From NCBI RefSeq assembly GCF_018070025.1, contig NZ_JAGPYQ010000001.1, positions 496,001-560,000 on the forward strand: a DNA stretch of 64,000 bases, read 5' to 3'. Each line of letters opens with the position of its first letter. Position 1 is the stretch's first letter. The translations under genes and the position numbers were made by a program. Source of the stretch: Streptomyces liliiviolaceus (GTDB taxonomy: Bacteria > Actinomycetota > Actinomycetes > Streptomycetales > Streptomycetaceae). Below are positions 1 to 64,000 of the stretch, one piece after another. Under the pieces are notes generated by a model. That model saw only the letters and a list, made by a program, of their open reading frames with translations, searched no databases and had not been told where the DNA came from.

Positions 1-320
1 ACCTCCTCCGGCACTTCACCGTCCACAGACGGATCCGGTCCCAGCGGGTGGGCTTGCGGTGGCGGCCCATGGGCGGCCCCCTTCCACGACGCCACCCAGA
101 GACCCGGTAGGCGGCTCGGCTGGAACTCGGGCCGGGCCCCGAGGGCCGGGGTCCGGAACGATGTCCTTGGAAGGGGGCGCCCACACAACTGGAGCGCCGA
201 ACACGGACGTTATCGCCTCGACACGGCCGTTTCCCGCCCATTCGGCGCAAAGGCAACCGTGCGCCCCCTGAACGCGAAACGCGCCCCACCAGGGCCGTTC
301 GGATGCGCGGGCACGCGAAA
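1..320. other. No gene recognised
   Basis: Open frames exist on both strands because of the high GC content, but none has a convincing start, ribosome-binding site or recognisable protein. The segment precedes the terminator that closes the guaB operon, so it is most likely intergenic or the edge of a gene outside the window. Confidence 0.4.
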
Positions 321-356
321 GGGCCCGGTCACTCACCCTTGTGAGTGACCGGGCCC
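321..356. terminator. Bidirectional hairpin terminator downstream of guaB3
   Basis: Perfect inverted repeat with 16-bp arms (GGGCCCGGTCACTCAC and its complement) around a 4-base loop. It lies 39 bp past the guaB3 stop codon. No U-tract follows, as is usual for Streptomyces terminators. Confidence 0.8.
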
Positions 357-394
357 CTCGTCGTTCGTCGGCTCAGGCCGAGCGCGGCGTCGCG

Positions 395-1519
395 TCAGCG
401 CTTGTGCTGCGAGTCCGCCACCGTGACCTCGACGCGCTGGAACTCCTTCAGTTCGCTGTAGCCGGTCGTGGCCATCGCGCGGCGCAGGGCGCCGAAGAAG
501 TTCATGGAGCCGTCGGGGGTGTGCGAGGGGCCCAGCAGGACCTCCTCGATGGTGCCGACGGTGCCGAGGTCGACCTTCTTGCCGCGCGGCAGCTCCTCGT
601 TGACGGCCTCCATGCCCCAGTGGTGGCCGCGGCCGGGCGCGTCCGTCGCGCGGGCGAGCGGGGAGCCCATCATCACCGAGTCGGCGCCGCAGGCGATCGC
701 CTTGGGCAGGTCGCCGGACCAGCCGACCCCGCCGTCCGCGATCACGTGCACGTACCGGCCGCCGGACTCGTCCATGTAGTCGCGGCGGGCCGCGGCCACA
801 TCCGCGACGGCGGTGGCCATCGGGACCTGGATGCCGAGCACGTTGCGCGTGGTGTGCGCGGCGCCGCCGCCGAAGCCCACCAGGACACCGGCCGCGCCGG
901 TACGCATCAGGTGCAGCGCCGCCGTGTACGTGGCGCAGCCGCCGACGATGACCGGGACGTCCAGCTCGTAGATGAACTGCTTCAGGTTCAGCGGCTCGGA
1001 GGCGCCGGAGACGTGCTCCGCCGAGACCGTCGTACCGCGGATGACGAAGATGTCGACGCCCGCGTCAACCACGGCCTTGGAGAACTGCGCGGTGCGCTGC
1101 GGCGAGAGCGCGGCGGCGGTGACCACGCCCGAGTCGCGCACCTCCTTGATGCGCAGCCCGATCAGCTCCTCCTTGATGGGAGCCGCGTAGATCTCCTGGA
1201 GGCGGCGGGTCGCGGTCTCCGCGTCCAGCTCCACGATCTCGTCGAGGAGCGACTGCGGGTCCTCGTGCCGCGTCCACAGGCCTTCGAGGTTGAGGACGCC
1301 GAGACCGCCCAGCTCCCCGATGCGGATGGCGGTCGCCGGGGAGACCACCGAGTCCATGGGAGCCGCCAGGAACGGCAGCTCGAAGCGGTAGGCGTCGATC
1401 TGCCAGGCGATCGAGACCTCCTTCGGGTCGCGCGTACGGCGGCTCGGGACGACGGCGATGTCGTCGAAGGCGTACGCCCGGCGGCCGCGCTTGCCGCGCC
1501 CGATCTCGATCTCAGTCAC
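395..1519 (-). CDS. guaB3: GuaB3 family IMP dehydrogenase-related protein
   Basis: 374 aa (beta/alpha)8-barrel protein of the IMP dehydrogenase/GMP reductase superfamily. It lacks the CBS-domain pair of true IMP dehydrogenase, which accounts for its shorter length. The nucleotide-binding glycine stretch is present near residues 212-216, but the loop that carries the catalytic cysteine in IMPDH reads GGGAAHTTR here, with no Cys. Cyanobacterial GuaB3 has been reported to act as a GMP reductase; the activity of the actinobacterial protein is less clear. The start is GTG at 1519. It lies 103 bp downstream of guaB in the same direction, with a terminator-like hairpin between them, so it may be partly uncoupled from guaB. 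The paralogue pairing is conserved in actinobacteria. Confidence 0.9.
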   Translation of the reverse strand: MTEIEIGRGKRGRRAYAFDDIAVVPSRRTRDPKEVSIAWQIDAYRFELPFLAAPMDSVVSPATAIRIGELGGLGVLNLEGLWTRHEDPQSLLDEIVELDAETATRRLQEIYAAPIKEELIGLRIKEVRDSGVVTAAALSPQRTAQFSKAVVDAGVDIFVIRGTTVSAEHVSGASEPLNLKQFIYELDVPVIVGGCATYTAALHLMRTGAAGVLVGFGGGAAHTTRNVLGIQVPMATAVADVAAARRDYMDESGGRYVHVIADGGVGWSGDLPKAIACGADSVMMGSPLARATDAPGRGHHWGMEAVNEELPRGKKVDLGTVGTIEEVLLGPSHTPDGSMNFFGALRRAMATTGYSELKEFQRVEVTVADSQHKR

Positions 1520-1575
1520 GTGTGTGGCCTTTCCCTCTTCGGTTCTGCGCGTTCCAGTATCCCCGACACATACGG

Positions 1576-1610
1576 CGAGGGCGGTCCCGGAGTCTCCGAG
1601 ACCGCCCTCG
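1576..1610 (-). terminator. Hairpin between guaB and guaB3
   Basis: Inverted repeat of CGAGGGCGGTC and its complement around a 13-base loop, 12 bp after the guaB stop codon. It could terminate most guaB transcripts before guaB3. Confidence 0.65.
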
Positions 1611-1622
1611 AACGGGTTGCTG

Positions 1623-3170
<1,548 letters not shown>

Positions 3171-3409
3171 CTAACGGGAAGCATGGCTCTCTCATTCCAC
3201 GGTCACGGCCGCCCCCGGGCCTCGTAGGTTCCTACGGGTCGGGCGGCCGCCCCGTTCAGCACGCTGCCGCACCCCGGCACCGGCCGGCGCACGAGGACGC
3301 GTACCGCCGGGTGGATCGGCCCCCGTCCCAAGCCGTACGCCGCACACCGCAACCGCACACCGCCGATAGCCGTGCATGCGGCGCGCCGGGCCCGGAGGGG
3401 AGGAACCGC

Positions 3410-3997
3410 CTACTGCTCGGCGAGGGCCCGCAGGCGGCTGAGCGCCCGGTGCTGGGCCACCCGGACCGCGCCGGGTGACATTCCCAACATCTGTCCGGTC
3501 TCCTCGGCCGTGAGGCCCACCGCGATCCGCAGCAGCAGAAGCTCCCGCTGGTTCTCGGGGAGGTTGGCCATCAGTTTCTTCGCCCACTCGGCGTCGCTGC
3601 TGAGGAGGGCGCGCTCCTCGGGGCCGAGCGAGTCGTCCGGCCGCTCGGGCATCTCGTCCGAGGGCACGGCCGTCGAACCGGGATGCCGCATCGCGGCCCG
3701 CTGCAGGTCGGCCACCTTGTGACCGGCGATGGCGAAGACAAAGGCCTCGAAGGGGCGCCCGGTGTCCTTGTAGCGCGGCAGTGCGAGCAGCACCGCCACG
3801 CAGACCTCCTGCGCCAGGTCCTCCACGAAGTGCCGCGCGTCACCCGGAAGTCGGGACAGCCGCGTACGGCAGTAGCGGATGGCGAGCGGGTGGACATGGG
3901 CGAGGAGGTCGTGTGTGGCCTGCTCGTCGCCCTCGACCGCGCGGTGGACGAGCGCACCAATCGCCCCATGGGCATTGGCAGCCTCGTCGTCACGCAT
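3410..3997 (-). CDS. shbA: ECF-like sigma factor ShbA (controls hrdB)
   Basis: 195 aa sigma-70 family protein with region 2 (about residues 20-85, including [12 protein letters not shown]) and region 4 (about 130-190, helix-turn-helix around [19 protein letters not shown]). Its place between guaB and bldM matches ShbA, the extracytoplasmic-type sigma factor shown in S. griseus to drive transcription of the principal sigma gene hrdB. No anti-sigma gene is adjacent. The frame is open upstream to a GTG at 4138; I prefer the ATG at 3997 because conserved sequence begins there, but no strong ribosome-binding site supports either start. Identity rests on sequence recall and gene order. Confidence 0.85.
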
Positions 3998-4268
3998 CGG
4001 TCCATGGTGCCTTGGCGTCGTTCGTTCCGTGGCACCGCGTCCGTAGTTGTGCACCGAAGCGTTATGAGCAGGTGCGCCGGAACTCATCTCCTGCGCCCTC
4101 CCCTCCCGCTCGACCGACTTGTTCCCGAGGGACTCCACACCTCAAGGATGCGGCATCCGCCGGGAAACGGGGATCGGGTACCCGAACGGCGTCATCCGAT
4201 CCCCTGTCGGGCCCGGCCCCGTCCGCCTTTCGGCGGACGGGGAAACCCGTACCCCCGCGGCGGTCCAC

Positions 4269-4880
4269 CTAGCGGACCAGGCCCCATCGGAATCCGAGCG
4301 CCACCGCGTGCGCGCGGTCCGAGGCGCCGAGCTTCTTGAAGAGCCGGCGGGCGTGCGTCTTGACCGTGTCCTCGGAGAGGAACAGCTCACGGCCGATCTC
4401 CGCGTTGGACCGGCCGTGGCTCATGCCCTCCAGGACCTGGATCTCACGCGCGGTGAGCGTCGGCGCAGCGCCCATCTCGGCCGACCGCAGTCTGCGCGGC
4501 GCGAGCCGCCAGGTCGGGTCGGCGAGGGCCTGGGTGACGGTCGCCCGCAGCTCCGCGCGGGAGGCGTCCTTGTGGAGATAGCCGCGGGCACCGGCGGCGA
4601 CCGCGAGTGCGACGCCGTCCAGGTCCTCGGCCACGGTGAGCATGATGATGCGCGCACCGGGGTCGGCGGACAGCAGCCGCCGGACCGTCTCCACGCCGCC
4701 CAGACCGGGCATGCGTACGTCCATCAGAATCAGGTCCGAACGGTCGGCACCCCAGCGGCGGAGGACTTCCTCGCCGTTGGCCGCCGTGGTCACGCGCTCT
4801 ACGCCGGGCACGGTCGCCACCGCACGGCGGAGCGCCTCTCGGGCAAGCGGGGAGTCGTCGCAGACGAGGACGGATGTCAT
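4269..4880 (-). CDS. bldM: Orphan response regulator BldM
   Basis: 203 aa NarL/FixJ-type regulator. The receiver domain (residues 1-120) has the acidic pair in VCDDS, an aspartate in LILMDVRMPG and the lysine in YLHKD. The C-terminal LuxR helix-turn-helix is at about 138-200 (TAREIQVLEGMSHGRSNAEI). There is no adjacent kinase. In S. coelicolor and S. venezuelae, BldM acts without requiring phosphorylation, as a homodimer and as a heterodimer with WhiI, to activate sporulation genes. It is divergent from whiD. A perfect sigma-BldN promoter match lies upstream (5004-5031), consistent with the known BldN dependence of bldM. Confidence 0.95.
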   Translation of the reverse strand: MTSVLVCDDSPLAREALRRAVATVPGVERVTTAANGEEVLRRWGADRSDLILMDVRMPGLGGVETVRRLLSADPGARIIMLTVAEDLDGVALAVAAGARGYLHKDASRAELRATVTQALADPTWRLAPRRLRSAEMGAAPTLTAREIQVLEGMSHGRSNAEIGRELFLSEDTVKTHARRLFKKLGASDRAHAVALGFRWGLVR

Positions 4881-5260
4881 GGCCGTCCTCCGCAGCTGAT
4901 GCGCGTCACCTTGGGCCTCCAGGCTGGTACGAAATCGTCACCTGTGCGGTCGACCGACTCGGACGCTTGCCCGAGCGTTTGTTCCTTCAACCGCCTCGCA
5001 CACTCAACGACGGTCACTCGAAAGAGTTACGGGGCGGTGAGCCACGTTCGGCACTCTACGTGAGGGCGCGGACACGGTGGAGACACGTGCGGCAGACCCT
5101 CAAGGTTTCATCACAAGCTATGCCCCATTCAGCCGCTTTTCGTTCCATTTACTGGTGTCTGGGGCTAGATTCGCAATGAGTCATATTTTCATCTCCTTAG
5201 ATCGTAGATGTACGGTGATGGGCACGTAACCGACCAAAACGGCTACAAGGGGACAAAGCA
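4881..5260. promoter_or_regulatory. bldM-whiD divergent intergenic region
   Basis: 380 bp without a gene. It holds the BldN-type promoter for bldM (annotated separately), which implies a 5' leader of roughly 115 nt. The 100 bp before whiD is unusually AT-rich for this genome (around 5165-5210), as expected for promoter or regulator binding. No further sigma consensus was convincing on the whiD side. Confidence 0.7.
5004..5031 (-). promoter_or_regulatory. Sigma-BldN promoter of bldM
   Basis: On the minus strand the -35 element CGTAAC (5031-5026) and the -10 element CGTTGA (5009-5004) are separated by exactly 16 bp. This equals the published sigma-BldN consensus at all 12 positions. Transcription would begin near 4997. 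Confidence 0.9.
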
Positions 5261-5584
5261 ATGGCAGATTTCTCCCGCCTTCCCGGACCGAACGCGGATC
5301 TGTGGGACTGGCAGCTGCTCGCGGCGTGCCGCGGGGTCGACAGCTCGCTCTTCTTTCACCCCGAGGGCGAGCGCGGTGCGGCACGGAGCGCTCGTGAGAA
5401 CTCGGCCAAAGAGGTCTGCATGAGGTGCCCGGTGCGGGCGGAGTGCGCCGCGCACGCGCTGGCGGTGCGCGAGCCGTACGGCGTGTGGGGCGGCCTGACC
5501 GAGGACGAGCGCGAGGAACTCATGGGACGGGCGCGCAACCGCCTGGTCTCGGCATCGAGCGGGGGCGACCCGTCACCCCACTGA
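5261..5584 (+). CDS. whiD: WhiB-family iron-sulfur transcription factor WhiD
   Basis: 107 aa. The four cysteines that bind a [4Fe-4S] cluster are present (AACRG near residue 26, CMRC near 54-57 and AEC at about 63), followed by the family GVWGG turn and a short basic C-terminus. WhiD is needed for late spore maturation in S. coelicolor and works by contacting region 4 of sigma HrdB. The assignment to WhiD rather than another Wbl protein rests on the divergent position next to bldM. The start has AAGGGGA about 9 nt upstream. Confidence 0.93.
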   Translation: MADFSRLPGPNADLWDWQLLAACRGVDSSLFFHPEGERGAARSARENSAKEVCMRCPVRAECAAHALAVREPYGVWGGLTEDEREELMGRARNRLVSASSGGDPSPH

Positions 5585-5660
5585 AGGAACGTTTCTCCGG
5601 ACCGACACGCGCGCGTGTGCCCCTTCTTCACGTCCCCCACGGCATACCCGGCGCCGCCTA

Positions 5661-5680
5661 GGGGTGTCTCGAAACACCCC
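5661..5680. terminator. Small hairpin between whiD and the LysR gene
   Basis: GGGGTGT and ACACCCC arms around a 6-base loop between two convergent genes; it could serve both. Confidence 0.5.
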
Positions 5681-5721
5681 CAGGACCAAGACCCCGCGAG
5701 ACCGGGCCCGTGGAACCGGGT

Positions 5722-6630
5722 TCAGCGGGCGGCCGCTCCGGCCAGCTGGTCCAGCGTGGCCGCCACGGCGGGCACCTGGGCCAGATCCGGCAGCGTGAGC
5801 GCGACGATCTCCCGCCGCAGCGCGGGCTCCACCGTCACTGTGCGTGCACCTTTGGGGCGTACGGATTCGATGGCCAGTTCGGGCAGGACCGCGACCCCGA
5901 GGCCCGCCCCGACCAGACCGACCACCGCCGGATAGTCGTCGGTCGCGAAGTCGATGCGCGGGGTGAAGCCGGCGTTCGCGCAGACCTCGACCAGCTGGGT
6001 CCGGCAGCGCGGACAGCCGGCGATCCACGGCTCGTCGGCGAGGTCCCCGATGGCGACCGTGCCCGCCCGGGCCAACCGGTGCCCCTCGGGGACCAGACCG
6101 ACGAGCCGGTCCGTGAGCAGCGGCCGGATCACCAGGTCGTCCCACTCCTCCGCGCCCGCGGGACCCGCCGCCGCGCCCTCGTACCGGAAGGCGAGTGTCA
6201 CGTCGCAGTCGCCCTCGCGGAGCATCTCGACGGAGCGCGGCGGTTCGGCCTCCTCCAGGGAGACCCGGGTGCCGGGGTGGGCCGCGCGCAGGGCGGCGAG
6301 CGCGGTCGGTACGAGCGTGGAGCTTCCGCTGGGGAACGAGACCAGGCGCACCCGGCCCGCGCGCAGCCCCGCGATCGCGGCGACCTCCTCCTCGGCGGCG
6401 GTCAGCCCGGCGATGATGCCCGCCGCGTGCCGCACGAGGGCCTCGCCCGCCTGGGTCAGCCGCATCTCACGGCCGGTGCGGATGAGCAGCGGTGTGCCGA
6501 CGGAGGCTTCGAGCGCCTTCATCTGCTGGCTGACGGCGGGCTGGGTGCAGCCCAGCTCGCGCCCCGCCGCCGAGAAGGAACCGGTGGCGGAGACGGCACG
6601 CAGGACGCGCAGATGACGGGCCTCGATCAC
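5722..6630 (-). CDS. LysR-family transcriptional regulator
   Basis: 302 aa. N-terminal winged helix-turn-helix (residues 3-62, SFSAAGRELGCTQPAVSQQM) and a periplasmic-binding-like effector domain (about 90-295). The effector is unknown. It is divergently transcribed from the MOSC gene with only 80 bp between starts, so the MOSC/SDR pair is a likely target. Confidence 0.9.
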   Translation of the reverse strand: MIEARHLRVLRAVSATGSFSAAGRELGCTQPAVSQQMKALEASVGTPLLIRTGREMRLTQAGEALVRHAAGIIAGLTAAEEEVAAIAGLRAGRVRLVSFPSGSSTLVPTALAALRAAHPGTRVSLEEAEPPRSVEMLREGDCDVTLAFRYEGAAAGPAGAEEWDDLVIRPLLTDRLVGLVPEGHRLARAGTVAIGDLADEPWIAGCPRCRTQLVEVCANAGFTPRIDFATDDYPAVVGLVGAGLGVAVLPELAIESVRPKGARTVTVEPALRREIVALTLPDLAQVPAVAATLDQLAGAAAR

Positions 6631-6674
6631 CCTTCGAGCATAAGCGAATCTTGGATACGGCGAGGAATATCGCG

Positions 6675-6704
6675 TCGACGCTTTTGGCCCGGATCGCCTA
6701 GCGT
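6675..6704 (+). promoter_or_regulatory. Likely promoter of a leaderless MOSC transcript
   Basis: TCGACG (-35-like, 6675-6680) and TAGCGT (-10, 6699-6704) are 18 bp apart. The start codon at 6711 falls 7 nt after the -10 box, where transcription would begin, and no Shine-Dalgarno sequence precedes it. This predicts a leaderless mRNA. Confidence 0.55.
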
Positions 6705-6710
6705 GCCTTC

Positions 6711-7382
6711 ATGAAGCTTCTGTCTCTGAATCTGGGGCGGCCGAAGGCCGTCGAGTACACGGACCAGGCCGAGGGCGTGACCGGCATCGACAAGCGGCCG
6801 GTGGACGGGCCGGTACGGGTCGCCGCGCCCGGGCCCAAGGGCGTCGGCGGGAGCGGTCTCGCCGGGGACGCCGTGTGCGAGCTGCGGCACCACGGCGGCG
6901 ACGACCAGGCGGTGTACGCCTTCGCGCGCGAGGACCTCGACGACTGGGAACGCGAGCTGAGGCGCCCGCTGTCCAGCGGGATGTTCGGGGAGAACCTCAC
7001 GACCGAGGGCATCGACGTGTCCGGGGCGAAGATCGGGGAGCGCTGGCGCATCGGCTCCGAGGTCGTGCTCGAAGTGACGTCCGGGCGGATCCCCTGCCTC
7101 ACCTTCCAGGGCCACCTGGGCGAGAAGGGCTGGGTCAGGCGGTTCACGCGCAAGGGGGCGACCGGCGCGTATCTGCGGGTGATCGAGCCCGGGGAGATAC
7201 GGGCGGGCGATCCGATCGAGATCGTGCACCGGCCGGACCACGAGGTCACCGCCGCCCTGCAGTTCCGCGCGGTCACGCTCGAACGGACGCTGCTGCCAAA
7301 GGTGCTGGCGGCCGGCGACGCCCTGCACCCGGAGGCACGGGAGACGGCGCTGAGGTACGTCGAGAAGTACGGCGGTCACTAA
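6711..7382 (+). CDS. MOSC domain-containing protein (YiiM-like)
   Basis: 223 aa. The MOSC fold covers about residues 35-165 with the single conserved cysteine in SGRIPCLTFQ (about residue 128), which in this superfamily takes part in sulfur carrying or molybdenum-cofactor-linked N-hydroxyl reduction. The HHGGDDQAVYAF motif (about 62-73) and the C-terminal helical segment are typical of YiiM-like proteins, which are linked to reduction of N-hydroxylated bases. The promoter geometry suggests leaderless translation. It is followed 9 bp later by the SDR gene. Confidence 0.85.
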   Translation: MKLLSLNLGRPKAVEYTDQAEGVTGIDKRPVDGPVRVAAPGPKGVGGSGLAGDAVCELRHHGGDDQAVYAFAREDLDDWERELRRPLSSGMFGENLTTEGIDVSGAKIGERWRIGSEVVLEVTSGRIPCLTFQGHLGEKGWVRRFTRKGATGAYLRVIEPGEIRAGDPIEIVHRPDHEVTAALQFRAVTLERTLLPKVLAAGDALHPEARETALRYVEKYGGH

Positions 7383-7391
7383 CCTTGGGCC

Positions 7392-8165
7392 ATGACAACG
7401 GCTTTGATTACGGGATCGACAGCGGGCATCGGTGCCGCCTTCGCACGGCGGCTGGCCGCCGACGGGCACAACCTCGTGCTGGTCGCGCGTGACACCAAGC
7501 GGCTCGGCGAGCAGGCGACGGAACTGCACGACCGGCACGGCATCGAGGCGGAGGTGCTGGCGGCGGACCTGGCGACGGACGAGGGCATCGAGGCGGTGGC
7601 CGCCCGTGTCTCGGACCGCAAACACGCGGTCGACCTGCTCGTCAACAACGCGGGCTTCGGCAACAAGGGCCTGTATCTGGACGTACCGATGGCGGACGAG
7701 CTGAGGATGCTCAAGGTGCACTGCGAGGCGGTGCTGCGGCTCACCTCGGCGGCGGCCGAGGCCATGCGGGAGCGCGGGCGCGGCGGTGTGGTCAACGTGG
7801 CGTCGATGGCCGCGTTCACGCCCCGCGGTACGTACGGGGCGTCGAAGGCGTGGGTCGTGCAGTTCACGCAGGGCGTGGCGAAGGACCTGGCGGGCAGCGG
7901 CGTCCGGCTGATGGCACTGTGCCCCGGCTTCGTGCGGACCGAGTTCCACGAGCGGGCCGGGATGGGCACGGACGACATCCCCGACTGGATGTGGCTGGAC
8001 GCCGACAAGGTGGTCACGGCCGGTCTCGCCGACCTCGCGCGGGGCAAGTCCCTGTCCATTCCGGACGCGCGCTACAAGGTGCTGGCGGGCCTGGCGAAGG
8101 TGACGCCGCGGGGGCTGGCCGACGGGGTCAGCTCCAAGGCGGGCCGCAAGTACGGCCCGAAGTAG
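7392..8165 (+). CDS. Short-chain dehydrogenase/reductase
   Basis: 257 aa classical SDR. The nucleotide-binding TGSTAGIGAAFARRL motif is at residues 6-20, NNAG near 86, the catalytic serine in NVASMAAF and the YGASK catalytic Tyr/Lys pair near residue 150. It resembles the DltE/YqjQ-like group. The substrate is unknown. It is probably co-transcribed with the MOSC gene. Confidence 0.88.
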   Translation: MTTALITGSTAGIGAAFARRLAADGHNLVLVARDTKRLGEQATELHDRHGIEAEVLAADLATDEGIEAVAARVSDRKHAVDLLVNNAGFGNKGLYLDVPMADELRMLKVHCEAVLRLTSAAAEAMRERGRGGVVNVASMAAFTPRGTYGASKAWVVQFTQGVAKDLAGSGVRLMALCPGFVRTEFHERAGMGTDDIPDWMWLDADKVVTAGLADLARGKSLSIPDARYKVLAGLAKVTPRGLADGVSSKAGRKYGPK

Positions 8166-8198
8166 GCGCGTCGGTGCTGTTAGGCGTCAGGCGGAGAC

Positions 8199-8245
8199 AG
8201 CACGAAGGCCCGGCCCCGCCGAAACGGGTACCGGGCCTTCATGCT
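8199..8245. terminator. Bidirectional terminator between SDR and groEL1
   Basis: AGCA-GAAGGCCCGG and CCGGGCCTTC-TGCT arms around a 17-base loop between convergent genes. Confidence 0.75.
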
Positions 8246-8278
8246 GCGCCCGAAGGGGCGCGGGGTTCAGCTCAGCGA

Positions 8279-9913
<1,635 letters not shown>

Positions 9914-9924
9914 TCAGTCCTCTC

Positions 9925-9962
9925 AAAAAACGAACGGCGCCCCCGGCACCCGGCGCTTTTTT
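9925..9962 (-). terminator. Terminator-like hairpin inside the groES-groEL1 operon
   Basis: Read on the minus strand, AAAAAA-GCGCC and GGCGC followed by TTTTTT form a stem flanked by A and T runs. It sits between groES and groEL1 and looks like an intrinsic terminator, attenuator or processing signal. Confidence 0.5.
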
Positions 9963-10022
9963 AGTACTCGTGTTCAGTACTCGCTGGGGCCAGGGGCGCA
10001 GTTCAAAGCAAACCTGGGTGAA

Positions 10023-10331
10023 TTACTTCTCGATGATCGCGAGCACGTCGCGAGCCGAGAGGACGAGGTACTCCTCGCCGTTGTACTTCACTTCGGTGCC
10101 GCCGTACTTGCTGTAGAGCACGATGTCGCCGGTCTTCACGTCGAGCGGAAGACGCTCGCCGTTCTCGAAGCGGCCCGGGCCGACGGCCAGGACGACGCCC
10201 TCCTGGGGCTTCTCCTTCGCCGTGTCCGGAATGACCAGGCCAGAGGCGGTGGTCTGCTCGGCGTCGAGCGGCTGGACCACAATGCGGTCCTCAAGCGGCT
10301 TGATGGCAACCTTGGAGCTGGTGGTCGTCAC
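10023..10331 (-). CDS. groES: Co-chaperonin GroES (10 kDa)
   Basis: 102 aa. Carries the mobile loop ([11 protein letters not shown]) and the ADV-type C-terminal strands; forms the heptameric lid of GroEL. It is the first gene of the operon and is preceded by two CIRCE operators and a vegetative-type promoter, so heat-shock control by HrcA is expected. Confidence 0.97.
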
Positions 10332-10428
10332 GATCCGACCTCCCCCTTCGGAGATCTCACGGGGTTAACTGTCTGAGGTGGCGACCAGGTGGATCCGTCG
10401 TCGCGGGTGCCGGACCTGCCCGTCGCTA

Positions 10429-10455
10429 TTGGCACTCTCCTGCGGTGAGTGCCAG
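10429..10455. promoter_or_regulatory. CIRCE operator 1 (HrcA site)
   Basis: TTGGCACTC, 9-bp spacer, GAGTGCCAG. This matches the CIRCE consensus TTAGCACTC-N9-GAGTGCTAA with two changes. It lies in the untranslated leader of groES. Confidence 0.92.
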
Positions 10456-10460
10456 AGCCG

Positions 10461-10490
10461 AGACTATGACTGCGATTAGCACTCGGTCAA
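10461..10490 (-). promoter_or_regulatory. groES promoter
   Basis: On the minus strand TTGACC (10490-10485) and TAGTCT (10466-10461) are 18 bp apart. CIRCE operator 2 overlaps the -35 box and spacer, so bound HrcA would block RNA polymerase. Confidence 0.65.
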
Positions 10491-10502
10491 GCGGAGTGCC
10501 AG
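10476..10502. promoter_or_regulatory. CIRCE operator 2 (HrcA site)
   Basis: TTAGCACTC, 9-bp spacer, GAGTGCCAG: the left half is a perfect CIRCE arm. It overlaps the groES -35 element. Confidence 0.93.
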
Positions 10503-10781
10503 TTACCTCCGGCGGTTGGCGGCATCCGGGCGGGTCGGAATCGGGGTTGCCGCAAGCGCCGGACGGGCTGGAGGGTTCTCGTCTGCGGCCCGGTGGGGGC
10601 GGGCCGCGCAGTTCCCCGCGCCCCTGAAAAGCGGGCTGCGCCCGACTTTTCCCGCCCCCTTCCCCTGCCCCCACCCCCTAGGGGCGCGGGGAACTGCGCA
10701 AAGGGGGGCGAGGGGGCGCAGCCCCCATGCAGTGACGGGGAGGGTAGGGGCGGCGGGGGCGGAGAAAGGTCCTCGGGGCCC
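10503..10781. repeat. Intergenic region with two copies of the GC-rich Streptomyces repeat
   Basis: No gene is visible. Copies of the repeat with core GGGGCGCGGGGAACTGCGC lie at about 10585-10625 (inverted) and 10679-10699, with a hairpin-rich stretch between them. Confidence 0.7.
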
Positions 10782-11546
10782 CTACAGGTAGTCCTCCAGC
10801 CGCGCCACGGCGAACCCCTGCTCCTGAATGCGGCGCAGCATCCGGACGGTCGCCCCCGTCAACGCCCCACCCCCCTCAGGGCAATGCAGAATGTCCCCCG
10901 CCCGCAACCGCTCGGACTCCCGCCACAGAACGACCGCCGAGATACCGCAGTCCCCCGCCGCCCGCAGCGTGTCGCCGTCGTACTTCCCGTACGGCGGCCG
11001 GAACAGCCGCGGCCGGATCCCGAACCGCCGCTTCAGCTTCTCCTGCTGCCCGCAGATCTCCGCCCGCTGCCCCTCGTACGGCAGCCCCGGCAGATACGGA
11101 TGATCGAGCGTATGGTTCTGCACGCTCGCACCGACCGCGCGCAGCCGGCCGAAGTGCGCGTACCCCGGCCCCACGACGCTGTCCGTGAGGAACACGCTCA
11201 CCGGCAGCCGCAGTTCCCGCACCATGTCGACGAACCGCGGATCCCGCTCCGCGCCGTCGTCGAAGGTCAGGAAGACGACCTTGTCGCGGGTCGGGACGCG
11301 GTCCACCACGGGCGGCAGGCCGGGCCCCGCGGCCCGTAAGGCGGGCCGCCGGACGGACGGGCCGGGCGCACGGGCGAGCGGGGCGCTCAGCCCCCAGCGG
11401 CGGTACGCGTCCACGGGCGGCCCGTGCGTGCGTACCTTCTGCGCGGCCTTCTTGCCCAGCCGCTCGATGGGGTCCACGGACTGGGCGCAGCCCGCGAGAC
11501 AGAGCACGCCGGCCAGAAGTGCGGCGGTGGCCCCCCGGCGCCTCAC
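10782..11546 (-). CDS. Polysaccharide deacetylase family lipoprotein, TTA-containing
   Basis: 254 aa from the GTG at 11546, which overlaps the upstream stop codon (GTGA). The N-terminus is a lipoprotein signal with lipobox LAGC (Cys about residue 19). The NodB-type deacetylase domain has the TFDDG metal/base motif near residue 93, an HTLDH metal motif and RPPYG. It would remove N-acetyl groups from a cell-envelope glycan outside the membrane. It is a tandem paralogue of the upstream gene, and both end in ARLEDYL. Leucine 70 is encoded by TTA (11337-11339), so translation should need the bldA tRNA and be restricted to development. Confidence 0.85.
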   Translation of the reverse strand: MRRRGATAALLAGVLCLAGCAQSVDPIERLGKKAAQKVRTHGPPVDAYRRWGLSAPLARAPGPSVRRPALRAAGPGLPPVVDRVPTRDKVVFLTFDDGAERDPRFVDMVRELRLPVSVFLTDSVVGPGYAHFGRLRAVGASVQNHTLDHPYLPGLPYEGQRAEICGQQEKLKRRFGIRPRLFRPPYGKYDGDTLRAAGDCGISAVVLWRESERLRAGDILHCPEGGGALTGATVRMLRRIQEQGFAVARLEDYL

Positions 11547-12511
11547 AGGTAGTCCTCCAGGCGCGCCACCGCGTACCCCTTGTCGGTGATCAGCTTCAGG
11601 AAGCGGCGGACCATGTCGGGCATCGTGCCCTCCCAGTCCTCCTTGCCGCGGAAATGGCTGAGAACGATGTCCCCGGGGCGCAGGTCGCGGTCCCACTCCC
11701 GGTACTCCCAGCGGTCGACGAAGACCTCCTCGTTCCAGAGGGGGGCCGCCTTGATGCCGCAGGCCTTGGCGGCCCGCAGGGTGTCCTCGTTGTAGTTGCC
11801 GAACGGCGGGCGGAAGAGCGTCGGCCGCTTTCCGTACCGCTTCTCGATCACGTCCTGCATCCCGCAGATCTCCCGCTTCTGCGCGGCGTACGACAGGCCC
11901 GGCATGAAGCGGTGGTGGAGGGTGTGGTTGTTCAGCGACACGCCTGCGGCCTGCATCTTCTTGAAGTACCCGTAGTCCTCCTTGACCAGGTAGTCACTGA
12001 GGAAGGCGGTGTACGGGATCTTCAGCTCGCTCATCATCCGCAGGAACGCCGGGTCCTTCTCGGCGCCGTCGTCGATGGTGAGGAAGACGACCTTGTCCTT
12101 GGTGGGGATCGTCGTGAAGACGGGCGGGAGTCCTTCGTGGTCGTCCACCTCGAAGCCGTCACGGGTGTCGATGTGCGGCTTCTTCGCCGGGGCGGGCGGT
12201 GCGGGCAGGGGGGCCTTGGGCAGGCCCCATCTCTTCACGGCTGCGGCGTGGGCGCGTTGCTCCTGGCGGAGTTTGGCGGCTGCCTGTTGGCCTGCGGCCG
12301 GCTTGATGTCCTTGGGTGCGGGGGCCGAGCAGGCGGTGGCCAGTGCGGTGGCTGCCAGCAGGGTCAGGGCCGTGCGAGCCGCTGCTCGGCGCGGACGGAC
12401 GGTCGGCTGCGGGCCGGTGGGGGCGGGCCGCGCAGTTCCCCGCGCCCCTTTCGGGGCACTCGTACGGACCCCGTTTGCGGCGTTGATGTGGGATTGTCTT
12501 ACAAGTCGCAT
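11543..12511 (-). CDS. Polysaccharide deacetylase family lipoprotein
   Basis: 322 aa from the ATG at 12511 (GGAG about 11 nt upstream). A long N-terminal segment precedes a lipobox-type signal (ATALATACS, Cys about residue 60). The deacetylase domain has TIDDG, HTLHH and RPPFG motifs. Residues about 18-33 are encoded by a copy of the GC-rich intergenic repeat (12405-12450), so the annotated N-terminus is unusual. No other start codon lies between the repeat and the signal peptide. It is translationally coupled to the downstream paralogue. Confidence 0.82.
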   Translation of the reverse strand: MRLVRQSHINAANGVRTSAPKGARGTARPAPTGPQPTVRPRRAAARTALTLLAATALATACSAPAPKDIKPAAGQQAAAKLRQEQRAHAAAVKRWGLPKAPLPAPPAPAKKPHIDTRDGFEVDDHEGLPPVFTTIPTKDKVVFLTIDDGAEKDPAFLRMMSELKIPYTAFLSDYLVKEDYGYFKKMQAAGVSLNNHTLHHRFMPGLSYAAQKREICGMQDVIEKRYGKRPTLFRPPFGNYNEDTLRAAKACGIKAAPLWNEEVFVDRWEYREWDRDLRPGDIVLSHFRGKEDWEGTMPDMVRRFLKLITDKGYAVARLEDYL

Positions 12512-12601
12512 GGGGCCGGATACTCCCAGGTCAAGCGGGCTTCGCCGGGTCGACACCGCCGTCGCGCGCGTGCCGTCCACCGACTGGCCCACAATGGGGC
12601 G

Positions 12602-13813
12602 GTGAACGACCTCGATCCGCCCGACTCCCCGCTCGCCTCCTTCGCCGCTCTGCGCACGTCCGAGGGGCGTGCCCTGCTGGACGAGGTGCGCGGTACCGAA
12701 CCGGCCCAGGAACTGGCCGTGGCGACGCGGCTGCGGCGTGGGCATCCCGTCGGGCTCGTGTCGGCCGCGCTCGGGCAGGCGCGGCTGCGGCAGCGGGCCG
12801 TCGCGAAGTTCGGGGCGGCGGACGCGGCTCAGATGTTCTTCACGCCGAACGGGGTCGAGCAGTCGACCCGGGCGAGCGTCGCCGCGTACCGTGCCGCGCG
12901 GTTCAGGGACCTCGGGGTGCGGTCCGTGGCCGACCTGTGCTGCGGCATCGGCGGTGACGCGATCGCGCTCGCCCGCGCCGGGATCCGGGTCCTCGCCGTC
13001 GACCGGGACCCGCTGACCGCGGCCGTGGCCCGCGCGAACGCCGAGGCGCTCGGGCTGGCGGAGCTGATCGAGGTGCGCGAGGCCGATGTCACCGAGGTCG
13101 ACACGGCCGGGTACGACGCCGTGTTCGTGGATCCGGGGCGCCGGGGCGGGCGCGGGCGGATCTTCGACCCCGAGGCGTACTCACCGCCGCTGTCGTGGGC
13201 CGTCCAGGCGGCCCTCAAGGCGCCTCTCGCCGCGCTGAAGATCGCCCCGGGCATTCCGCACGAGGCCGTCCCCGCCGAGGCCGGGGCGGAGTGGATCTCG
13301 GACGCCGGGGACGTGAAGGAGGCCGTGCTGTGGTTCGGCACCGGGCAGGCGGGCTCGGTCCGCGCGACCCTGCTGCCCGGCCCGCGCACCCTCGTCGGCC
13401 GCGGACTGCCCGATCCCGCGGTACGGCCCGTGGGACGTTTCCTGTACGAGCCCGACGGCGCCGTCATCCGCGCGCACCTGGTCGCCGAGGTGGCCGCGGA
13501 TCTGGACGGCGGAGGGCTGGTCGACGAGACCATCGCCTACGTCACCGCGGACTCCGTGACGGCCACCCCGTACGCGACCGCCTACGAGATCACCGACCGG
13601 CTCCCCTTCGGCGTCAAGAAGCTCAAGGCGCTGCTGCGGCAGCGCGAGGTGGGCATCCTGACCGTGAAGAAGCGCGGCTCTGCGGTCGAGCCGGAGGAGC
13701 TGCGGCGCAAGGTGAAGCCGCAGGGGCCGCACTCCGCGACCGTGTTCCTGACGCGGGTGCAGGGCGCCCCGGCCATGCTCCTGGGGCACCCCGTCACCGC
13801 ACCCGGCGACTAG
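12602..13813 (+). CDS. SAM-dependent methyltransferase with THUMP-like C-terminal domain
   Basis: 403 aa from the GTG at 12602. SAM-binding motif I, DLCCGIGGDAIALA, is at about residues 114-127; the acidic motif II, AVDRD, is near 137; and VDPGRR lies in the motif IV position (about 176). The C-terminal about 100 aa with PFGVKKLKALLR and LTVKKRG match the THUMP-like domain of this uncharacterised actinobacterial family. A role in RNA modification is plausible but unproven. It is convergent with the dipeptidase gene, 13 bp away. Confidence 0.85.
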   Translation: MNDLDPPDSPLASFAALRTSEGRALLDEVRGTEPAQELAVATRLRRGHPVGLVSAALGQARLRQRAVAKFGAADAAQMFFTPNGVEQSTRASVAAYRAARFRDLGVRSVADLCCGIGGDAIALARAGIRVLAVDRDPLTAAVARANAEALGLAELIEVREADVTEVDTAGYDAVFVDPGRRGGRGRIFDPEAYSPPLSWAVQAALKAPLAALKIAPGIPHEAVPAEAGAEWISDAGDVKEAVLWFGTGQAGSVRATLLPGPRTLVGRGLPDPAVRPVGRFLYEPDGAVIRAHLVAEVAADLDGGGLVDETIAYVTADSVTATPYATAYEITDRLPFGVKKLKALLRQREVGILTVKKRGSAVEPEELRRKVKPQGPHSATVFLTRVQGAPAMLLGHPVTAPGD

Positions 13814-13826
13814 GACCGGACGGGCC

Positions 13827-15032
13827 CTAGCCGTCCAGCTGCTCCAGCGTCGCGTTCGACGGGCCCCTGCGGGACTGCTCGTCGCGCGCCACGTCCTCGG
13901 CGGCGGACAGCACCCGTACCGAGTTCTGCCAGGTCAGCTTGGCGAGGTCCGGCTTCGACCAGCCGCGGTCCAGGAGCTCCGCGATCAGGTTCGGGTAGCC
14001 GGAGACGTCGCCGAGGCCATCGGGGGTGAACGCCGTGCCGTCGTAGTCGCCGCCGATGCCGAGGTGGTCGACGCCCGCCACCTCACGCATGTGGTCGAGG
14101 TGGTCGGCGACCGTCGGGACGGTCGCGACCGGGCGGGGGTGGGACTCCTCGAAGGCCTGGTGGACCTTCATCGCCTCGGCGGTCGAGTCGAGGTGGTGGA
14201 AGCCCTTCTCGCGCATGTTCTCGTCCGCGGCCTCCGTCCAGTCGACGGCGGCCTGGAGGACGAACTTCGGCACGAACGTCACCATCGCCACACCGCCGTT
14301 GGCGGGCAGCCGCTCCAGCACGTCGTCCGGGATGTTGCGCGGATGGTCGCAGATCGCGCGCGAGGACGAGTGGGAGAAGATCACCGGCGCGGTGGAGGTG
14401 TCCAGCGCGTCCCGCATGGTCGTGGCGGCCACATGGGAGAGGTCCACCAGCATGCCCAGGCGGTTCATCTCGCGGACGACCTCGTGGCCGAACGGCGACA
14501 GGCCGCCGACGACCGGCTCGTCGGTCGCCGAGTCCGCCCACGCGATGTTGTCGTTGTGGGTGAGGGTCATGTAGCGGACCCCCAGCTCGAACAGGCCGCG
14601 CAGCGTGGCGAGGGAGTTGTCGATCGAGTGGCCGCCCTCGGCGCCCATCAGCGAGGCGATCCGGCCCTCGGCGCGCGCCGCCTCCATGTCGGCGGCGGTC
14701 AGGGCGGCGCGCAGATCGGCGGGGTAGCGCTCGATCAGCTGCCGTACGCAGTCGATCTGTTCGAGGGTCGCCGTGACCGCGCCGGGCAGGTCCGAGCGCA
14801 CGTAGACCGACCAGTACTGCGCGCCGACGCCGCCCGCGCGCAGCCGCGCCAGGTCGGTGTGCAGGTGCGCGCTCTGGTCGGCGGCGATGTCGCGGGCGCC
14901 GATGTCGTAGCGGACCTGCTCGCGCAGCGCCCAGGGAAGGTCGTTGTGGCCGTCGACCACGGGGAAGTCGGCGAGGAACGCGCGGGCGTCCTCCAGAGAA
15001 GGCAGAGAAGGCATGGTGGTCACGTCCGTCAC
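13827..15032 (-). CDS. Membrane-dipeptidase family (M19) dipeptidase
   Basis: 401 aa zinc-dependent dipeptidase. The metal ligands are visible in VDGHNDLPW (residues 26-34), the bridging glutamate in MGAEGGHS, the SHS segment near 220 and GGDYDG near 325. The GTG start overlaps the purE stop (GTGA), making it the third gene of the purK-purE operon. There is no signal peptide, so it is probably cytoplasmic. The physiological link to purine synthesis is unclear, but the arrangement recurs in Streptomyces. Confidence 0.9.
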
Positions 15033-15562
15033 TTTCCGAAGCCGAAGCCGCTGCCCGAGCCCGCGCCGCTGTCGACCTTGGAGCGCAGCCGCTTGCCCTT
15101 CTCTGTGGCCTGGTCGTTCAGCTCCTGCTGGAAGTCGCGCATCCTGGCGAGGAGTTCCTCGTCGTGCGTGGCCAGGATGCGGGCGGCGAGCAGGCCCGCG
15201 TTGCGCGCGCCGCCCACCGAGACCGTGGCGACCGGGACACCGGCGGGCATCTGGACGATCGACAGCAGCGAGTCCATGCCGTCGAGGTACTTCAGCGGGA
15301 CCGGTACGCCGATCACGGGCAGCGGGCTGACCGAGGCGAGCATGCCGGGCAGATGGGCCGCGCCGCCCGCGCCGGCGATGATCGCTTTCAGGCCGCGGCC
15401 GGCCGCCTCCTCGCCGTACGCGATCATCTCGCGCGGCATCCGGTGGGCGGAGACCACGTCGACCTCGTACGCGATCTCGAACTCGTCGAGGGCCTTCGCG
15501 GCGGCCTCCATGACGGGCCAGTCGGAGTCCGACCCCATGACAATGCCTACGACAGGGCTCAT
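15029..15562 (-). CDS. purE: N5-carboxyaminoimidazole ribonucleotide mutase
   Basis: 177 aa. Converts N5-CAIR to CAIR in purine synthesis. Signature GSDSDWPVM is at residues 10-18, followed by SAHRMP (about 45) and [12 protein letters not shown] (about 73-84). The C-terminal tail is rich in Ser and Gly ([10 protein letters not shown]) and is probably disordered. The ATG overlaps the purK stop (ATGA). Confidence 0.96.
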
Positions 15563-16719
15563 TCGGTGATCGTTCCTCTGAGGTAGCCGGCTGCGTGACG
15601 GGCGCGCTCCAGCACGTCGTCGAGGTCGTCGCCGTAGGTGTTGACGTGGCCCACCTTGCGGCCGGGCTTCACGTCCTTTCCGTACATGTGGATCTTGAGC
15701 TGGGGGTCGCGCGCCATGCAGTGCAGGTACGCGGAGTACATGTCGGGGTAGTCGCCCCCCAGGACGTTCACCATGACCGTCCACTTCGCGCGCGGGCGCG
15801 GGTCGCCAAGGGGCAGGTCCAGGACCGCGCGGACGTGGTTGGCGAACTGGGAGGTGATCGCGCCGTCCTGGGTCCAGTGGCCGGAGTTGTGCGGGCGCAT
15901 GGCCAGTTCGTTGACGAGGATGCGGCCGTCACGGGTCTCGAACAGCTCGACGGCGAGGTGGCCGACGACGCCGAGGTCCTTCGCGATGCGCAGGGCCAGT
16001 TCCTCGGCCTTCAGCGCCAGCTCCTCGGAGATGCCGGGCGCGGGCGCGATCACCGTGTCGCAGACCCCGTCGACCTGCTGGGACTCGACCACCGGGTACG
16101 CCACGGCCTGGCCGTGCGGCGACCGTACGACGTTGGCGGCCAGCTCGCGGGCGAAGTCGACCTTCTCCTCGGCGAGGACCGGGACGCCGGCCCGGAAGGG
16201 GTCCTCGGCGTCGGCCGCGGACCGCACGACCCACACGCCCTTGCCGTCGTAGCCGCCGCGGACGGTCTTGAGGACGACGGGGAAGCCGTCCCCCTCGGCC
16301 CCCTCCGGGAGCCCTTCCGCCGCGAACGCGGCCACGTCGGCCGGATCGCTCACGATCCGGTGCCGTGGGCACGGCACCCCGATCTCGACGAGCTTCGCGC
16401 GCATCACGCCCTTGTCCTGGGCGTGCACGAGCGCGTCGGGGCCGGGGCGCACGGGGATGCCGTCCGCCTCCAGTGCCCGCAGATGCTCGGTGGGTACGTG
16501 TTCGTGATCGAAAGTGATCACGTCGCAGCCCCGCGCGAAGGCCCGCAGCGTGCCGAGGTCGCGATAGTCGCCGACGACGACTTCGCTGACCACCTGCGCC
16601 GCAGAGTCCTGGGGGGTGTCACTGAGGAGCTTGAACCTGATGCCGAGCGGGATGCCAGCCTCGTGCGTCATACGAGCGAGCTGACCGCCGCCGACCATGC
16701 CGACTACCGGGAACGTCAC
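15559..16719 (-). CDS. purK: N5-carboxyaminoimidazole ribonucleotide synthase
   Basis: 386 aa ATP-grasp enzyme that converts AIR, ATP and bicarbonate to N5-CAIR. The N-terminal [11 protein letters not shown] is at residues 7-17, the DHEHVP motif near 80, ATP-grasp lysines and glycine loop around [13 protein letters not shown] (about 150) and the metal-binding [11 protein letters not shown] near 277. I chose GTG 16719 because it directly precedes the conserved strand and has GGGGG upstream; the frame stays open further upstream. Confidence 0.95.
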
Positions 16720-16912
16720 ACCCCCAGGGTATCGGCCGTTTCGAGCCACCCCTGTCGGGAGCACGATCATCGGACATTGTGCGGGTTCATCACATCCCGG
16801 CCACATCTTCGAGTCCGGGCCGGGCACCCGAGGGAACCGCTGGTTAGCATGGCGGAGTCGACGAAGGTTGACGAAAATGACGTATCCGACGAGACGGGGG
16901 CTGGGCGACACC

Positions 16913-17482
16913 ATGGGCACAGCTGGTAAACGCGGGGCTCATGCCAGGCAGACCAGCGCTGTTCGCCTTCGGATCGAGCGCCTGACCAGGGAGATCGCCA
17001 AGTTCGGCGCGGTCGGCGGAGCCGGTCTCCTCGTCAATCTGATCGTATTCAACCTGGTGCGTCACACGACCGACCTGCAGGTCGTGCGGGCCAGTGTGAT
17101 CGCCACGGTCGTCGCCATCGTCTCGAACTACATCGGTTTCCGCTACTTCACGTATCGCGATCGCGACAAAAGTGGCCGTACCAAGGAACTGACGCTGTTC
17201 GTACTGTTCAGCGCGGTCGGGCTCGTCATCGAGAACGGGTTCCTCTTCGCCGCGACGTACGGCCTGGGCTTCGACAGCCCGCTGGCGAGCAACGTCTTCA
17301 AGTTCGTCGGCATCGGCATCGCGACCCTCTTCCGCTTCTGGTCCTACCGCACGTGGGTCTTCCGCGTCGCCCCGTCCCACGACCCGGTGACCGACGCGGA
17401 ATCGTTCCTGGAGAACCCGACCCCGTATCTGGAAGAAGACCGCCCGCCCCAGCCCGTCCGCCAGGTCCAACGGGTCCGCTGA
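16913..17482 (+). CDS. GtrA family membrane protein
   Basis: 189 aa with four predicted membrane segments (about residues 30-50, 58-78, 93-113 and 122-140) and the GtrA signature FGAVGGAGLLVNL followed by NYIGFRYFTYR. GtrA proteins are thought to assist flipping of lipid-linked sugars for cell-surface polysaccharides. The C-terminal about 40 aa is acidic and proline-rich. A start at 16877 is also possible. It is divergent from purK. Confidence 0.85.
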   Translation: MGTAGKRGAHARQTSAVRLRIERLTREIAKFGAVGGAGLLVNLIVFNLVRHTTDLQVVRASVIATVVAIVSNYIGFRYFTYRDRDKSGRTKELTLFVLFSAVGLVIENGFLFAATYGLGFDSPLASNVFKFVGIGIATLFRFWSYRTWVFRVAPSHDPVTDAESFLENPTPYLEEDRPPQPVRQVQRVR

Positions 17483-17488
17483 GCCCTT

Positions 17489-17570
17489 CAAGGGGCGCGG
17501 GGAACGGCGCAATCTTTTGTCTTTGGCCTTTAGGGGCGCGGGGAACGGCGCGACCAGCCCAGACGGCGCC
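17489..17570. repeat. Two copies of the GC-rich intergenic repeat
   Basis: Cores GGGGCGCGGGGAACGGCGC occur at about 17491-17509 and 17533-17551, just after the GtrA stop. The first continues with AATCTTTT, as in the palindrome at 21786-21847. Confidence 0.75.
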
Positions 17571-17626
17571 GCAGACACCCACAACGCACAACGCCCCCAG
17601 CGGAGCGCCTGGCGGAGCGCTACGCG

Positions 17627-18895
17627 CTACCGCACAGTGGGCTGGTCCCCGTCCCGCCTCTTCAGCGGCGTACGGGACAAGAACAACCCGAACACCGGCG
17701 GCTGAGCCTGAAGCATCTCCAGCCGCCCCCCGTCCGCCTCCGCGAGGTCACGCGCGACGGCGAGCCCGATCCCCGTGGAGTTGCGCCCACTGATCGCCCG
17801 CTCGAAGATCCGCGCCCCCAGGTCGGCCGGCACCCCCGCCCCCTCGTCGGTGACCTCGATCACGGCCTGGTTGCCGGTGACCCGCGTCCGCAGCGCGACC
17901 GTACCGCCGCCGTGCATCAGCGAGTTCTCGATCAGCGCGGCCAGCACCTGGGCCACGGCCCCCGGCGTCCCGACGGCCTGCAGATGGTGCTTGCCCGAGC
18001 TGACGATCGCGCGGCCCGCGTTGCGGTAGGCGGGGCGCCACTCGGCGAGCTGCTGCTTGATGACCTCGTCGAGGTCGAACGTGACGGCGGAGCCCGTACG
18101 CGGGTCGCGCGCGTTGGTCAGCAGCCGCTCCACCACGTCGGTGAGCCGCTCGACCTGCGCCAGCGCGATGGTCGCCTCCTCCTTGACCGTGCTCGGGTCG
18201 TCGGTGAGGGTGATCTCCTCCAGCCGCATGGACAGCGCGGTCAGCGGCGTACGCAGCTGGTGCGAGGCGTCGGCCGCGAGGCGCCGCTCGGCCGTCAGCA
18301 TGCGGGCGATGCGCTCGGCCGAGCCGTCCAGCACATCGGCGACCCGGTCCAGCTCCGGCACCCCGTACCGCTTGTGGCGCGGGCGCGGGTCCCCCGAGCC
18401 GAGCCGTTCCGCGGTCTCCGCGAGGTCGGTCAGCGGGGAGGTGAGCCGGTTGGCCTGGCGCACCGCGAGGAGGACGGCGGCGATCACCGCGAGCAGGGCC
18501 ACCGCGGCGATGATCAGCAGCGTGCGGCCGACCTCACGGGTGACCGCCGAGCGCGCCTCCTCGACCGTGACGGTCTCGCCCTCCTCGCCCGCGCGGGTGG
18601 AGGTGATGACGTCACCGGTGGGCGGTGTGCCGATGTGGATGCTGTCGCGGCCCGGGATCTCGATGCGCGCGTACCGGTCGCCCGTCACCTGGTCCTTGAG
18701 GACCCGGGCGTTGACCTGCTCGTCGCCGAGGATGCGGCTGTCGACGATGCTGACCAGCCGTACCGCCTCGGAGTCCACCCGTTCCTGGGCGCTGTTGCTG
18801 ATCGTGCGGGTCTCGACGATGACGAGCGAGACCCCGAACACGGCGATCACCACCAGCACGACGGCCAGCGTGGAATTGATGAGACGGCGACGCAC
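17627..18895 (-). CDS. Two-component sensor histidine kinase
   Basis: 422 aa. Two membrane segments (about residues 5-27 and 125-147) flank an extracellular sensor of about 95 aa. A HAMP linker, the DASHQLRTPLTAL phosphoacceptor helix (about 213-225) and an HATPase domain with ENSLMHGG, DEGAGVP and STGIGLAVA follow. The GTG start is preceded by GGAGGG. It is downstream of the response regulator gene. The signal is unknown. Confidence 0.92.
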   Translation of the reverse strand: MRRRLINSTLAVVLVVIAVFGVSLVIVETRTISNSAQERVDSEAVRLVSIVDSRILGDEQVNARVLKDQVTGDRYARIEIPGRDSIHIGTPPTGDVITSTRAGEEGETVTVEEARSAVTREVGRTLLIIAAVALLAVIAAVLLAVRQANRLTSPLTDLAETAERLGSGDPRPRHKRYGVPELDRVADVLDGSAERIARMLTAERRLAADASHQLRTPLTALSMRLEEITLTDDPSTVKEEATIALAQVERLTDVVERLLTNARDPRTGSAVTFDLDEVIKQQLAEWRPAYRNAGRAIVSSGKHHLQAVGTPGAVAQVLAALIENSLMHGGGTVALRTRVTGNQAVIEVTDEGAGVPADLGARIFERAISGRNSTGIGLAVARDLAEADGGRLEMLQAQPPVFGLFLSRTPLKRRDGDQPTVR

Positions 18896-18939
18896 AGGTC
18901 CCTCCGGGCAACTGATGATCCGGGCTGGACCCGCGCCCC

Positions 18940-18990
18940 GTCAGGGGCGCGGGGAACTGCGCGACCAGCCACGCACGGCCCGCTGCCGCG
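18940..18990. repeat. GC-rich intergenic repeat between response regulator and kinase genes
   Basis: The core GGGGCGCGGGGAACTGCGCG is followed by ACCAGCCAC. It sits in the 143-bp gap of the two-component operon. Confidence 0.75.
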
Positions 18991-19038
18991 CACCCACCGA
19001 CGACACGACGGCGAGGGGGCGCGGCCGACAGCAACGGG

Positions 19039-19716
19039 CTAGCTCTTCTCGAAGCGGAAGCCCACTCCTCGTACCGTCGCGATGTACCGCGGATTGGCCG
19101 CGTCGTCACCCAGCTTCTTCCGCAGCCAGGAGATGTGCATGTCGAGCGTCTTGGTGGACGACCACCACGTGGTGTCCCAGACCTCGCGCATCAGCTGGTC
19201 GCGCGTGACGACCCGGCCGGCGTCCCTGACGAGCACCCGGAGCAGGTCGAACTCCTTCGCCGTCAGCTGCAGCTCCTCGTCGCCCATCCACGCCCGGTGC
19301 GACTCGACGTCGATCCGCACCCCGTGCGTGGCGGGCGGCTGCTGGGGCTCGGCCGCGCCGCGCCGCAGCAGGGCCCGTACGCGGGCCAGCAGTTCGGCGA
19401 GACGGAAGGGCTTGGTCACGTAGTCGTCGGCGCCCGCGTCCAGGCCAACGACGGTGTCCACCTCGTCGGCGCGCGCGGTCAGGATGAGGACCGGCACGGT
19501 CATCCCCTCGGCGCGCAGCCGCCGGGCGACCTCCAGTCCGTCCATACCGGGCAGCCCGAGGTCGAGCACGACCAGATCGATACCGCCCTGGATGCCCGCG
19601 TCGAGCGCGGTGGGTCCGTCCTCGCGTACCTCAACCTCGTACCCCTCTCGGCGCAGGGCGCGAGCCAGGGGTTCCGAGATGGACGCGTCGTCCTCGGCGA
19701 GCAGTACTCGGGTCAT
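19039..19716 (-). CDS. OmpR/PhoB-family response regulator
   Basis: 225 aa from ATG 19716. The receiver domain has the acidic pair in AEDD, the phospho-aspartate in VVLDLGLPGMDG (about residue 51) and lysine in VTKPFR (about 101). The C-terminal winged helix (about 128-223) ends in GVGFRFEK. Cognate partner of the downstream kinase by position. Confidence 0.93.
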   Translation of the reverse strand: MTRVLLAEDDASISEPLARALRREGYEVEVREDGPTALDAGIQGGIDLVVLDLGLPGMDGLEVARRLRAEGMTVPVLILTARADEVDTVVGLDAGADDYVTKPFRLAELLARVRALLRRGAAEPQQPPATHGVRIDVESHRAWMGDEELQLTAKEFDLLRVLVRDAGRVVTRDQLMREVWDTTWWSSTKTLDMHISWLRKKLGDDAANPRYIATVRGVGFRFEKS

Positions 19717-20265
19717 GAACTGATGGTAGTCCGCAACGGAGCGGCGCAGTGAGGGTGATCGACATCTGTGTCGGTCAGGACCCCCACGGACCGTGCGACC
19801 CTGGGGTTCAGGATGTAAACCTGTGAACGGCCTTCGATTCGGTCGCATGGTTCCATCCGAACCTGTGATCCATCTCTCAAGTCATGCCATATGCGGCATT
19901 GCTGGGACGTGGGGCCTTATGGTGACCAGACGCCTGTAGCAGCACACAGGGACCTTCGGCGGAAGCTTCACGCTGAAGGTCTCTTTTGTGTGCGGGCTGG
20001 TGTCTACCAGCCTTGAAAGGAATGACCTGTGGCCGGGCCCGGCGCGTGAGAACGCGCGACGGGCGTGGATCCCGGTGGTCGTCGTCCACCGCCGCGACCT
20101 CGTCGACCGAGGACGTGGCGGACTCCCCGTGGGCGTGGGGCGGGACGGCGGACCCGCCGGTGCCGGCCGCCTCCCCCACCGGGCGCGCAACCCCATTCCG
20201 CCCAAGCGGCCTCCGCTCCGGCGAAGTCCGCCCCGGCGGCGCGTCCCGACCAGCAAGGATCGACC
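19717..20265 (+). promoter_or_regulatory. Long structured leader upstream of the POT transporter
   Basis: 549 bp without a convincing gene. Two consecutive hairpins are visible. The first pairs GCACACA (19942-19948) with TGTGTGC (19987-19993) and, inside it, GACCTTC with GAAGGTC (19951-19957 and 19975-19981). The second is a perfect stem GGCTGGT-GTCT-ACCAGCC (19995-20012). A further inverted repeat, ATGCC-N6-GGCAT, is at 19884-19899. This resembles a cis-regulatory RNA, but I recognise no known riboswitch class. Confidence 0.45.
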
Positions 20266-21768
20266 ATGGCGTCCAGCCTGACGAAGGACTCGGCCTCTCC
20301 GGGCACCCCCGGTTCCGGATACGAGCAGACCTTCTTCGGCCACCCCCGCGGACTGGCCACACTCTTCATGACCGAGATGTGGGAGAGGTTCTCCTACTAC
20401 GGCATGCGGGCCCTGCTCCCGCTCTATCTGGTCGCCCCCGGCGGCCTGCACATGAGCGCGACCACCGCGACCGCGATCTACTCGGTGTACCTGTCGCTCG
20501 TGTACCTGCTCGCCCTCCCCGGCGGCTGGTTCGCGGACCGCGTGCTCGGCCCCCGCAAGACCGTCGCCGTCGCGGGACTGGTCATCATGCTGGGCCATCT
20601 GACGCTGGCCCTGCCCTCGTCCGGCACCTTCTTCGCGGGCCTCGGTCTGGTCGCGATCGGCTCGGGTCTGCTGAAGGCCAACATCTCGACGATGGTCGGC
20701 CACCTCTACAAGGGCCCGGACGACCCGCGCCGCGACGGCGGCTTCACCGTCTTCTACATCGGCATCAACCTGGGCGCCTTCGCCGCCCCGCTGGTGATCG
20801 GCACCGTCGGCGAGAAGGTGAACTGGCACCTGGGCTTCGCGCTCGCCGCGCTCGGCATGGCGCTGGGCCTGGCGCAGTTCCTGATGGGCCGCCGCCACCT
20901 CGACGCGCGTTCCGACGTCGTCCCGACGCCGATGTCCGCCGAGGAGAAGTCCTCGACCCTACGCAAGGGTCTGCTGTGGCTGGCCGTCGCCGCGGTCTTC
21001 TACGCCGCCGTCGGCCTCTCCGGCCACTACACGCTGAACTGGATCATGGTCCCGCTCGCTCTGATCGGCCTGATCATCCCGGTCTGGGTGATCGCCAGGA
21101 TCAAGCGCGACAAGTCGCTGGACCAGGTCGAGCAGTCGCGGATGTCGGCGTACATCTGGTTCTTCGTCGCCGCGGCCGTCTTCTGGATGATCTACGACCA
21201 GGGCGGCTCCACGCTGTCGATCTTCGCCGAGTCGTCGGCCGAGAACAGCGTCTTCGGCTGGACCTTCCCGGTGTCCTGGTACCAGTCGGTCAACCCGGTC
21301 ATGATCATGGCGCTCGCCCCGGTCTTCGCCTGGGCGTGGCTGGCGCTGAACCGGGCCGGCCGCGAGCCGAGCACGATCGTGAAGTTCGCGTCCGGTCTGG
21401 TCCTGGTCGGTGCCTCGTTCTTCCTCTTCCTGGCCCCGCTGTCGATCGCCGAGGGCGGTCACAAGGCCGCCGCGCTGTGGCTGGTCGCCATCTACTTCGT
21501 CCAGACCGTCGGTGAACTGGCCCTCTCCCCGGTCGGCCTCTCCGTCACCACGAAGATGGCCCCCGCGAAGTACGCCTCCCAGATGATGGGCGTCTGGTTC
21601 CTGGCCGTCACGGCCGGCGACGCGACGACCGCGCTGCTGTCCATCGCGGGCGTCGACCTGAACGGCATGGGGATCGTGGCCCTGGAGGCCACGCTCGCGG
21701 TGGTCGCGGGCGCGGCGATCTTCATGTACCGCAACAAGGTCAAGTCCTTGATGGGCAACGTGAACTAG
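20266..21768 (+). CDS. POT/PTR family proton-dependent oligopeptide transporter
   Basis: 500 aa, about 12-14 membrane segments. The family signature FFGHPRGLATLFMTEMWERFSYYGMR region is present (residues about 24-47, with the ExxERFxYY motif), and the second POT motif lies around FYIGINLGAF (about 165). It imports di- and tripeptides with protons across the cytoplasmic membrane. ATG 20266 has AAGGA 6 nt upstream. A longer in-frame start at 20065 exists but would add a non-conserved Arg/Pro-rich stretch. Confidence 0.93.
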   Translation: MASSLTKDSASPGTPGSGYEQTFFGHPRGLATLFMTEMWERFSYYGMRALLPLYLVAPGGLHMSATTATAIYSVYLSLVYLLALPGGWFADRVLGPRKTVAVAGLVIMLGHLTLALPSSGTFFAGLGLVAIGSGLLKANISTMVGHLYKGPDDPRRDGGFTVFYIGINLGAFAAPLVIGTVGEKVNWHLGFALAALGMALGLAQFLMGRRHLDARSDVVPTPMSAEEKSSTLRKGLLWLAVAAVFYAAVGLSGHYTLNWIMVPLALIGLIIPVWVIARIKRDKSLDQVEQSRMSAYIWFFVAAAVFWMIYDQGGSTLSIFAESSAENSVFGWTFPVSWYQSVNPVMIMALAPVFAWAWLALNRAGREPSTIVKFASGLVLVGASFFLFLAPLSIAEGGHKAAALWLVAIYFVQTVGELALSPVGLSVTTKMAPAKYASQMMGVWFLAVTAGDATTALLSIAGVDLNGMGIVALEATLAVVAGAAIFMYRNKVKSLMGNVN

Positions 21769-21785
21769 CCGCTCCGCCAAAGACG

Positions 21786-21847
21786 AAAGATTGCGCCGTT
21801 CCCCGCGCCCCCAGATATCTGGGGGCGCGGGGAACGGCGCAATCTTT
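21786..21847. repeat. 62-bp perfect palindrome
   Basis: Arms of 31 bp meet at AGAT/ATCT (centre 21816/21817) with no mismatch. Each arm holds one inverted copy of the GC-rich repeat core. It lies 17 bp after the transporter stop, between convergent genes, so it may serve as a bidirectional terminator. A further repeat copy follows at 21850-21895. Confidence 0.9.
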
Positions 21848-21905
21848 TAGGGGCGCGGGGAACTGCGCGGCCAGCCACAGCGGACCCGCAGCCGACCCAC
21901 GCACC

Positions 21906-23279
21906 TCACCCCCGCCGCCCCCGGGGCATAAAGGTGAACACGGCGCCACCCAGCAGCACCGCCGTCCCCGCCACAAGCCCGAGCGCCCGCAACCCCCCAC
22001 CGTCATCGCTACCGGTGTCAGCGAGCCCACCCCCGGAACCAGAGGCACTCCCCCCGGACCCGGATCCAGACGCACTGCCCCCGGCGGAGCCACTCCCCCC
22101 GGCCGCCCCACCAGGCTGCGCGGACGTGTCCAACGTCAAGGACACCGCGGTCTTCGTAGGCGTGCACGTGGTCGTCGTCCCGAGCGCCTTCACCGTCAGC
22201 ACGCCCGGCGACAGCGTCGACTCCCCGTCCGCGCCCGGCTTGTACGTACCGGTCATGTCGGAGATCACCATGGGATCCCCGGACTTGATGGCCTCGGCGT
22301 TGGTCGGCCCCTCGACCGCCACCGTGCCCTTGTCGGCGCCGCCCAGCACGACCTCCATGGACGGCTTGACGGAGTCGGCCGGGATGTCGGCGGGGCTGTC
22401 CATCACGGACCCCTTGAACTGGACGGTGAGGTCGTAACTCCCGCCGTTCTTCTTGGCGTTGATCTGCACGGGCGAGGTCGCGTTCTTGTCCCCGATCGGT
22501 GTCTTGCACGCGTAGGGGATGTCGACGGCCTTGCCGGTGAAGTCGGTCTGTTCCTCACCACCGCCGGTGCTGCCGCCCGTGTCACCGCCCCCGGCGTCAC
22601 CACCGGTGTCACCCCCGGTGTCGCCTCCGGTCGTGTCCCCCGGCGGCGTGGGTGTCGGACTCGTCGGATCGGGCGACTCGGGAGGCGGGTCCCCGTCCCC
22701 CGCGGTGACCTTGATCGTCGCGGCGGGCTGCACCGTCTCCGTGGGCGCGCACTTGGTGTCCGTGGACATGACGTTGATGGCGTACGCGTCCGGTGTCAGC
22801 GTCACCTCGCCGGCCGCCGTCAGTTTCAGTTTGCCCTTCATGTCGGACAGGATCATCGCCCCGCCCTTGGGGATCGCCGGGTTCTCGCGCGCCCCCTGCA
22901 TCGCGACGGACGCGGTCTGCGCACCGGCCGCCTTGAGGGTGCCGGACGGCTGCACCGAGTCGGCGGGCAGGTCGATGAGGTCGGGGTTCTTGGACGCGGC
23001 CTGCGTGAACTTCCACACCACGTCGACCTCGTCGCCGACCTTCGCGGTGGCGGGCGCGCTGACCTCGACCTTGGTGGTGCCCTTGACCGTCGGCAGCCCG
23101 GAGACCGGAGGGGGTACGCAGTCGGTCGCGTAGGACACCTCGGCGGCCTGGGCGGGCGCCGCCGCCACCCCCAGCAGGACTCCCGCACCGCCGAGCATCA
23201 TCGCGACTCCGGCCGCACTCGCTCGCCGGCCGCCTCCGGACTTCGTCGGTCTCGGCCGGACTCTCCGTTGCGTACTCAC
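21906..23279 (-). CDS. Sortase-anchored surface protein with duplicated disulfide domain (LADTG)
   Basis: 457 aa from a GTG that overlaps the upstream stop (GTGA). An Arg-rich signal peptide ends near residue 45 (APAQA). Two copies of a domain of about 130 aa follow (about 48-195 and 255-395), each with a cysteine near its start and one near its end (for example YACKTPIGD and TTTTCTP), separated by a Pro/Thr/Gly/Asp-rich linker. The C-terminus has LADTG, a hydrophobic segment and GRRG, a class E sortase (LAxTG) anchor signal. The second domain is very close to that of the LPQTG protein at 25553. Function is unknown. It is the last gene of a four-gene operon. Confidence 0.85.
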   Translation of the reverse strand: MSTQRRVRPRPTKSGGGRRASAAGVAMMLGGAGVLLGVAAAPAQAAEVSYATDCVPPPVSGLPTVKGTTKVEVSAPATAKVGDEVDVVWKFTQAASKNPDLIDLPADSVQPSGTLKAAGAQTASVAMQGARENPAIPKGGAMILSDMKGKLKLTAAGEVTLTPDAYAINVMSTDTKCAPTETVQPAATIKVTAGDGDPPPESPDPTSPTPTPPGDTTGGDTGGDTGGDAGGGDTGGSTGGGEEQTDFTGKAVDIPYACKTPIGDKNATSPVQINAKKNGGSYDLTVQFKGSVMDSPADIPADSVKPSMEVVLGGADKGTVAVEGPTNAEAIKSGDPMVISDMTGTYKPGADGESTLSPGVLTVKALGTTTTCTPTKTAVSLTLDTSAQPGGAAGGSGSAGGSASGSGSGGSASGSGGGLADTGSDDGGGLRALGLVAGTAVLLGGAVFTFMPRGRRG

Positions 23280-24559
23280 GTGTTTCCCTTCCTGGTGGGG
23301 GTCGTCGGGGTGTTCTCGTGCGGTGCGGAGAGCTGGTCGGCCTCGGCGGCCCCGGGATCGGTGTCCGGGGTGAACCAGGGCAGAGCGGACTGCGTACGGG
23401 CCCCCGTACGCGTACCTGTGCCGGAACCGGAACCGAGGCCGGAACCGGGACCGAGGTCTGAGCCGGATCCGGCCGGGTCGTGGTCGTCGGCGGAGTCCCT
23501 GGAGGCGGGCGAAGGACGCAACTTCGGCATCCGCAGGGTGACTTCGGGCAGCCGCAGCCCCCCGCGCCGCACGCCGTGCGCGCCCCGACCGGGCCGCACA
23601 CTCCGTCCGCCTCTGCTGTCCCGGCCGCCCCGGCCGCTCCCGAAGCGTCCGGCGCGCTGGTTGGGCCCGCTCGGCCGTACCCGGTCCACCACGGCCATCC
23701 CGGTCCGGAACAGCGCGGCCGGTACGACGACGCAGACCAGGATCCAGAAGAGAGTCACGCCCCAGGGGCGGCCCACGCCCCACGGCTGCTCGGCGAGCAC
23801 CTTGCCGCCGAACTTCAGGGAGACCGTGTAGTCGCCGTGCGCACCGGCCGTCAGCTCCACCGGCAGGGAGATCCGTGCCTTCTTGCCGGGGCCGATGGTG
23901 CCGCGCCACTGGTGTTCCTCCCACTGCGGGGCGAACACGCCGTGCGAGGTGCCGACCTGGAACACCGGGTTCTTCACGGCGGTGGTGCCGACGTTGCCGA
24001 CGGTGAAGTCGAGCTTGCGGGACGGCGGCGCGCCGAACCAGGTGAGCAGACCGCTCGACCCGTCGAGCCGGGTGTCGGTGAGCACCGAGAGCCGCCCCGC
24101 GGTGTCCTCCTTGGGCAGCGGCTCGACCTCGTGTCCCGCGACCAGGAAGGGGGCGTCGGCCTCCGCCTTCGCGCCGGTGACGGTCGCGACATGGACCACG
24201 CAGGGGCACGGTACGGGAGGTTCGGTGACCGGCAGTTTCTTGCTGAACCGGCCCTTCGCGTCGGTGGTGACGGCACGTCCGTCCGCGTTGGCGCAGGAGT
24301 TGGTCCCGCCGATCACGCCCCGGTCGGTCGAGGACCGACCGCAGATGAGCATCATCAGCAGGGCGTTCGCCCGCCAGCCACTGCCGCTCACCGTGAGGGA
24401 ACCGCCCGTCCCCGCCTGCGACTTGGAGAGCTTCACCTGCGGTTTCTCCGCCGCCGAGGCAGCACCTCCCACCAGCGGGAACAGCACGAGCGCGAGCGCC
24501 ACGACCACCGCAGCCACGGCCGCCCGCCACCGACTCACCCCTTCAGCCGTGCCGCTCAC
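23276..24559 (-). CDS. Membrane-anchored Ig-like surface protein (neocarzinostatin-like fold)
   Basis: 427 aa, GTG start overlapping the upstream stop. A signal segment at about residues 10-33 is followed by a neocarzinostatin-like beta domain (about 37-130, with LTVSGSGW). A CARDB-like domain (about 150-265) precedes a transmembrane helix (about 270-295). A basic, low-complexity cytoplasmic tail of about 130 aa contains GSG repeats. It probably displays its beta domains outside the cell. No enzyme motif is visible. Position in the operon suggests it works with the flanking sortase substrates. Confidence 0.75.
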   Translation of the reverse strand: MSGTAEGVSRWRAAVAAVVVALALVLFPLVGGAASAAEKPQVKLSKSQAGTGGSLTVSGSGWRANALLMMLICGRSSTDRGVIGGTNSCANADGRAVTTDAKGRFSKKLPVTEPPVPCPCVVHVATVTGAKAEADAPFLVAGHEVEPLPKEDTAGRLSVLTDTRLDGSSGLLTWFGAPPSRKLDFTVGNVGTTAVKNPVFQVGTSHGVFAPQWEEHQWRGTIGPGKKARISLPVELTAGAHGDYTVSLKFGGKVLAEQPWGVGRPWGVTLFWILVCVVVPAALFRTGMAVVDRVRPSGPNQRAGRFGSGRGGRDSRGGRSVRPGRGAHGVRRGGLRLPEVTLRMPKLRPSPASRDSADDHDPAGSGSDLGPGSGLGSGSGTGTRTGARTQSALPWFTPDTDPGAAEADQLSAPHENTPTTPTRKGNT

Positions 24560-25515
24560 ATCACCGCTCCCGTCGACTCGACTTCCGTACGCGGCTCCCC
24601 GGCGGCCACGACCGGCCCAGGCCGCCCCGGCTGCCCCGACTGCCCCGGACGCCGTACGCGCCACACCCGCCGCACCCGTCGTACGAGCCACAGGGCGCCG
24701 CCCGTACACACCGCGAGCCCGGCCGCCGCGCCCGCGACCACCCCCGCCTTCGGTACGAACCACGCCTCCGCGGCGCCCTCGGCACGGGCCCCGCCCTCCG
24801 CCGTGACCGTCAGCTCGACGTCGACGCCGTCGAGGGCGGGCGGGTCGGGCCAGGGTTCGTCGAGCCGGACGCGGCGGCCGGGGAGCAGTTCGACGGGCAG
24901 GGTGCGCGGGGCCCTGTCGAGCACCGCGCCGAACAGCCCCTCGGCGCGTACGCCGAGCTTCGGGGTCAGCACGGTGGTGCCGCGGTTGACCAGTTCGTAG
25001 GAGATCCGGCCGTCGTGGATCCGCACGTGCTCGACCGTGAGCGCCGAGAGGGTCGGGCCGCCGACGCGCAGATGGACCCGTACGGCCGCGGTCCGGCCCC
25101 CGGCGCTCGCGAGGATCGCGCCGGGGTGGTCGCCGGGCGCGGTGTCCGCGGGGACGCTCACGGTGAAGGGCACCTCGGCGCGGGTGCGCGCGGGAATCCG
25201 TACCGTCCGTTCGGCGAAGGTGATCCAGGCGCCGGTGTCCTTGGCCCGCGCCCGTACGGAGGGCGTTCCGTCGCGGTCGTTGTCGGCGTCGGCGCCCCGG
25301 AGCCGTACCGTCAGGGGTTCTCCGCCGGGGTTGCGCACCGACACGGTGTCCTGGAGGACCGTGCCGGGCGCGCCCTCGGCGTAGAAGTACGGCCGGCCGT
25401 CCTGGATCCCGCCCGCCGAGGGCACGACGGACCAGTCGTCGTCGGCCACGGAGACCGGGGCGACGCCGAGCACGGTCACGGAGGCGAGGCAGAGGGCACG
25501 GACGGCGAACGGCAT
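24556..25515 (-). CDS. DUF916/WxLIP-like membrane-anchored extracellular protein
   Basis: 319 aa. Signal peptide (about residues 1-24), an Ig-like domain (about 30-135) with TVSVRNPGGEPLTVRL and the SVPADTAPGDHPGAIL turn typical of DUF916 (WxL-interacting) proteins, a second beta domain (about 140-245), one membrane helix (about 252-275) and a basic tail. In Firmicutes, DUF916 proteins sit in cell-surface-complex clusters beside small LPxTG proteins; here too, an LPQTG protein gene lies immediately upstream (37 bp). Family assignment is by motif only. Confidence 0.7.
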   Translation of the reverse strand: MPFAVRALCLASVTVLGVAPVSVADDDWSVVPSAGGIQDGRPYFYAEGAPGTVLQDTVSVRNPGGEPLTVRLRGADADNDRDGTPSVRARAKDTGAWITFAERTVRIPARTRAEVPFTVSVPADTAPGDHPGAILASAGGRTAAVRVHLRVGGPTLSALTVEHVRIHDGRISYELVNRGTTVLTPKLGVRAEGLFGAVLDRAPRTLPVELLPGRRVRLDEPWPDPPALDGVDVELTVTAEGGARAEGAAEAWFVPKAGVVAGAAAGLAVCTGGALWLVRRVRRVWRVRRPGQSGQPGRPGPVVAAGEPRTEVESTGAVM

Positions 25516-25552
25516 CGGCGGCTCCGTAGCAGAAGGGCTGGTGCGGGGCGGT

Positions 25553-26260
25553 TCAGCCGCGGGCCTGGTGGCGCCGGGTCAGCCACAGCACGCCGGCCGC
25601 GCCCGCCAGCAGGACGGTGCCGCCGAGTGTGCCGAGGGCGATCGCGGAGTCCTCGGGACCGGTCTGCGGCAGGTCCTCACCGCCGGCCGGGGCGTCCTGC
25701 GAGGAGCCGGTGGTGCCCGAGCCGCCCGTGGAGCCGCCGCCCGCCGCCGCGACGGTCAGGGTCAGCGAGGGCTTCGGGCTGTTGCCGGGCGTGCACGTGG
25801 TCGTCGTACCGAGGGCCTTGATGGTCAGCACGCCCGCGGTGAAGGTGACCTTGCCGCTGCCCTTCGGGGTGTACGTGCCGGTCAGATCGGTGATCTTGAT
25901 GGGGGTGTTGGCGGGGATCGCGGCCGGGTTCGGCGGGCCCTTGACCGCCACGGTGCCGCTGTCGGCGCCGCCGAGTTTGATGACCGCGCTCGGGTTCATC
26001 GCGCCCTTGCCCAGTTCTACGGGGCTGGACGAGACGCCCTTCTCGAAGGTCATCGTGAGCCGGTAGCCGCTGCCGCTCTTGACACTCTTGATGTCGATGG
26101 GCGAGACGGCCGACTTGTCACCGATAGGGGTTTTGCACTGGTAGTTGACGTCCACCACGTCGGCCCGGGCTGCGGGGGCGGCCATCAGCACCGCCGAGCC
26201 GGCCAGGGCCGCGGCGGACGCGAGCGCTGCGGTTCGTTTCTGGTACGTCCGGTATGACAC
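25553..26260 (-). CDS. Sortase-anchored surface protein (LPQTG)
   Basis: 235 aa. The signal peptide ends near residue 33 (AARA). One disulfide-type domain (about 36-165) begins with YQCKTPIGDK and ends with TTTTCTP, closely matching the second domain of the gene at 21906. A Gly/Ser-rich spacer is followed by LPQTG (about 195), a hydrophobic helix and RRHQARG, a complete cell-wall sorting signal. It is the first gene of the operon. No sortase gene lies in the window. Function is unknown. Confidence 0.85.
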   Translation of the reverse strand: MSYRTYQKRTAALASAAALAGSAVLMAAPAARADVVDVNYQCKTPIGDKSAVSPIDIKSVKSGSGYRLTMTFEKGVSSSPVELGKGAMNPSAVIKLGGADSGTVAVKGPPNPAAIPANTPIKITDLTGTYTPKGSGKVTFTAGVLTIKALGTTTTCTPGNSPKPSLTLTVAAAGGGSTGGSGTTGSSQDAPAGGEDLPQTGPEDSAIALGTLGGTVLLAGAAGVLWLTRRHQARG

Positions 26261-26583
26261 GGTCCCTCATTCCCGAAGGCGTTCCTGACACGGTTCCTGA
26301 CGGAACATCAGATCGGCCGTCAAGGTACGCCCGGCCCCTTGCCGAGGGAAGACAAAATGCGCACCGGATCCGTGAGGATCCAATGCGCACGGGGTGAGCG
26401 ACGGGGCCGGGGGTCAACTCGGGAAGGGCGTTCCAGGAGGGGCAGGTCCGAAGGACCGCCCCGTCAGGGGCGCGGGGAACTGCGCGACCAGCCCCCACCG
26501 GACCCGCACCCGAAAACACGCAGCCGACGCGGCCCACAGGGCACCGCACCGCACCTCACAAAGGGCAACGCCACGGCAAACGG
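26261..26583. repeat. Intergenic region with one GC-rich repeat copy
   Basis: No gene is visible. The promoter of the surface-protein operon must lie near 26265-26350. A repeat copy with core GGGGCGCGGGGAACTGCGCG lies at about 26466-26510, just past the stop of the ATPase gene. Confidence 0.6.
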
Positions 26584-27087
26584 CTACGCCGGCGCACCCA
26601 ACTCCGCCCAGACCGTCTTCCCGGCAACCCCCTCCGCCCGGATCACACCCCAGTCCAGACACAGCCGCTGCACGATGAACATCCCGTGCCCACCGGGCCG
26701 CCCGGCCCGATGCGGCGTCCGCGGCGCGGGCTGACCGGCCCCACGGTCGGACACCTCGATCCGCAGCACCTTGTTCTCGCAGGAGATCCAGAGCTCGTCC
26801 GGACCCTCCGCATGCAGGCACGCGTTGGTGACGAGTTCGGAGACGACCAGCAGCACATCCTCCGCCGCGGCCCGCCGATCGGCGGTGGCCGCGGGCAGCC
26901 ACCCCCACTCGTACAGCGCCTGCCGCGCGAAGTCACGGGCGAGCGGAACGACCCCGCTCTCGCCGTCGAAGCTCAGCCGGCGGGCATGACGCCCGGGGGG
27001 CGTACCGCCCGGAGACGCCCCGGAAGCGCCGCCGTCGCCCGATTCAGGGCCGCGGTCGCCCGGCGAGTAAGGCCGGGTGGTGCTCAT
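26584..27087 (-). CDS. Anti-sigma-factor-like ATP-binding protein (RsbW family)
   Basis: 167 aa GHKL ATPase. N-box ELVTNACLHA is at about residues 85-94, G1 box SDRGAGQ near 113 and G2 region GGHGMFIVQR near 130. A disordered N-terminus of about 35 aa precedes the domain. Such proteins bind and inhibit SigB-type sigma factors and phosphorylate STAS antagonists. With the STAS protein and sigma gene next door, it may be the PrsI-type regulator of SigI, but that is by position only. Confidence 0.82.
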   Translation of the reverse strand: MSTTRPYSPGDRGPESGDGGASGASPGGTPPGRHARRLSFDGESGVVPLARDFARQALYEWGWLPAATADRRAAAEDVLLVVSELVTNACLHAEGPDELWISCENKVLRIEVSDRGAGQPAPRTPHRAGRPGGHGMFIVQRLCLDWGVIRAEGVAGKTVWAELGAPA

Positions 27088-27411
27088 CAGCGCTTCACCT
27101 CACCGATTCACCAGTTCACGATTCAAGACTCAGTTCTCAGCACATTCAGCACACGCGGCGCACTCGGAAAGCTCGGGACACTCGGGCTCCGGGAGTGGTC
27201 CGGGACTGCCGCGCACTTGCCGTTCGGTCCGTTGACATATTCAGGATGTCTCCTGCCCGACCGAACCGCCGGAACACCCACTTGTTCGGTACGGATGACG
27301 AGACTCCGCCATCCTGCGGACCACGTCGATCACACCGACCGCGTAGACCACGTCGATCACACCGAGGGCGACCTGGACACAACTGTGCCGCAGGACGACA
27401 CCTCGGGGCGA
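27088..27411. other. Intergenic region with a 20-bp direct repeat
   Basis: 324 bp without a gene between the ATPase and STAS genes. It holds two identical 20-bp direct repeats (27319-27338 and 27346-27365; GACCACGTCGATCACACCGA) with a 27-bp period, and a TTGACA at 27231-27236 on the plus strand. Promoter elements for the minus-strand ATPase gene are not obvious. Confidence 0.5.
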
Positions 27412-27882
27412 CTAGTCACCCCGATCGGCCGCGGGCCGGTCGGCGCCGCCCTCGCCCGCCGCCGCGGAACCGTCCACCGCGGAGCCGTCCGCCGCGGAGT
27501 CACCTGCCCCGCTCTTGTCGTCCAATGCCGCTTCCAGCGTGTCGTGCACGGTGAAGACGGCCTCCGCCCCGGTGATCTCGAAGACCCGGGCCACCACCGG
27601 CAGCATTCCTGCCAGGTGGACCCCGCCACCGGCGGCCTCGGCGCGCAGCCGAGCACCGAGAAGGACGTTCAGTCCGGTGGAGTCGCAGAACTCCAACCGT
27701 GAACAGTCCACGACGAGACGCACGAACCCGCGGTCGAGGCAGTCCTCGACCGGTTCGCGCAGAAGATCCGCCGTATGGTGATCCAGCTCACCCGCCGGGG
27801 TGACGACGGCACTAGTGCCCTCTTCTCGCACCTCGACCAGAAGCCGGCCCGACTGTGCGCTGCCGACCGTCCCGCGGTCCAT
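27412..27882 (-). CDS. STAS-domain anti-sigma factor antagonist
   Basis: 156 aa from ATG 27882 with a purine-rich ribosome-binding site. STAS domain at about residues 12-110, with the phosphorylatable serine in FCDSTGLNVL (about 69). The C-terminal about 35 aa is rich in Ala, Asp and Gly. It would release a sigma factor by binding its ATPase inhibitor when dephosphorylated. It is divergent from the sigma gene; it is the likely ArsI-type partner of SigI. Confidence 0.88.
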   Translation of the reverse strand: MDRGTVGSAQSGRLLVEVREEGTSAVVTPAGELDHHTADLLREPVEDCLDRGFVRLVVDCSRLEFCDSTGLNVLLGARLRAEAAGGGVHLAGMLPVVARVFEITGAEAVFTVHDTLEAALDDKSGAGDSAADGSAVDGSAAAGEGGADRPAADRGD

Positions 27883-28133
27883 GCCGTCTCTCTCTTCCGA
27901 CCGATGTGGTTGTTCGTTGACGCACTCGAACCCTACGCCTTCCCTGCACACTCTGACACCCGAACAACCGCCAAGAATCGGACATTTCACCGCAAAACTC
28001 ACTTGCGGGCGAGTCACGAAAGCGGGTAGGGCTAGTAGAGACAGTTTTCGACACGGCCGGCTTTGGAGGCGCCGCACACCGCAGTGCACGTATTGGCATC
28101 GGCAGCCATATGCCGAGAACGATGGAGGACATC

Positions 28134-29033
28134 ATGTCACCCCGGCTCGACGCATCGCAGGCCCAGAGGGCGACGTCGACACGCCCTCTGGACGAACTGG
28201 AAGAAGAGTCCGCCGACGAGAACGCCGGCCTCGCCGGGCTTCCCGAGATCCCCCCGTTCGCGGAGGTGGGCCCGGTAGACGCGCGAGCGCTCTCCAAGAC
28301 CCTCTTCGAGCGGCTTGAGTCGCTGGAGGAAGGCACCTCCGAGTACTCGTACGTCCGCAACACTCTGGTCGAACTCAACCTCGCCCTGGTCAAGTTCGCC
28401 GCCTCCCGGTTCCGCTCCCGCAGTGAGCCGATGGAAGACATCATCCAGGTCGGCACGATAGGCCTGATCAAGGCGATCGACCGCTTCGAACTCAGCCGCG
28501 GCGTCGAGTTCCCCACTTTCGCGATGCCGACCATCGTCGGCGAGATCAAGCGCTTCTTCCGTGACACGTCATGGTCCGTGCGCGTACCGCGAAGGCTGCA
28601 GGAGCTCCGCCTCGACCTGGCCAAGGCGGGCGACGAACTCGCACAGCAACTGGACCGCGCTCCGACGGTGGGAGAGCTGGCGGAGCGTCTGGGGCTGTCG
28701 AACGACGAGGTCGTCGAGGGCATGGCGGCGTCCAACGCCTACACGGCCAGCTCACTGGACGCCCAGCCCGAGGAGGACGACTCCGAGGGCGCGCTGGCGG
28801 ACCGGATCGGTTACGAGGACCACGGGCTCGAAGGCATCGAGTACGTGGAGTCGCTGAAACCGCTGATCGCCGAACTTCCGCACCGCGACCGGCAGATCCT
28901 GTCGCTGCGCTTCGTCGCCAATCTGACTCAGTCGGAGATCGGCGAGGAACTGGGCATCTCGCAGATGCACGTGTCGCGACTGCTGTCGCGGACGCTGGTG
29001 CGTCTGCGAAGGGGTCTGACTGTCGAAGAGTGA
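28134..29033 (+). CDS. SigB/SigF-family RNA polymerase sigma factor (probable SigI)
   Basis: 299 aa. Region 2 is at about residues 80-150 (IIQVGTIGLIKAIDRFE), region 3 at 160-230 and region 4 at 240-292 (SEIGEELGISQMHVSRLLSR). It is one of the stress/sporulation sigma factors of the SigB/F class. GGAGG precedes ATG 28134; an in-frame ATG at 28110 lacks one. Neighbouring STAS and ATPase genes and the hut genes beyond match the sigI locus of S. coelicolor as I recall it, hence the tentative name. Confidence 0.9.
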   Translation: MSPRLDASQAQRATSTRPLDELEEESADENAGLAGLPEIPPFAEVGPVDARALSKTLFERLESLEEGTSEYSYVRNTLVELNLALVKFAASRFRSRSEPMEDIIQVGTIGLIKAIDRFELSRGVEFPTFAMPTIVGEIKRFFRDTSWSVRVPRRLQELRLDLAKAGDELAQQLDRAPTVGELAERLGLSNDEVVEGMAASNAYTASSLDAQPEEDDSEGALADRIGYEDHGLEGIEYVESLKPLIAELPHRDRQILSLRFVANLTQSEIGEELGISQMHVSRLLSRTLVRLRRGLTVEE

Positions 29034-29055
29034 CACCTTCGCCGTAGCAGGACAC

Positions 29056-29094
29056 GCGCGGGGCCGAGCCGGACAGACCGGCCCGGCCCCGCGC
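29056..29094. terminator. Hairpin terminator after the sigma gene
   Basis: GCGCGGGGCCG and CGGCCCCGCGC arms around a 17-base loop, 23 bp after the stop codon. Confidence 0.75.
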
Positions 29095-29099
29095 TTTCC

Positions 29100-29204
29100 G
29101 CTACCGGGCCGCCCACCCATCTCCTGGACCCGCCCCTCTTCGCGCCCTTCCTCGCGCACCTGCTCGGCAAGCGGGTGTCGCCAGAAGTACTGGATCGCCG
29201 TCAT
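29100..29204 (-). pseudogene. Possible small or decayed gene downstream of the second ATPase
   Basis: ATG 29204 has a good ribosome-binding site (GGAAGGGA) and starts 31 bp after the ATPase stop. The first 30 residues (MTAIQYFWRHPLAEQ, then an EEGREEG repeat) look like real coding sequence, reminiscent of the charged tails of Rpn/YhgA-like proteins. The frame then runs into the sigma-gene terminator and the antisense of the sigma gene, where it loses credibility. It is either a truncated remnant or a small protein with an odd 3' end. Confidence 0.35.
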
Positions 29205-29235
29205 CACGTCCCTTCCGTTCGATCCGGTCAACGGG

Positions 29236-29649
29236 CTACACGGCGGCCAGGTCACACCACACGTACTTGCCTCGGTTGCCGTGTCTGAACAGGGGGTGCC
29301 AGCCCCAGGCGTCGGAGCACGCGTGGACCAGGGCAAGGCCTCTGCCGCCCTCGGCGTCGGCGAGGGCCGTCAACTCTCCGGGCGGCTCTGGCGGTTCGGG
29401 GTCCGTGTCCCACGCTCCGATCCGCAGGACCCCGACCGACCAGCAGACCCGGAGGGTCGCGGGCCCCTTCGTGTGGAGCACGGCGTTGGCGACCAACTCG
29501 GTCGCGAGGAGTTCGGCGACGTCGACGAGGCGGATCAGCCCGTGCATGGTGAGGATGAGGCGCAGGGTGCGGCGGCAGATCGTGACGCCGCGGGGGTCGT
29601 TGGGGATGGAGAGGGAGTACTCCCAGGGTTCAGCCTCGTTTTCGGGCAT
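29236..29649 (-). CDS. RsbW-like ATP-binding protein, degenerate
   Basis: 137 aa GHKL-type domain. The N-box ELVANAVLHT (about residues 50-59) is intact, but the G1 box reads AWDTDPEPP instead of DxGxG. The G2 region EGGRGLALVHACSDAWGW is present. This group of short Streptomyces ATPases often accompanies XRE/DUF397 genes or sigma factors. GGAG lies 7 nt before ATG 29649. It is divergent from the XRE gene. Confidence 0.8.
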   Translation of the reverse strand: MPENEAEPWEYSLSIPNDPRGVTICRRTLRLILTMHGLIRLVDVAELLATELVANAVLHTKGPATLRVCWSVGVLRIGAWDTDPEPPEPPGELTALADAEGGRGLALVHACSDAWGWHPLFRHGNRGKYVWCDLAAV

Positions 29650-29767
29650 GCGGCAGCTCCAGGTGGGGGGGGCGGGGTGGATGCACGGGCGGTGGCAGGG
29701 CCGCAGCCGTCATGGCAGGACGGAGCGGTGCGCTTCCGCAGCGTGTTCGTTACGTCACCGAAGGTAG

Positions 29768-29783
29768 GGCATTAATTAATGCC
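29768..29783. promoter_or_regulatory. 16-bp AT-rich palindrome upstream of the XRE regulator
   Basis: GGCATTAATTAATGCC is a perfect palindrome, strikingly AT-rich for this genome, 71 bp before the regulator start. A candidate operator. Confidence 0.5.
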
Positions 29784-29804
29784 GCTGCAACCGACTGCGT
29801 AACC

Positions 29805-29822
29805 TGCCACCCGTACGTGGCA
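29805..29822. promoter_or_regulatory. 18-bp inverted repeat upstream of the XRE regulator
   Basis: TGCCAC-CCGTAC-GTGGCA, 32 bp before the regulator start. It could be an operator or a leader hairpin. Confidence 0.4.
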
Positions 29823-29853
29823 CACCGCAGAGCGGTCGACAATCGGAGGGCGT

Positions 29854-30705
29854 ATGCCGCCAAGGAGTCATCCCACGGCACGCCAGGCTCGCCTGGGAAC
29901 CGAACTGCGCAGGCTGCGCGAGGCTTCCGGCCTTAAAGCACGCGATGTTGCCGCGTTCCTCGACTCCACCTCGACGCAGATGAGCCAGATGGAGGCGGGC
30001 ATCGCAGGCGTCAGCGCGGAGCGTATCCGGCGCCTTGCAGCCCACTACGCCTGCCCGGACGAAGCACTGATCGATGCGCTCGCAGCCATGGCAGGCGAGC
30101 GCACACGCGGGTGGTGGGACGAGTACCGGGGCGTTCTGCCCCAGGTGAACCTGGACGTGGCCGAGGCGGAGCACCATGCGACGTTCTTGCGAGAGGTCGT
30201 CATCACGCACATTCCCGGACTGCTGCAAACACCTGCCTACGCGCGGGCGATCTTCGGGTACATGCGTCCGGAACTGCCGGAGAGCGAGCTGGCGCCTCGG
30301 GTGGAGCACCGGATGAAGCGGCACGCCGTCATCGAGGGCGCCAGCCCGCCCCCGTACGAGACAATCATTCACGAGTTCGCGCTACGCGTCCGCGTGGCCG
30401 ACCGCCAGGCCTCGGTCGCCCAACTCCGCCGCATCCTGGTCGAGATCGAGCAGGGGCACGCCACCGTACGTGTCATCCCGACCGATCAGGACCACTTCGC
30501 CGGAGCCGGAGCCTCGATGCTGTACTTGGGCGGTCCGCTGGCCCGCCTGGACACCGGGCTCAAGGACACCCCCGGCGGAACCATGTTCATCGACGCCGAA
30601 GCACAGCTGGAACGGCTCCGAACGCTCTTCCGTAAGGTGGAGAAGGCGTCCATGGAACCCACGGCGTCCCGGGACTTCATCCACCGCCTGACGAAGGAAT
30701 TGTGA
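29854..30705 (+). CDS. XRE-family regulator with DUF5753 domain
   Basis: 283 aa. N-terminal helix-turn-helix (about residues 10-68, LREASGLKARDVAAFLDSTSTQMSQ) and a C-terminal DUF5753 ligand-sensing-like domain (about 95-275). This is one of many Streptomyces BldB/AbaA-locus-like pairs in which the regulator lies upstream of DUF397 proteins. GGAGG precedes the ATG. Two DUF397 genes follow directly. Confidence 0.9.
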   Translation: MPPRSHPTARQARLGTELRRLREASGLKARDVAAFLDSTSTQMSQMEAGIAGVSAERIRRLAAHYACPDEALIDALAAMAGERTRGWWDEYRGVLPQVNLDVAEAEHHATFLREVVITHIPGLLQTPAYARAIFGYMRPELPESELAPRVEHRMKRHAVIEGASPPPYETIIHEFALRVRVADRQASVAQLRRILVEIEQGHATVRVIPTDQDHFAGAGASMLYLGGPLARLDTGLKDTPGGTMFIDAEAQLERLRTLFRKVEKASMEPTASRDFIHRLTKEL

Positions 30706-30713
30706 GGCACCCC

Positions 30714-30914
30714 ATGAGCCACACCCTGCACTGGCAGAAGTCCACCTTCTCGGACGGCGGTGAGGGCAACACCTGCGTCGAGATCGCCGTCTCCCCTGGA
30801 ACCGTTCACCTCCGCGAAAGCGACTCCCCCGGTGCCGAACTCAACACCACCGTCGGCCCGTTGGCCCACCTGATACTCGGGGTGAAGGCCGGCGCGGTCC
30901 GCACCACAACGTAA
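30714..30914 (+). CDS. DUF397 domain protein, copy 1
   Basis: 66 aa. Carries the W.KS.FS...GNTCVEIA core and a HLRESD segment typical of DUF397. GAGG lies 6 nt before ATG 30714, 8 bp after the regulator stop. DUF397 proteins are small partners of XRE/DUF5753 regulators, and some resemble antitoxin-like modulators, but their biochemical role is unclear. Confidence 0.85.
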   Translation: MSHTLHWQKSTFSDGGEGNTCVEIAVSPGTVHLRESDSPGAELNTTVGPLAHLILGVKAGAVRTTT

Positions 30915-30935
30915 TCAAGGAGTCGCGAACCGCAT

Positions 30936-31289
30936 ATGGACGAAGCCCTGCGCTGGCAGAAGTCGACCTACTCGGGGGGCGGCGAAGGCAACACCTGCGT
31001 CGAGATCGCCGTCTCCCCTGGCACCGTCCACCTCCGCGAGAGCGACAGCCCCACCACCGAACTCTGCACGTCCATGGGCCCGTTGGCCCACCTGATACGC
31101 AGGGTCAAGGCCGGCGGGGTCGGTGCCCTGATCTCAGCCGCGCCGACGACCGGGGCCCCGGACGGTCGCCGCCCACTCCGGCGTCGCTCGACAGCGCATG
31201 AGAGTAGAGAAGATCTGCTGCCCGAGAGCTACGTCCGGGCGGACCACCAGCTCGACGCCGAGGAAAGCACTCCGCCCAGCACGGGCTGA
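30936..31289 (+). CDS. DUF397 domain protein, copy 2 with C-terminal extension
   Basis: 117 aa. Residues 1-60 are nearly identical to copy 1 (the stretch GEGNTCVEIAVSPGTVHLRE is shared), so the pair arose by recent tandem duplication. The C-terminal 50 aa has no counterpart in copy 1 and is probably disordered or read-through sequence. AAGGAG lies about 13 nt before the ATG. Confidence 0.8.
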   Translation: MDEALRWQKSTYSGGGEGNTCVEIAVSPGTVHLRESDSPTTELCTSMGPLAHLIRRVKAGGVGALISAAPTTGAPDGRRPLRRRSTAHESREDLLPESYVRADHQLDAEESTPPSTG

Positions 31290-31311
31290 CACGACGCCGG
31301 ACGACTGCAGG

Positions 31312-32511
31312 TCAGACCGTACGGACTCCGCGCCTCCACACTTCCGAAACCAGCGGCACCCCCGGCCGGTACGCCAAGTGCACGTGGCTCGGGGCGTCCA
31401 GGAACGCCAAGTCGGCGTACGCGCCCGGAGCCACGCGGCCGACGTCGGTGCGGCGCAGAGCCCGCGCCCCGCCCGCCGTCGCCGACCAGAGCGCCTCGTC
31501 CGGCGTCATGCCCATGTCCCGTACCGCGAGCGCGATGCAGAACGGTACGGACGACGTGAAGGACGAGCCCGGGTTGCAGTCCGTCGACAGGGCGACCGTG
31601 ACACCCGCATCGAGCAGGCGGCGGGCGTCCGGCCAATCGGCGCGCGTCGAGAACTCCGCGCCGGGCAGCAGCGTCGCCACCGTGTCGCCGCTCGCGAGCG
31701 CGTCCACGTCCGCGTCGGTGAGGTGCGTGCAGTGGTCGGCGCTGGCCGCGTCCAGCTCGACGGCCAACTGCACTCCGGGCCCGTACGAGAGCTGGTTGGC
31801 GTGGATGCGCGGGTGGAGCCCCTTCGCCCTGCCCGCCGTGAGGATCGCGCGGGCCTGGTCCCCGTCGAAGGCGCCCTTCTCGCAGAAGACGTCGATCCAA
31901 CGCGCGTACGGGGCACACGCGTCGAGCATCTCGCCGGTGACGAGCGCGACGTACGCGGCGGGGTCGTCCGCGTAGTCCGGCGAGACGATGTGCGCGCCGA
32001 GGTAGGTGACCTCGTCGGTGTGCGCGGACGCGATGCGCAGGGCCCGCGCCTCGTCCTCGACCGTCAACCCGTAGCCGGACTTCGTCTCGAACGTGGTCGT
32101 GCCCTGGCGCAGAGCCTCGTCGAGGTAGTGGACGACGTTGCGCTCCAGCTCCTCGTCGCTCGCGGCGCGGGTGGCCGCGACGGTCGTGCGGATGCCGCCG
32201 GCGCTGTAGGCGCGGCCGGACATCCGGGCGTTGAACTCCTGCGTGCGATCGCCGGCGAAGACCAGGTGGGAGTGGGAGTCCACGAAGCCGGGGATCACCG
32301 CTCGGCCACCGGCGTCGACCCGATTGTCAGTGGCGGGTGCTTTTCTTGAGTCACCGGTCCACGCGATGCGGTCGCCGTCGATGACGACGGCCGCGTCCTG
32401 GATCAGACCGAGCGGAGATCCGTCACCGAGGGAGGAGTCGTTGGTGACCAGACTGGCGATGTTGGTGATGAGAGTCGTGCTGCCGGTATTGCTACCGCTG
32501 ATGCTGCTCAT
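31312..32511 (-). CDS. hutI: Imidazolonepropionase
   Basis: 399 aa amidohydrolase-superfamily enzyme that opens imidazolonepropionate to formimidoylglutamate, the third step of histidine breakdown. Metal ligands are in [10 protein letters not shown] (about residues 78-87), HANQ (about 250) and STDCNPGSS (about 325). AAGGA precedes ATG 32511. It follows hutF by 50 bp and closes the hut operon. Confidence 0.95.
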
Positions 32512-32561
32512 GGCGTCCTTGAGGGCAGTCGGGGCAACAGGGGCCCGTTCGGGGCCGGAGT

Positions 32562-33923
32562 TCAGGCGCGCAGCGCTTCGATGGCGTCCGCCAGGGCCTG
32601 CGGCACGTCCGGGACGAGGGTGTGCACCCCGTCGCGTACGACGTGCCGGCCGCCCACGACGGTGTGCCGCACGTCCGCCGCTGTCGCTGCGAATACGGCC
32701 GTCTCGGCCCCGAGCCGCGGCAGCGTCCCCGCTGTCCTGACGGAGTCGAGCGCGACCGTCGTGAAGTCGGCGAGCGCACCCGCTTCGAGCGTGCCCGCGT
32801 CGGCCCAGCCGAGGGCCGCGTGACCGTCGGCGGAGGCGGCGCGCAGGAGCGCCGCCGCGGTCCAGTGACCTCGGGTACGGCTGCGCAGGCGTTCGTTCAG
32901 CTCCATCGCGCGCGCCTCTTCGAGCAGGTCGATGACGGCGTGGCTGTCGGAGCCGAGGGAGAGCGGGGAGCCGGCCTGTTGGAGGGCGACGGCCGGTCCG
33001 ATGCCGTCGGCGAGGTCGCGCTCGGTGGTCGGGCACATGCATGTGCCGGTGCCCGAGCGGCCGAGCAGTGCGATGTCGTCGTCGGTGAGGTGGGTGTTGT
33101 GCACGCCCGTGGTGCGCGGGCCCAGCACCCCGTGGTCGGCGAGCAGCTGCGTGGGCGTACGGCCGTGGGCCGCCAGGCAGGCGTCGTTCTCGGCCGTCTG
33201 CTCGGACAGGTGCACATGGAGCGGGGCCTGCCGCTCCTCGGCCCACCGCGCCACCGTCGCCAACTGCCCGGCGGGCACGGCCCGTACGGAGTGGACGGCG
33301 GCCCCGATCCGCGCGTGATCCCGGTCCTTGAGAACTGAACAGCGTGTTGCCCAGGCTTCCGCGGTGCCGTCGGAGAAGCGGAGCTGGTGCCGGTTCGGGG
33401 GCTGTCCCCTGCGCGCGTCGACGAGGCCGGCGGCGAGGTAGACGGTGTCGAGGAGGGTGATGCGGATGCCCGCCTCGGCGGCGGCCTCGACGAGCGCCTC
33501 GCCCATGGCGTTCGGGTCGGCGTACGGGGTGCCGCCGGGCGCGTGGTGCACGTAGTGGAACTCGCCGACGGCCGTGACCCCGGCGAGCGCCATCTCCGCG
33601 TACACCGCGCGGGCGAGCGCGTGGTACGTGTCCGGGGTGAGCCGGTCCGCGACGGAGTACATGATCTCGCGCCAGGTCCAGAAGGTCCCGGAGCCGACCT
33701 GGACGGTGCCGCGCAGGGCCCGGTGGAAGGCGTGGCTGTGGGTGTTGGCGAGGCCGGGGAGGGTCAGGCCGCGCAGGATCTCCGCTCCGGGCGGTGGACT
33801 GTCGACGCCCGTGCGGACGGCGGCGATCCGGCCGTCCGTGTCCACGTCGAGGGCCACGCCCGGCTCCACGTAGGAGTCGAGCCAGGCGTGCTCCAGCCAG
33901 TACGTCGTGCCTCGCGCGCTCAT
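32562..33923 (-). CDS. hutF: Formimidoylglutamate deiminase
   Basis: 453 aa amidohydrolase-superfamily protein. Metal motif [13 protein letters not shown] is at about residues 60-72, the HVHLSEQ segment near 238 and SLGSDSHAV near 330. It deiminates formimidoylglutamate to N-formylglutamate with release of ammonia, the five-step hut route. A GTG at 33938 overlapping the upstream stop (GTGA) is an equally good start and would add five residues. Confidence 0.92.
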
Positions 33924-33934
33924 GTGCGGCTCAC

Positions 33935-35152
33935 TCACTTGCAGGCCAGCCCTTCCAGTACGTCGGCGAGTGCGGTCACCCCGGCCACGCAGTCGTCCTC
34001 GGCGGCGTGCTCGGCCGGCGAGTGCGAGACCCCCGTGGGGTTGCGTACGAACAGCATGGCGGTCGGGATCGAACCGGAGAGGATCCCGGCGTCGTGTCCC
34101 GCACCGGTCCCGAGGACGGGCACGTTCAGGTGCGCGGGGTCCTGGCCCGTTCCCCCGCCCAGGAGTCGGGCGATCTCGTCCCGCAGGGCGTGCTCGAACT
34201 CGACGACCGGGGTGAACGACTCCCGGACGACGTCGAGGTGGATGCCGTGCGCGTCGGCGTACTCGCGGGCGGCCTTCTCGATGCCGTGGACGACCGTGTC
34301 GAGGGTCGCCTGGTCGGCGGCGCGGGAGTCGAGCCAGCCGCGTACGAGGGAGGGGATGGCGTTGACGCCGTTCGGTTCGACGGAGATCTTGCCGAAGGTG
34401 GCCACCGCACCGGCGAGCCGGGCTTCCCGGCGGGCCGCGAGCACGGTCTCCGCGTACGACAGCATGGGGTCGCGGCGGTCCACGAGGCGGGTGGTGCCCG
34501 CGTGGTTGGCCTCGCCCCGGAAGTCGAACCGCCACCGTCCGTGCGGCCAGATGGCGCTGGCGACGCCGACCCGGTCGCCGGTCAGGTCCAGGGCGCGCCC
34601 CTGCTCGACGTGCAGTTCGACGAACGCGCCGATACGGCCCAGGCGTTCGGGGTCCGCGCCGATGGCGTCCGGGTCGTGGCCCGCGGCCTCCATCGCCTGC
34701 GGGAGGGTGATCCCGTCGGCGTCGGTGAGCCGGTGCGCCTGCTCGACGGTGAGTTCCCCGGCGGTGAGCCGCGAGCCCACGCAGGCGAGCCCGAAGCGGG
34801 CGCCTTCCTCGTCGCCGAAGTTCACGATGGCGAGGGGCTTGGTGAACCGCGCGTTCCGGCCGCGCAGTTCGTCCAGCGCGGCGAAGGAGGACACGACGCC
34901 GAGGGGCCCGTCGAAGGCACCGCCGTCGGGCACGGAGTCGAGGTGGGACCCGGTGACGACGGCGTCCCCCGCGAAGGGGTCGCCGAGCCAGGCCCACTGG
35001 TTCCCGTTCCGGTCCAGTTCGAGGGTGAGCCCACGCGCCTCGGCCTGCGCCCGGAACCAGGCACGGCAGTCGGTATCGGCCCCGGTCCAGGCGAACCGCC
35101 GATACCCCCCGGACCCGGCATGCCGCCCGATGGACTCCAGCTCCCCCCACAT
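33935..35152 (-). CDS. M20-family amidohydrolase (AllC-like) in the hut operon
   Basis: 405 aa from ATG 35152, matching the family length. Metal-binding TGSHLDSVPDGGAFDG is at about residues 76-91, GDEEGARFG near 125 and the dimerisation lid around 200-310. Annotated relatives are allantoate or N-carbamoyl-amino-acid hydrolases. Because it lies between hutU and hutF and no HutG is present, it may hydrolyse N-formylglutamate; that is inference. The frame continues upstream to a GTG at 35419 that overlaps the hutU stop, which would add 89 residues encoded by repeats (see 35183-35412). No ribosome-binding site precedes 35152, so the coupled start is a real alternative. Confidence 0.8.
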   Translation of the reverse strand: MWGELESIGRHAGSGGYRRFAWTGADTDCRAWFRAQAEARGLTLELDRNGNQWAWLGDPFAGDAVVTGSHLDSVPDGGAFDGPLGVVSSFAALDELRGRNARFTKPLAIVNFGDEEGARFGLACVGSRLTAGELTVEQAHRLTDADGITLPQAMEAAGHDPDAIGADPERLGRIGAFVELHVEQGRALDLTGDRVGVASAIWPHGRWRFDFRGEANHAGTTRLVDRRDPMLSYAETVLAARREARLAGAVATFGKISVEPNGVNAIPSLVRGWLDSRAADQATLDTVVHGIEKAAREYADAHGIHLDVVRESFTPVVEFEHALRDEIARLLGGGTGQDPAHLNVPVLGTGAGHDAGILSGSIPTAMLFVRNPTGVSHSPAEHAAEDDCVAGVTALADVLEGLACK

Positions 35153-35182
35153 CTCAAGAAAGGAGGACCCCCTGGGCGCCTT

Positions 35183-35412
35183 CAGCCCGTCCGGCGCCTG
35201 CCGACCAGACCGCTCGGCCACTTCCAGCCCATCCGGCGCCTGCCGACCAGACCGCTCGGCCACTTCCAGCCCGTCCGGCTCCTGCCGACCAGACCGCTCG
35301 GGCACTTCCAGCCCGTCCGGCGTTTGAGGACGAGGCCGTTCAGGCCGATCGGGGGTCCGGGGGCGGAGCCCCTGGCCGGGCCCGGGGGCAGCGCCCCCGC
35401 CGGACAACGACC
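35183..35412. repeat. In-frame 42-bp tandem repeats and intergenic repeat between hutU and the M20 gene
   Basis: Three 42-bp units (35183-35224, 35225-35266, 35267-35308) and a fourth partial unit from 35309 differ by only a few bases. The last unit merges with the common Streptomyces repeat whose core is CCCGTCCGGCGTTTGAGGAC, followed by a GC-rich hairpin to about 35403. Translated on the minus strand, the units read PDGLEVAERSGRQA, 14 codons each. Confidence 0.9.
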
Positions 35413-35415
35413 CGC

Positions 35416-37074
35416 TCACTCGCCCTCCCGCATGGGAACCCGCACGCCCCGCTCGTCGGCAACCGTCTCCGCGATGTCGTACCCGGCATCGACATGCCGA
35501 ATGACCCCCATCCCGGGGTCGTTCGTCAGCACGCGGCGAATCTTCTCGCCCGCCAACCGCGTGCCGTCGGCCACCGACACCTGCCCCGCGTGGATGGAGC
35601 GCCCCATGCCCACACCGCCACCGTGGTGGATGGACACCCAGGACGCGCCGGAGGCCACGTTCACCATGGCGTTCAGCAGCGGCCAGTCGGCGATCGCGTC
35701 CGAGCCGTCGAGCATGGCCTCGGTCTCGCGGTACGGGGAGGCGACGGAACCGCAGTCGAGGTGGTCGCGGCCGATGGCCAGAGGGGCGGCCAGTTCGCCC
35801 GAGGCGACCATGTCGTTGAAGCGCTCGCCCGCCTTGTCCCGCTCGCCGTACCCGAGCCAGCAGATGCGGGCGGGCAGGCCCTGGAAGTGGACACGCTCGC
35901 CGGCCAGCTTGATCCAGCGGTGCAGGGACTCGTTCTCCGGGAAGAGGTCGAGGATCGCCTTGTCCGTCTTGTGGATGTCGGACGCCTCACCGGACAGGGC
36001 GGCCCAGCGGAAGGGGCCCTTGCCCTCGGAGAACAGCGGCCGGATGTAGGCGGGCACGAAGCCGGGGAAGGCGAACGCCCGCTCGTATCCGGCGAGTTGG
36101 GCCTCGCCCCGGATGGAGTTGCCGTAGTCGAAGACCTCGGCGCCGGCGTCCATGAAGCCCACCATGGCCTCCACGTGCCGCGCCATGGACTCACGGGCCC
36201 GGGTGGTGAAACCGGCCGGGTCCTTCGCGGCGTACGCGGCCATGTCGTCGAACTCGACGCCCACGGGCAGATAGGCCAGCGGGTCGTGGGCCGAGGTCTG
36301 GTCGGTCACGATGTCGATCGGGGCGCCCTCGGCGAGCATCCGCGGCAGCAGTTCGGCGGCGTTGCCGAGCAGGCCGATGGAGAGCGGGCGGCGGGCGTCC
36401 CGGGCCTCCACGGCGAGCTGGAGGGCGTGCTCCAGGGAGTCGGCGCGTACGTCCAGGTACCGGTGCTCGATACGGCGCTCGATGGCGCGCGGGTCGACGT
36501 CGATACAGATCGCGACGCCGTCGTTCATGGTCACGGCGAGCGGCTGGGCGCCGCCCATGCCGCCGAGGCCGGCCGTCAGGGTGATGGTCCCGGCGAGCGT
36601 CCCGCCGAATTTCTTCGCGGCGACGGCGGAGAAGGTCTCGTAGGTGCCCTGGAGGATGCCCTGCGTGCCGATGTAGATCCACGATCCGGCGGTCATCTGG
36701 CCGTACATGGTGAGGCCGAGGGCTTCGAGGCGGCGGAACTCCTCCCAGTTCGCCCAGTCGCCGACCAGGTTGGAGTTGGCGATGAGGACGCGCGGCGCCC
36801 ACTCGTGGGTCTGCATGACGCCGACGGGGCGGCCGGACTGGACGAGCATCGTCTCGTCCTGCTTCAGCGTCCGCAGCGTACGGACCATGGCGTCGTAGGA
36901 GCGCCAGTCGCGGGCGGCCTTGCCGGTGCCGCCGTAGACGACGAGCTTGTCGGGGTGCTCGGCGACCTCGGGGTCGAGGTTGTTCTGCAGCATCCGCAGA
37001 GCGGCTTCCTGCTGCCATCCCAGGGCACTCAGTTCCGTTCCGCGCGGTGCTCGGACGGGGCGGGGTCCTGACAT
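35416..37074 (-). CDS. hutU: Urocanate hydratase
   Basis: 552 aa NAD-dependent urocanase, second step of histidine breakdown. The family signature region DxSHHGGG appears as the [15 protein letters not shown] segment (about residues 484-498), and the glycine-rich NAD site around [13 protein letters not shown] (about 165-177) is intact, as is the cysteine in LDCGS (about 440). It is the first gene of the hut operon (hutU, M20 hydrolase, hutF, hutI). Confidence 0.96.
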
Positions 37075-37134
37075 GGTCTGCCTCCTGGCGACGGGTGAGT
37101 ACTCCGGGTGGTGCCGTTCATCCAGCGGTACAGC

Positions 37135-37148
37135 GGATATTCATATCC
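37135..37148. promoter_or_regulatory. 14-bp palindrome in the hutU-decarboxylase intergenic region
   Basis: GGATATTCATATCC is perfectly palindromic and lies between the divergent hutU and decarboxylase genes, 61 bp before hutU. A candidate operator for the hut operon. Confidence 0.45.
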
Positions 37149-37221
37149 TGAGCTCCTGAATAGAACTAGTCAATACCCTCGCGGGCCAGCGGGGGCACCG
37201 CACGGGTGTTTGGCTGGGCCC

Positions 37222-38583
37222 ATGGCTGCATACACAGGTGAGCGGACGGACGGGGCCACGCGGCGCGACGAGGCCGTTCGCGCCGCCGTGGAACAGGGAC
37301 TCGTAAGCCCCTCCACGCCCCTCGTCGCGCTCCTCGACACCACCGGAATCCGGTCCTCCGTAACGGCCCTGCGGGCGGCCTTCGACGCGGTGACCGCACC
37401 GGGTACGCCCGTGCTGCACGCGTTCGCGGTGAAGGCGACCCCGCTCGTCCCCGTGCTGCGGCTGCTGCACGGGGAGGGCATCGGCATGGAGGTCGCGAGT
37501 CCGGGCGAGCTGGCCCTCGCCCGCGCGGCCGGGGTGCCCCCGTCCCGTACGGTCCTCGACTCGCCCGCGAAGACCCCCTCGGAGCTGCGGGAGGCACTCG
37601 CGCTGGGGATCGCGGTCAACGCGGACAACCCCCAGGAGCTGGCGCGGATCGACGCGCTGGTCGGGTCGGCGTCGACCCGCTCGCCTCTGGGGCTGCGGGT
37701 GAACCCGCAGGTCGGCGGGGGTTCGATCGGGGCGCTGTCCACGGCGACGGCGACCTCGAAGTTCGGCGTCGCGCTGCGGGACGAGGGGGCGCGCGAGTGG
37801 GTCGTGCGGGCGTACCTGGACCGGCCGTGGCTGACCCGGCTGCACACGCACTCCGGGTCGCAGGGGATGCCGCTGGAGCTGATGGCACGCGGGGTGGCCG
37901 AGGCGTACGGGCTCGCGGAGGAGATCAACGAACGGGCCGGGCGACGGCAGATCGACACGCTCGACATCGGCGGCGGGCTGCCGGTGAACTTCGGCTCGGA
38001 CGTCCACACCCCGACGTACGAGGAGTACGCACGGCTCCTCGCGTCGAGTGTGCCGGGGCTGTTCGACGGGCGGTACGGGCTGGTCACGGAGTTCGGGCGG
38101 TCGCTGCTCGCCAAGCACGGCGTGGTGCTGGCGCGCGTCGAGTACGCGAAGTCGGCGGGCGGCCGGGCCATCGCGGTGACGCACGCGGGGGTCCAGGTGG
38201 CGGCCCGCACGGTGTACGCGCCCGGGTCCTGGCCGCTGCGGGTGGCCGCGTACGACGCCAAGGGGCGGCCCAAGACGGGGCCCGAGGTGGTCCAGGACGT
38301 GGCGGGGCCCGCCTGCTTCGCGGGCGACCTGCTGGCGGAGGGCCGGTCGATGCCGCTGCTCGAACAGGGCGACTACGCGGCGGCGCTGGACACGGGGGCG
38401 TACTACTTCGCGCACCACTACGGGTACAACTCGCTCGCGCGGCCCGCCGTGCACGGTTTCGGTCCGGACGGGGCCGGCGGGGTGCGGTTCGCGACGGTCC
38501 GCGCGGCGCAGACGCTCGACGAACTCGTGGCGGAGTCGGGAGGGGCGCACACGGAGGCGTTGACCCGCGCGAACCCGGCGTGA
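37222..38583 (+). CDS. Diaminopimelate/ornithine decarboxylase-like PLP enzyme (fold III)
   Basis: 453 aa. Lysine for PLP in HAFAVKATP (about residue 64), HTHSGSQG near 211, the phosphate-binding DIGGGLPVNFG near 250 and the EFGRS segment near 290. The C-terminal beta domain contains GPACFAGD and a Tyr-rich GAYYFAHHYGYN stretch. It resembles LysA but is more divergent, so the substrate is uncertain. No clear ribosome-binding site precedes ATG 37222. Confidence 0.82.
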   Translation: MAAYTGERTDGATRRDEAVRAAVEQGLVSPSTPLVALLDTTGIRSSVTALRAAFDAVTAPGTPVLHAFAVKATPLVPVLRLLHGEGIGMEVASPGELALARAAGVPPSRTVLDSPAKTPSELREALALGIAVNADNPQELARIDALVGSASTRSPLGLRVNPQVGGGSIGALSTATATSKFGVALRDEGAREWVVRAYLDRPWLTRLHTHSGSQGMPLELMARGVAEAYGLAEEINERAGRRQIDTLDIGGGLPVNFGSDVHTPTYEEYARLLASSVPGLFDGRYGLVTEFGRSLLAKHGVVLARVEYAKSAGGRAIAVTHAGVQVAARTVYAPGSWPLRVAAYDAKGRPKTGPEVVQDVAGPACFAGDLLAEGRSMPLLEQGDYAAALDTGAYYFAHHYGYNSLARPAVHGFGPDGAGGVRFATVRAAQTLDELVAESGGAHTEALTRANPA

Positions 38584-38762
38584 CCGGATCGAATCCGCGA
38601 ACCGGGAAAAGGCAGAAGGTCTGATTGTCTTCAGGGCAATCGACCCACACTAGCCAGCAACTGGCATGTTCCACAGGAAAATGCCCTATCTCTCACCCGT
38701 CACGCACACGTTGCGTAGCTTCTGCGTCACTCAGCTGAACCGACGGGCGGGAGGGAAGCACC
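38584..38762 (+). promoter_or_regulatory. Region upstream of the roadblock/PATAN cluster
   Basis: 179 bp that must carry the cluster promoter. It contains two small hairpins, GATTG-N9-CAATC near 38621-38640 and GCCAG-CAA-CTGGC near 38653-38665. No sigma consensus was convincing. Confidence 0.4.
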
Positions 38763-39161
38763 GTGCCCGGAATCGACGAGTGCCTGCTGGAGGCCATGAG
38801 GCTACCCGGAGCCCGGGGAGCCTCGGTGGTCGACTGGACCAGCGGACTGGCTCTGGGCACGGTCGGGGACTCACCGAACGGGGATCACGAGGCCACCGCG
38901 GCCGAGGCGGCGGAACTCGCCCGGCTCGCCGCGGAGCACAAGGCCTTCGCACCCGAGGAAGGAGCCGACTGGTCCGGCGGGCAGCCGCCGGTGGAGGACC
39001 TCATCGTCAGCAACAGGGACAGCTATCACGTCCTGCGTTTCGTCCGGACGACCTTCGACAGCAGTGTGTTCCTGCATCTGTGGCTGGGACGTTCGGACGG
39101 CAATCTCGCCCTGGCCCGAATACGCCTGGGCGAGATGGCGGAACGGCTGGTGGTGGGGTGA
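38763..39161 (+). CDS. Roadblock/LC7-like protein, copy A
   Basis: 132 aa. It aligns over its whole length with the protein at 40691: GA.GA..VD.T.G.ALGT.G near the start, DLIV.....YH.LR in the middle and NLALAR..L near the end. The pattern alpha-beta-beta-alpha-beta-beta-beta-alpha suggests a roadblock fold. Such domains are usually regulators of small GTPases. There is an insertion of about 10 acidic residues in the central helix. The following gene overlaps its stop. Confidence 0.65.
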   Translation: MPGIDECLLEAMRLPGARGASVVDWTSGLALGTVGDSPNGDHEATAAEAAELARLAAEHKAFAPEEGADWSGGQPPVEDLIVSNRDSYHVLRFVRTTFDSSVFLHLWLGRSDGNLALARIRLGEMAERLVVG

Positions 39162-40090
39162 CCACGATGGAAGCAGGCCCCCTGCCGGGACTGGGCAGAC
39201 CCGACCCCGACCCGCTCGGCCCACTCGTCCCGCCCGTCCACCCGGACGGCGCGGACGGTGCGGACGGGCCGGCCTCGGTCCCGCCCGTGCTCAGTCCCAT
39301 GCTCAGCCGGCTCGCGGAGGAGCGCGCCACCGGCGTACTGACACGGGATCGCGGAGTGCTGTACCTGGTCGAGGGCCAGGTGGTGCACGCCGAGAGCCCC
39401 GCGACCCCCGGGCTGGACATCCTGCTCACCAGCCGTGGGGCACTGGGTTCCGACGGCTGGTGGGAGGCGGTCTCGGAGGCGGGCGCCGAACGCCGTGTCG
39501 GACGGTTCCTGGTGGACAGCGGGCGGCTGGCCGCGGGCGCCCTGGAGCTGTGCCATCTGGGGGCGCTGTACGACGCCGCGTTCTTCACGCTCGGCGCGAG
39601 CAGCGGCCCGGCGCGGTTCCGGTACGGGGTCGCGCACTGGATCGGCCCCGTACGGCCGGTGACCGTGGGCGCGGTGGAGCGCGAGACACTGCGGCGCCGC
39701 GCGCTGCTGCACCGCATCTGGCCGGATCCGGACACGGACACCGCGGAACTCGTCCGGACCGCCCGTGCCGTCGACGTGGTCCTCCCACCGCGTCAGCGCA
39801 CGGTTCTCGACCAGGTCGACGGGGCGCGCACGGTCTCGGACATCTCACGGGTCCTCGGCCGGCCGGGGTTCCACACGCTGGTCGACGTCCGCCGGCTGGC
39901 GGCCGCCGGGATCGTGACGACCCGCGCGCGCACCGTCGAGTGCCGGGCACCGGAGACCGCCGCACCCCCCGTGTCCCCCATGTCCCCCGTCTCCACTGCG
40001 ACCGCCCAGGCGGCGCAGGCCGCGCAGGCGTCGGCGGATCCCGACGTGGCCCTGCTGCGCCGGCTCAGAGACGCATTGGAGGCCTTGTGA
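39158..40090 (+). CDS. PATAN/DUF4388-like protein
   Basis: 310 aa from a GTG that overlaps the preceding stop (GTGA); ATG 39167 is an alternative. Residues about 45-100 show the PATAN pattern LSRLAEERATGVLTRD, then GVLYLVEGQVVHAESP and a small-helix TSRGALG. A middle part (about 110-200) predicts as helical with a conserved VGRFLVDSG segment. A winged-helix-like part at about 215-270 (LDQVDGARTVSDISRVLG) and an Ala-rich end follow. PATAN proteins accompany roadblock/GTPase systems. No enzyme motif is visible. Confidence 0.65.
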   Translation: MTTMEAGPLPGLGRPDPDPLGPLVPPVHPDGADGADGPASVPPVLSPMLSRLAEERATGVLTRDRGVLYLVEGQVVHAESPATPGLDILLTSRGALGSDGWWEAVSEAGAERRVGRFLVDSGRLAAGALELCHLGALYDAAFFTLGASSGPARFRYGVAHWIGPVRPVTVGAVERETLRRRALLHRIWPDPDTDTAELVRTARAVDVVLPPRQRTVLDQVDGARTVSDISRVLGRPGFHTLVDVRRLAAAGIVTTRARTVECRAPETAAPPVSPMSPVSTATAQAAQAAQASADPDVALLRRLRDALEAL

Positions 40091-40614
40091 TCCGCGCGCT
40101 CCGACAGCGTGCCGAGAGGAGACAACTGATGGCGGCGGAGGCCGAAGTCCTCGACGAACTGCACCGGTTACGGGCCCGGGTGCCCCAGCTGACGGGCGCG
40201 CTCGCGGCCAGCGTCGACGGCCTGGTACTGGCCCAGGACACTCCGGGCGTGGAGCCGGAGGGGCTGGCCGCCCTCACCGCCGCCGCACTGGGGGTCGCCC
40301 TCCGCGTGGCGGACGCGACCGGACGGGGCGACTTCCGCGAACTTCTGCTGCGCGGCGAGCACGGCTATGTGGCGACCTACGCGGCGGGACCCTCCGCCGT
40401 ACTGACGCTGCTGGCGGGCGACCGGGCGAACGTCGGCCGGCTGCACCTCGAAGGGCGCCGCTCCGGCACCCGGATCGGCGAACTCGTCGAGGCCGCAGCC
40501 GAAGCCCAGCCGGCCCCGGCGGCCCGGCCCGCCCCGAAGGCCGCCCTCACCCCACGCAACAGAACCGCGCGCACAGCGCGCACGGTCCCCGGGCCGACCG
40601 GTGAGAGCCGTTGA
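40087..40614 (+). CDS. Roadblock/LC7 domain protein with a TTA codon
   Basis: 175 aa, GTG start overlapping the preceding stop. A roadblock domain of the MglB/CvnB type covers about residues 20-130 (LTGALAASVDGLVLAQD, then VLTLLAGDRANVGRLHLEGR). The Pro/Ala-rich C-terminal 40 aa is probably disordered. Leucine 28 is encoded by TTA (40168-40170), so its translation should depend on bldA. Unlike the conservons of Streptomyces, no GTPase, DUF742 or kinase gene adjoins it. Confidence 0.8.
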   Translation: MIRALRQRAERRQLMAAEAEVLDELHRLRARVPQLTGALAASVDGLVLAQDTPGVEPEGLAALTAAALGVALRVADATGRGDFRELLLRGEHGYVATYAAGPSAVLTLLAGDRANVGRLHLEGRRSGTRIGELVEAAAEAQPAPAARPAPKAALTPRNRTARTARTVPGPTGESR

Positions 40615-40690
40615 ACCCGGCCACACCGCACCGACCCGGACCGATCAGAACCGACCTGAACTGACCCGAACCGAAAGGACCGGCACCACC

Positions 40691-41065
40691 ATGACGAACA
40701 CCGAGACCGCGTTGAAAGAGACCCTGGCCTCCATCGAGGGCGCGACCGGAGCCGCTCTCGTCGACTACACCACCGGTATGGCGCTGGGCACGATCGGCGG
40801 CAGCAAGAGCTTCGACCTCACCGTCGCCGCGGCCGGCAACACCGACGTCGTCCGCGCCAAGATCCGCACCATGGAGCACCTGGGCCTGAAGGGCGAGATC
40901 GAGGACATCCTGATCACGCTGTCCGACCAGTACCACCTGATCCGGCTGATCAAGGGCCGGGGCGGCAACGGACTCTTCCTCTACCTGGTGCTCGACGCCA
41001 AACGCGCCAACCTGGCCATGGCCAGGCACCAGTTGAAGAAGATCGAGAGCGATCTGGAGGTCTGA
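40691..41065 (+). CDS. Roadblock/LC7-like protein, copy B
   Basis: 124 aa paralogue of the protein at 38763 (shared ALGTIG, YHLIRL and NLAMAR blocks). AAAGGA lies about 11 nt before ATG 40691. It lacks the acidic insertion of copy A. Together the two and the TTA roadblock protein could form homo- or heterodimers around the PATAN protein. Confidence 0.7.
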   Translation: MTNTETALKETLASIEGATGAALVDYTTGMALGTIGGSKSFDLTVAAAGNTDVVRAKIRTMEHLGLKGEIEDILITLSDQYHLIRLIKGRGGNGLFLYLVLDAKRANLAMARHQLKKIESDLEV

Positions 41066-41076
41066 GGGATCAGACC
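41059..41076. terminator. Hairpin made of two convergent stop codons
   Basis: GGTCTGA-GGGA-TCAGACC is a perfect inverted repeat; each arm contains the TGA stop of one of the two convergent genes. Short, so only a weak terminator candidate. Confidence 0.4.
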
Positions 41077-41654
41077 AGCACCCCGGCCCGACGCCGCGCC
41101 CCACCGGGCGCGGCGTCGCCCGCGGCGATCCCGGTGGCCCGGTAGCCCTTGACGCGCTGGCCCGCCGGAACGCCCGCACCGCGGCCGAGCCAGTCGACCC
41201 GCACCCACAGGAGCGACTCGGCGGCCCGTTCGAGCCGGCCGATCCAGGCGGCCTTGAGACGCAGGCCCGCTCCGGCGCCCGCGAGCAGCATCCCGCCCGC
41301 GGCCGGCACGGTGAACGCCGAGCCCAGGGCCACGGCGAAGGCGAGGAGCGCCCACCAGCGGTGCCCCCGGCGCCAGTTGCGTACGGTCACCGCCCGGTCC
41401 TGCAGCACGTCGTGCTTGCTCGCGCGGTCGGCGCCGCGGGCGAGTGCCACGTACCGTTTGCGGTGCGTCAGCAGGACGACGACCGCCGTGATCAGGAAGA
41501 GCGCGGCTCCGGCCAGCACCCCGATCCGCCGTCCCGTGATTCCGGGCACCAGTACGCCCACTCCCGCCGCGACGATCCCGAGCCAGCCCAGCGGTGCCGC
41601 TCCGGCCCGTACGACGACGGCCACCCGAGCAAGTCCCTGCCCTCCGCGCGCCAC
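41070..41654 (-). CDS. Membrane protein of unknown function
   Basis: 194 aa from GTG 41654, which has a perfect AGGAGG 6 nt upstream. Two pairs of hydrophobic helices (about residues 12-28 and 36-58; then 90-106 and 108-124) are separated by a basic loop with THRKRYVALARG and RNWRRGHRWW. The C-terminal about 70 aa is soluble and Arg/Gly-rich. No family is recognised. It converges on the roadblock cluster. Confidence 0.7.
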   Translation of the reverse strand: MARGGQGLARVAVVVRAGAAPLGWLGIVAAGVGVLVPGITGRRIGVLAGAALFLITAVVVLLTHRKRYVALARGADRASKHDVLQDRAVTVRNWRRGHRWWALLAFAVALGSAFTVPAAGGMLLAGAGAGLRLKAAWIGRLERAAESLLWVRVDWLGRGAGVPAGQRVKGYRATGIAAGDAAPGGARRRAGVLV

Positions 41655-41773
41655 GATCCGCCTCCTCACCAGACGCCTGTGTGTGGCGGGCAGATTAGCG
41701 GCCGAACGTGAGACGCATCTGAGAGAACACCAAAAAATCGGCCGGTCGCCGGTACTCCGCCCGCGAGGTGCCG

Positions 41774-42817
41774 CTACTCGACGAACAGGCTCCGCGCCGC
41801 GGCCCGCGCGTCGAACTCCTCCAGGCGTGCCTGGGCGTCCGGCAGTCCGTCGCACATCGCCTCCAGCAGGACCCGCCCGAGCAGCATCGGCGCGCAGACC
41901 GTGTCGAAGGCGAGGCCGGTTCCGACGGCGGCGGGCAGCAGCAGGTCGGACACCTTGGCGACCGGCGCGAACGCGGAGTCCGCGACGGTGACGACGGTCA
42001 GCCCAGCCTCCTTCGCGTAGGCGAGGGTGTCGACGACCTCGCGCGGGTGGCGGGGCAGCGCGAAGCACAGCAGGGTGCTGGCTCCGGCCCGTACCGCCGC
42101 GTCGATGCGGTCGTGGACCATCGTGCCGCCCTCGTGCAGCAGCCGGACATCCGGGTGGACCTTGGCCGCGAAGTAGGCGAAGCCGTACGCCTGGGACGCG
42201 GCGGCCCGCAGTCCGAGCACCGGCAGGGGGCGGGAGGCGGCGAGGAGCCGGCCGGCCCGTTCGACGGGGCGCGGGTCGGCCAGCACGGAGGCGAGATGGC
42301 GGAGGTTCTCGATCTCGGCCTCGACGGCCTGCTGGTACTCGTTGTACGAGCCGGTGTCGGGGGCGGGTTCGGCCGGTGCGACCTCCCGCAGGTGTCTGCG
42401 CAGCGCCGGGTAGCCGTCGAAGCCGAGAGCGACGGCGAAGCGGGTGACGGAGGGCTGGCTGACCCCGGCGAGTTCGGCCAGTTCCACGCTCGACAGGAAC
42501 GGCACGTCGGCGGCCCGGCGCACCATGCTGTGCGCGATGCGCCGCTGGGTGGGCGTCAGCCGGTGCCCCTCGAAGAGGGCCTGCAGCCGCCCGGCGGGCG
42601 CGTCGCTCACGCCCGCGCCCGCCCCGTCCCCGCCACCGCTCGCGTCCCCGCCACCGCTCGCGTCCCCGCCACCGCTCGCGCCCGCGCTCCGGTCGTCCGC
42701 GCTCGCACCGCTCGTGTCGTCGGCGCCGTTCGCCTCGCTCGTACCGCCGCTGTCCGGGCCAGTTTCCATGTCCCTGTCCATGCCCATATTCACGCTCGTG
42801 TTCCCGTCCACGCTCAT
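41774..42817 (-). CDS. RpiR/MurR-family transcriptional regulator with SIS domain
   Basis: 347 aa from an ATG that overlaps the stop of the upstream lyase gene (ATGA). The first about 70 residues are low complexity, with three ASGGGD units encoded by an 18-bp tandem repeat (42625-42678). The RpiR helix-turn-helix follows (about 75-150, LAELAGVSQPSVTRFA), then a SIS sugar-isomerase domain (about 185-320). RpiR proteins sense phosphosugars or related metabolites. Coupling to the lyase suggests it regulates that gene or the adjacent transporter. Confidence 0.88.
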   Translation of the reverse strand: MSVDGNTSVNMGMDRDMETGPDSGGTSEANGADDTSGASADDRSAGASGGGDASGGGDASGGGDGAGAGVSDAPAGRLQALFEGHRLTPTQRRIAHSMVRRAADVPFLSSVELAELAGVSQPSVTRFAVALGFDGYPALRRHLREVAPAEPAPDTGSYNEYQQAVEAEIENLRHLASVLADPRPVERAGRLLAASRPLPVLGLRAAASQAYGFAYFAAKVHPDVRLLHEGGTMVHDRIDAAVRAGASTLLCFALPRHPREVVDTLAYAKEAGLTVVTVADSAFAPVAKVSDLLLPAAVGTGLAFDTVCAPMLLGRVLLEAMCDGLPDAQARLEEFDARAAARSLFVE

Positions 42818-44382
42818 GCCGTGCCCCCACTCCAGATGTCCGTGAACCGGTCGAGCAGCGCGGCCGCCGCCGTCACGTCGTCCGTGAGCGGCCGGTCGGT
42901 CGCGTCCGCGTCGAGCACCGACTCGGCGATCTCCAGTGCCCTGCCCACCGGCAGCTCCGGGTCGGGGCGCAGGCCGCGCTGGCGCAGCGCCCGTACGGCG
43001 GCGACGAGTTCGCAGCCGACCACGAGACGGTACGCGCTGCACGCGCGCAGGGTCTGGCGAGCGGCGAGCGAGGCGAAACTCGCCTGTTCCTCGACGCCCC
43101 GGGAGAGTACAGCGTGGCCGAGCGAGGCGGGCGCGGAGAAGGCCCGCAGGTCACCGAGGGCGGCCCCGGCGGCGTACTCCAGGATCATCACGCCGGAGGA
43201 GGCGGGCTCGTGGTCGGCGAGGAAGGGGCGCAGCCGGGTGTAGGCGGGTTCGTTGAGGGTCGACAGGCGTGAGGTCGACAGGCGGGCGACCTGGGTGAGG
43301 GAGAGCCTGAAGTGGTCGAGGGCGAGGGCGAGCTGGGCCTGGTAGAAGCCTCCGTGGTGGTAGGCGGCCATGTCGGCGGCGCAGATCAGCGGGTTCTCGG
43401 CGGCCGCGTTGATCTCGACGGCGAGGACCTCCTCCAGCGCGTCGGCGGCGTCGTGCGCGGGGCCGTGGATCTGGGGCACGCACCGGAAGCCGTACGGGTC
43501 CTGGATCCGTCCGAGCGGCGGGGTCGGCCGGTCGGGGGCGCCGATCATCTCCCGCATCCGCCGGGCCACTTCGGTCGACCCGCGGTGCGGCCGGGCGGCG
43601 TGGACGGGCGCCGCGTAGGCCTCGTACGAGCCGTCCACCGCGACCAGTGACAGCGCGGCGACGACCTGGGTGGCCCCGATGAGTCCGCGCAGTTCGTGCA
43701 GGGCGAGCGCCGACTGGCCGAGGGTGAGGGCGTTGCTGCTGATGAGCGCGAGGGCGTCGTTGTTGTCGAGCGGCTGCGGCTCGGGCGCGCCCGCCTGCTC
43801 GACGACACCGGTGCCCGCCCTCGCGGACAGGCCGGCCCCCTCGCCGTCGCGCCAGGGGTGCTCGCCCGCCAGCGCGAGGCCCACCTGGGCCAGGGCCGCG
43901 ATGTCGCCGGTGCCGACCGAGCCGAACTCGTTCACGACGGGATGGGCGCCGCTCTCCAGCGCCTCGCACAGCGCGGTGACGACGGTGGGGCGCAGACCGG
44001 CACCGCCCGCGAGGAGCTGGTTGGCCCGCACGGCGAGCATCGCCCGGACCTCACGGGCGGGCAGTTCGGCGCCGATGGCCCCGGCGTGGCTGCGCAGCAG
44101 ACGCAGACCGTGTTCGGCGGCGGCCTCGGTGGGCACGTCCTCGTTCCGGTTGGCGCCGACTCCGGTGGAGCGGCCGTACACGCGGCCGGTGGCGGCGATG
44201 CGCCGGGCCGCGTCCCAGGACTCCTCGACACGCTTCATCGCGTCGGTGCCGGGGACGGGCCGCGCGGACCCGTCGGCGAGGCGTACGACGTCGGCGACGC
44301 CTGTGCTGTAACCGTCCAGCACCACGAGGCCGTACGTTCCCGCACTCGGCGTGTCCACATCCCGAGACGACATAGAGCGCAA
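42814..44382 (-). CDS. Histidine/aromatic amino acid ammonia-lyase-like protein lacking the MIO triad
   Basis: 522 aa, the usual HAL length. It keeps YGRSTGVG (about residues 70-77), NQLLAGGAG, QDPYGFRCVPQ (about 300) and the acidic GVEEQASF segment (about 425). At the place where the family has Ala-Ser-Gly, which cyclises to the MIO cofactor, it reads GSVGTGDI (about 154-161; DNA 43900-43923): one residue shorter and without the serine. Catalysis by MIO is therefore doubtful. It may be a MIO-less homologue with another role. Often annotated hutH, but it is outside the hut operon and coupled to an RpiR regulator. Confidence 0.8.
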   Translation of the reverse strand: MRSMSSRDVDTPSAGTYGLVVLDGYSTGVADVVRLADGSARPVPGTDAMKRVEESWDAARRIAATGRVYGRSTGVGANRNEDVPTEAAAEHGLRLLRSHAGAIGAELPAREVRAMLAVRANQLLAGGAGLRPTVVTALCEALESGAHPVVNEFGSVGTGDIAALAQVGLALAGEHPWRDGEGAGLSARAGTGVVEQAGAPEPQPLDNNDALALISSNALTLGQSALALHELRGLIGATQVVAALSLVAVDGSYEAYAAPVHAARPHRGSTEVARRMREMIGAPDRPTPPLGRIQDPYGFRCVPQIHGPAHDAADALEEVLAVEINAAAENPLICAADMAAYHHGGFYQAQLALALDHFRLSLTQVARLSTSRLSTLNEPAYTRLRPFLADHEPASSGVMILEYAAGAALGDLRAFSAPASLGHAVLSRGVEEQASFASLAARQTLRACSAYRLVVGCELVAAVRALRQRGLRPDPELPVGRALEIAESVLDADATDRPLTDDVTAAAALLDRFTDIWSGGTA

Positions 44383-44478
44383 ACTCCCCTCAAACCGGGC
44401 ATTCGGTCTTGCCTGTCGATCACAAGAAACCAGCGATCAACACCACACCGTTGACAAGCTATTCAAGTAGAGAGAACT

Positions 44479-44496
44479 CTGCATGACTATATGCAG
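44479..44496. promoter_or_regulatory. Inverted repeat between the lyase and osmolyte-transporter genes
   Basis: CTGCAT-GACTAT-ATGCAG, 19 bp before the ATPase start. TTGACA at 44451-44456 on the plus strand may be a -35 box. A candidate operator for the adjacent RpiR regulator. Confidence 0.4.
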
Positions 44497-44514
44497 CCGG
44501 GCAAGGGACACCTC

Positions 44515-45582
44515 ATGATCCAGTTCGACGCGGTCCACAAGCGTTTCCCGAATGGCACCACCGCGGTCCACGACCTCTCCCTGGAGATGCCGGAAGGGGG
44601 CGTGACCGTCCTCGTGGGGTCTTCCGGTTGCGGCAAGACGACCACCCTCCGGATGATCAACCGGATGGTCGACCCCACCTCGGGCACCATCCGCGTCGGC
44701 GGCCGTGACGTGCTGGAACAGGACGCCGCCGACCTGCGCCGCTCCATCGGTTACGTCATCCAGCAGTCGGGCCTCTTCCCGCACCGCACGGTCCTCGACA
44801 ACATCGCGACCGTGCCGCTGCTCCTCGGCTGGGGCCGCCGCAAGGCGCGGTCGCGGGCCGCGGAGCTCCTGGAGACGGTCGGCCTGAGCGCCGAGGCCGG
44901 CAAGCGCTACCCGCACCAGCTCTCCGGCGGCCAGCAGCAGCGCGTCGGCGTGGCCCGCGCGCTCGCCGCCGACCCGCCGGTGCTCCTGATGGACGAACCG
45001 TTCGGCGCGGTCGACCCGGTCGTGCGCACCCAGCTCCAGGACGAGCTGCTCCGGCTCCAGAAGGAGCTGAACAAGACGATCGTCTTCGTCACGCACGACA
45101 TCGACGAGGCGGTACGGCTCGGCGACCGGATAGCCGTCTTCCGCACCGGCGGCCATCTCGTCCAGTGCGCCACCCCGGCCGAACTGCTGGCCCGCCCCGC
45201 GGACGACTTCGTCGCGGACTTCCTGGGCGCCGAACGCGGCCTGAAACTCCTGTCGCTGACCTCGCTCAAGGGCATCCCGCAGGCCCCGGCCCCCGAGGGC
45301 GGCACCTGGGAACTGGTCCTGGACGGCGCCCGCAAACCCCTGCACTGGCGCACCGGACCCACCGGCGCCGGCAGCGCGCCCAGCGACAGCGGGACCACCG
45401 AACTCCCCGTACGCCCCCTGCGCGACACCGACTCCCTGCTCGCCGCCCTCAACGAGTCCATCGCCTCCCCGGCCGGACTCGTGGCCCGGGTCGACGCCGA
45501 CGGCGCTCTCACCGGCGTGACCTCGCGCGACGAGATCCACCGGCACGCGGGACTGGCCCACGCGGAAGCCCTGGTGGCGTGA
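44515..45582 (+). CDS. OpuC/ProV-type ABC transporter ATPase (glycine betaine/choline/proline)
   Basis: 355 aa. Walker A GSSGCGKTT is at about residues 36-44, the Q-loop near IQQSG, signature LSGGQQQR near 138, Walker B LLMDEP near 160 and the H-loop THD. A C-terminal extension of about 115 aa occupies the position of the CBS-type regulatory region of OpuA/OpuC ATPases. AGGGA precedes ATG 44515. It energises osmolyte uptake by the two permeases that follow. Confidence 0.9.
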   Translation: MIQFDAVHKRFPNGTTAVHDLSLEMPEGGVTVLVGSSGCGKTTTLRMINRMVDPTSGTIRVGGRDVLEQDAADLRRSIGYVIQQSGLFPHRTVLDNIATVPLLLGWGRRKARSRAAELLETVGLSAEAGKRYPHQLSGGQQQRVGVARALAADPPVLLMDEPFGAVDPVVRTQLQDELLRLQKELNKTIVFVTHDIDEAVRLGDRIAVFRTGGHLVQCATPAELLARPADDFVADFLGAERGLKLLSLTSLKGIPQAPAPEGGTWELVLDGARKPLHWRTGPTGAGSAPSDSGTTELPVRPLRDTDSLLAALNESIASPAGLVARVDADGALTGVTSRDEIHRHAGLAHAEALVA

Positions 45583-46223
45583 TGACCATCGACTGGTCGT
45601 GGATCGGCGACCACACCGACGACCTCACCACCCTCACGCTCTCCCATCTCCAGGCGGCCCTGTCGGCCGTCCTCCTCGGCCTGCTGATCTCCCTGCCGCT
45701 GGCCGTGGTCGCCCACCGGATCCGGCCCCTGCGCGGGGTGCTCCTGGGCCTGTCGAACGTCCTGTTCACGATCCCGTCGATCGCGGTCTTCGTCCTGCTC
45801 CTGCCGGTCTCGGGACTGACCCGCACCACCACGGTCGTCGGACTGACGATCTACACCCTCGTCGTCCTCCTGCGGAACACGGTCGAGGGCCTCGACTCGG
45901 TCCCCGCGAAGACGAAGGAGGCCGCGAAGGCCATGGGGACGCGCCCGCTGCGCACCCTGCTCACCGTCGAACTCCCCCTCGCGCTCCCGGTGATCATGGC
46001 GGGCGTCCGGATCGCCACGGTCATGTCGATCTCGCTGGTCTCCGTGGCCACGTACATCGGCGACGGCGGTCTCGGCCAGCTCTTCACCGACGGTTTCCAG
46101 CGCAACTTCCCGACGCCGGTGATCGTGGGGGTCGTCCTGACGCTCCTGCTGGCGCTGGTCGCGGACTCCCTGCTGGTCGCCGTCCAGTACGTACTCACCC
46201 CGTGGAAGAGGCGGCGAGCCTGA
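45582..46223 (+). CDS. OpuC-type ABC transporter permease 1
   Basis: 213 aa, about five or six membrane segments. The permease EAA loop appears as EAAKAMGTRPLRTLLTVELPLALP (about residues 115-138). ATG overlaps the ATPase stop (TGATG), so it is coupled. Confidence 0.92.
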   Translation: MTIDWSWIGDHTDDLTTLTLSHLQAALSAVLLGLLISLPLAVVAHRIRPLRGVLLGLSNVLFTIPSIAVFVLLLPVSGLTRTTTVVGLTIYTLVVLLRNTVEGLDSVPAKTKEAAKAMGTRPLRTLLTVELPLALPVIMAGVRIATVMSISLVSVATYIGDGGLGQLFTDGFQRNFPTPVIVGVVLTLLLALVADSLLVAVQYVLTPWKRRRA

Positions 46224-46224
46224 C

Positions 46225-46887
46225 ATGTACGAACTCTTCAAGAACCTCGGCGACTGGCTGGTCAGCGGCGAGCAGTGGACCGGGCCCGACGGCATCGGGC
46301 ACCGTCTCGCCGAGCACCTCCAGTACTCGCTGCTCGCCACCCTCGTGGCGACCGCGATCGCCCTGCCGCTGGGCCTGCTGATCGGGCACACCGGCCGGGG
46401 CGCGTTCCTCGCCATCAACCTCGTGTCCTTCGGGCGCGCCCTGCCGACCGTCGGCCTGGTCGTGCTCGTCTTCCTCGCCAGCGGCCTGTCGATGTGGCCG
46501 GTGTACGTGGCGCTGGTGGCCCTCGCGGTGCCGTCGATCGTGACCAACACGTACGCGGGGATGACGGCCGTCGATCCGGACGTGAAGGACGCGGCTCGGG
46601 GGCAGGGGATGCGCTGGCACCAGGTCCTCTTCCAGGTGGAGCTGCCCCTAGCGCTGCCGCTGATCATGACGGGGCTGCGGCTGGCGCTGATCCAGGTGGT
46701 GGCCACGGCGACGATCGCGGCGTACGTGTCCTTCGGCGGGCTGGGGCGGTACGTGTTCGACGGGCTCGCTCAGCGGGATCTTGTGCAGGTGCTGGGCGGG
46801 GCGGTGCTTGTCGCCCTTGTCGCCGTCGTTCTCGATCTCGCGCTGAGTGGGGTGCAGCGGGTGTTGTTCCGGCATCGGCCCGCGTAG
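46225..46887 (+). CDS. OpuC-type ABC transporter permease 2
   Basis: 220 aa, about six membrane segments. The EAA-type loop DAARGQGMRWHQVLFQVELPLALP is near residues 122-145. The start is one base after the first permease stop. It probably pairs with permease 1 as a heterodimer. Confidence 0.92.
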   Translation: MYELFKNLGDWLVSGEQWTGPDGIGHRLAEHLQYSLLATLVATAIALPLGLLIGHTGRGAFLAINLVSFGRALPTVGLVVLVFLASGLSMWPVYVALVALAVPSIVTNTYAGMTAVDPDVKDAARGQGMRWHQVLFQVELPLALPLIMTGLRLALIQVVATATIAAYVSFGGLGRYVFDGLAQRDLVQVLGGAVLVALVAVVLDLALSGVQRVLFRHRPA

Positions 46888-46949
46888 GGCGTTGCCCTGC
46901 GCCGATGCCTTGGCTGCCGCCGGCCGTCGCGCTGGATCTGCGGGTCCGT

Positions 46950-47060
46950 CGTGGCTGGTCGCGCAGTTCCCCGCGCCCCTGAAGAACTGGCCGTCGTACT
47001 GAGTCTGCGGGCCGCATGTGGCTGGTCGCGCAGTTCCTCGCGCCCCTTGAAAGAACCGGG
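46950..47060. repeat. Two GC-rich repeat copies inside the transporter operon
   Basis: Inverted copies at about 46952-46981 and 47020-47050 lie in the 213-bp gap between permease 2 and the binding-protein gene. Hairpins here could lower or raise downstream expression. Confidence 0.75.
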
Positions 47061-47100
47061 CGCGCCCCCGATCTTCGTAACTCCCCCAGGAGCTTTTCCC

Positions 47101-48042
47101 ATGACCTCCATGAACCGACGCACCCTCCTCGGTGGGCTGTTCGCCGCCGCCTCCGTTCCCGTTCTTGCCGCCTGCGGCAGTGGGATCACCTCTCTCGACG
47201 GTGACGGGGGTGGTGGCGGCGGTGGCGGGTCCAGCAAGGACGGGATCACCATCGGGACCGCCAACTTCACCGAGAACCAGGTGCTCGGCTTCCTCTACGC
47301 GGCCGTCCTGGAAGCCGCCGGAGTGAAGACGAAGGTCCGTCCGAACCTCGGCACCCGCGAGATCCTCATCCCCGCGCTCAAGGGCGGCGACATCGACCTG
47401 CTCCCCGAGTACCAGGGCGCCCTCCTGCACTACCTCTCCCCCAAGTCCCGGGCCACGGAGGAGGGCGAGATGCAGAACGCCCTCGCGATGGCCCTGCCCG
47501 CCGGGCTCCAGGTGCTGCCGTACGGCAGGGCCGAGGACTCGGACGCGTTCGTCGTCACGCGGGAGACCGCCGACAGGTACGGCCTGTCCTCCCTCGCCGA
47601 CCTGAAGAAGCAGAACGGCAAGCTCGTCATCGGCGCCGCGCCCGAGGTGAAGAAACGCGAGGTGGGCGCGGTGGGCCTGAAGAGCCGTTACGGGGTCGAG
47701 TTCAAGGAGTTCAAGTCCCTGGACTCCTCGGGACCGCTGGTGAAGGGCGCCCTGAAGAAGGGCGACGTGGACGTGGCGAACCTCTTCACCACCGACACCG
47801 ACATCGTGGCCAACGACTGGGTCGTCCTCACGGACCCGGAGAACCTGATACCCGGCCAGCACATCGTCCCCCTGGTCGCCGACCGCAGGGCCGACTCGAC
47901 GGTCCGCAAGGCCCTCGCCGAACTCGGCAACGTCCTCACCACGGCCGATCTGACCGAGCTGAACCGCAAGGTCGACAAGGACAAGAAGGACCCGGAGGAC
48001 GTGGCGAACGCGTACGCGAAGGAGAAGGGGCTCACCGACTAG
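47101..48042 (+). CDS. OpuC-type substrate-binding lipoprotein
   Basis: 313 aa. Twin-basic lipoprotein signal with lipobox LAAC (Cys about residue 25), a Gly-rich linker and the OpuAC domain (GITIGTANFTENQVLG near residue 50; LLPEYQGALLHY near 100). Delivers a quaternary-ammonium osmolyte to the permeases. AGGAG lies 10 nt before ATG. Confidence 0.92.
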   Translation: MTSMNRRTLLGGLFAAASVPVLAACGSGITSLDGDGGGGGGGGSSKDGITIGTANFTENQVLGFLYAAVLEAAGVKTKVRPNLGTREILIPALKGGDIDLLPEYQGALLHYLSPKSRATEEGEMQNALAMALPAGLQVLPYGRAEDSDAFVVTRETADRYGLSSLADLKKQNGKLVIGAAPEVKKREVGAVGLKSRYGVEFKEFKSLDSSGPLVKGALKKGDVDVANLFTTDTDIVANDWVVLTDPENLIPGQHIVPLVADRRADSTVRKALAELGNVLTTADLTELNRKVDKDKKDPEDVANAYAKEKGLTD

Positions 48043-48134
48043 GCCCGGTGGCAGGGGCGGTGGGGACGGGCCCAGCGCGGACAGGGGGGCTAACCCCCGT
48101 GCCAAGCCCGCCCCGGCTCCCTACCTTGGAACGC

Positions 48135-48569
48135 ATGACCGGAATGGAAGCCCGCGACGCCGAACTCAAGAAGGAACTCGACGCCACCTTGCACGCACGC
48201 AAGGAACTGGGCGCCGAATACGAGTCCGCGCTGGTCGACTCGTTCCTGGAGAAGGTCGAACAGCGCCTCGACGGCGCGGTCGACCGCCGGGTGCGTCGCC
48301 AGCTCGCGGAACAGCAGATGGTGGTGGCCCGGGACGCGCGTTCCCCGCAGGGGTCCTCGGACTCCTGGGGCGAGCGCTTCGGATTCGGGATCGTCTCCCT
48401 CGTCCTCGCGGTCCCCCTGTCCGCCATCGGCGGCGGCGTGGCCCATCTGCCCGGCCTGCTGGTCGCCTGGGCGGGCATCGTCGGCGTCAACGTGGTCCAG
48501 GCCGCGCGCTTCTCACCGAATTTCTTCGGGCGGCGCCGGACCAAGTCGGACTCGGACTGGGACGGGTGA
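48135..48569 (+). CDS. Small integral membrane protein with N-terminal coiled coil
   Basis: 144 aa. A charged helical segment (about residues 5-65) precedes two hydrophobic helices (about 85-103 and 105-122) and a basic tail (FFGRRRTK). No family function is known to me. It is a single gene followed by a strong terminator. Confidence 0.75.
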   Translation: MTGMEARDAELKKELDATLHARKELGAEYESALVDSFLEKVEQRLDGAVDRRVRRQLAEQQMVVARDARSPQGSSDSWGERFGFGIVSLVLAVPLSAIGGGVAHLPGLLVAWAGIVGVNVVQAARFSPNFFGRRRTKSDSDWDG

Positions 48570-49022
48570 CGGACGGACGACACGGGGAGCAGGACAGCAC
48601 GGGGAACGGCGCGACACGAGAAGCGGAGCTGCGAGAGACAGAGCGGCACGGGAACGCCGAAGGGCCCGGTACCTGAACAGGTACCGGGCCCTTCGTGAAG
48701 CTTGCGCGGGGGCCGCCGCACCCCCGTTGCCGGGGGGCGGGACGACGGCGGTCCCCGCGAGGGACGCGAGCCGGGTCAGGGCCGAGCTGCGCGTCCGTGG
48801 CGTCCATGGAGGTCCGGGAGCCGCTCCGGAGGTCCTTGGCGCCGTTTTGGTGCCGGCCGGGGCGGGGAGCCGCTCCCGCCCTTGCCGACATCCACCAATG
48901 TGCCGTACCCGTGTTAAGCGTGTGCTGCGTGGACGTGACGCGCTCGTACCACTTCCACGAAGTTCCGCCGTGACCGCTCACACCGGAAGTCCCGCTCCGG
49001 CGTGCGCGGTTCACCGGACGTT
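48570..49022. other. Intergenic region after the small membrane protein gene
   Basis: 453 bp. The first third holds the terminator at 48658-48695. The remainder has open frames on both strands but no ribosome-binding site or recognisable protein; I see no gene in it. Confidence 0.5.
48658..48695. terminator. Bidirectional hairpin terminator
   Basis: Perfect 18-bp arms (CGAAGGGCCCGGTACCTG and complement) around a 2-base loop. Confidence 0.9.
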
Positions 49023-50414
49023 CTACTGCCGGCCACCCTTGGCGAGGAAAGACAGCAGGTCCTGGCGGCTGACGACCCCGGTGGGCCTGCCCTCCACCAG
49101 AACGATCGCGGCGTCGGCCGCGCCGAGCACGGTCATCAGGTCGCCCACCGGCTCACCGGAGCCGACCTGCGGCAGCGGCGCCGACATGTGCTTCTCCAGC
49201 GGATCGGTGAGGGAGGCCCGCTGGGTGAACAGCGCGTCGAGCAGTTCCCGTTCGACGACGGAGCCCACGACCTCGGCGGCCATCACGTCCGGGTGTCCGG
49301 CGCCCGGCTTCACGATGGGCATCTGCGAGACGCCGTACTCGCGCAGCACCTCGATCGCCTCGCCGACCGTCTCGTCGGGGTGCATGTGGACGAGCTGCGG
49401 CATCGCGCCGTGCACCTTGTCGCTCAGGACGTCGGCGACGCGGGCGCTGGGGCCCTCGTCCTCCAGGAAGCCGTAGTCGGCCATCCACTCGTCGTTGAAG
49501 ATCTTGCTGAGGTATCCGCGCCCGCTGTCGGGGAGCAGGACGACCACGACATCGTCCGGACCGAGCCGCTCGGCCACCCGCAGCGCCGCCACGACGGCCA
49601 TGCCGCAGGAGCCGCCGACGAGCAGGCCCTCCTCCTTGGCGAGGCGCCGGGTCATCTGGAAGGAGTCCTTGTCGGACACGGCGACGATCTCGTCGGCGAC
49701 GGTCCGGTCGTACGCGGTCGGCCAGAAGTCCTCGCCGACGCCCTCGACGAGATACGGGCGCCCGGAGCCGCCGGAGTAGACCGACCCCTCCGGGTCCGCG
49801 CCGACGACCTGGACCTTGCCATCGCTGGCGTCCTTCAGATAGCGGCCGGTGCCGGAGATGGTGCCGCCGGTGCCCACGCCCGTGACGAAGTGAGTGATCC
49901 GCCCCTCCGTCTGCGTCCACAGCTCAGGGCCGGTGGAGTGATAGTGCGAGGCGGGATTGTCGGCGTTCGAGTACTGGTCGGGCTTCCAGGCTCCGGGCGT
50001 CTCCCGCACCAGCCGGTCGGAGACGTTGTAGTAGGAGTCGGGGTGCTCGGGGTCGACCGCGGTGGGGCAGACGACGACCTCGGCCCCGTACGCGCGCAGC
50101 ACGTTGATCTTGTCGGTGCTCACCTTGTCGGGGCACACGAAGATGCACTTGTAGCCCTTCGTCTGGGCCACGATGGCAAGGCCCACACCCGTGTTGCCGC
50201 TGGTCGGCTCGACGATCGTGCCACCCGGCTGGAGCGCGCCGCTCTTCTCCGCGGCCTCGATCATGCGCAGGGCGATGCGGTCCTTCACGGAGCCGCCGGG
50301 GTTGAAGTACTCGACCTTCGCGAGGACGGTCGCCTGGATGCCGGCGGTCACGCTGTTGAGCCTCACCAGCGGGGTGTTGCCGACGAGACTGATCATCGAG
50401 TCGTGGAATTGCAC
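49023..50414 (-). CDS. cbs: Cystathionine beta-synthase
   Basis: 463 aa. A fold-II PLP domain with the lysine in PGGSVKDR (about residue 43) and SGNTG (about 72) is followed by a C-terminal CBS-domain pair (about 335-460). Condenses serine and homocysteine to cystathionine in transsulfuration. There is no N-terminal haem-binding extension. The GTG start has GGAG about 8 nt upstream. Confidence 0.93.
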   Translation of the reverse strand: MQFHDSMISLVGNTPLVRLNSVTAGIQATVLAKVEYFNPGGSVKDRIALRMIEAAEKSGALQPGGTIVEPTSGNTGVGLAIVAQTKGYKCIFVCPDKVSTDKINVLRAYGAEVVVCPTAVDPEHPDSYYNVSDRLVRETPGAWKPDQYSNADNPASHYHSTGPELWTQTEGRITHFVTGVGTGGTISGTGRYLKDASDGKVQVVGADPEGSVYSGGSGRPYLVEGVGEDFWPTAYDRTVADEIVAVSDKDSFQMTRRLAKEEGLLVGGSCGMAVVAALRVAERLGPDDVVVVLLPDSGRGYLSKIFNDEWMADYGFLEDEGPSARVADVLSDKVHGAMPQLVHMHPDETVGEAIEVLREYGVSQMPIVKPGAGHPDVMAAEVVGSVVERELLDALFTQRASLTDPLEKHMSAPLPQVGSGEPVGDLMTVLGAADAAIVLVEGRPTGVVSRQDLLSFLAKGGRQ

Positions 50415-50560
50415 CGTTGTCTCCGGAGCTGAAAAAGAAATGGTCGGGGTGGTTCCGTCAGCCTAAGCCCCTCCTGGGCGTTCACACCGCGTTGAGATTG
50501 ACCGACGGTCTGTACGGGGCAAGGAGTGGGTGTACGGCTAAGAGGAGGTGGCGGCTTCGC

Positions 50561-51577
50561 ATGTCGAGCTTGTCGAGGGCGAGGGTGGCACGGCGGATCG
50601 CGGCGGGCGCGGCGTACGGCGGCGGCGGGATCGGGCTGCTGGGCGCGGCGACGGTCGGAGTGGTGCTGGCCGAGGTGCAGCTGGCGAAACGGCAGGTGGG
50701 CCACGGGCGCAGTCCGCACCCACCGAGCGCGGACGGCCTGTACGGGTACGCGTACGCCGGTGGGGAGGAACCGCTGCGCCTGACGATGCTCGGTGACTCG
50801 ACCGCGGCGGGGCAGGGGGTGCACCGGGCCCGGCAGACACCGGGCGCGCTGCTGGCGTCCGGGCTCGCGGCGGTGGCGGAACGGCCGGTGCGGTTGCGGA
50901 ACGTGGCCCTGCCCGGCGCCCAGTCGGACGACCTGGACCGCCAGGTCCGGCTGGTCCTCGCCGATCCGGACGGGTTGCCCGAGGTGTGCGTGATCATGGT
51001 CGGCGCGAACGACGTGACGCACCGGATGCCGGCGACGAGGTCGGTCCGCCATCTGTCGGCCGCGGTACGGCGCCTGCGTACGGCCGGTGCGGAGGTGATC
51101 GTCGGCACCTGCCCCGACCTGGGCACGATCGAGCCGGTCCACCGGCCGCTGCGGTGGTTCGCGCGGCGGGCCTCGCGTCAGCTGGCGGCGGCGCAGACGA
51201 TCGGCACGGTCGAGCAGGGCGGGCGGACGGTGTCGCTGGGCGACCTGCTGGGGCCGGAGTTCGCGGAGAACCCGCGCGAGCTGTTCGGGCCCGACAGCTA
51301 CCACCCCTCGGCGGAGGGGTACGCGACGGCGGCGATGGCGGTGCTGCCGACGGTGTGCGCGGCGCTGGGGCTGTGGCCGGCGGAGGAGGAGCGTCCTGAC
51401 GTGTCCCGTCGGGAGGGGTTCCTTCCCGTGGCGCGAGCGGCGGCGGAGGCGGCGTCGGAGCCGGGTACGGAGGTGGCCGCGGCGATGCCTACGGGGCCGC
51501 GCGGTCCCTGGGCCCTCCTGAAGCGCCGCCGCCGCCGACGCGTCCCGGCGTCGGACCCGGCCCCGACGTCCCCCTGA
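50561..51577 (+). CDS. SGNH/GDSL hydrolase
   Basis: 338 aa. N-terminal hydrophobic segment (about residues 12-38) that may anchor it. Block I LGDSTAAGQG (Ser about 78), block III VGANDVT (about 148) and block V DSYHPSAEG (about 247) provide the Ser-Asn-His catalytic set. A likely esterase or acyl hydrolase. The C-terminus is Arg-rich and disordered. GGAGG precedes ATG at a wide spacing. Divergent from cbs. Confidence 0.88.
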   Translation: MSSLSRARVARRIAAGAAYGGGGIGLLGAATVGVVLAEVQLAKRQVGHGRSPHPPSADGLYGYAYAGGEEPLRLTMLGDSTAAGQGVHRARQTPGALLASGLAAVAERPVRLRNVALPGAQSDDLDRQVRLVLADPDGLPEVCVIMVGANDVTHRMPATRSVRHLSAAVRRLRTAGAEVIVGTCPDLGTIEPVHRPLRWFARRASRQLAAAQTIGTVEQGGRTVSLGDLLGPEFAENPRELFGPDSYHPSAEGYATAAMAVLPTVCAALGLWPAEEERPDVSRREGFLPVARAAAEAASEPGTEVAAAMPTGPRGPWALLKRRRRRRVPASDPAPTSP

Positions 51578-51955
51578 CCCTCACCGCATGGGGGCTGCGC
51601 CCCCTCGCCCCCCATTGCGCAGTTCCCCGCGCCCCTAGGTACCTGGGGCCGCCCCCCTCCCGACGAAGGGCAGGGGGCGAAGGGCAGGGGGCGAAGGGCA
51701 GGGGGCGAAGGGCAGGGGCGCAGCCCCGCCCTTCAGGGGCGCGGGGAACTGCGCGGCCCGCCCCCACCGGACCCGCACCCGAATGCGGGGGTCTGGGGGC
51801 GCAGCCCCCGGGGCTGGAACCCGCAGCGAGGAAAAAGCAAGCGCTTGGAAAGTGCGGCCCGTGTCACACACCCACACCCGTGACCTCACCCATACGGACG
51901 GGTAGCTTCCCAAGCAGGTCCGCCCAACTCCCCCGCGACGCCAATGGAGCCGTAG
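51578..51955. repeat. Repeat-rich intergenic region
   Basis: 378 bp without a gene. It holds GC-rich repeat copies at about 51612-51640 and 51733-51775, and four tandem 14-bp units (GAAGGGCAGGGGGC) at 51665-51720. Confidence 0.8.
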
Positions 51956-53176
51956 ATGCCCGAAGCCGTGATCGTCTCGACCGCCCGCTCCCCCATCGGC
52001 CGCGCATTCAAGGGCTCCCTCAAGGACCTGCGCCCCGACGACCTCACCGCCACCATCATCCAGGCGGCCCTCGCCAAGGTCCCTGAGCTCGATCCGAAGG
52101 ACATCGAGGACCTGATGCTCGGCTGCGGCCTCCCCGGCGGCGAGCAGGGCAACAACCTCGGCCGCATCGTGGCCGTGCAGATGGGCATGGACCACCTCCC
52201 CGGCTGCACGATCACCCGTTACTGTTCCTCCTCGCTCCAGACGACCCGCATGGCCCTGCACGCCATCAAGGCGGGCGAGGGCGACGTCTTCATCTCGGCG
52301 GGCGTCGAGCTGGTGTCGCGCTTCACGAAGGGCAACTCCGACAGCCTCCCGGACACCCACAACCCGCTGTTCGCGGACGCGGAGGCCCGCACCGCCGAGG
52401 TCGCCGCCAGCGAGGGCGCGTCCTGGCACGACCCGCGCGAGGACGGCCTGGTCCCGGACGCGTACATCGCGATGGGCCAGACCGCGGAGAACCTCGCCCG
52501 GATCAAGGGCGTCACCCGCCAGGACATGGACGAGTTCGGTGTCCGCTCGCAGAACCTCGCCGAGGAAGCCATCAAGAACGGCTTCTGGGAACGCGAGATC
52601 ACCCCGGTGACCACCCCGGACGGCACGGTCGTCAGCAAGGACGACGGCCCCCGCGCCGGCGTCACGCTGGACGGCGTCGCGGGCCTCAAGCCCGTCTTCC
52701 GCCCCGACGGCCTGGTCACGGCGGCCAACTGCTGCCCGCTGAACGACGGCGCCGCCGCCCTCGTGATCATGTCGGACACGAAGGCCCGCGACCTCGGTCT
52801 GACCCCGCTGGCCCGGATCGTGTCGACCGGCGTCACCGGCCTGTCCCCCGAGATCATGGGCCTGGGCCCGGTGGAGGCGTCGAAGCAGGCCCTCTCCCGT
52901 GCCGGTCTGACGGTCGACGACATCGACCTGTTCGAGATCAACGAGGCGTTCGCCGCCCAGGTGATCCCGTCCTACCGCGACCTGGAGATCCCGCTGGAGA
53001 AGCTGAACGTGAACGGCGGCGCGATCGCGGTCGGCCACCCCTTCGGCATGACCGGCGCCCGCATCACCGGCACGCTCATCAATTCCCTCCAGTTCCACGA
53101 CAAGCAGTTCGGCCTGGAGACGATGTGCGTGGGCGGCGGCCAGGGCATGGCGATGGTCATCGAGCGCCTGAGCTGA
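51956..53176 (+). CDS. Acetyl-CoA acetyltransferase (thiolase)
   Basis: 406 aa. The acyl-accepting cysteine is in TRYCSSSLQT (about residue 92); NEAFAAQ (about 334), GGAIAVGHPFGMTGAR (about 358-373) and the C-terminal CVGGGQG cysteine are all present. Either a degradative or biosynthetic thiolase; the neighbours do not decide. Confidence 0.94.
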   Translation: MPEAVIVSTARSPIGRAFKGSLKDLRPDDLTATIIQAALAKVPELDPKDIEDLMLGCGLPGGEQGNNLGRIVAVQMGMDHLPGCTITRYCSSSLQTTRMALHAIKAGEGDVFISAGVELVSRFTKGNSDSLPDTHNPLFADAEARTAEVAASEGASWHDPREDGLVPDAYIAMGQTAENLARIKGVTRQDMDEFGVRSQNLAEEAIKNGFWEREITPVTTPDGTVVSKDDGPRAGVTLDGVAGLKPVFRPDGLVTAANCCPLNDGAAALVIMSDTKARDLGLTPLARIVSTGVTGLSPEIMGLGPVEASKQALSRAGLTVDDIDLFEINEAFAAQVIPSYRDLEIPLEKLNVNGGAIAVGHPFGMTGARITGTLINSLQFHDKQFGLETMCVGGGQGMAMVIERLS

Positions 53177-53222
53177 CGGGTAAGCACGCTCGCCGTAACC
53201 GCAGTTGAACGCAGGGTGAACG

Positions 53223-53266
53223 AAACGACCCCGGGTCCCGCATTCACCGGGGCTCTGGGTCGTTTT
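53223..53266 (+). terminator. Terminator after the thiolase gene
   Basis: AAACGACCC and GGGTCGTTTT arms with a T-run at the end, 46 bp after the stop. The interior is a GC-rich loop. Confidence 0.7.
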
Positions 53267-53459
53267 GTGATCGAATCTCCCCCAGGATGTGACCTAACTC
53301 CCTTCGGGGAGGGATTTATGCAGGTCAGAGCTGGTCCGCAAGTAAACGTCAGGGCTAAAGTCCTGTCCCTTTCGTGACGTTGTGCACTGACAGCTGGTTA
53401 GTCCACCCTTCAAGCTGATGTAGGAAGTCGGGGGTCGACTTTGAACCGGGAGTACGTCA
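53267..53459 (+). promoter_or_regulatory. Leader region with inverted repeats before the hypothetical membrane protein
   Basis: Contains the hairpin CTCCC-TTCG-GGGAG at about 53298-53311 and a longer imperfect one pairing AACGTCA (about 53345) with TGACGTT (about 53376). The sequence is less GC-rich than its surroundings. No known riboswitch is recognised. Confidence 0.4.
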
Positions 53460-54251
53460 GTGAGCACCACGTTTCTCGCTCTGCTGCTCGCCACAGCCAC
53501 CACCACGGCCGTGGGCGTCGCCGTTCTGCGCACCCTGCTGGCCCTGCGCCGGCAGGTGGCGGCCCTGCACACCGAACTCGCCAGAAGCCGCTCCGCGGCC
53601 CTGGGCGGCCTCGTACCGGCCGCCCGCGGCTCCGCCGACGCGGAGGAGATACGCGCCGCCGTGGCCGAGGCCCTCGCCGAGGAGCGCGAGCGTGAGCTCG
53701 CCGAGGCGCGCGCGTTCTGGGCCGCCCAGGAGGCGCGTGACGCCGGTGACGCGCCGACGCTGCTGGGTCTGCCCGACAGCGAGCTGTTCCTGCCGCGCCA
53801 GTCGGACTTCATAGGTCTCGAACACCTGGAGCCGGTGACCGAACCGGCCGCCGACGCCGACGAGTTCTCCGGCGACTCCGCCGAGCTGGCCGCGGCCCGC
53901 CGCCGCCACCCCTCGCACCCGGACTTCGTCCCGGTCCAGTCGCCGATGGTGAACGACCACGAACGCACGGTGTCCTGCCTTGAGGAACTGGCCGACTCCC
54001 GTACGGAGCTGGCGGACGTCCGCCCCGGCCCCCTCGGCACGCTCGACGTGTACGTCTTCGCCGACGGCACCACCCTGTGCATGACCCCCGGCCACCGCGA
54101 GACCGCCGAACGCCTCGCGGAGTCCCTGCGCACCGGCAACCCGCCGGTCCTGCTCGGCGGCTCGGGAGTCTCGGGCGCCTACGCGCTCACCTTCGAGTGC
54201 GGCCAGGAGAACGTCTACGTGCTCGCGGACCGAGTCATAGCCTCGCTGTGA
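53460..54251 (+). CDS. Membrane-anchored coiled-coil protein of unknown function
   Basis: 263 aa, GTG start with GGGAG upstream. One N-terminal membrane helix (about residues 3-25) is followed by a coiled-coil-like, Glu/Arg/Ala-rich segment (about 28-95) and a C-terminal globular domain (about 175-262) ending in TFECGQENVYVLAD. No catalytic motif is seen. Confidence 0.75.
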   Translation: MSTTFLALLLATATTTAVGVAVLRTLLALRRQVAALHTELARSRSAALGGLVPAARGSADAEEIRAAVAEALAEERERELAEARAFWAAQEARDAGDAPTLLGLPDSELFLPRQSDFIGLEHLEPVTEPAADADEFSGDSAELAAARRRHPSHPDFVPVQSPMVNDHERTVSCLEELADSRTELADVRPGPLGTLDVYVFADGTTLCMTPGHRETAERLAESLRTGNPPVLLGGSGVSGAYALTFECGQENVYVLADRVIASL

Positions 54252-54326
54252 CCCACCGCGCGGCCCTCCGCGCGACCACCCGCATCAGACGGCTCGCGTC
54301 AGACGGCCCGCCCCAGTCGGCCCGCG

Positions 54327-54638
54327 TCAGACGCCCGCCCTCTTCTGCGCCTCCTCCACGAGCACCAGCGCCTCCGCCAGTTCCGCCTCGGTCCTCAGTA
54401 CGAGCGCGAGGTCGTGAACGGCCACCGTGATCTGGTCAGCCGACGCGAACATGCCCGCGTCCGGCATCTCCCGGGGAGCCTGCTCGGGCTCCTCAAGCCG
54501 CTGGGCACGCAGCGCCAACTCCCTGGCCAGGCCCAGTGCCTCGGCCGCGGCCCCCCGTTGCAGCCGGCTCTGCGGCGCGGCCCGCAACCGGTCGGCGAAG
54601 TGGTCCACGGCACGGGTCAGCGGCGTCGTATCAAGCAC
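54327..54638 (-). CDS. Small helical protein of unknown function
   Basis: 103 aa, mostly helical by sequence (Ala/Leu/Glu/Arg-rich). ATG start. It is convergent with the preceding gene and divergent from the DUF4287 gene. No family is recognised. Confidence 0.65.
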   Translation of the reverse strand: MLDTTPLTRAVDHFADRLRAAPQSRLQRGAAAEALGLARELALRAQRLEEPEQAPREMPDAGMFASADQITVAVHDLALVLRTEAELAEALVLVEEAQKRAGV

Positions 54639-54742
54639 GCCGCGAGACTACGCGTCGCAACCGGACTGTTGCCAATGACCGAACCCTCAGGCACGGTGGC
54701 GTGAAGGACCGGCTTACATCCCCTTTGCGTCCGGAGGCGCCG

Positions 54743-54973
54743 ATGTCCCAAGTCTTCTCCGCGGAGACCCATCGCAATCTGCTCGCCCGCATCCCCCACT
54801 GCACCGGTCGTGAGATCTCCGACTGGCTGCGCACCGTCGACGAAGGCCCCGCTCTCCACCGCTTCGAGGAGAAGGTCAGCTGGCTCCGTGCCGAGCACGA
54901 CCTCGCGTACGGCCACGCGAAGGCGATCATCCACGAGTACGACCTGAGGAGGGCCGCGCGCAATTTCCGCTGA
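54743..54973 (+). CDS. DUF4287 domain protein
   Basis: 76 aa. The pattern HRNLLARIPHCTGREISDW followed by LRAEHDLAYGHAKAIIHEYDLRRA is typical of the small DUF4287 family, whose function is unknown. GGAGG lies 6 nt before ATG 54743. Confidence 0.85.
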   Translation: MSQVFSAETHRNLLARIPHCTGREISDWLRTVDEGPALHRFEEKVSWLRAEHDLAYGHAKAIIHEYDLRRAARNFR

Positions 54974-55006
54974 GCGCGCCCTCGCTGCTCCGGCACCGAG
55001 AAAGAA

Positions 55007-55044
55007 CGAAGGGCCCCGCGAACCGAGGTTCGCGGGGCCCTTCG
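55007..55044. terminator. Bidirectional terminator between convergent genes
   Basis: Perfect 18-bp arms (CGAAGGGCCCCGCGAACC and complement) around a 2-base loop. Confidence 0.9.
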
Positions 55045-55060
55045 TCGTGTGCTGTCAGAG

Positions 55061-55975
55061 CTAATCGTTGCCGCTGAAGATCGCGACCAGTCGCAGCATC
55101 TCCAGGTAGATCCAGACGAGGCTCATGGTCAGACCGAACGCGGCGAGCCAGGACTCGTCACGCGGCGCGCCGTAGGCGATACCGTCCTCGATCTGCTTGA
55201 AGTCGAGCGTCAGGAAGAACGCGCCCAGGACGATCGCCAGGATGCCGACGATCGCGCCCAGCGGGCCCATGCTGCGCAGCCCGCCGTCGTCGGCGACACC
55301 GAAGACGACCAGCAGCAGGTTGACCGCCATGACCAGCACGAAGGCGATCGCGATGGCCATACCGATGCGCGCGTACCGCGCGGTGACGCGGATCCAGCCC
55401 GCCCGGTAGATCAGCAGCGTGGCGCCGGACACGGCCAGCGTGCCGAGCACGGCCTGGAAGGGCGCGCCGGACCAGCGGCTGTTGTACATCTCGCTGATCA
55501 CGCCGAGGAAAACGCCCTCGAACGCGGCGTACGCCAGGATCAGCGGGGGCGAGGCCTTGCGCTTGAAGGCCTGGACCAGCGCGAAGACCATCGCGATGAG
55601 CGCCGAGCCGATGGCCAGGCCGAAGCTGGTCGACGTGACCGGCAGGAGGACCCAGGCGAGAACGGCACCGACGGTGACGGTACCGAGGGTCAGGGCCGTC
55701 CGTGCGACGACGTCGTCCATCGTCATGCGGCCGGCGGCGGGCGGGGCCTGCGGCGGTGCGCCGTGCTGCAGGTCCTGCTGTGCGTACGGGTTCTGAGCGT
55801 AAGGATTCTGCGCGTACGGGTTGCCGCTCTGCGAGGCGCCGGGGGCACCCTGTGCGTACGGGTTCCCCTGCGTACCGACAGCGGGGCCCCCGGCCTGCGG
55901 CGCCGCGTTGAAGCCCGCGTAGCCGTTGTCGCGGCTGAACCCCCGTCGCGAGAAGACCGGGTTGCTGCTCCTCAT
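55061..55975 (-). CDS. Bax inhibitor-1/YccA-family membrane protein
   Basis: 304 aa from ATG 55975 (GGAGG upstream). A hydrophilic N-terminus of about 85 aa contains NPYAQ/GNPYAQ repeats (five copies). The BI-1 domain with seven membrane helices covers about residues 95-300 and ends with the conserved Asp-containing helix. Relatives conduct calcium or modulate membrane protein quality control; the role in Streptomyces is unknown. Confidence 0.88.
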   Translation of the reverse strand: MRSSNPVFSRRGFSRDNGYAGFNAAPQAGGPAVGTQGNPYAQGAPGASQSGNPYAQNPYAQNPYAQQDLQHGAPPQAPPAAGRMTMDDVVARTALTLGTVTVGAVLAWVLLPVTSTSFGLAIGSALIAMVFALVQAFKRKASPPLILAYAAFEGVFLGVISEMYNSRWSGAPFQAVLGTLAVSGATLLIYRAGWIRVTARYARIGMAIAIAFVLVMAVNLLLVVFGVADDGGLRSMGPLGAIVGILAIVLGAFFLTLDFKQIEDGIAYGAPRDESWLAAFGLTMSLVWIYLEMLRLVAIFSGND

Positions 55976-56159
55976 TTCACTCCTCCATGGCCACCTTGCG
56001 CGGCCTTGGCTCAAGAGTAATGGGTAGGCAAAAGAATGCATCCAGTGCCTGAGAGGATCTTTCCCCTCTTGTGACCGGGAACACCGGCTCTCACCCCGGC
56101 ATTCCCCGCACCCGTATAACGCCGGTGCGTACTGATCCGGTTCCCCGGCCGGTGGTCGT

Positions 56160-57335
56160 TCACTCCAGGGCGAAGCCCGTGTACCCCTCGGCGAGGTCCT
56201 GCTCGGCGGCCCGCGCGGAGGCGAGCCGGTCCAGCCGGGCCAGCTGGATCCGGTCCTCGAAGGGCGTCGCCCCGGGCGGGCGGTGCAGCAGCGTCGTCAT
56301 CTCGTACGAGAACCGCTCGGCCTGCCACACGCGCCGCAGGCAGGTCTGCGAATAGGCGTCGAGCAGCGCGTCGGATCCGGTCTCCGCGCGGTGGGCCAGT
56401 GCCCGCGCGAACGTCACGACGTCACCGACCGCGAGGTTCAGGCCCTTGGCGCCGGTCGGCGGCACGATGTGGGCGGCGTCCCCGGCCAGGAAGAGCCGCC
56501 CGTGGCGCATCGGCTCGTGGACATGGCTGCGCATCGGGGTGACGGACTTGGCCGTGATGGGTCCCCGCGCCAGCCGCCAGTCGTCGTCCGTCTCGAAGCG
56601 GCGCTCCAGTTCGTCCCAGATCTCCCCGTCGCTCCACGAGTCGGCGTCCGTGCCCTCGGGCACCTGGAGGTAGAGCCGGGAGACGACGGGCGAGCGCATG
56701 GACAGCAGAGCGAAACCGCGGTCGTGCCGGGCGTAGACGAGCTCGTCGTGCGAGGGGGGCACGTCGGCGAGGATCCCCAGCCACCCGAAGGGGTACGTCC
56801 GCTCGAAGACCTGGGTGAGCTCCTCGGGGATCGCCTTGCGGGCCACGCCCCAGGAGCCGTCGCACCCGACGACGTACTCGCACTCCAGGACGTCCTCGCG
56901 CCCCTCGTGCCGGAAGCGCACCCGGGGACCGTCCGTGTCGGCCCCCTCCACGGCCAGCGCCTCCGCCTCGAAGAGCAGCGGGCCGCCCTCCTTGAGCTGC
57001 AGCGCGATGAGGTCCTTGCACACCTCTGTCTGGGCGTAGACCATCACGGACCGCCCGCCGGTGAGGGCGGGGAAGTCGATCCGGTGGCGCCTGCGCGCGA
57101 ACCGCAGCTCGATGCCGTCGTGGCGCAGGCCCTCGCGGTCCATGCGGGCACCGGCGCCGGCGGCCCGCAGCACGTCCACGGTCCCCTGCTCCAGGATTCC
57201 GGCGCGCTGGCGCTGCTCCACGTACCCGCGGTCGCGGCTCTCCAGTACCACGGAGTCGATCCCCGCGTTGTGCAGCAGCCTCGCCAGCAGCAGGCCGGCC
57301 GGTCCGGCCCCGATGATCCCGACGGTGGTACGCAT
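56160..57335 (-). CDS. pobA: 4-Hydroxybenzoate 3-monooxygenase
   Basis: 391 aa flavoprotein hydroxylase that makes protocatechuate from 4-hydroxybenzoate with NAD(P)H and oxygen. FAD-binding GIIGAGPAGLLLARLL is at residues 6-21, RQRAGILEQGTVD at 42-54 (substrate region), the DG motif near 155 and the second FAD motif FLAGDAAHIVPPTGAKGLNLA near 285. ATG 57335 has AAGGGG at 7 nt; a GTG two codons upstream is possible. Confidence 0.9.
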   Translation of the reverse strand: MRTTVGIIGAGPAGLLLARLLHNAGIDSVVLESRDRGYVEQRQRAGILEQGTVDVLRAAGAGARMDREGLRHDGIELRFARRRHRIDFPALTGGRSVMVYAQTEVCKDLIALQLKEGGPLLFEAEALAVEGADTDGPRVRFRHEGREDVLECEYVVGCDGSWGVARKAIPEELTQVFERTYPFGWLGILADVPPSHDELVYARHDRGFALLSMRSPVVSRLYLQVPEGTDADSWSDGEIWDELERRFETDDDWRLARGPITAKSVTPMRSHVHEPMRHGRLFLAGDAAHIVPPTGAKGLNLAVGDVVTFARALAHRAETGSDALLDAYSQTCLRRVWQAERFSYEMTTLLHRPPGATPFEDRIQLARLDRLASARAAEQDLAEGYTGFALE

Positions 57336-57422
57336 CGACACGCCCCTTCGCGCTCCGACGACTCCCGTGAGCGCCGTCAGCGTAGTTCGCCGCCGTCCAC
57401 CGCCGTGAGCCTTTGTTCGCTA

Positions 57423-57440
57423 GGTGAAGTTTTATTCACC
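57423..57440. promoter_or_regulatory. Inverted repeat upstream of pobA
   Basis: GGTGAA-GTTTTA-TTCACC, 88 bp before the pobA start. The AT-rich centre and perfect arms suggest an operator or a symmetric promoter element. No regulator gene adjoins. Confidence 0.45.
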
Positions 57441-57578
57441 GTTTTCCGTTCACGAGAGTCTCCGACGGGCGCAAGCCGCTGTCAACGGTCGAGTGGTGAA
57501 GTCTTCAATGAAGGATGCACCCTTCGTCGGGATACGCCGGGAAGGGCGGGGAAGGCCGAGGAAGGGTGAAAGTGTCGG

Positions 57579-57664
57579 TGGTGCCCGGAACCGGACTTGA
57601 ACCGGTACGCCCGTTAAGGGCAGCGAGGTTTAAGCTCGCCGTGTCTGCATTCCACCATCCGGGC
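57579..57664 (-). tRNA. bldA: tRNA-Leu(UAA), bldA
   Basis: 86-nt class II tRNA including an encoded CCA. Acceptor arm GCCCGGA/TCCGGGC, discriminator A, anticodon stem GCGAG/CTCGC with loop CTTAAAC giving anticodon UAA (57632-57630), a long variable arm and TTCAAGT in the T loop. It is the tRNA for the rare UUA codon, bldA in Streptomyces, needed for aerial growth and antibiotic production. It lies between pobA and a MacB-type ABC operon. Confidence 0.97.
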
Positions 57665-58110
57665 AGGCCATGGACTCCGCTTCGAGTGTCCCGAGCCTAT
57701 CGGGACAGATCCCCCGAACAGCGGTGGGGCGACCCGATGTTGTCTTATTTTATTGGCGTCTGAGGGTGCATCAGCCCACGGTATGCGCCATCCGCACATG
57801 CCACGTGCCTTTCGACGTACGCGGGACGGCGCCCGGGGAATGACGTGATTTCACCGCCCGAACGAGCGGAACCTGACGAACCGTCGCCATTTTGCTCCGG
57901 GGCCGCTCCCGAGCGGCTCCCGGACGGCTCCCGGTTTCGTCCCGGTGTCGTCTCGGGGGCGGGTGTCATCCCCAGGTATGACCCGGCGTCGCGGGGTCCC
58001 TCCCGAGTCCCCCCTCGGAACCGGAACAGGGGGTGACTACATGGCGGCGCCCGGCGCCGACGATGGAACGGTCGTCCACTCGTCGTCGTACCGACAAGGA
58101 GCACCCTTCC
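57665..58110. other. Intergenic region upstream of bldA and of the ABC operon
   Basis: 446 bp without a recognisable gene. It must contain the bldA promoter (minus strand, near 57680-57740, where the sequence is AT-rich, e.g. TTATTTTATT) and the ABC operon promoter on the plus strand. Confidence 0.5.
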
Positions 58111-58881
58111 GTGACCACCACTCCCCTCGCCGAACGGTCCACCGCGGTGGCCGCCCGTGCCACGGAACTGTCGAAGGTCTACGGACAGGGGGAGACCCAG
58201 GTGGTCGCCCTGGACCGGGTCTCCGTCGACTTCCGGCAGGCCGAGTTCACCGCGATCATGGGTCCCTCCGGCTCCGGCAAGTCCACGCTGATGCACTGCG
58301 TGGCGGGGCTGGACAACTTCTCCTCCGGCTCGGTCCGCATCGGTGAGACCGAACTGGGCTCCCTCAAGGACAAGCAGCTGACGAAGCTGCGCCGGGACAA
58401 GATCGGCTTCATCTTCCAGGCGTTCAACCTGCTGCCGACCCTCACCGCGCTGGAGAACATCACGCTCCCCATGGACATCGCCGGCCGCAAGCCGGACAAG
58501 GAGTGGCTGCACAAGGTGATCGAGATGGTGGGTCTGGCCGACCGGCTCTCCCACCGCCCCTCGGAACTGTCCGGCGGGCAGCAGCAGCGTGTGGCCGTGG
58601 CGCGTGCGCTGGCGTCCCGCCCGGACATCATCTTCGGCGACGAGCCGACGGGGAACCTGGACTCGCGCTCGGGTGCGGAGGTGCTGGGCTTCCTGCGCAA
58701 CTCCGTGCGGGAGCTGGGGCAGACGGTCGTGATGGTCACCCATGACCCGGTGGCGGCGGCGTACGCGGACCGGGTGATCTTCCTCGCCGACGGGCGGGTG
58801 GTGGACGAGGTGCACGCGCCCACGGCTGACGCGGTGCTGGACCGCATGAAGCGCTTCGACGCGAAGGGCCGCACCAGTTGA
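58111..58881 (+). CDS. MacB/LolD-type ABC transporter ATPase
   Basis: 256 aa from GTG 58111 with AAGGAG upstream. Walker A GPSGSGKST is at about residues 51-59, signature LSGGQQQR near 154, Walker B IIFGDEPTGNLD near 174 and THD near 210. Partner of the FtsX-type permease that follows. Such pairs export or extract molecules by a mechanotransmission mechanism. Confidence 0.92.
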   Translation: MTTTPLAERSTAVAARATELSKVYGQGETQVVALDRVSVDFRQAEFTAIMGPSGSGKSTLMHCVAGLDNFSSGSVRIGETELGSLKDKQLTKLRRDKIGFIFQAFNLLPTLTALENITLPMDIAGRKPDKEWLHKVIEMVGLADRLSHRPSELSGGQQQRVAVARALASRPDIIFGDEPTGNLDSRSGAEVLGFLRNSVRELGQTVVMVTHDPVAAAYADRVIFLADGRVVDEVHAPTADAVLDRMKRFDAKGRTS

Positions 58882-59278
58882 CTGGCCGGCCCCCAACTGC
58901 CCCCGCTTGAGGCCGACTGCCCTCGCGGGCCGGATGGGGGGCGAGCCGAGCAGTTCCCCGCGGGCCGGTGGGGGCTGGCCGCGCAGTTCCCCGCGCCCCT
59001 AAAGGGGCACGCCCCGCCCCAGCGGCGCGGCGAACACCGCACCAAGTCCCCCCACCGGCCTGCCTTTAGGGGCGCGGAGAACTGCGCGAGCAACCCCCAC
59101 CGGCCCGTTTTTAGGGGCGCGGGGAACTGCGCGACAAGCCCCCACCGGCCCGCACCCGACGCACCACCCCGACCCGCTACCCCCCAGGGGCGCGGGGAAC
59201 TGCGCAAAAGCGCCCACCGGGCCGCACCCCGGCAGCCGACCCCCGTCCGCCCACCCACCCCACCTGGACTGAGAAGAC
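58882..59278. repeat. Cluster of five GC-rich repeat copies inside the ABC operon
   Basis: 397 bp between the ATPase and permease genes contains copies at about 58950-58962, 58966-59001 (both inverted), 59068-59087, 59112-59132 and 59189-59208 (forward). Runs of Pro/Gly-like codons, but no gene. Confidence 0.8.
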
Positions 59279-61807
59279 ATGCTCCGTACCGCCCTGCGCA
59301 ACGTGCTAGCGCACAAGGCCAGGCTCCTGATGACCGTGCTCGCCGTAATGCTGGGCGTGGCGTTCGTCTCCGGCACCCTGGTCTTCACCAACACCATCTC
59401 GGACGCGTACCAGAAGAGTTCGGCGAAGGGCTTCGACCAGGTCGACGTGGCCGTCGAGCCGGACTACCCGGACGACGGCCGCGACGACCTCGGCAAGGAC
59501 CCCGAGCTGACCCAGGCGATGCTGGACAAGGCCGCGAAGGCCCCCGGCGCCGAGTCCGCCATAGGCGTGGTCACCGGCTTCACCGCCATCGCCGGCAAGG
59601 ACGGCAAGCTCATCGGCGGCGGCTTCCAGTCGCAGGGCGGCAACTACTGGGGCGACAAGGACCCCCGCTACCCCCTGAAGAGCGGCAAGGCCCCGTCCGG
59701 CAAGGACGAGGTGGCCATCGACGCCGAGACGGCGAAGCGCGCCGGCTACAAGGTCGGCGACACCGTACGGCTCTCGGTGGACGGCCCGGTCCTCACCCCC
59801 ACCGTCACCGCGATCTTCACCACGGACGACGGCAACGTCGCCGCCGGCGGCAGCCTCGCCCTCTTCGACACGGCCACCGCGCAGCAGCTCTTCCACAAGA
59901 CCGGCGCGTACGGCGAGATCGATGTGAAGGCGGCCCCGGGCACCAGCCAGGCCGCGCTCCAGGCAAGCCTCGAAAAGGTCCTGCCGCAGGACCTCACCTC
60001 CACCACGACCGGCCAGAAGCTCGCCGACGACCAGGCCGAGATGATCGAGGCCGAGATGAGCGGCCTCAAGACGGGCCTGCTGGTCTTCGCCGGCATCGCA
60101 CTGTTCGTCGGCACGTTCATCATCGCCAACACCTTCACCATGCTGGTCGCCCAGCGCACCAAGGAGCTGGCGCTGCTGCGCGCGGTGGGCGCCTCCCGCA
60201 AGCAGGTCACCCGCTCGGTGCTGCTCGAAGCGTTCCTGGTCGGCACGGTCGCCGCCGTCACGGGCCTGCTCGCCGGTATCGGCATCGGCGCGGGCCTGCG
60301 CGCCCTGATGGGCACGCTGGACGCCGCGGTCCCGGCCGGGCCGCTGGTCATCAGTCCCGGCACGGTCGTCACGTCGTTCGCCGTCGGCATCCTGATCACG
60401 ATGCTGGCCGCCTGGCTGCCGGGCCGCCGCGCCGCGAGGATCCCGCCGGTCGCGGCGATGAGCAGCGTGCACGCCACGGCGACCACCAAGTCGCTGGTGC
60501 TGCGCAACACCCTCGGTGCCCTGTTCGCGGCGGCGGGCGTCACCGTCGTCCTCTACGCCACGACGATGGACGGCACGGACGGCCAGGCCCCGATGGGCTT
60601 CGGCGCGGCGCTGCTGATCATCGGTGTCTTCATCCTCACGCCTCTCCTCTCCCGCCCGCTGATCGCGGGCGCGGCCCCGGTCCTGCGGATCTTCGGCGTC
60701 TCGGGCAAGCTGGCCCGCCAGAACTCCGTACGCAACCCGCGCCGCACCGCCGCCACCGCCTCGGCCCTGATGATCGGGCTGACCCTCATCACCGGTATGA
60801 CGGTGATGGCGGGCAGCCTGCAGAGGGGCATCGACAAGATGGCGACGTCCGCGCTGAAGGCGGACTACGTGGTCTCGATGGCGAACTTCAACGACCTCTC
60901 CCCGGACGTCGAGAAGAAGCTCGCGAAGACCGACGGCGTCACCACCATCAGCGCCCTGCGCGACGCGCCCGCGCGCATCGACGGCGACACCGAGTACGTG
61001 ACCGGTGTGAAGGGCTCCGCGATCGGCGAACTGACCGATCTGAAGGTGGACAACGGCTCCTTCAAGGTGAGCAGGACCCAGGCGGTGGTGGACGACGACA
61101 CCGCCGCGGACCACGGCTGGAAGGCCGGTTCGACGTTCTCGGTCTCGTACGAGGACGGCAAGAAGCAGCAGTTGACGGTCGCCGGTGTCTACGAGGGCAA
61201 CGAGATGATCCGGGGCATCATGGTCGACATCGCGACCCTCGCCCCGAACCAGGCGAACCCCGGCGACGCGCAGGTCATGCTGAAGACCGCCGGCGGCACG
61301 TCCGACGCGACCAAGGACAAGCTGGAGAAGGCGCTCGGCAACAACCCGGCCGTCAAGGTCCAGGACAAGCAGGACGTCTCGAACGAGATCGCGCAGATGT
61401 TCACGCTGATGCTGAACATGCTCTACGGCCTGCTCGCGATGGCCGTCCTCGTCGCCGTCCTCGGCGTGATCAACACCCTCGCCATGTCCGTCTTCGAGCG
61501 TTCGCAGGAGATCGGCATGCTCCGCGCGATCGGCCTCGACCGCAAGGGGATCAAGCGGATGGTCCGTCTGGAGTCCCTGGTCATCTCCCTCTTCGGCGGG
61601 GTGCTCGGGGTGGGCCTGGGCGTGTTCTTCGGCTGGGCCGCCGGTGAACTGGCGGGCGCCAAGATGCCGACGTACGAACTGGTGCTGCCCTGGGACCGGA
61701 TGGCCGTCTTCCTGCTCCTGGCCGCGGTGGTCGGCGTCCTGGCCGCCCTCTGGCCGGCCCGGCGGGCCGCGCGCCTGAACATGCTGTCGGCGATCAAGGC
61801 CGAATAG
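59279..61807 (+). CDS. FtsX-like ABC transporter permease (MacB type)
   Basis: 842 aa. An N-terminal membrane helix (about residues 17-38), a large extracellular MacB-type domain (about 40-240), a three-helix FtsX domain (about 265-390), two further helices, a second extracellular domain (about 515-700) and a second FtsX domain (about 715-835). This is the two-FtsX-domain layout of actinobacterial 10-helix permeases. The substrate is unknown. Confidence 0.9.
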   Translation: MLRTALRNVLAHKARLLMTVLAVMLGVAFVSGTLVFTNTISDAYQKSSAKGFDQVDVAVEPDYPDDGRDDLGKDPELTQAMLDKAAKAPGAESAIGVVTGFTAIAGKDGKLIGGGFQSQGGNYWGDKDPRYPLKSGKAPSGKDEVAIDAETAKRAGYKVGDTVRLSVDGPVLTPTVTAIFTTDDGNVAAGGSLALFDTATAQQLFHKTGAYGEIDVKAAPGTSQAALQASLEKVLPQDLTSTTTGQKLADDQAEMIEAEMSGLKTGLLVFAGIALFVGTFIIANTFTMLVAQRTKELALLRAVGASRKQVTRSVLLEAFLVGTVAAVTGLLAGIGIGAGLRALMGTLDAAVPAGPLVISPGTVVTSFAVGILITMLAAWLPGRRAARIPPVAAMSSVHATATTKSLVLRNTLGALFAAAGVTVVLYATTMDGTDGQAPMGFGAALLIIGVFILTPLLSRPLIAGAAPVLRIFGVSGKLARQNSVRNPRRTAATASALMIGLTLITGMTVMAGSLQRGIDKMATSALKADYVVSMANFNDLSPDVEKKLAKTDGVTTISALRDAPARIDGDTEYVTGVKGSAIGELTDLKVDNGSFKVSRTQAVVDDDTAADHGWKAGSTFSVSYEDGKKQQLTVAGVYEGNEMIRGIMVDIATLAPNQANPGDAQVMLKTAGGTSDATKDKLEKALGNNPAVKVQDKQDVSNEIAQMFTLMLNMLYGLLAMAVLVAVLGVINTLAMSVFERSQEIGMLRAIGLDRKGIKRMVRLESLVISLFGGVLGVGLGVFFGWAAGELAGAKMPTYELVLPWDRMAVFLLLAAVVGVLAALWPARRAARLNMLSAIKAE

Positions 61808-61837
61808 TCACCCACGAAGCACGACACGCACGACACG

Positions 61838-61875
61838 GGTGGGCCCCGTTCCGACACCACGGAACGGGGCCCACC
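61838..61875. terminator. Bidirectional terminator between permease and methyltransferase genes
   Basis: GGTGGGCCCCGTTCC and its complement around an 8-base loop, between convergent genes. Confidence 0.85.
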
Positions 61876-61891
61876 GGCGTGAACGGACCGC

Positions 61892-63190
61892 TCAGTTCCA
61901 GGTACGCGCCCGCAAGGGCATGCCCGACTCCCCCGAGCCCGGTGTCCGCACCGCCAGCACCTGGTTGACGCCGATGCGGTTGCGTTCGAAGGCGAGCGCC
62001 GAGGCGGCCATGTAGAGGCGCCAGACGCGGGCCCGGCCGGGGCTGGTGAGCTTGACGGCCCGGGGCCAGTCGGCCTCCAGGTTGGCCACCCAGCGGCGCA
62101 GGGTGAGCGCGTAGTGCTCCCGGATCGATTCGACGTCACGTACCTCGAACCCGGCGCCCTCCAGCTGGGTCACGGTCTCGCCGATCGGCGCGAGCTCCCC
62201 GTCGGGGAAGACGTACGCGTCGATGAACTCGTCGATCTCGTACGCCGCTTCGTCGCGCCACGGCCGGCGCCCGATCTGGTGGTTCAGCAGCCGTCCGCCC
62301 GGCTTGAGGAGGGCGAACAGATCCCGCGCGTACTCCAGATACCGTTCGCTGCCGACGTGTTCGGCCATCCCGATGGAGGAGATGGCGTCGTACGGACCGT
62401 CGCCGACGTCACGGTAGTCCTGGACGCGGATCTCGACCCGGTCGGTGAGCCCTTCCTCCGCGACGCGCTTACGGGCGTACGCGGCCTGCTCCTGGGACAG
62501 CGTCACGCCGACCACGCTCACGCCGTACTCACGGGCCGCGTGGATGGCCATCGAGCCCCAGCCGCAGCCGACGTCGAGCAGTCGCATGCCCGGCTTCAGC
62601 TCCAGCTTGCGGGCGATCAGCCCGAGCTTGTCGCGCTGGGCGTCCTCCAGAGTGCCGTCCGGGGACTCCCAGTAGGCGCACGAGTAGACCATGGACGGGC
62701 CGAGGACGATCTCGTAGAAGTCGTTGCCGACGTCGTAGTGGTGGCTGATGGCCTGCCGGTCGCTGCGCTTGGTGTGCAGATGCGAGAGCTGGGACCGTCT
62801 GCGCACCTCCTCGCGGGGCGGGGCGGGCGGCAGGGGCGAGCCCGCCATGCGGATGAGCCCGCGCACGGCGGACCGTACGTCGGGGTCCCGCAGGGACTGG
62901 GCCAGGGTCCTGGCGTCCTCCCCGCGCTCCCAGACCATCTCGGCCACCGCGTCCAGTACGGCGTACAGGTCGCCGTCCACCGTGAGGTCACCGGCGACCC
63001 AGGCCCTCGCCAGGCCCAATTCCCCCGGCTTCCACAGGAGTCGGCGCAGCGCCCGCCGGTTCCGTACGACGAGCACCGGCGTGCCCGGCGGTCCCGCTTC
63101 CGAACCGTCCCAGGCACGAATCCGCACCGGGAGCGGGGCTCCCAGCAGCTGTTCCATCAGCGCCTTGAGCCGAAGCGCCGCGTCCTGCAT
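61892..63190 (-). CDS. Cyclopropane-fatty-acyl-phospholipid synthase-like methyltransferase
   Basis: 432 aa from ATG 63190 with GGAGGTG upstream. An N-terminal SCP2-like part (about residues 1-110) precedes the catalytic part with ISHHYDVGNDFY (about 145), SAM motif LLDVGCGWGSMA (about 200-211), and GMAEHVG (about 275). Would methylenate or methylate unsaturated lipid acyl chains in the membrane. Actinobacterial relatives also include tuberculostearate-type enzymes. Confidence 0.88.
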   Translation of the reverse strand: MQDAALRLKALMEQLLGAPLPVRIRAWDGSEAGPPGTPVLVVRNRRALRRLLWKPGELGLARAWVAGDLTVDGDLYAVLDAVAEMVWERGEDARTLAQSLRDPDVRSAVRGLIRMAGSPLPPAPPREEVRRRSQLSHLHTKRSDRQAISHHYDVGNDFYEIVLGPSMVYSCAYWESPDGTLEDAQRDKLGLIARKLELKPGMRLLDVGCGWGSMAIHAAREYGVSVVGVTLSQEQAAYARKRVAEEGLTDRVEIRVQDYRDVGDGPYDAISSIGMAEHVGSERYLEYARDLFALLKPGGRLLNHQIGRRPWRDEAAYEIDEFIDAYVFPDGELAPIGETVTQLEGAGFEVRDVESIREHYALTLRRWVANLEADWPRAVKLTSPGRARVWRLYMAASALAFERNRIGVNQVLAVRTPGSGESGMPLRARTWN

Positions 63191-63307
63191 GACGCACACC
63201 TCCGTGACGAGGAATTCCACAAACTCCAACACCACGTAAACACCAACGGGGCCGGAGCGCAGTCCCGCGAAAGCGTCATGTTCGAGCAAAATACATGCAG
63301 GCACCAC

Positions 63308-63629
63308 GTACTAACCGGGTGGTGCCTGGACCCCTGGGGGCTGCGCCCCCAGACCCCCGTCGCGCTTGCGCGCTCGTCCTCAAACGCCGGACGGGCTGAA
63401 AGATGCGCGGCCGCCGGGCAACATCTCAGCCCGTCCGGCGTTTGAGGACAAAGGGGGGCGAGGGGGCGCAGCCCCCATGCGGGGACGGTGGGGGTCCCCC
63501 CGGTCGAGCGAAGCCGAGACTGGGGGAGGGTAGGGGCGGCGGGGGCGAGAACAAACGCCGAAGGGGCCTCCCGCACCACGGATGGCGGGAGGCCCCTTCG
63601 GGGCCGGCAGGTGAGACGGTGACCGAAGG
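63308..63629. repeat. Repeat-rich intergenic region with a large inverted repeat
   Basis: No gene is visible. A 24-bp perfect inverted repeat (63376-63399 and 63426-63449) is built on the CCCGTCCGGCGTTTGAGGAC element also found at 35309. GC-rich hairpins flank it. Confidence 0.8.
63559..63600. terminator. Terminator downstream of the NADH dehydrogenase gene
   Basis: CGAAGGGGCCTCCCGC and its complement around a 10-base loop, 29 bp past the stop. Confidence 0.85.
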
Positions 63630-64000
63630 TCAGGAGGCCTTCGCCTTCTCCTCGGTCTTCGCGACAGCGGCAGGCGCCGGCGCCGGCTTCGCAGCCTCGT
63701 AGAACTCCTCGCGAGGAGTCTCCATCGCACCGAGGGAGACGACCTCACGCTTGAGGAACACGGCCAGCGTCCAGTCCGCGAAGACCCGGATCTTCCGGTT
63801 CCAGGTCGGCATGGCCAGCCCGTGGTACCCACGGTGCATGTACCAGGCCAGCCGCCCCTTGAGCTTGATCTTCATCTTGCCCACGACGATGAACGCGACG
63901 CCCTTGTGCAGCCCGAGCCCGGCGACCGCACCCTTGTTGGCGTGGCTGTACTCCTTCTGCGGGAAGCCCCGCATACCGGAGATCACGTTGTCGCCGAGGA
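63630..64000 (-). CDS. ndh: Type II NADH dehydrogenase (FAD), C-terminal part
   Basis: Only the last about 123 codons are inside the window; the 5' end lies beyond 64000. The visible part has the segment HANKGAVAGLGLHKGVAF, then GRLAWYMHRGYHG and NRKIRVFADW, which is the membrane-associated C-terminal domain of actinobacterial NDH-2 enzymes. An Ala/Pro/Lys-rich tail ends the protein. It would feed electrons from NADH to menaquinone without pumping protons. Confidence 0.85.
   Translation of the reverse strand, partial: LGDNVISGMRGFPQKEYSHANKGAVAGLGLHKGVAFIVVGKMKIKLKGRLAWYMHRGYHGLAMPTWNRKIRVFADWTLAVFLKREVVSLGAMETPREEFYEAAKPAPAPAAVAKTEEKAKAS

Follow-up and report, generated by a model that had tools for sequence, protein, structure and literature searches.

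A GTPase-Less Streptomyces Gene Set Encoding Three Roadblock-Fold Proteins and One PATAN-Like Protein

The Gene Set and Its Flanks

Four co-directional genes, designated A, B, C and D, lie next to each other in the window, the term used here for the whole 64,000-nucleotide stretch of Streptomyces liliiviolaceus DNA that was analysed (Table 1). All four had been recognised in an earlier, sequence-only reading of this DNA and were confirmed at their positions; the four junctions that it counted reduce to three. The set is bounded by a PLP-decarboxylase gene and by a minus-strand gene without a Pfam family. The six flanking genes (peptidase M20, urocanase, the PLP decarboxylase, the gene without a family, an RpiR regulator and an aromatic amino acid lyase) include no kinase and no GTPase by Pfam scan, and a search of the 64-kb window with the GTPase profile (E ≤ 1e-3) gave no match. 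No promoter-like site was found in the region 38560–41200, and the two terminator-like matches there, both on the minus strand (0.8 expected), are uninformative.

Table 1. Genes and sequence features of the ABCD set, in window coordinates.
Feature	Position	Strand	Remarks
Gene A	38763..39161	+	132 aa; diverged relative of D within the D-type roadblock family; contains a variable insert
Gene B	39158..40090	+	310 aa; PATAN-like domain, winged helix, variable linker, conserved C-terminal helix
Gene C	40129..40614	+	MglB/CvnB-type roadblock; probably starts at ATG 40129; GTG 40087 opens a longer frame
Gene D	40691..41065	+	124 aa; predicted roadblock fold, family without a Pfam entry
GTGA stop/start overlap A/B	39158..39161	+	From the sequence; in frame as ATGA or GTGA in 75/76 loci
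PATAN/DUF4388-like region of B	39305..39634	+	PF14332, 20.8 bits, under cut-off
Winged-helix region of B, residues 185–258	39710..39931	+	
Conserved C-terminal helix of B	40037..40087	+	From the alignment; resembles CvnC tail
Purine-rich ribosome-binding site ahead of the ATG of C	40114..40122	+	Near-identical in the 19 loci inspected
TTA leucine codon in C	40168..40170	+	From the sequence

Conservation in Streptomyces

Related loci were compared using the best 80 of at least 509 that were confirmed (the 80 best loci); these are Streptomyces-type, one record being titled only 'Actinobacteria bacterium'. A, B, C and D are complete in 76 of the 80 best loci, and in the remaining four a contig end cuts the locus, about 750 bases or less from D. 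The genes occur together more often than by chance. No GTPase was detected in any of the 80 best loci with the GTPase profile (E ≤ 1e-3), so that the absence of a GTPase claimed by the sequence-only reading extends well beyond the window, while that of a kinase applies to the six flanking genes. Two GTGA overlaps had also been claimed. The A/B overlap is conserved among the 80 best loci, as ATGA in 69 of the 76 complete sets and as GTGA in six, whereas the B/C overlap is in frame in 11 of these 76 and is not a conserved start.

The genome of this strain carries a second set near a contig end, in which A, B and C are accompanied by a divergent D. The same-strand gene after C in this second set (L151:1675-3159; contig C1, near 8.42 Mb) encodes an HD_5 protein (145 bits) with HDVGK and GSGYP motifs, which we take to be HD-GYP-like. 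A third D gene is found at G000:C2:1498635-1499006 (L152), with no A, B or C nearby.

Gene C Encodes an MglB-Type Roadblock

C matches Robl_LC7 of Pfam at 66.9 bits and, among PDB sequences, CvnB5 (E 1.2e-6) and MglB (E 0.0011); its homology to CvnB reaches 99.5% by hhalign. By these profile matches it is clearly an MglB-type roadblock protein, and it supplies the feature of this kind that is seen in MglA/MglB modules.

A purine-rich site of almost unchanged sequence (GAGAGGAG in 18 loci, GAAAGGAG in one) is followed by an in-frame ATG in all 19 loci inspected. The equivalent ATG in the window, at 40129, lies 38 nt past the stop of B and, because it is shared in this way, is the most likely start of C. 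A translational overlap with B as the conserved start of C was considered and rejected, given the low in-frame count above and the downstream ATG of the 19 loci.

The sequence-only reading described one member of the set as TTA-gated. This applies to C of the present strain and of a few others: a TTA codon occurs in 7 of the 78 C genes of relatives (matched stretches in the 80 best loci), and bldA gating as a conserved trait was rejected on this count. For comparison, the codon is seen in 12 of 80 rows for A (four of these rows being D itself in contig-cut loci), in 1 of 76 for B and in none of 80 for D, again within matched stretches of the 80 best loci.

Genes A and D Represent a Second Roadblock Family

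A reaches 19.4 bits against Robl_LC7, below the cut-off of 23 bits, and window D matches no Pfam family at E ≤ 10. Two of 12 D rows touch LAMTOR5 (best E 0.0019), and the D part of a fusion protein described below (L246) scores 12 bits against Robl_LC7. A and D are 33% identical and align by hhalign at 99.8%; on this comparison A is a diverged homologue of D. A also aligns to C (hhalign 60%, pairwise E 8.7e-5). Direct comparison of D and C profiles is weak (hhalign 1.1%, E 0.048 over 102 columns), and the link between D and the roadblock of C rests for this reason on A and on the structure model of D. The AF2 model (pLDDT 89, pTM 0.84) is a confident roadblock, backed by Foldseek and VIA, and D is accordingly predicted to have the roadblock fold. 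Foldseek ranked MglC first, yet VIA aligns D better with other roadblocks and the sequence is unsupportive, and D is for these reasons not taken to be an MglC orthologue. The proposal of three roadblock-fold proteins around a PATAN-like protein is thus borne out on comparison of the folds: by profile for C, by model for D, by homology to D for A and by a sub-cut-off DUF4388 match for B.

The D-family profile, which also finds A, was run on three overlapping samples and matched 186 of 200 genomes in that of the Streptomycetaceae, 112 of 393 in that of the class and 19 of 296 in that of the phylum; a few of the matches are weak or fragments. D relatives are present in 28 plasmid records, which include Actinomycetota, Deinococcota, Pseudomonadota and Hymenobacter (Bacteroidota, 38–41% identity). 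The D family is a roadblock family not described so far in the open-licence literature searched; it is separate, spans four phyla and sits with GTPases in some lineages. No D match was found in annotated phage records. D-type genes are found in three contigs of a viral collection (L244, L245 and L247; near 5935–6339; 37–41% G+C), in which apparent terminase or HNH genes near D were read by eye. In plasmid unnamed6 of Deinococcus sp. QL22 (L104:6001-6353), D is unannotated and lies in two frames, reflecting a frameshift or a sequencing error.

Gene B Combines a PATAN-Like Domain with a Winged Helix

At 20.8 bits, B falls short of the 25 bits that Pfam sets as the cut-off for DUF4388 (PATAN), and a Foldseek search with B was negative at E ≤ 0.001. 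A profile search of the genome placed DUF4388 in two places, one in each set; B of the second set scores 29.3 bits in that search, over the cut-off, and 23.6 in another scan.

The second half of B bears on a possible relationship to conservons. Window B has no DUF742 hit in Pfam, and B of a relative hits DUF742 at E 0.027, where HTH_20 fits better, so that the winged-helix match may be generic. Aligned to a CvnC set of 12 rows, one of them (L143) in the wrong frame, the winged helix of B gives a pairwise E of 0.0013 over 71 columns, at a probability of 18%. A model was then built from the tails of 11 CvnC proteins, without L143, and 114 C-termini were scored against it. The four top places went to B tails (12.8, 10.7 for window B, 10.1 and 8.9), and the best C-terminus not from B scored 8.4; lower scores were obtained for other B tails, namely 7.0 for one that was part of the control set, 6.1 for L040 and 2.7 for L106. 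These comparisons are suggestive of a resemblance between the second half of B and CvnC, for which reason the earlier statement that no DUF742 protein is present may be too strong.

One explanation that would accommodate them is that ABCD is a stripped-down conservon, in which C stands for CvnB and B for CvnC with a PATAN domain in front, the kinase and the GTPase having been lost and a transcriptional co-regulator left. The homology of C to CvnB, the four top tail scores and the 71-column winged-helix alignment all favour such an origin. The low hhalign probability to CvnC, obtained with a wrong row in the set, the B tails that fall under the best score of a non-B protein and the better fit of HTH_20 argue against it, as do the fusions described in the next section, and we consider it improbable.

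Other Architectures of the Four Genes

A further 77 loci were profiled, comprising plasmid records, two further places in the genome of this strain, loci of the phylum sample and 40 regions picked from the class-sample list; as these 40 were hand-picked, proportions among the 77 are not rates. The four genes are in line in 16 loci, and A, B and C occur with a divergent D in four. Nine have an A-D pair without B and C, four have B with D and C, one has B with D and two have D with C. In four (L103, L154, L158 and L160) D is found with a GTPase and a roadblock gene, one (L100) has by profiles a roadblock with D, and one (L174) has A with a fragment of B and no D. The other 35 hold D alone by profiles, including L104 and L169, both of which have a DUF4388 part, and L165 and L166, where a conservon-type GTPase and a roadblock lie about 3–4 kb off.

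The Acinetobacter record L100 is circular, and a GTPase match at its positions 4–489 immediately precedes the roadblock gene, on the same strand, when the record is read across its start; this brings the GTPase-adjacent D loci to five of 77. The GTPase of L160 scores 46.1 bits, over the cut-off, while that of L154 scores 22.1, and both the GTPase and the roadblock of L154 are under Pfam cut-offs. In Agarilytica (L103), D accompanies a BLUF protein (80.8 bits), a GTPase (ATP_bind_1, 33.1 bits, over the cut-off) and a roadblock (36.1 bits). No GTPase was detected with the GTPase profile in the fetched stretches of the 20 further loci with A, B, C and D, nor in any fetched stretch holding both A and B. 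An adjacent GTPase is therefore not a feature of most relatives.

A DUF4388 domain precedes D within one polypeptide in L246, a contig of the viral collection (61.2 bits), and in Deinococcus (L169, 60.1 bits), and a DUF4388 gene (55.4 bits) adjoins D in L104. The fusions, which are outside Actinomycetota or of unknown host, point to a PATAN/D origin and not to a conservon origin.

Several other observations were made at these loci. D, BLUF, Ras-like GTPase and roadblock form one run in Agarilytica plasmid pSU2 (L103:6001-8072), possibly a light-controlled small-GTPase operon. A gene for a 382-aa protein without a Pfam match (L160:3878-5026) overlaps the end of the D-GTPase-roadblock run and may be a further component. 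Oxidative-stress genes (catalase, Dps, Ohr, OsmC, katG and Fur) are annotated less than 6 kb from D in L103, L104, L169 and L177.

A roadblock tree of 56 rows contains a branch (99/100) that splits 35 C rows and L160 from 16 CvnB-labelled rows together with L103, L154, L158 and L100. The root is arbitrary, L160, L100 and L103 are on long branches, and 14 of the 16 CvnB-labelled rows are from the genome of this strain. One of these 14 (L007; G000:C1:912866-913141) is a roadblock match in an 844-aa open frame with no GTPase match nearby.

GTPases Elsewhere in the Genomes

Roadblock proteins are regulators of small GTPases. With no GTPase in the set, ABCD would be either a stand-alone signalling platform or one that borrows a GTPase from elsewhere in the cell. 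The genome of this strain has 12 CvnD-type GTPases and 17 roadblock matches. All 12 GTPases are within about 0.85 kb of a roadblock match, so none is unclaimed. CvnD-type GTPases were present in every genome tested that carries A, B and C (the ABC genomes: this strain and 14 others, 15 in all), and no GTPase-free genome with the three genes was found among these 15. MglA/CvnD-type GTPases were found in 39 of 43 D-positive genomes tested, and none was detectable in the other four (G511, G552, G208 and G125). In the stretches read, D stands alone in these four genomes; the D of G125 is a fragment, and 80 of 83 candidates were scored in G552. All 14 D-negative Streptomycetaceae genomes have GTPase matches, 6–11 each. 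Together with the four D-positive genomes, they indicate that GTPases do not need D and that D does not need GTPases. The co-occurrence with MglA/CvnD-type GTPases that the sequence-only reading had put forward as a check is complete for the 15 ABC genomes tested and incomplete for D.

These data bear on an alternative in which ABCD controls a GTPase encoded elsewhere, in trans. The target would be at least one CvnD protein of the conservons, for which C, together with A and D, would serve as a GAP, as an exchange factor or as a sink, while B would carry the output. The presence of CvnD-type GTPases in all the ABC genomes tested, 12 of them in this strain, is in keeping with such a role, as are the five loci in which D adjoins a GTPase and a roadblock gene. 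A precedent is offered by Myxococcus MglA, whose partners, according to the available part of PMC4316618, include response regulators outside its gene neighbourhood. However, the GTPases of this strain already have roadblocks close by, the C rows separate from the CvnB rows in the tree, D-negative Streptomycetaceae genomes are well supplied with GTPases and four genomes have D with none detectable; among the GTPase-adjacent loci, both partners in L154 are sub-threshold. Regulation in trans is a real possibility, to which we assign a good deal less than an even chance.

A Proposed Signalling Platform

We judge the chances to be about even that ABCD constitutes a signalling platform in the cytoplasm, conserved in Actinomycetes, that is related to MglA/MglB/PATAN systems and has no GTPase gene of its own, and we infer for it complexes, docking and a GTPase-free mode of working. 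C would form an MglB-like roadblock homodimer. A and D, which belong to the second roadblock family, would bind one another, or lie stacked on C in the way that MglC lies on MglB in Myxococcus, or both. B would be the output, its PATAN part and winged helix carrying the signal, and its conserved C-terminal helix might dock on the roadblock stack in the manner of the C-terminal helix of RomR on MglC. Both the stack and the docking of B are expected by analogy with MglB-MglC-RomR.

In favour of this platform are the lack of any GTPase-profile match in the window, in the 80 best loci and in the fetched stretches of the 20 further loci with A, B, C and D, the roadblock neighbours of all 12 GTPases of this strain, the separation of the C rows from the CvnB rows, the joining of PATAN and D in L246, L169 and L104, and the nine A-D pairs that lack B and C. 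Of the 43 D-positive genomes, the four in which no GTPase was detectable suggest that D, at least, needs none; the CvnD-type GTPases of all 15 ABC genomes mean that a borrowed GTPase fits as well. Speaking against the platform are also the lone D of those four genomes, the GTPase next to D in five of 77 loci, the sub-cut-off PATAN match of B and its negative Foldseek search, and the GTPase-adjacent roadblock of L160, which falls, on its long branch, among the C rows. A fuller proposal is put forward tentatively, at clearly less than even probability: that Actinomycetes possess a GTPase-independent platform made of three roadblocks of two families and a PATAN/winged-helix effector, which would sense and relay signals as a switch without any G protein, and that the D family may be a general adaptor by which roadblock dimers are linked to PATAN effectors or to GTPase/BLUF sensors.

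A Streptomyces-wide set of three roadblocks without a GTPase makes roadblock signalling on its own directly testable, and the D family adds an undescribed roadblock family found alongside PATAN, BLUF and GTPase genes, and in four phyla.

Comparison with Known Systems

PATAN (DUF4388) genes were reportedly noted near MglA/MglB genes by Makarova in 2006. The present set is alike in having a PATAN protein beside roadblock genes; it differs in having no GTPase, and PATAN is also found fused to, or beside, a D-type roadblock (in Deinococcus plasmids and one viral-collection contig). In the open-licence literature searched, no paper was found on roadblock and DUF4388 together, in Streptomyces or otherwise; nor did it yield a description of the complete set, of the D family, of PATAN fused to D or of the BLUF-GTPase-roadblock-D operon. 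A paper on the PATAN domain and roadblock proteins (PMC11580455) does not, in its available part, treat the ABCD set.

Conservons (AGPS, CvnA-D), as set out in the available portions of PMC13343842 and PMC8510531, share with ABCD an MglB-type roadblock (C), overlapping genes and possibly, in B, a CvnC-like winged helix and C-terminal helix. They differ in that ABCD lacks a GTPase and has no kinase among its six flanking genes, in that C separates from the CvnB rows in the tree, and in that ABCD has two extra roadblocks of another family and a PATAN domain.

In the MglA-MglB-MglC-RomR system of Myxococcus, an MglC dimer is sandwiched between MglB dimers without use of the MglA-binding C-terminal region of MglB (PMC7949163), and the C-terminal helix of RomR binds MglC at 2.6 nM (PMC12719032). 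As far as the accessible parts of these two sources go, both systems bring together more than one roadblock family and a partner with a C-terminal helix; C is MglB-like, and D has the predicted roadblock fold common to MglB and MglC. In contrast, ABCD is without a GTPase, and B is a PATAN and winged-helix protein, not a response regulator.

A precedent for C comes from Wuichet and Sogaard-Andersen (2014; PMC4316618), who, in the part of the paper available, describe a small actinobacterial MglB clade made up exclusively of orphans with no flanking conservon genes, and also PATAN genes near some MglA groups. That part has no mention of A, B or D as neighbours of the orphan clade. The description fits C, which, judged by it, probably belongs to the clade. 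The orphan MglB clade described in PMC4316618 would thereby gain A, B and D as a likely partner set.
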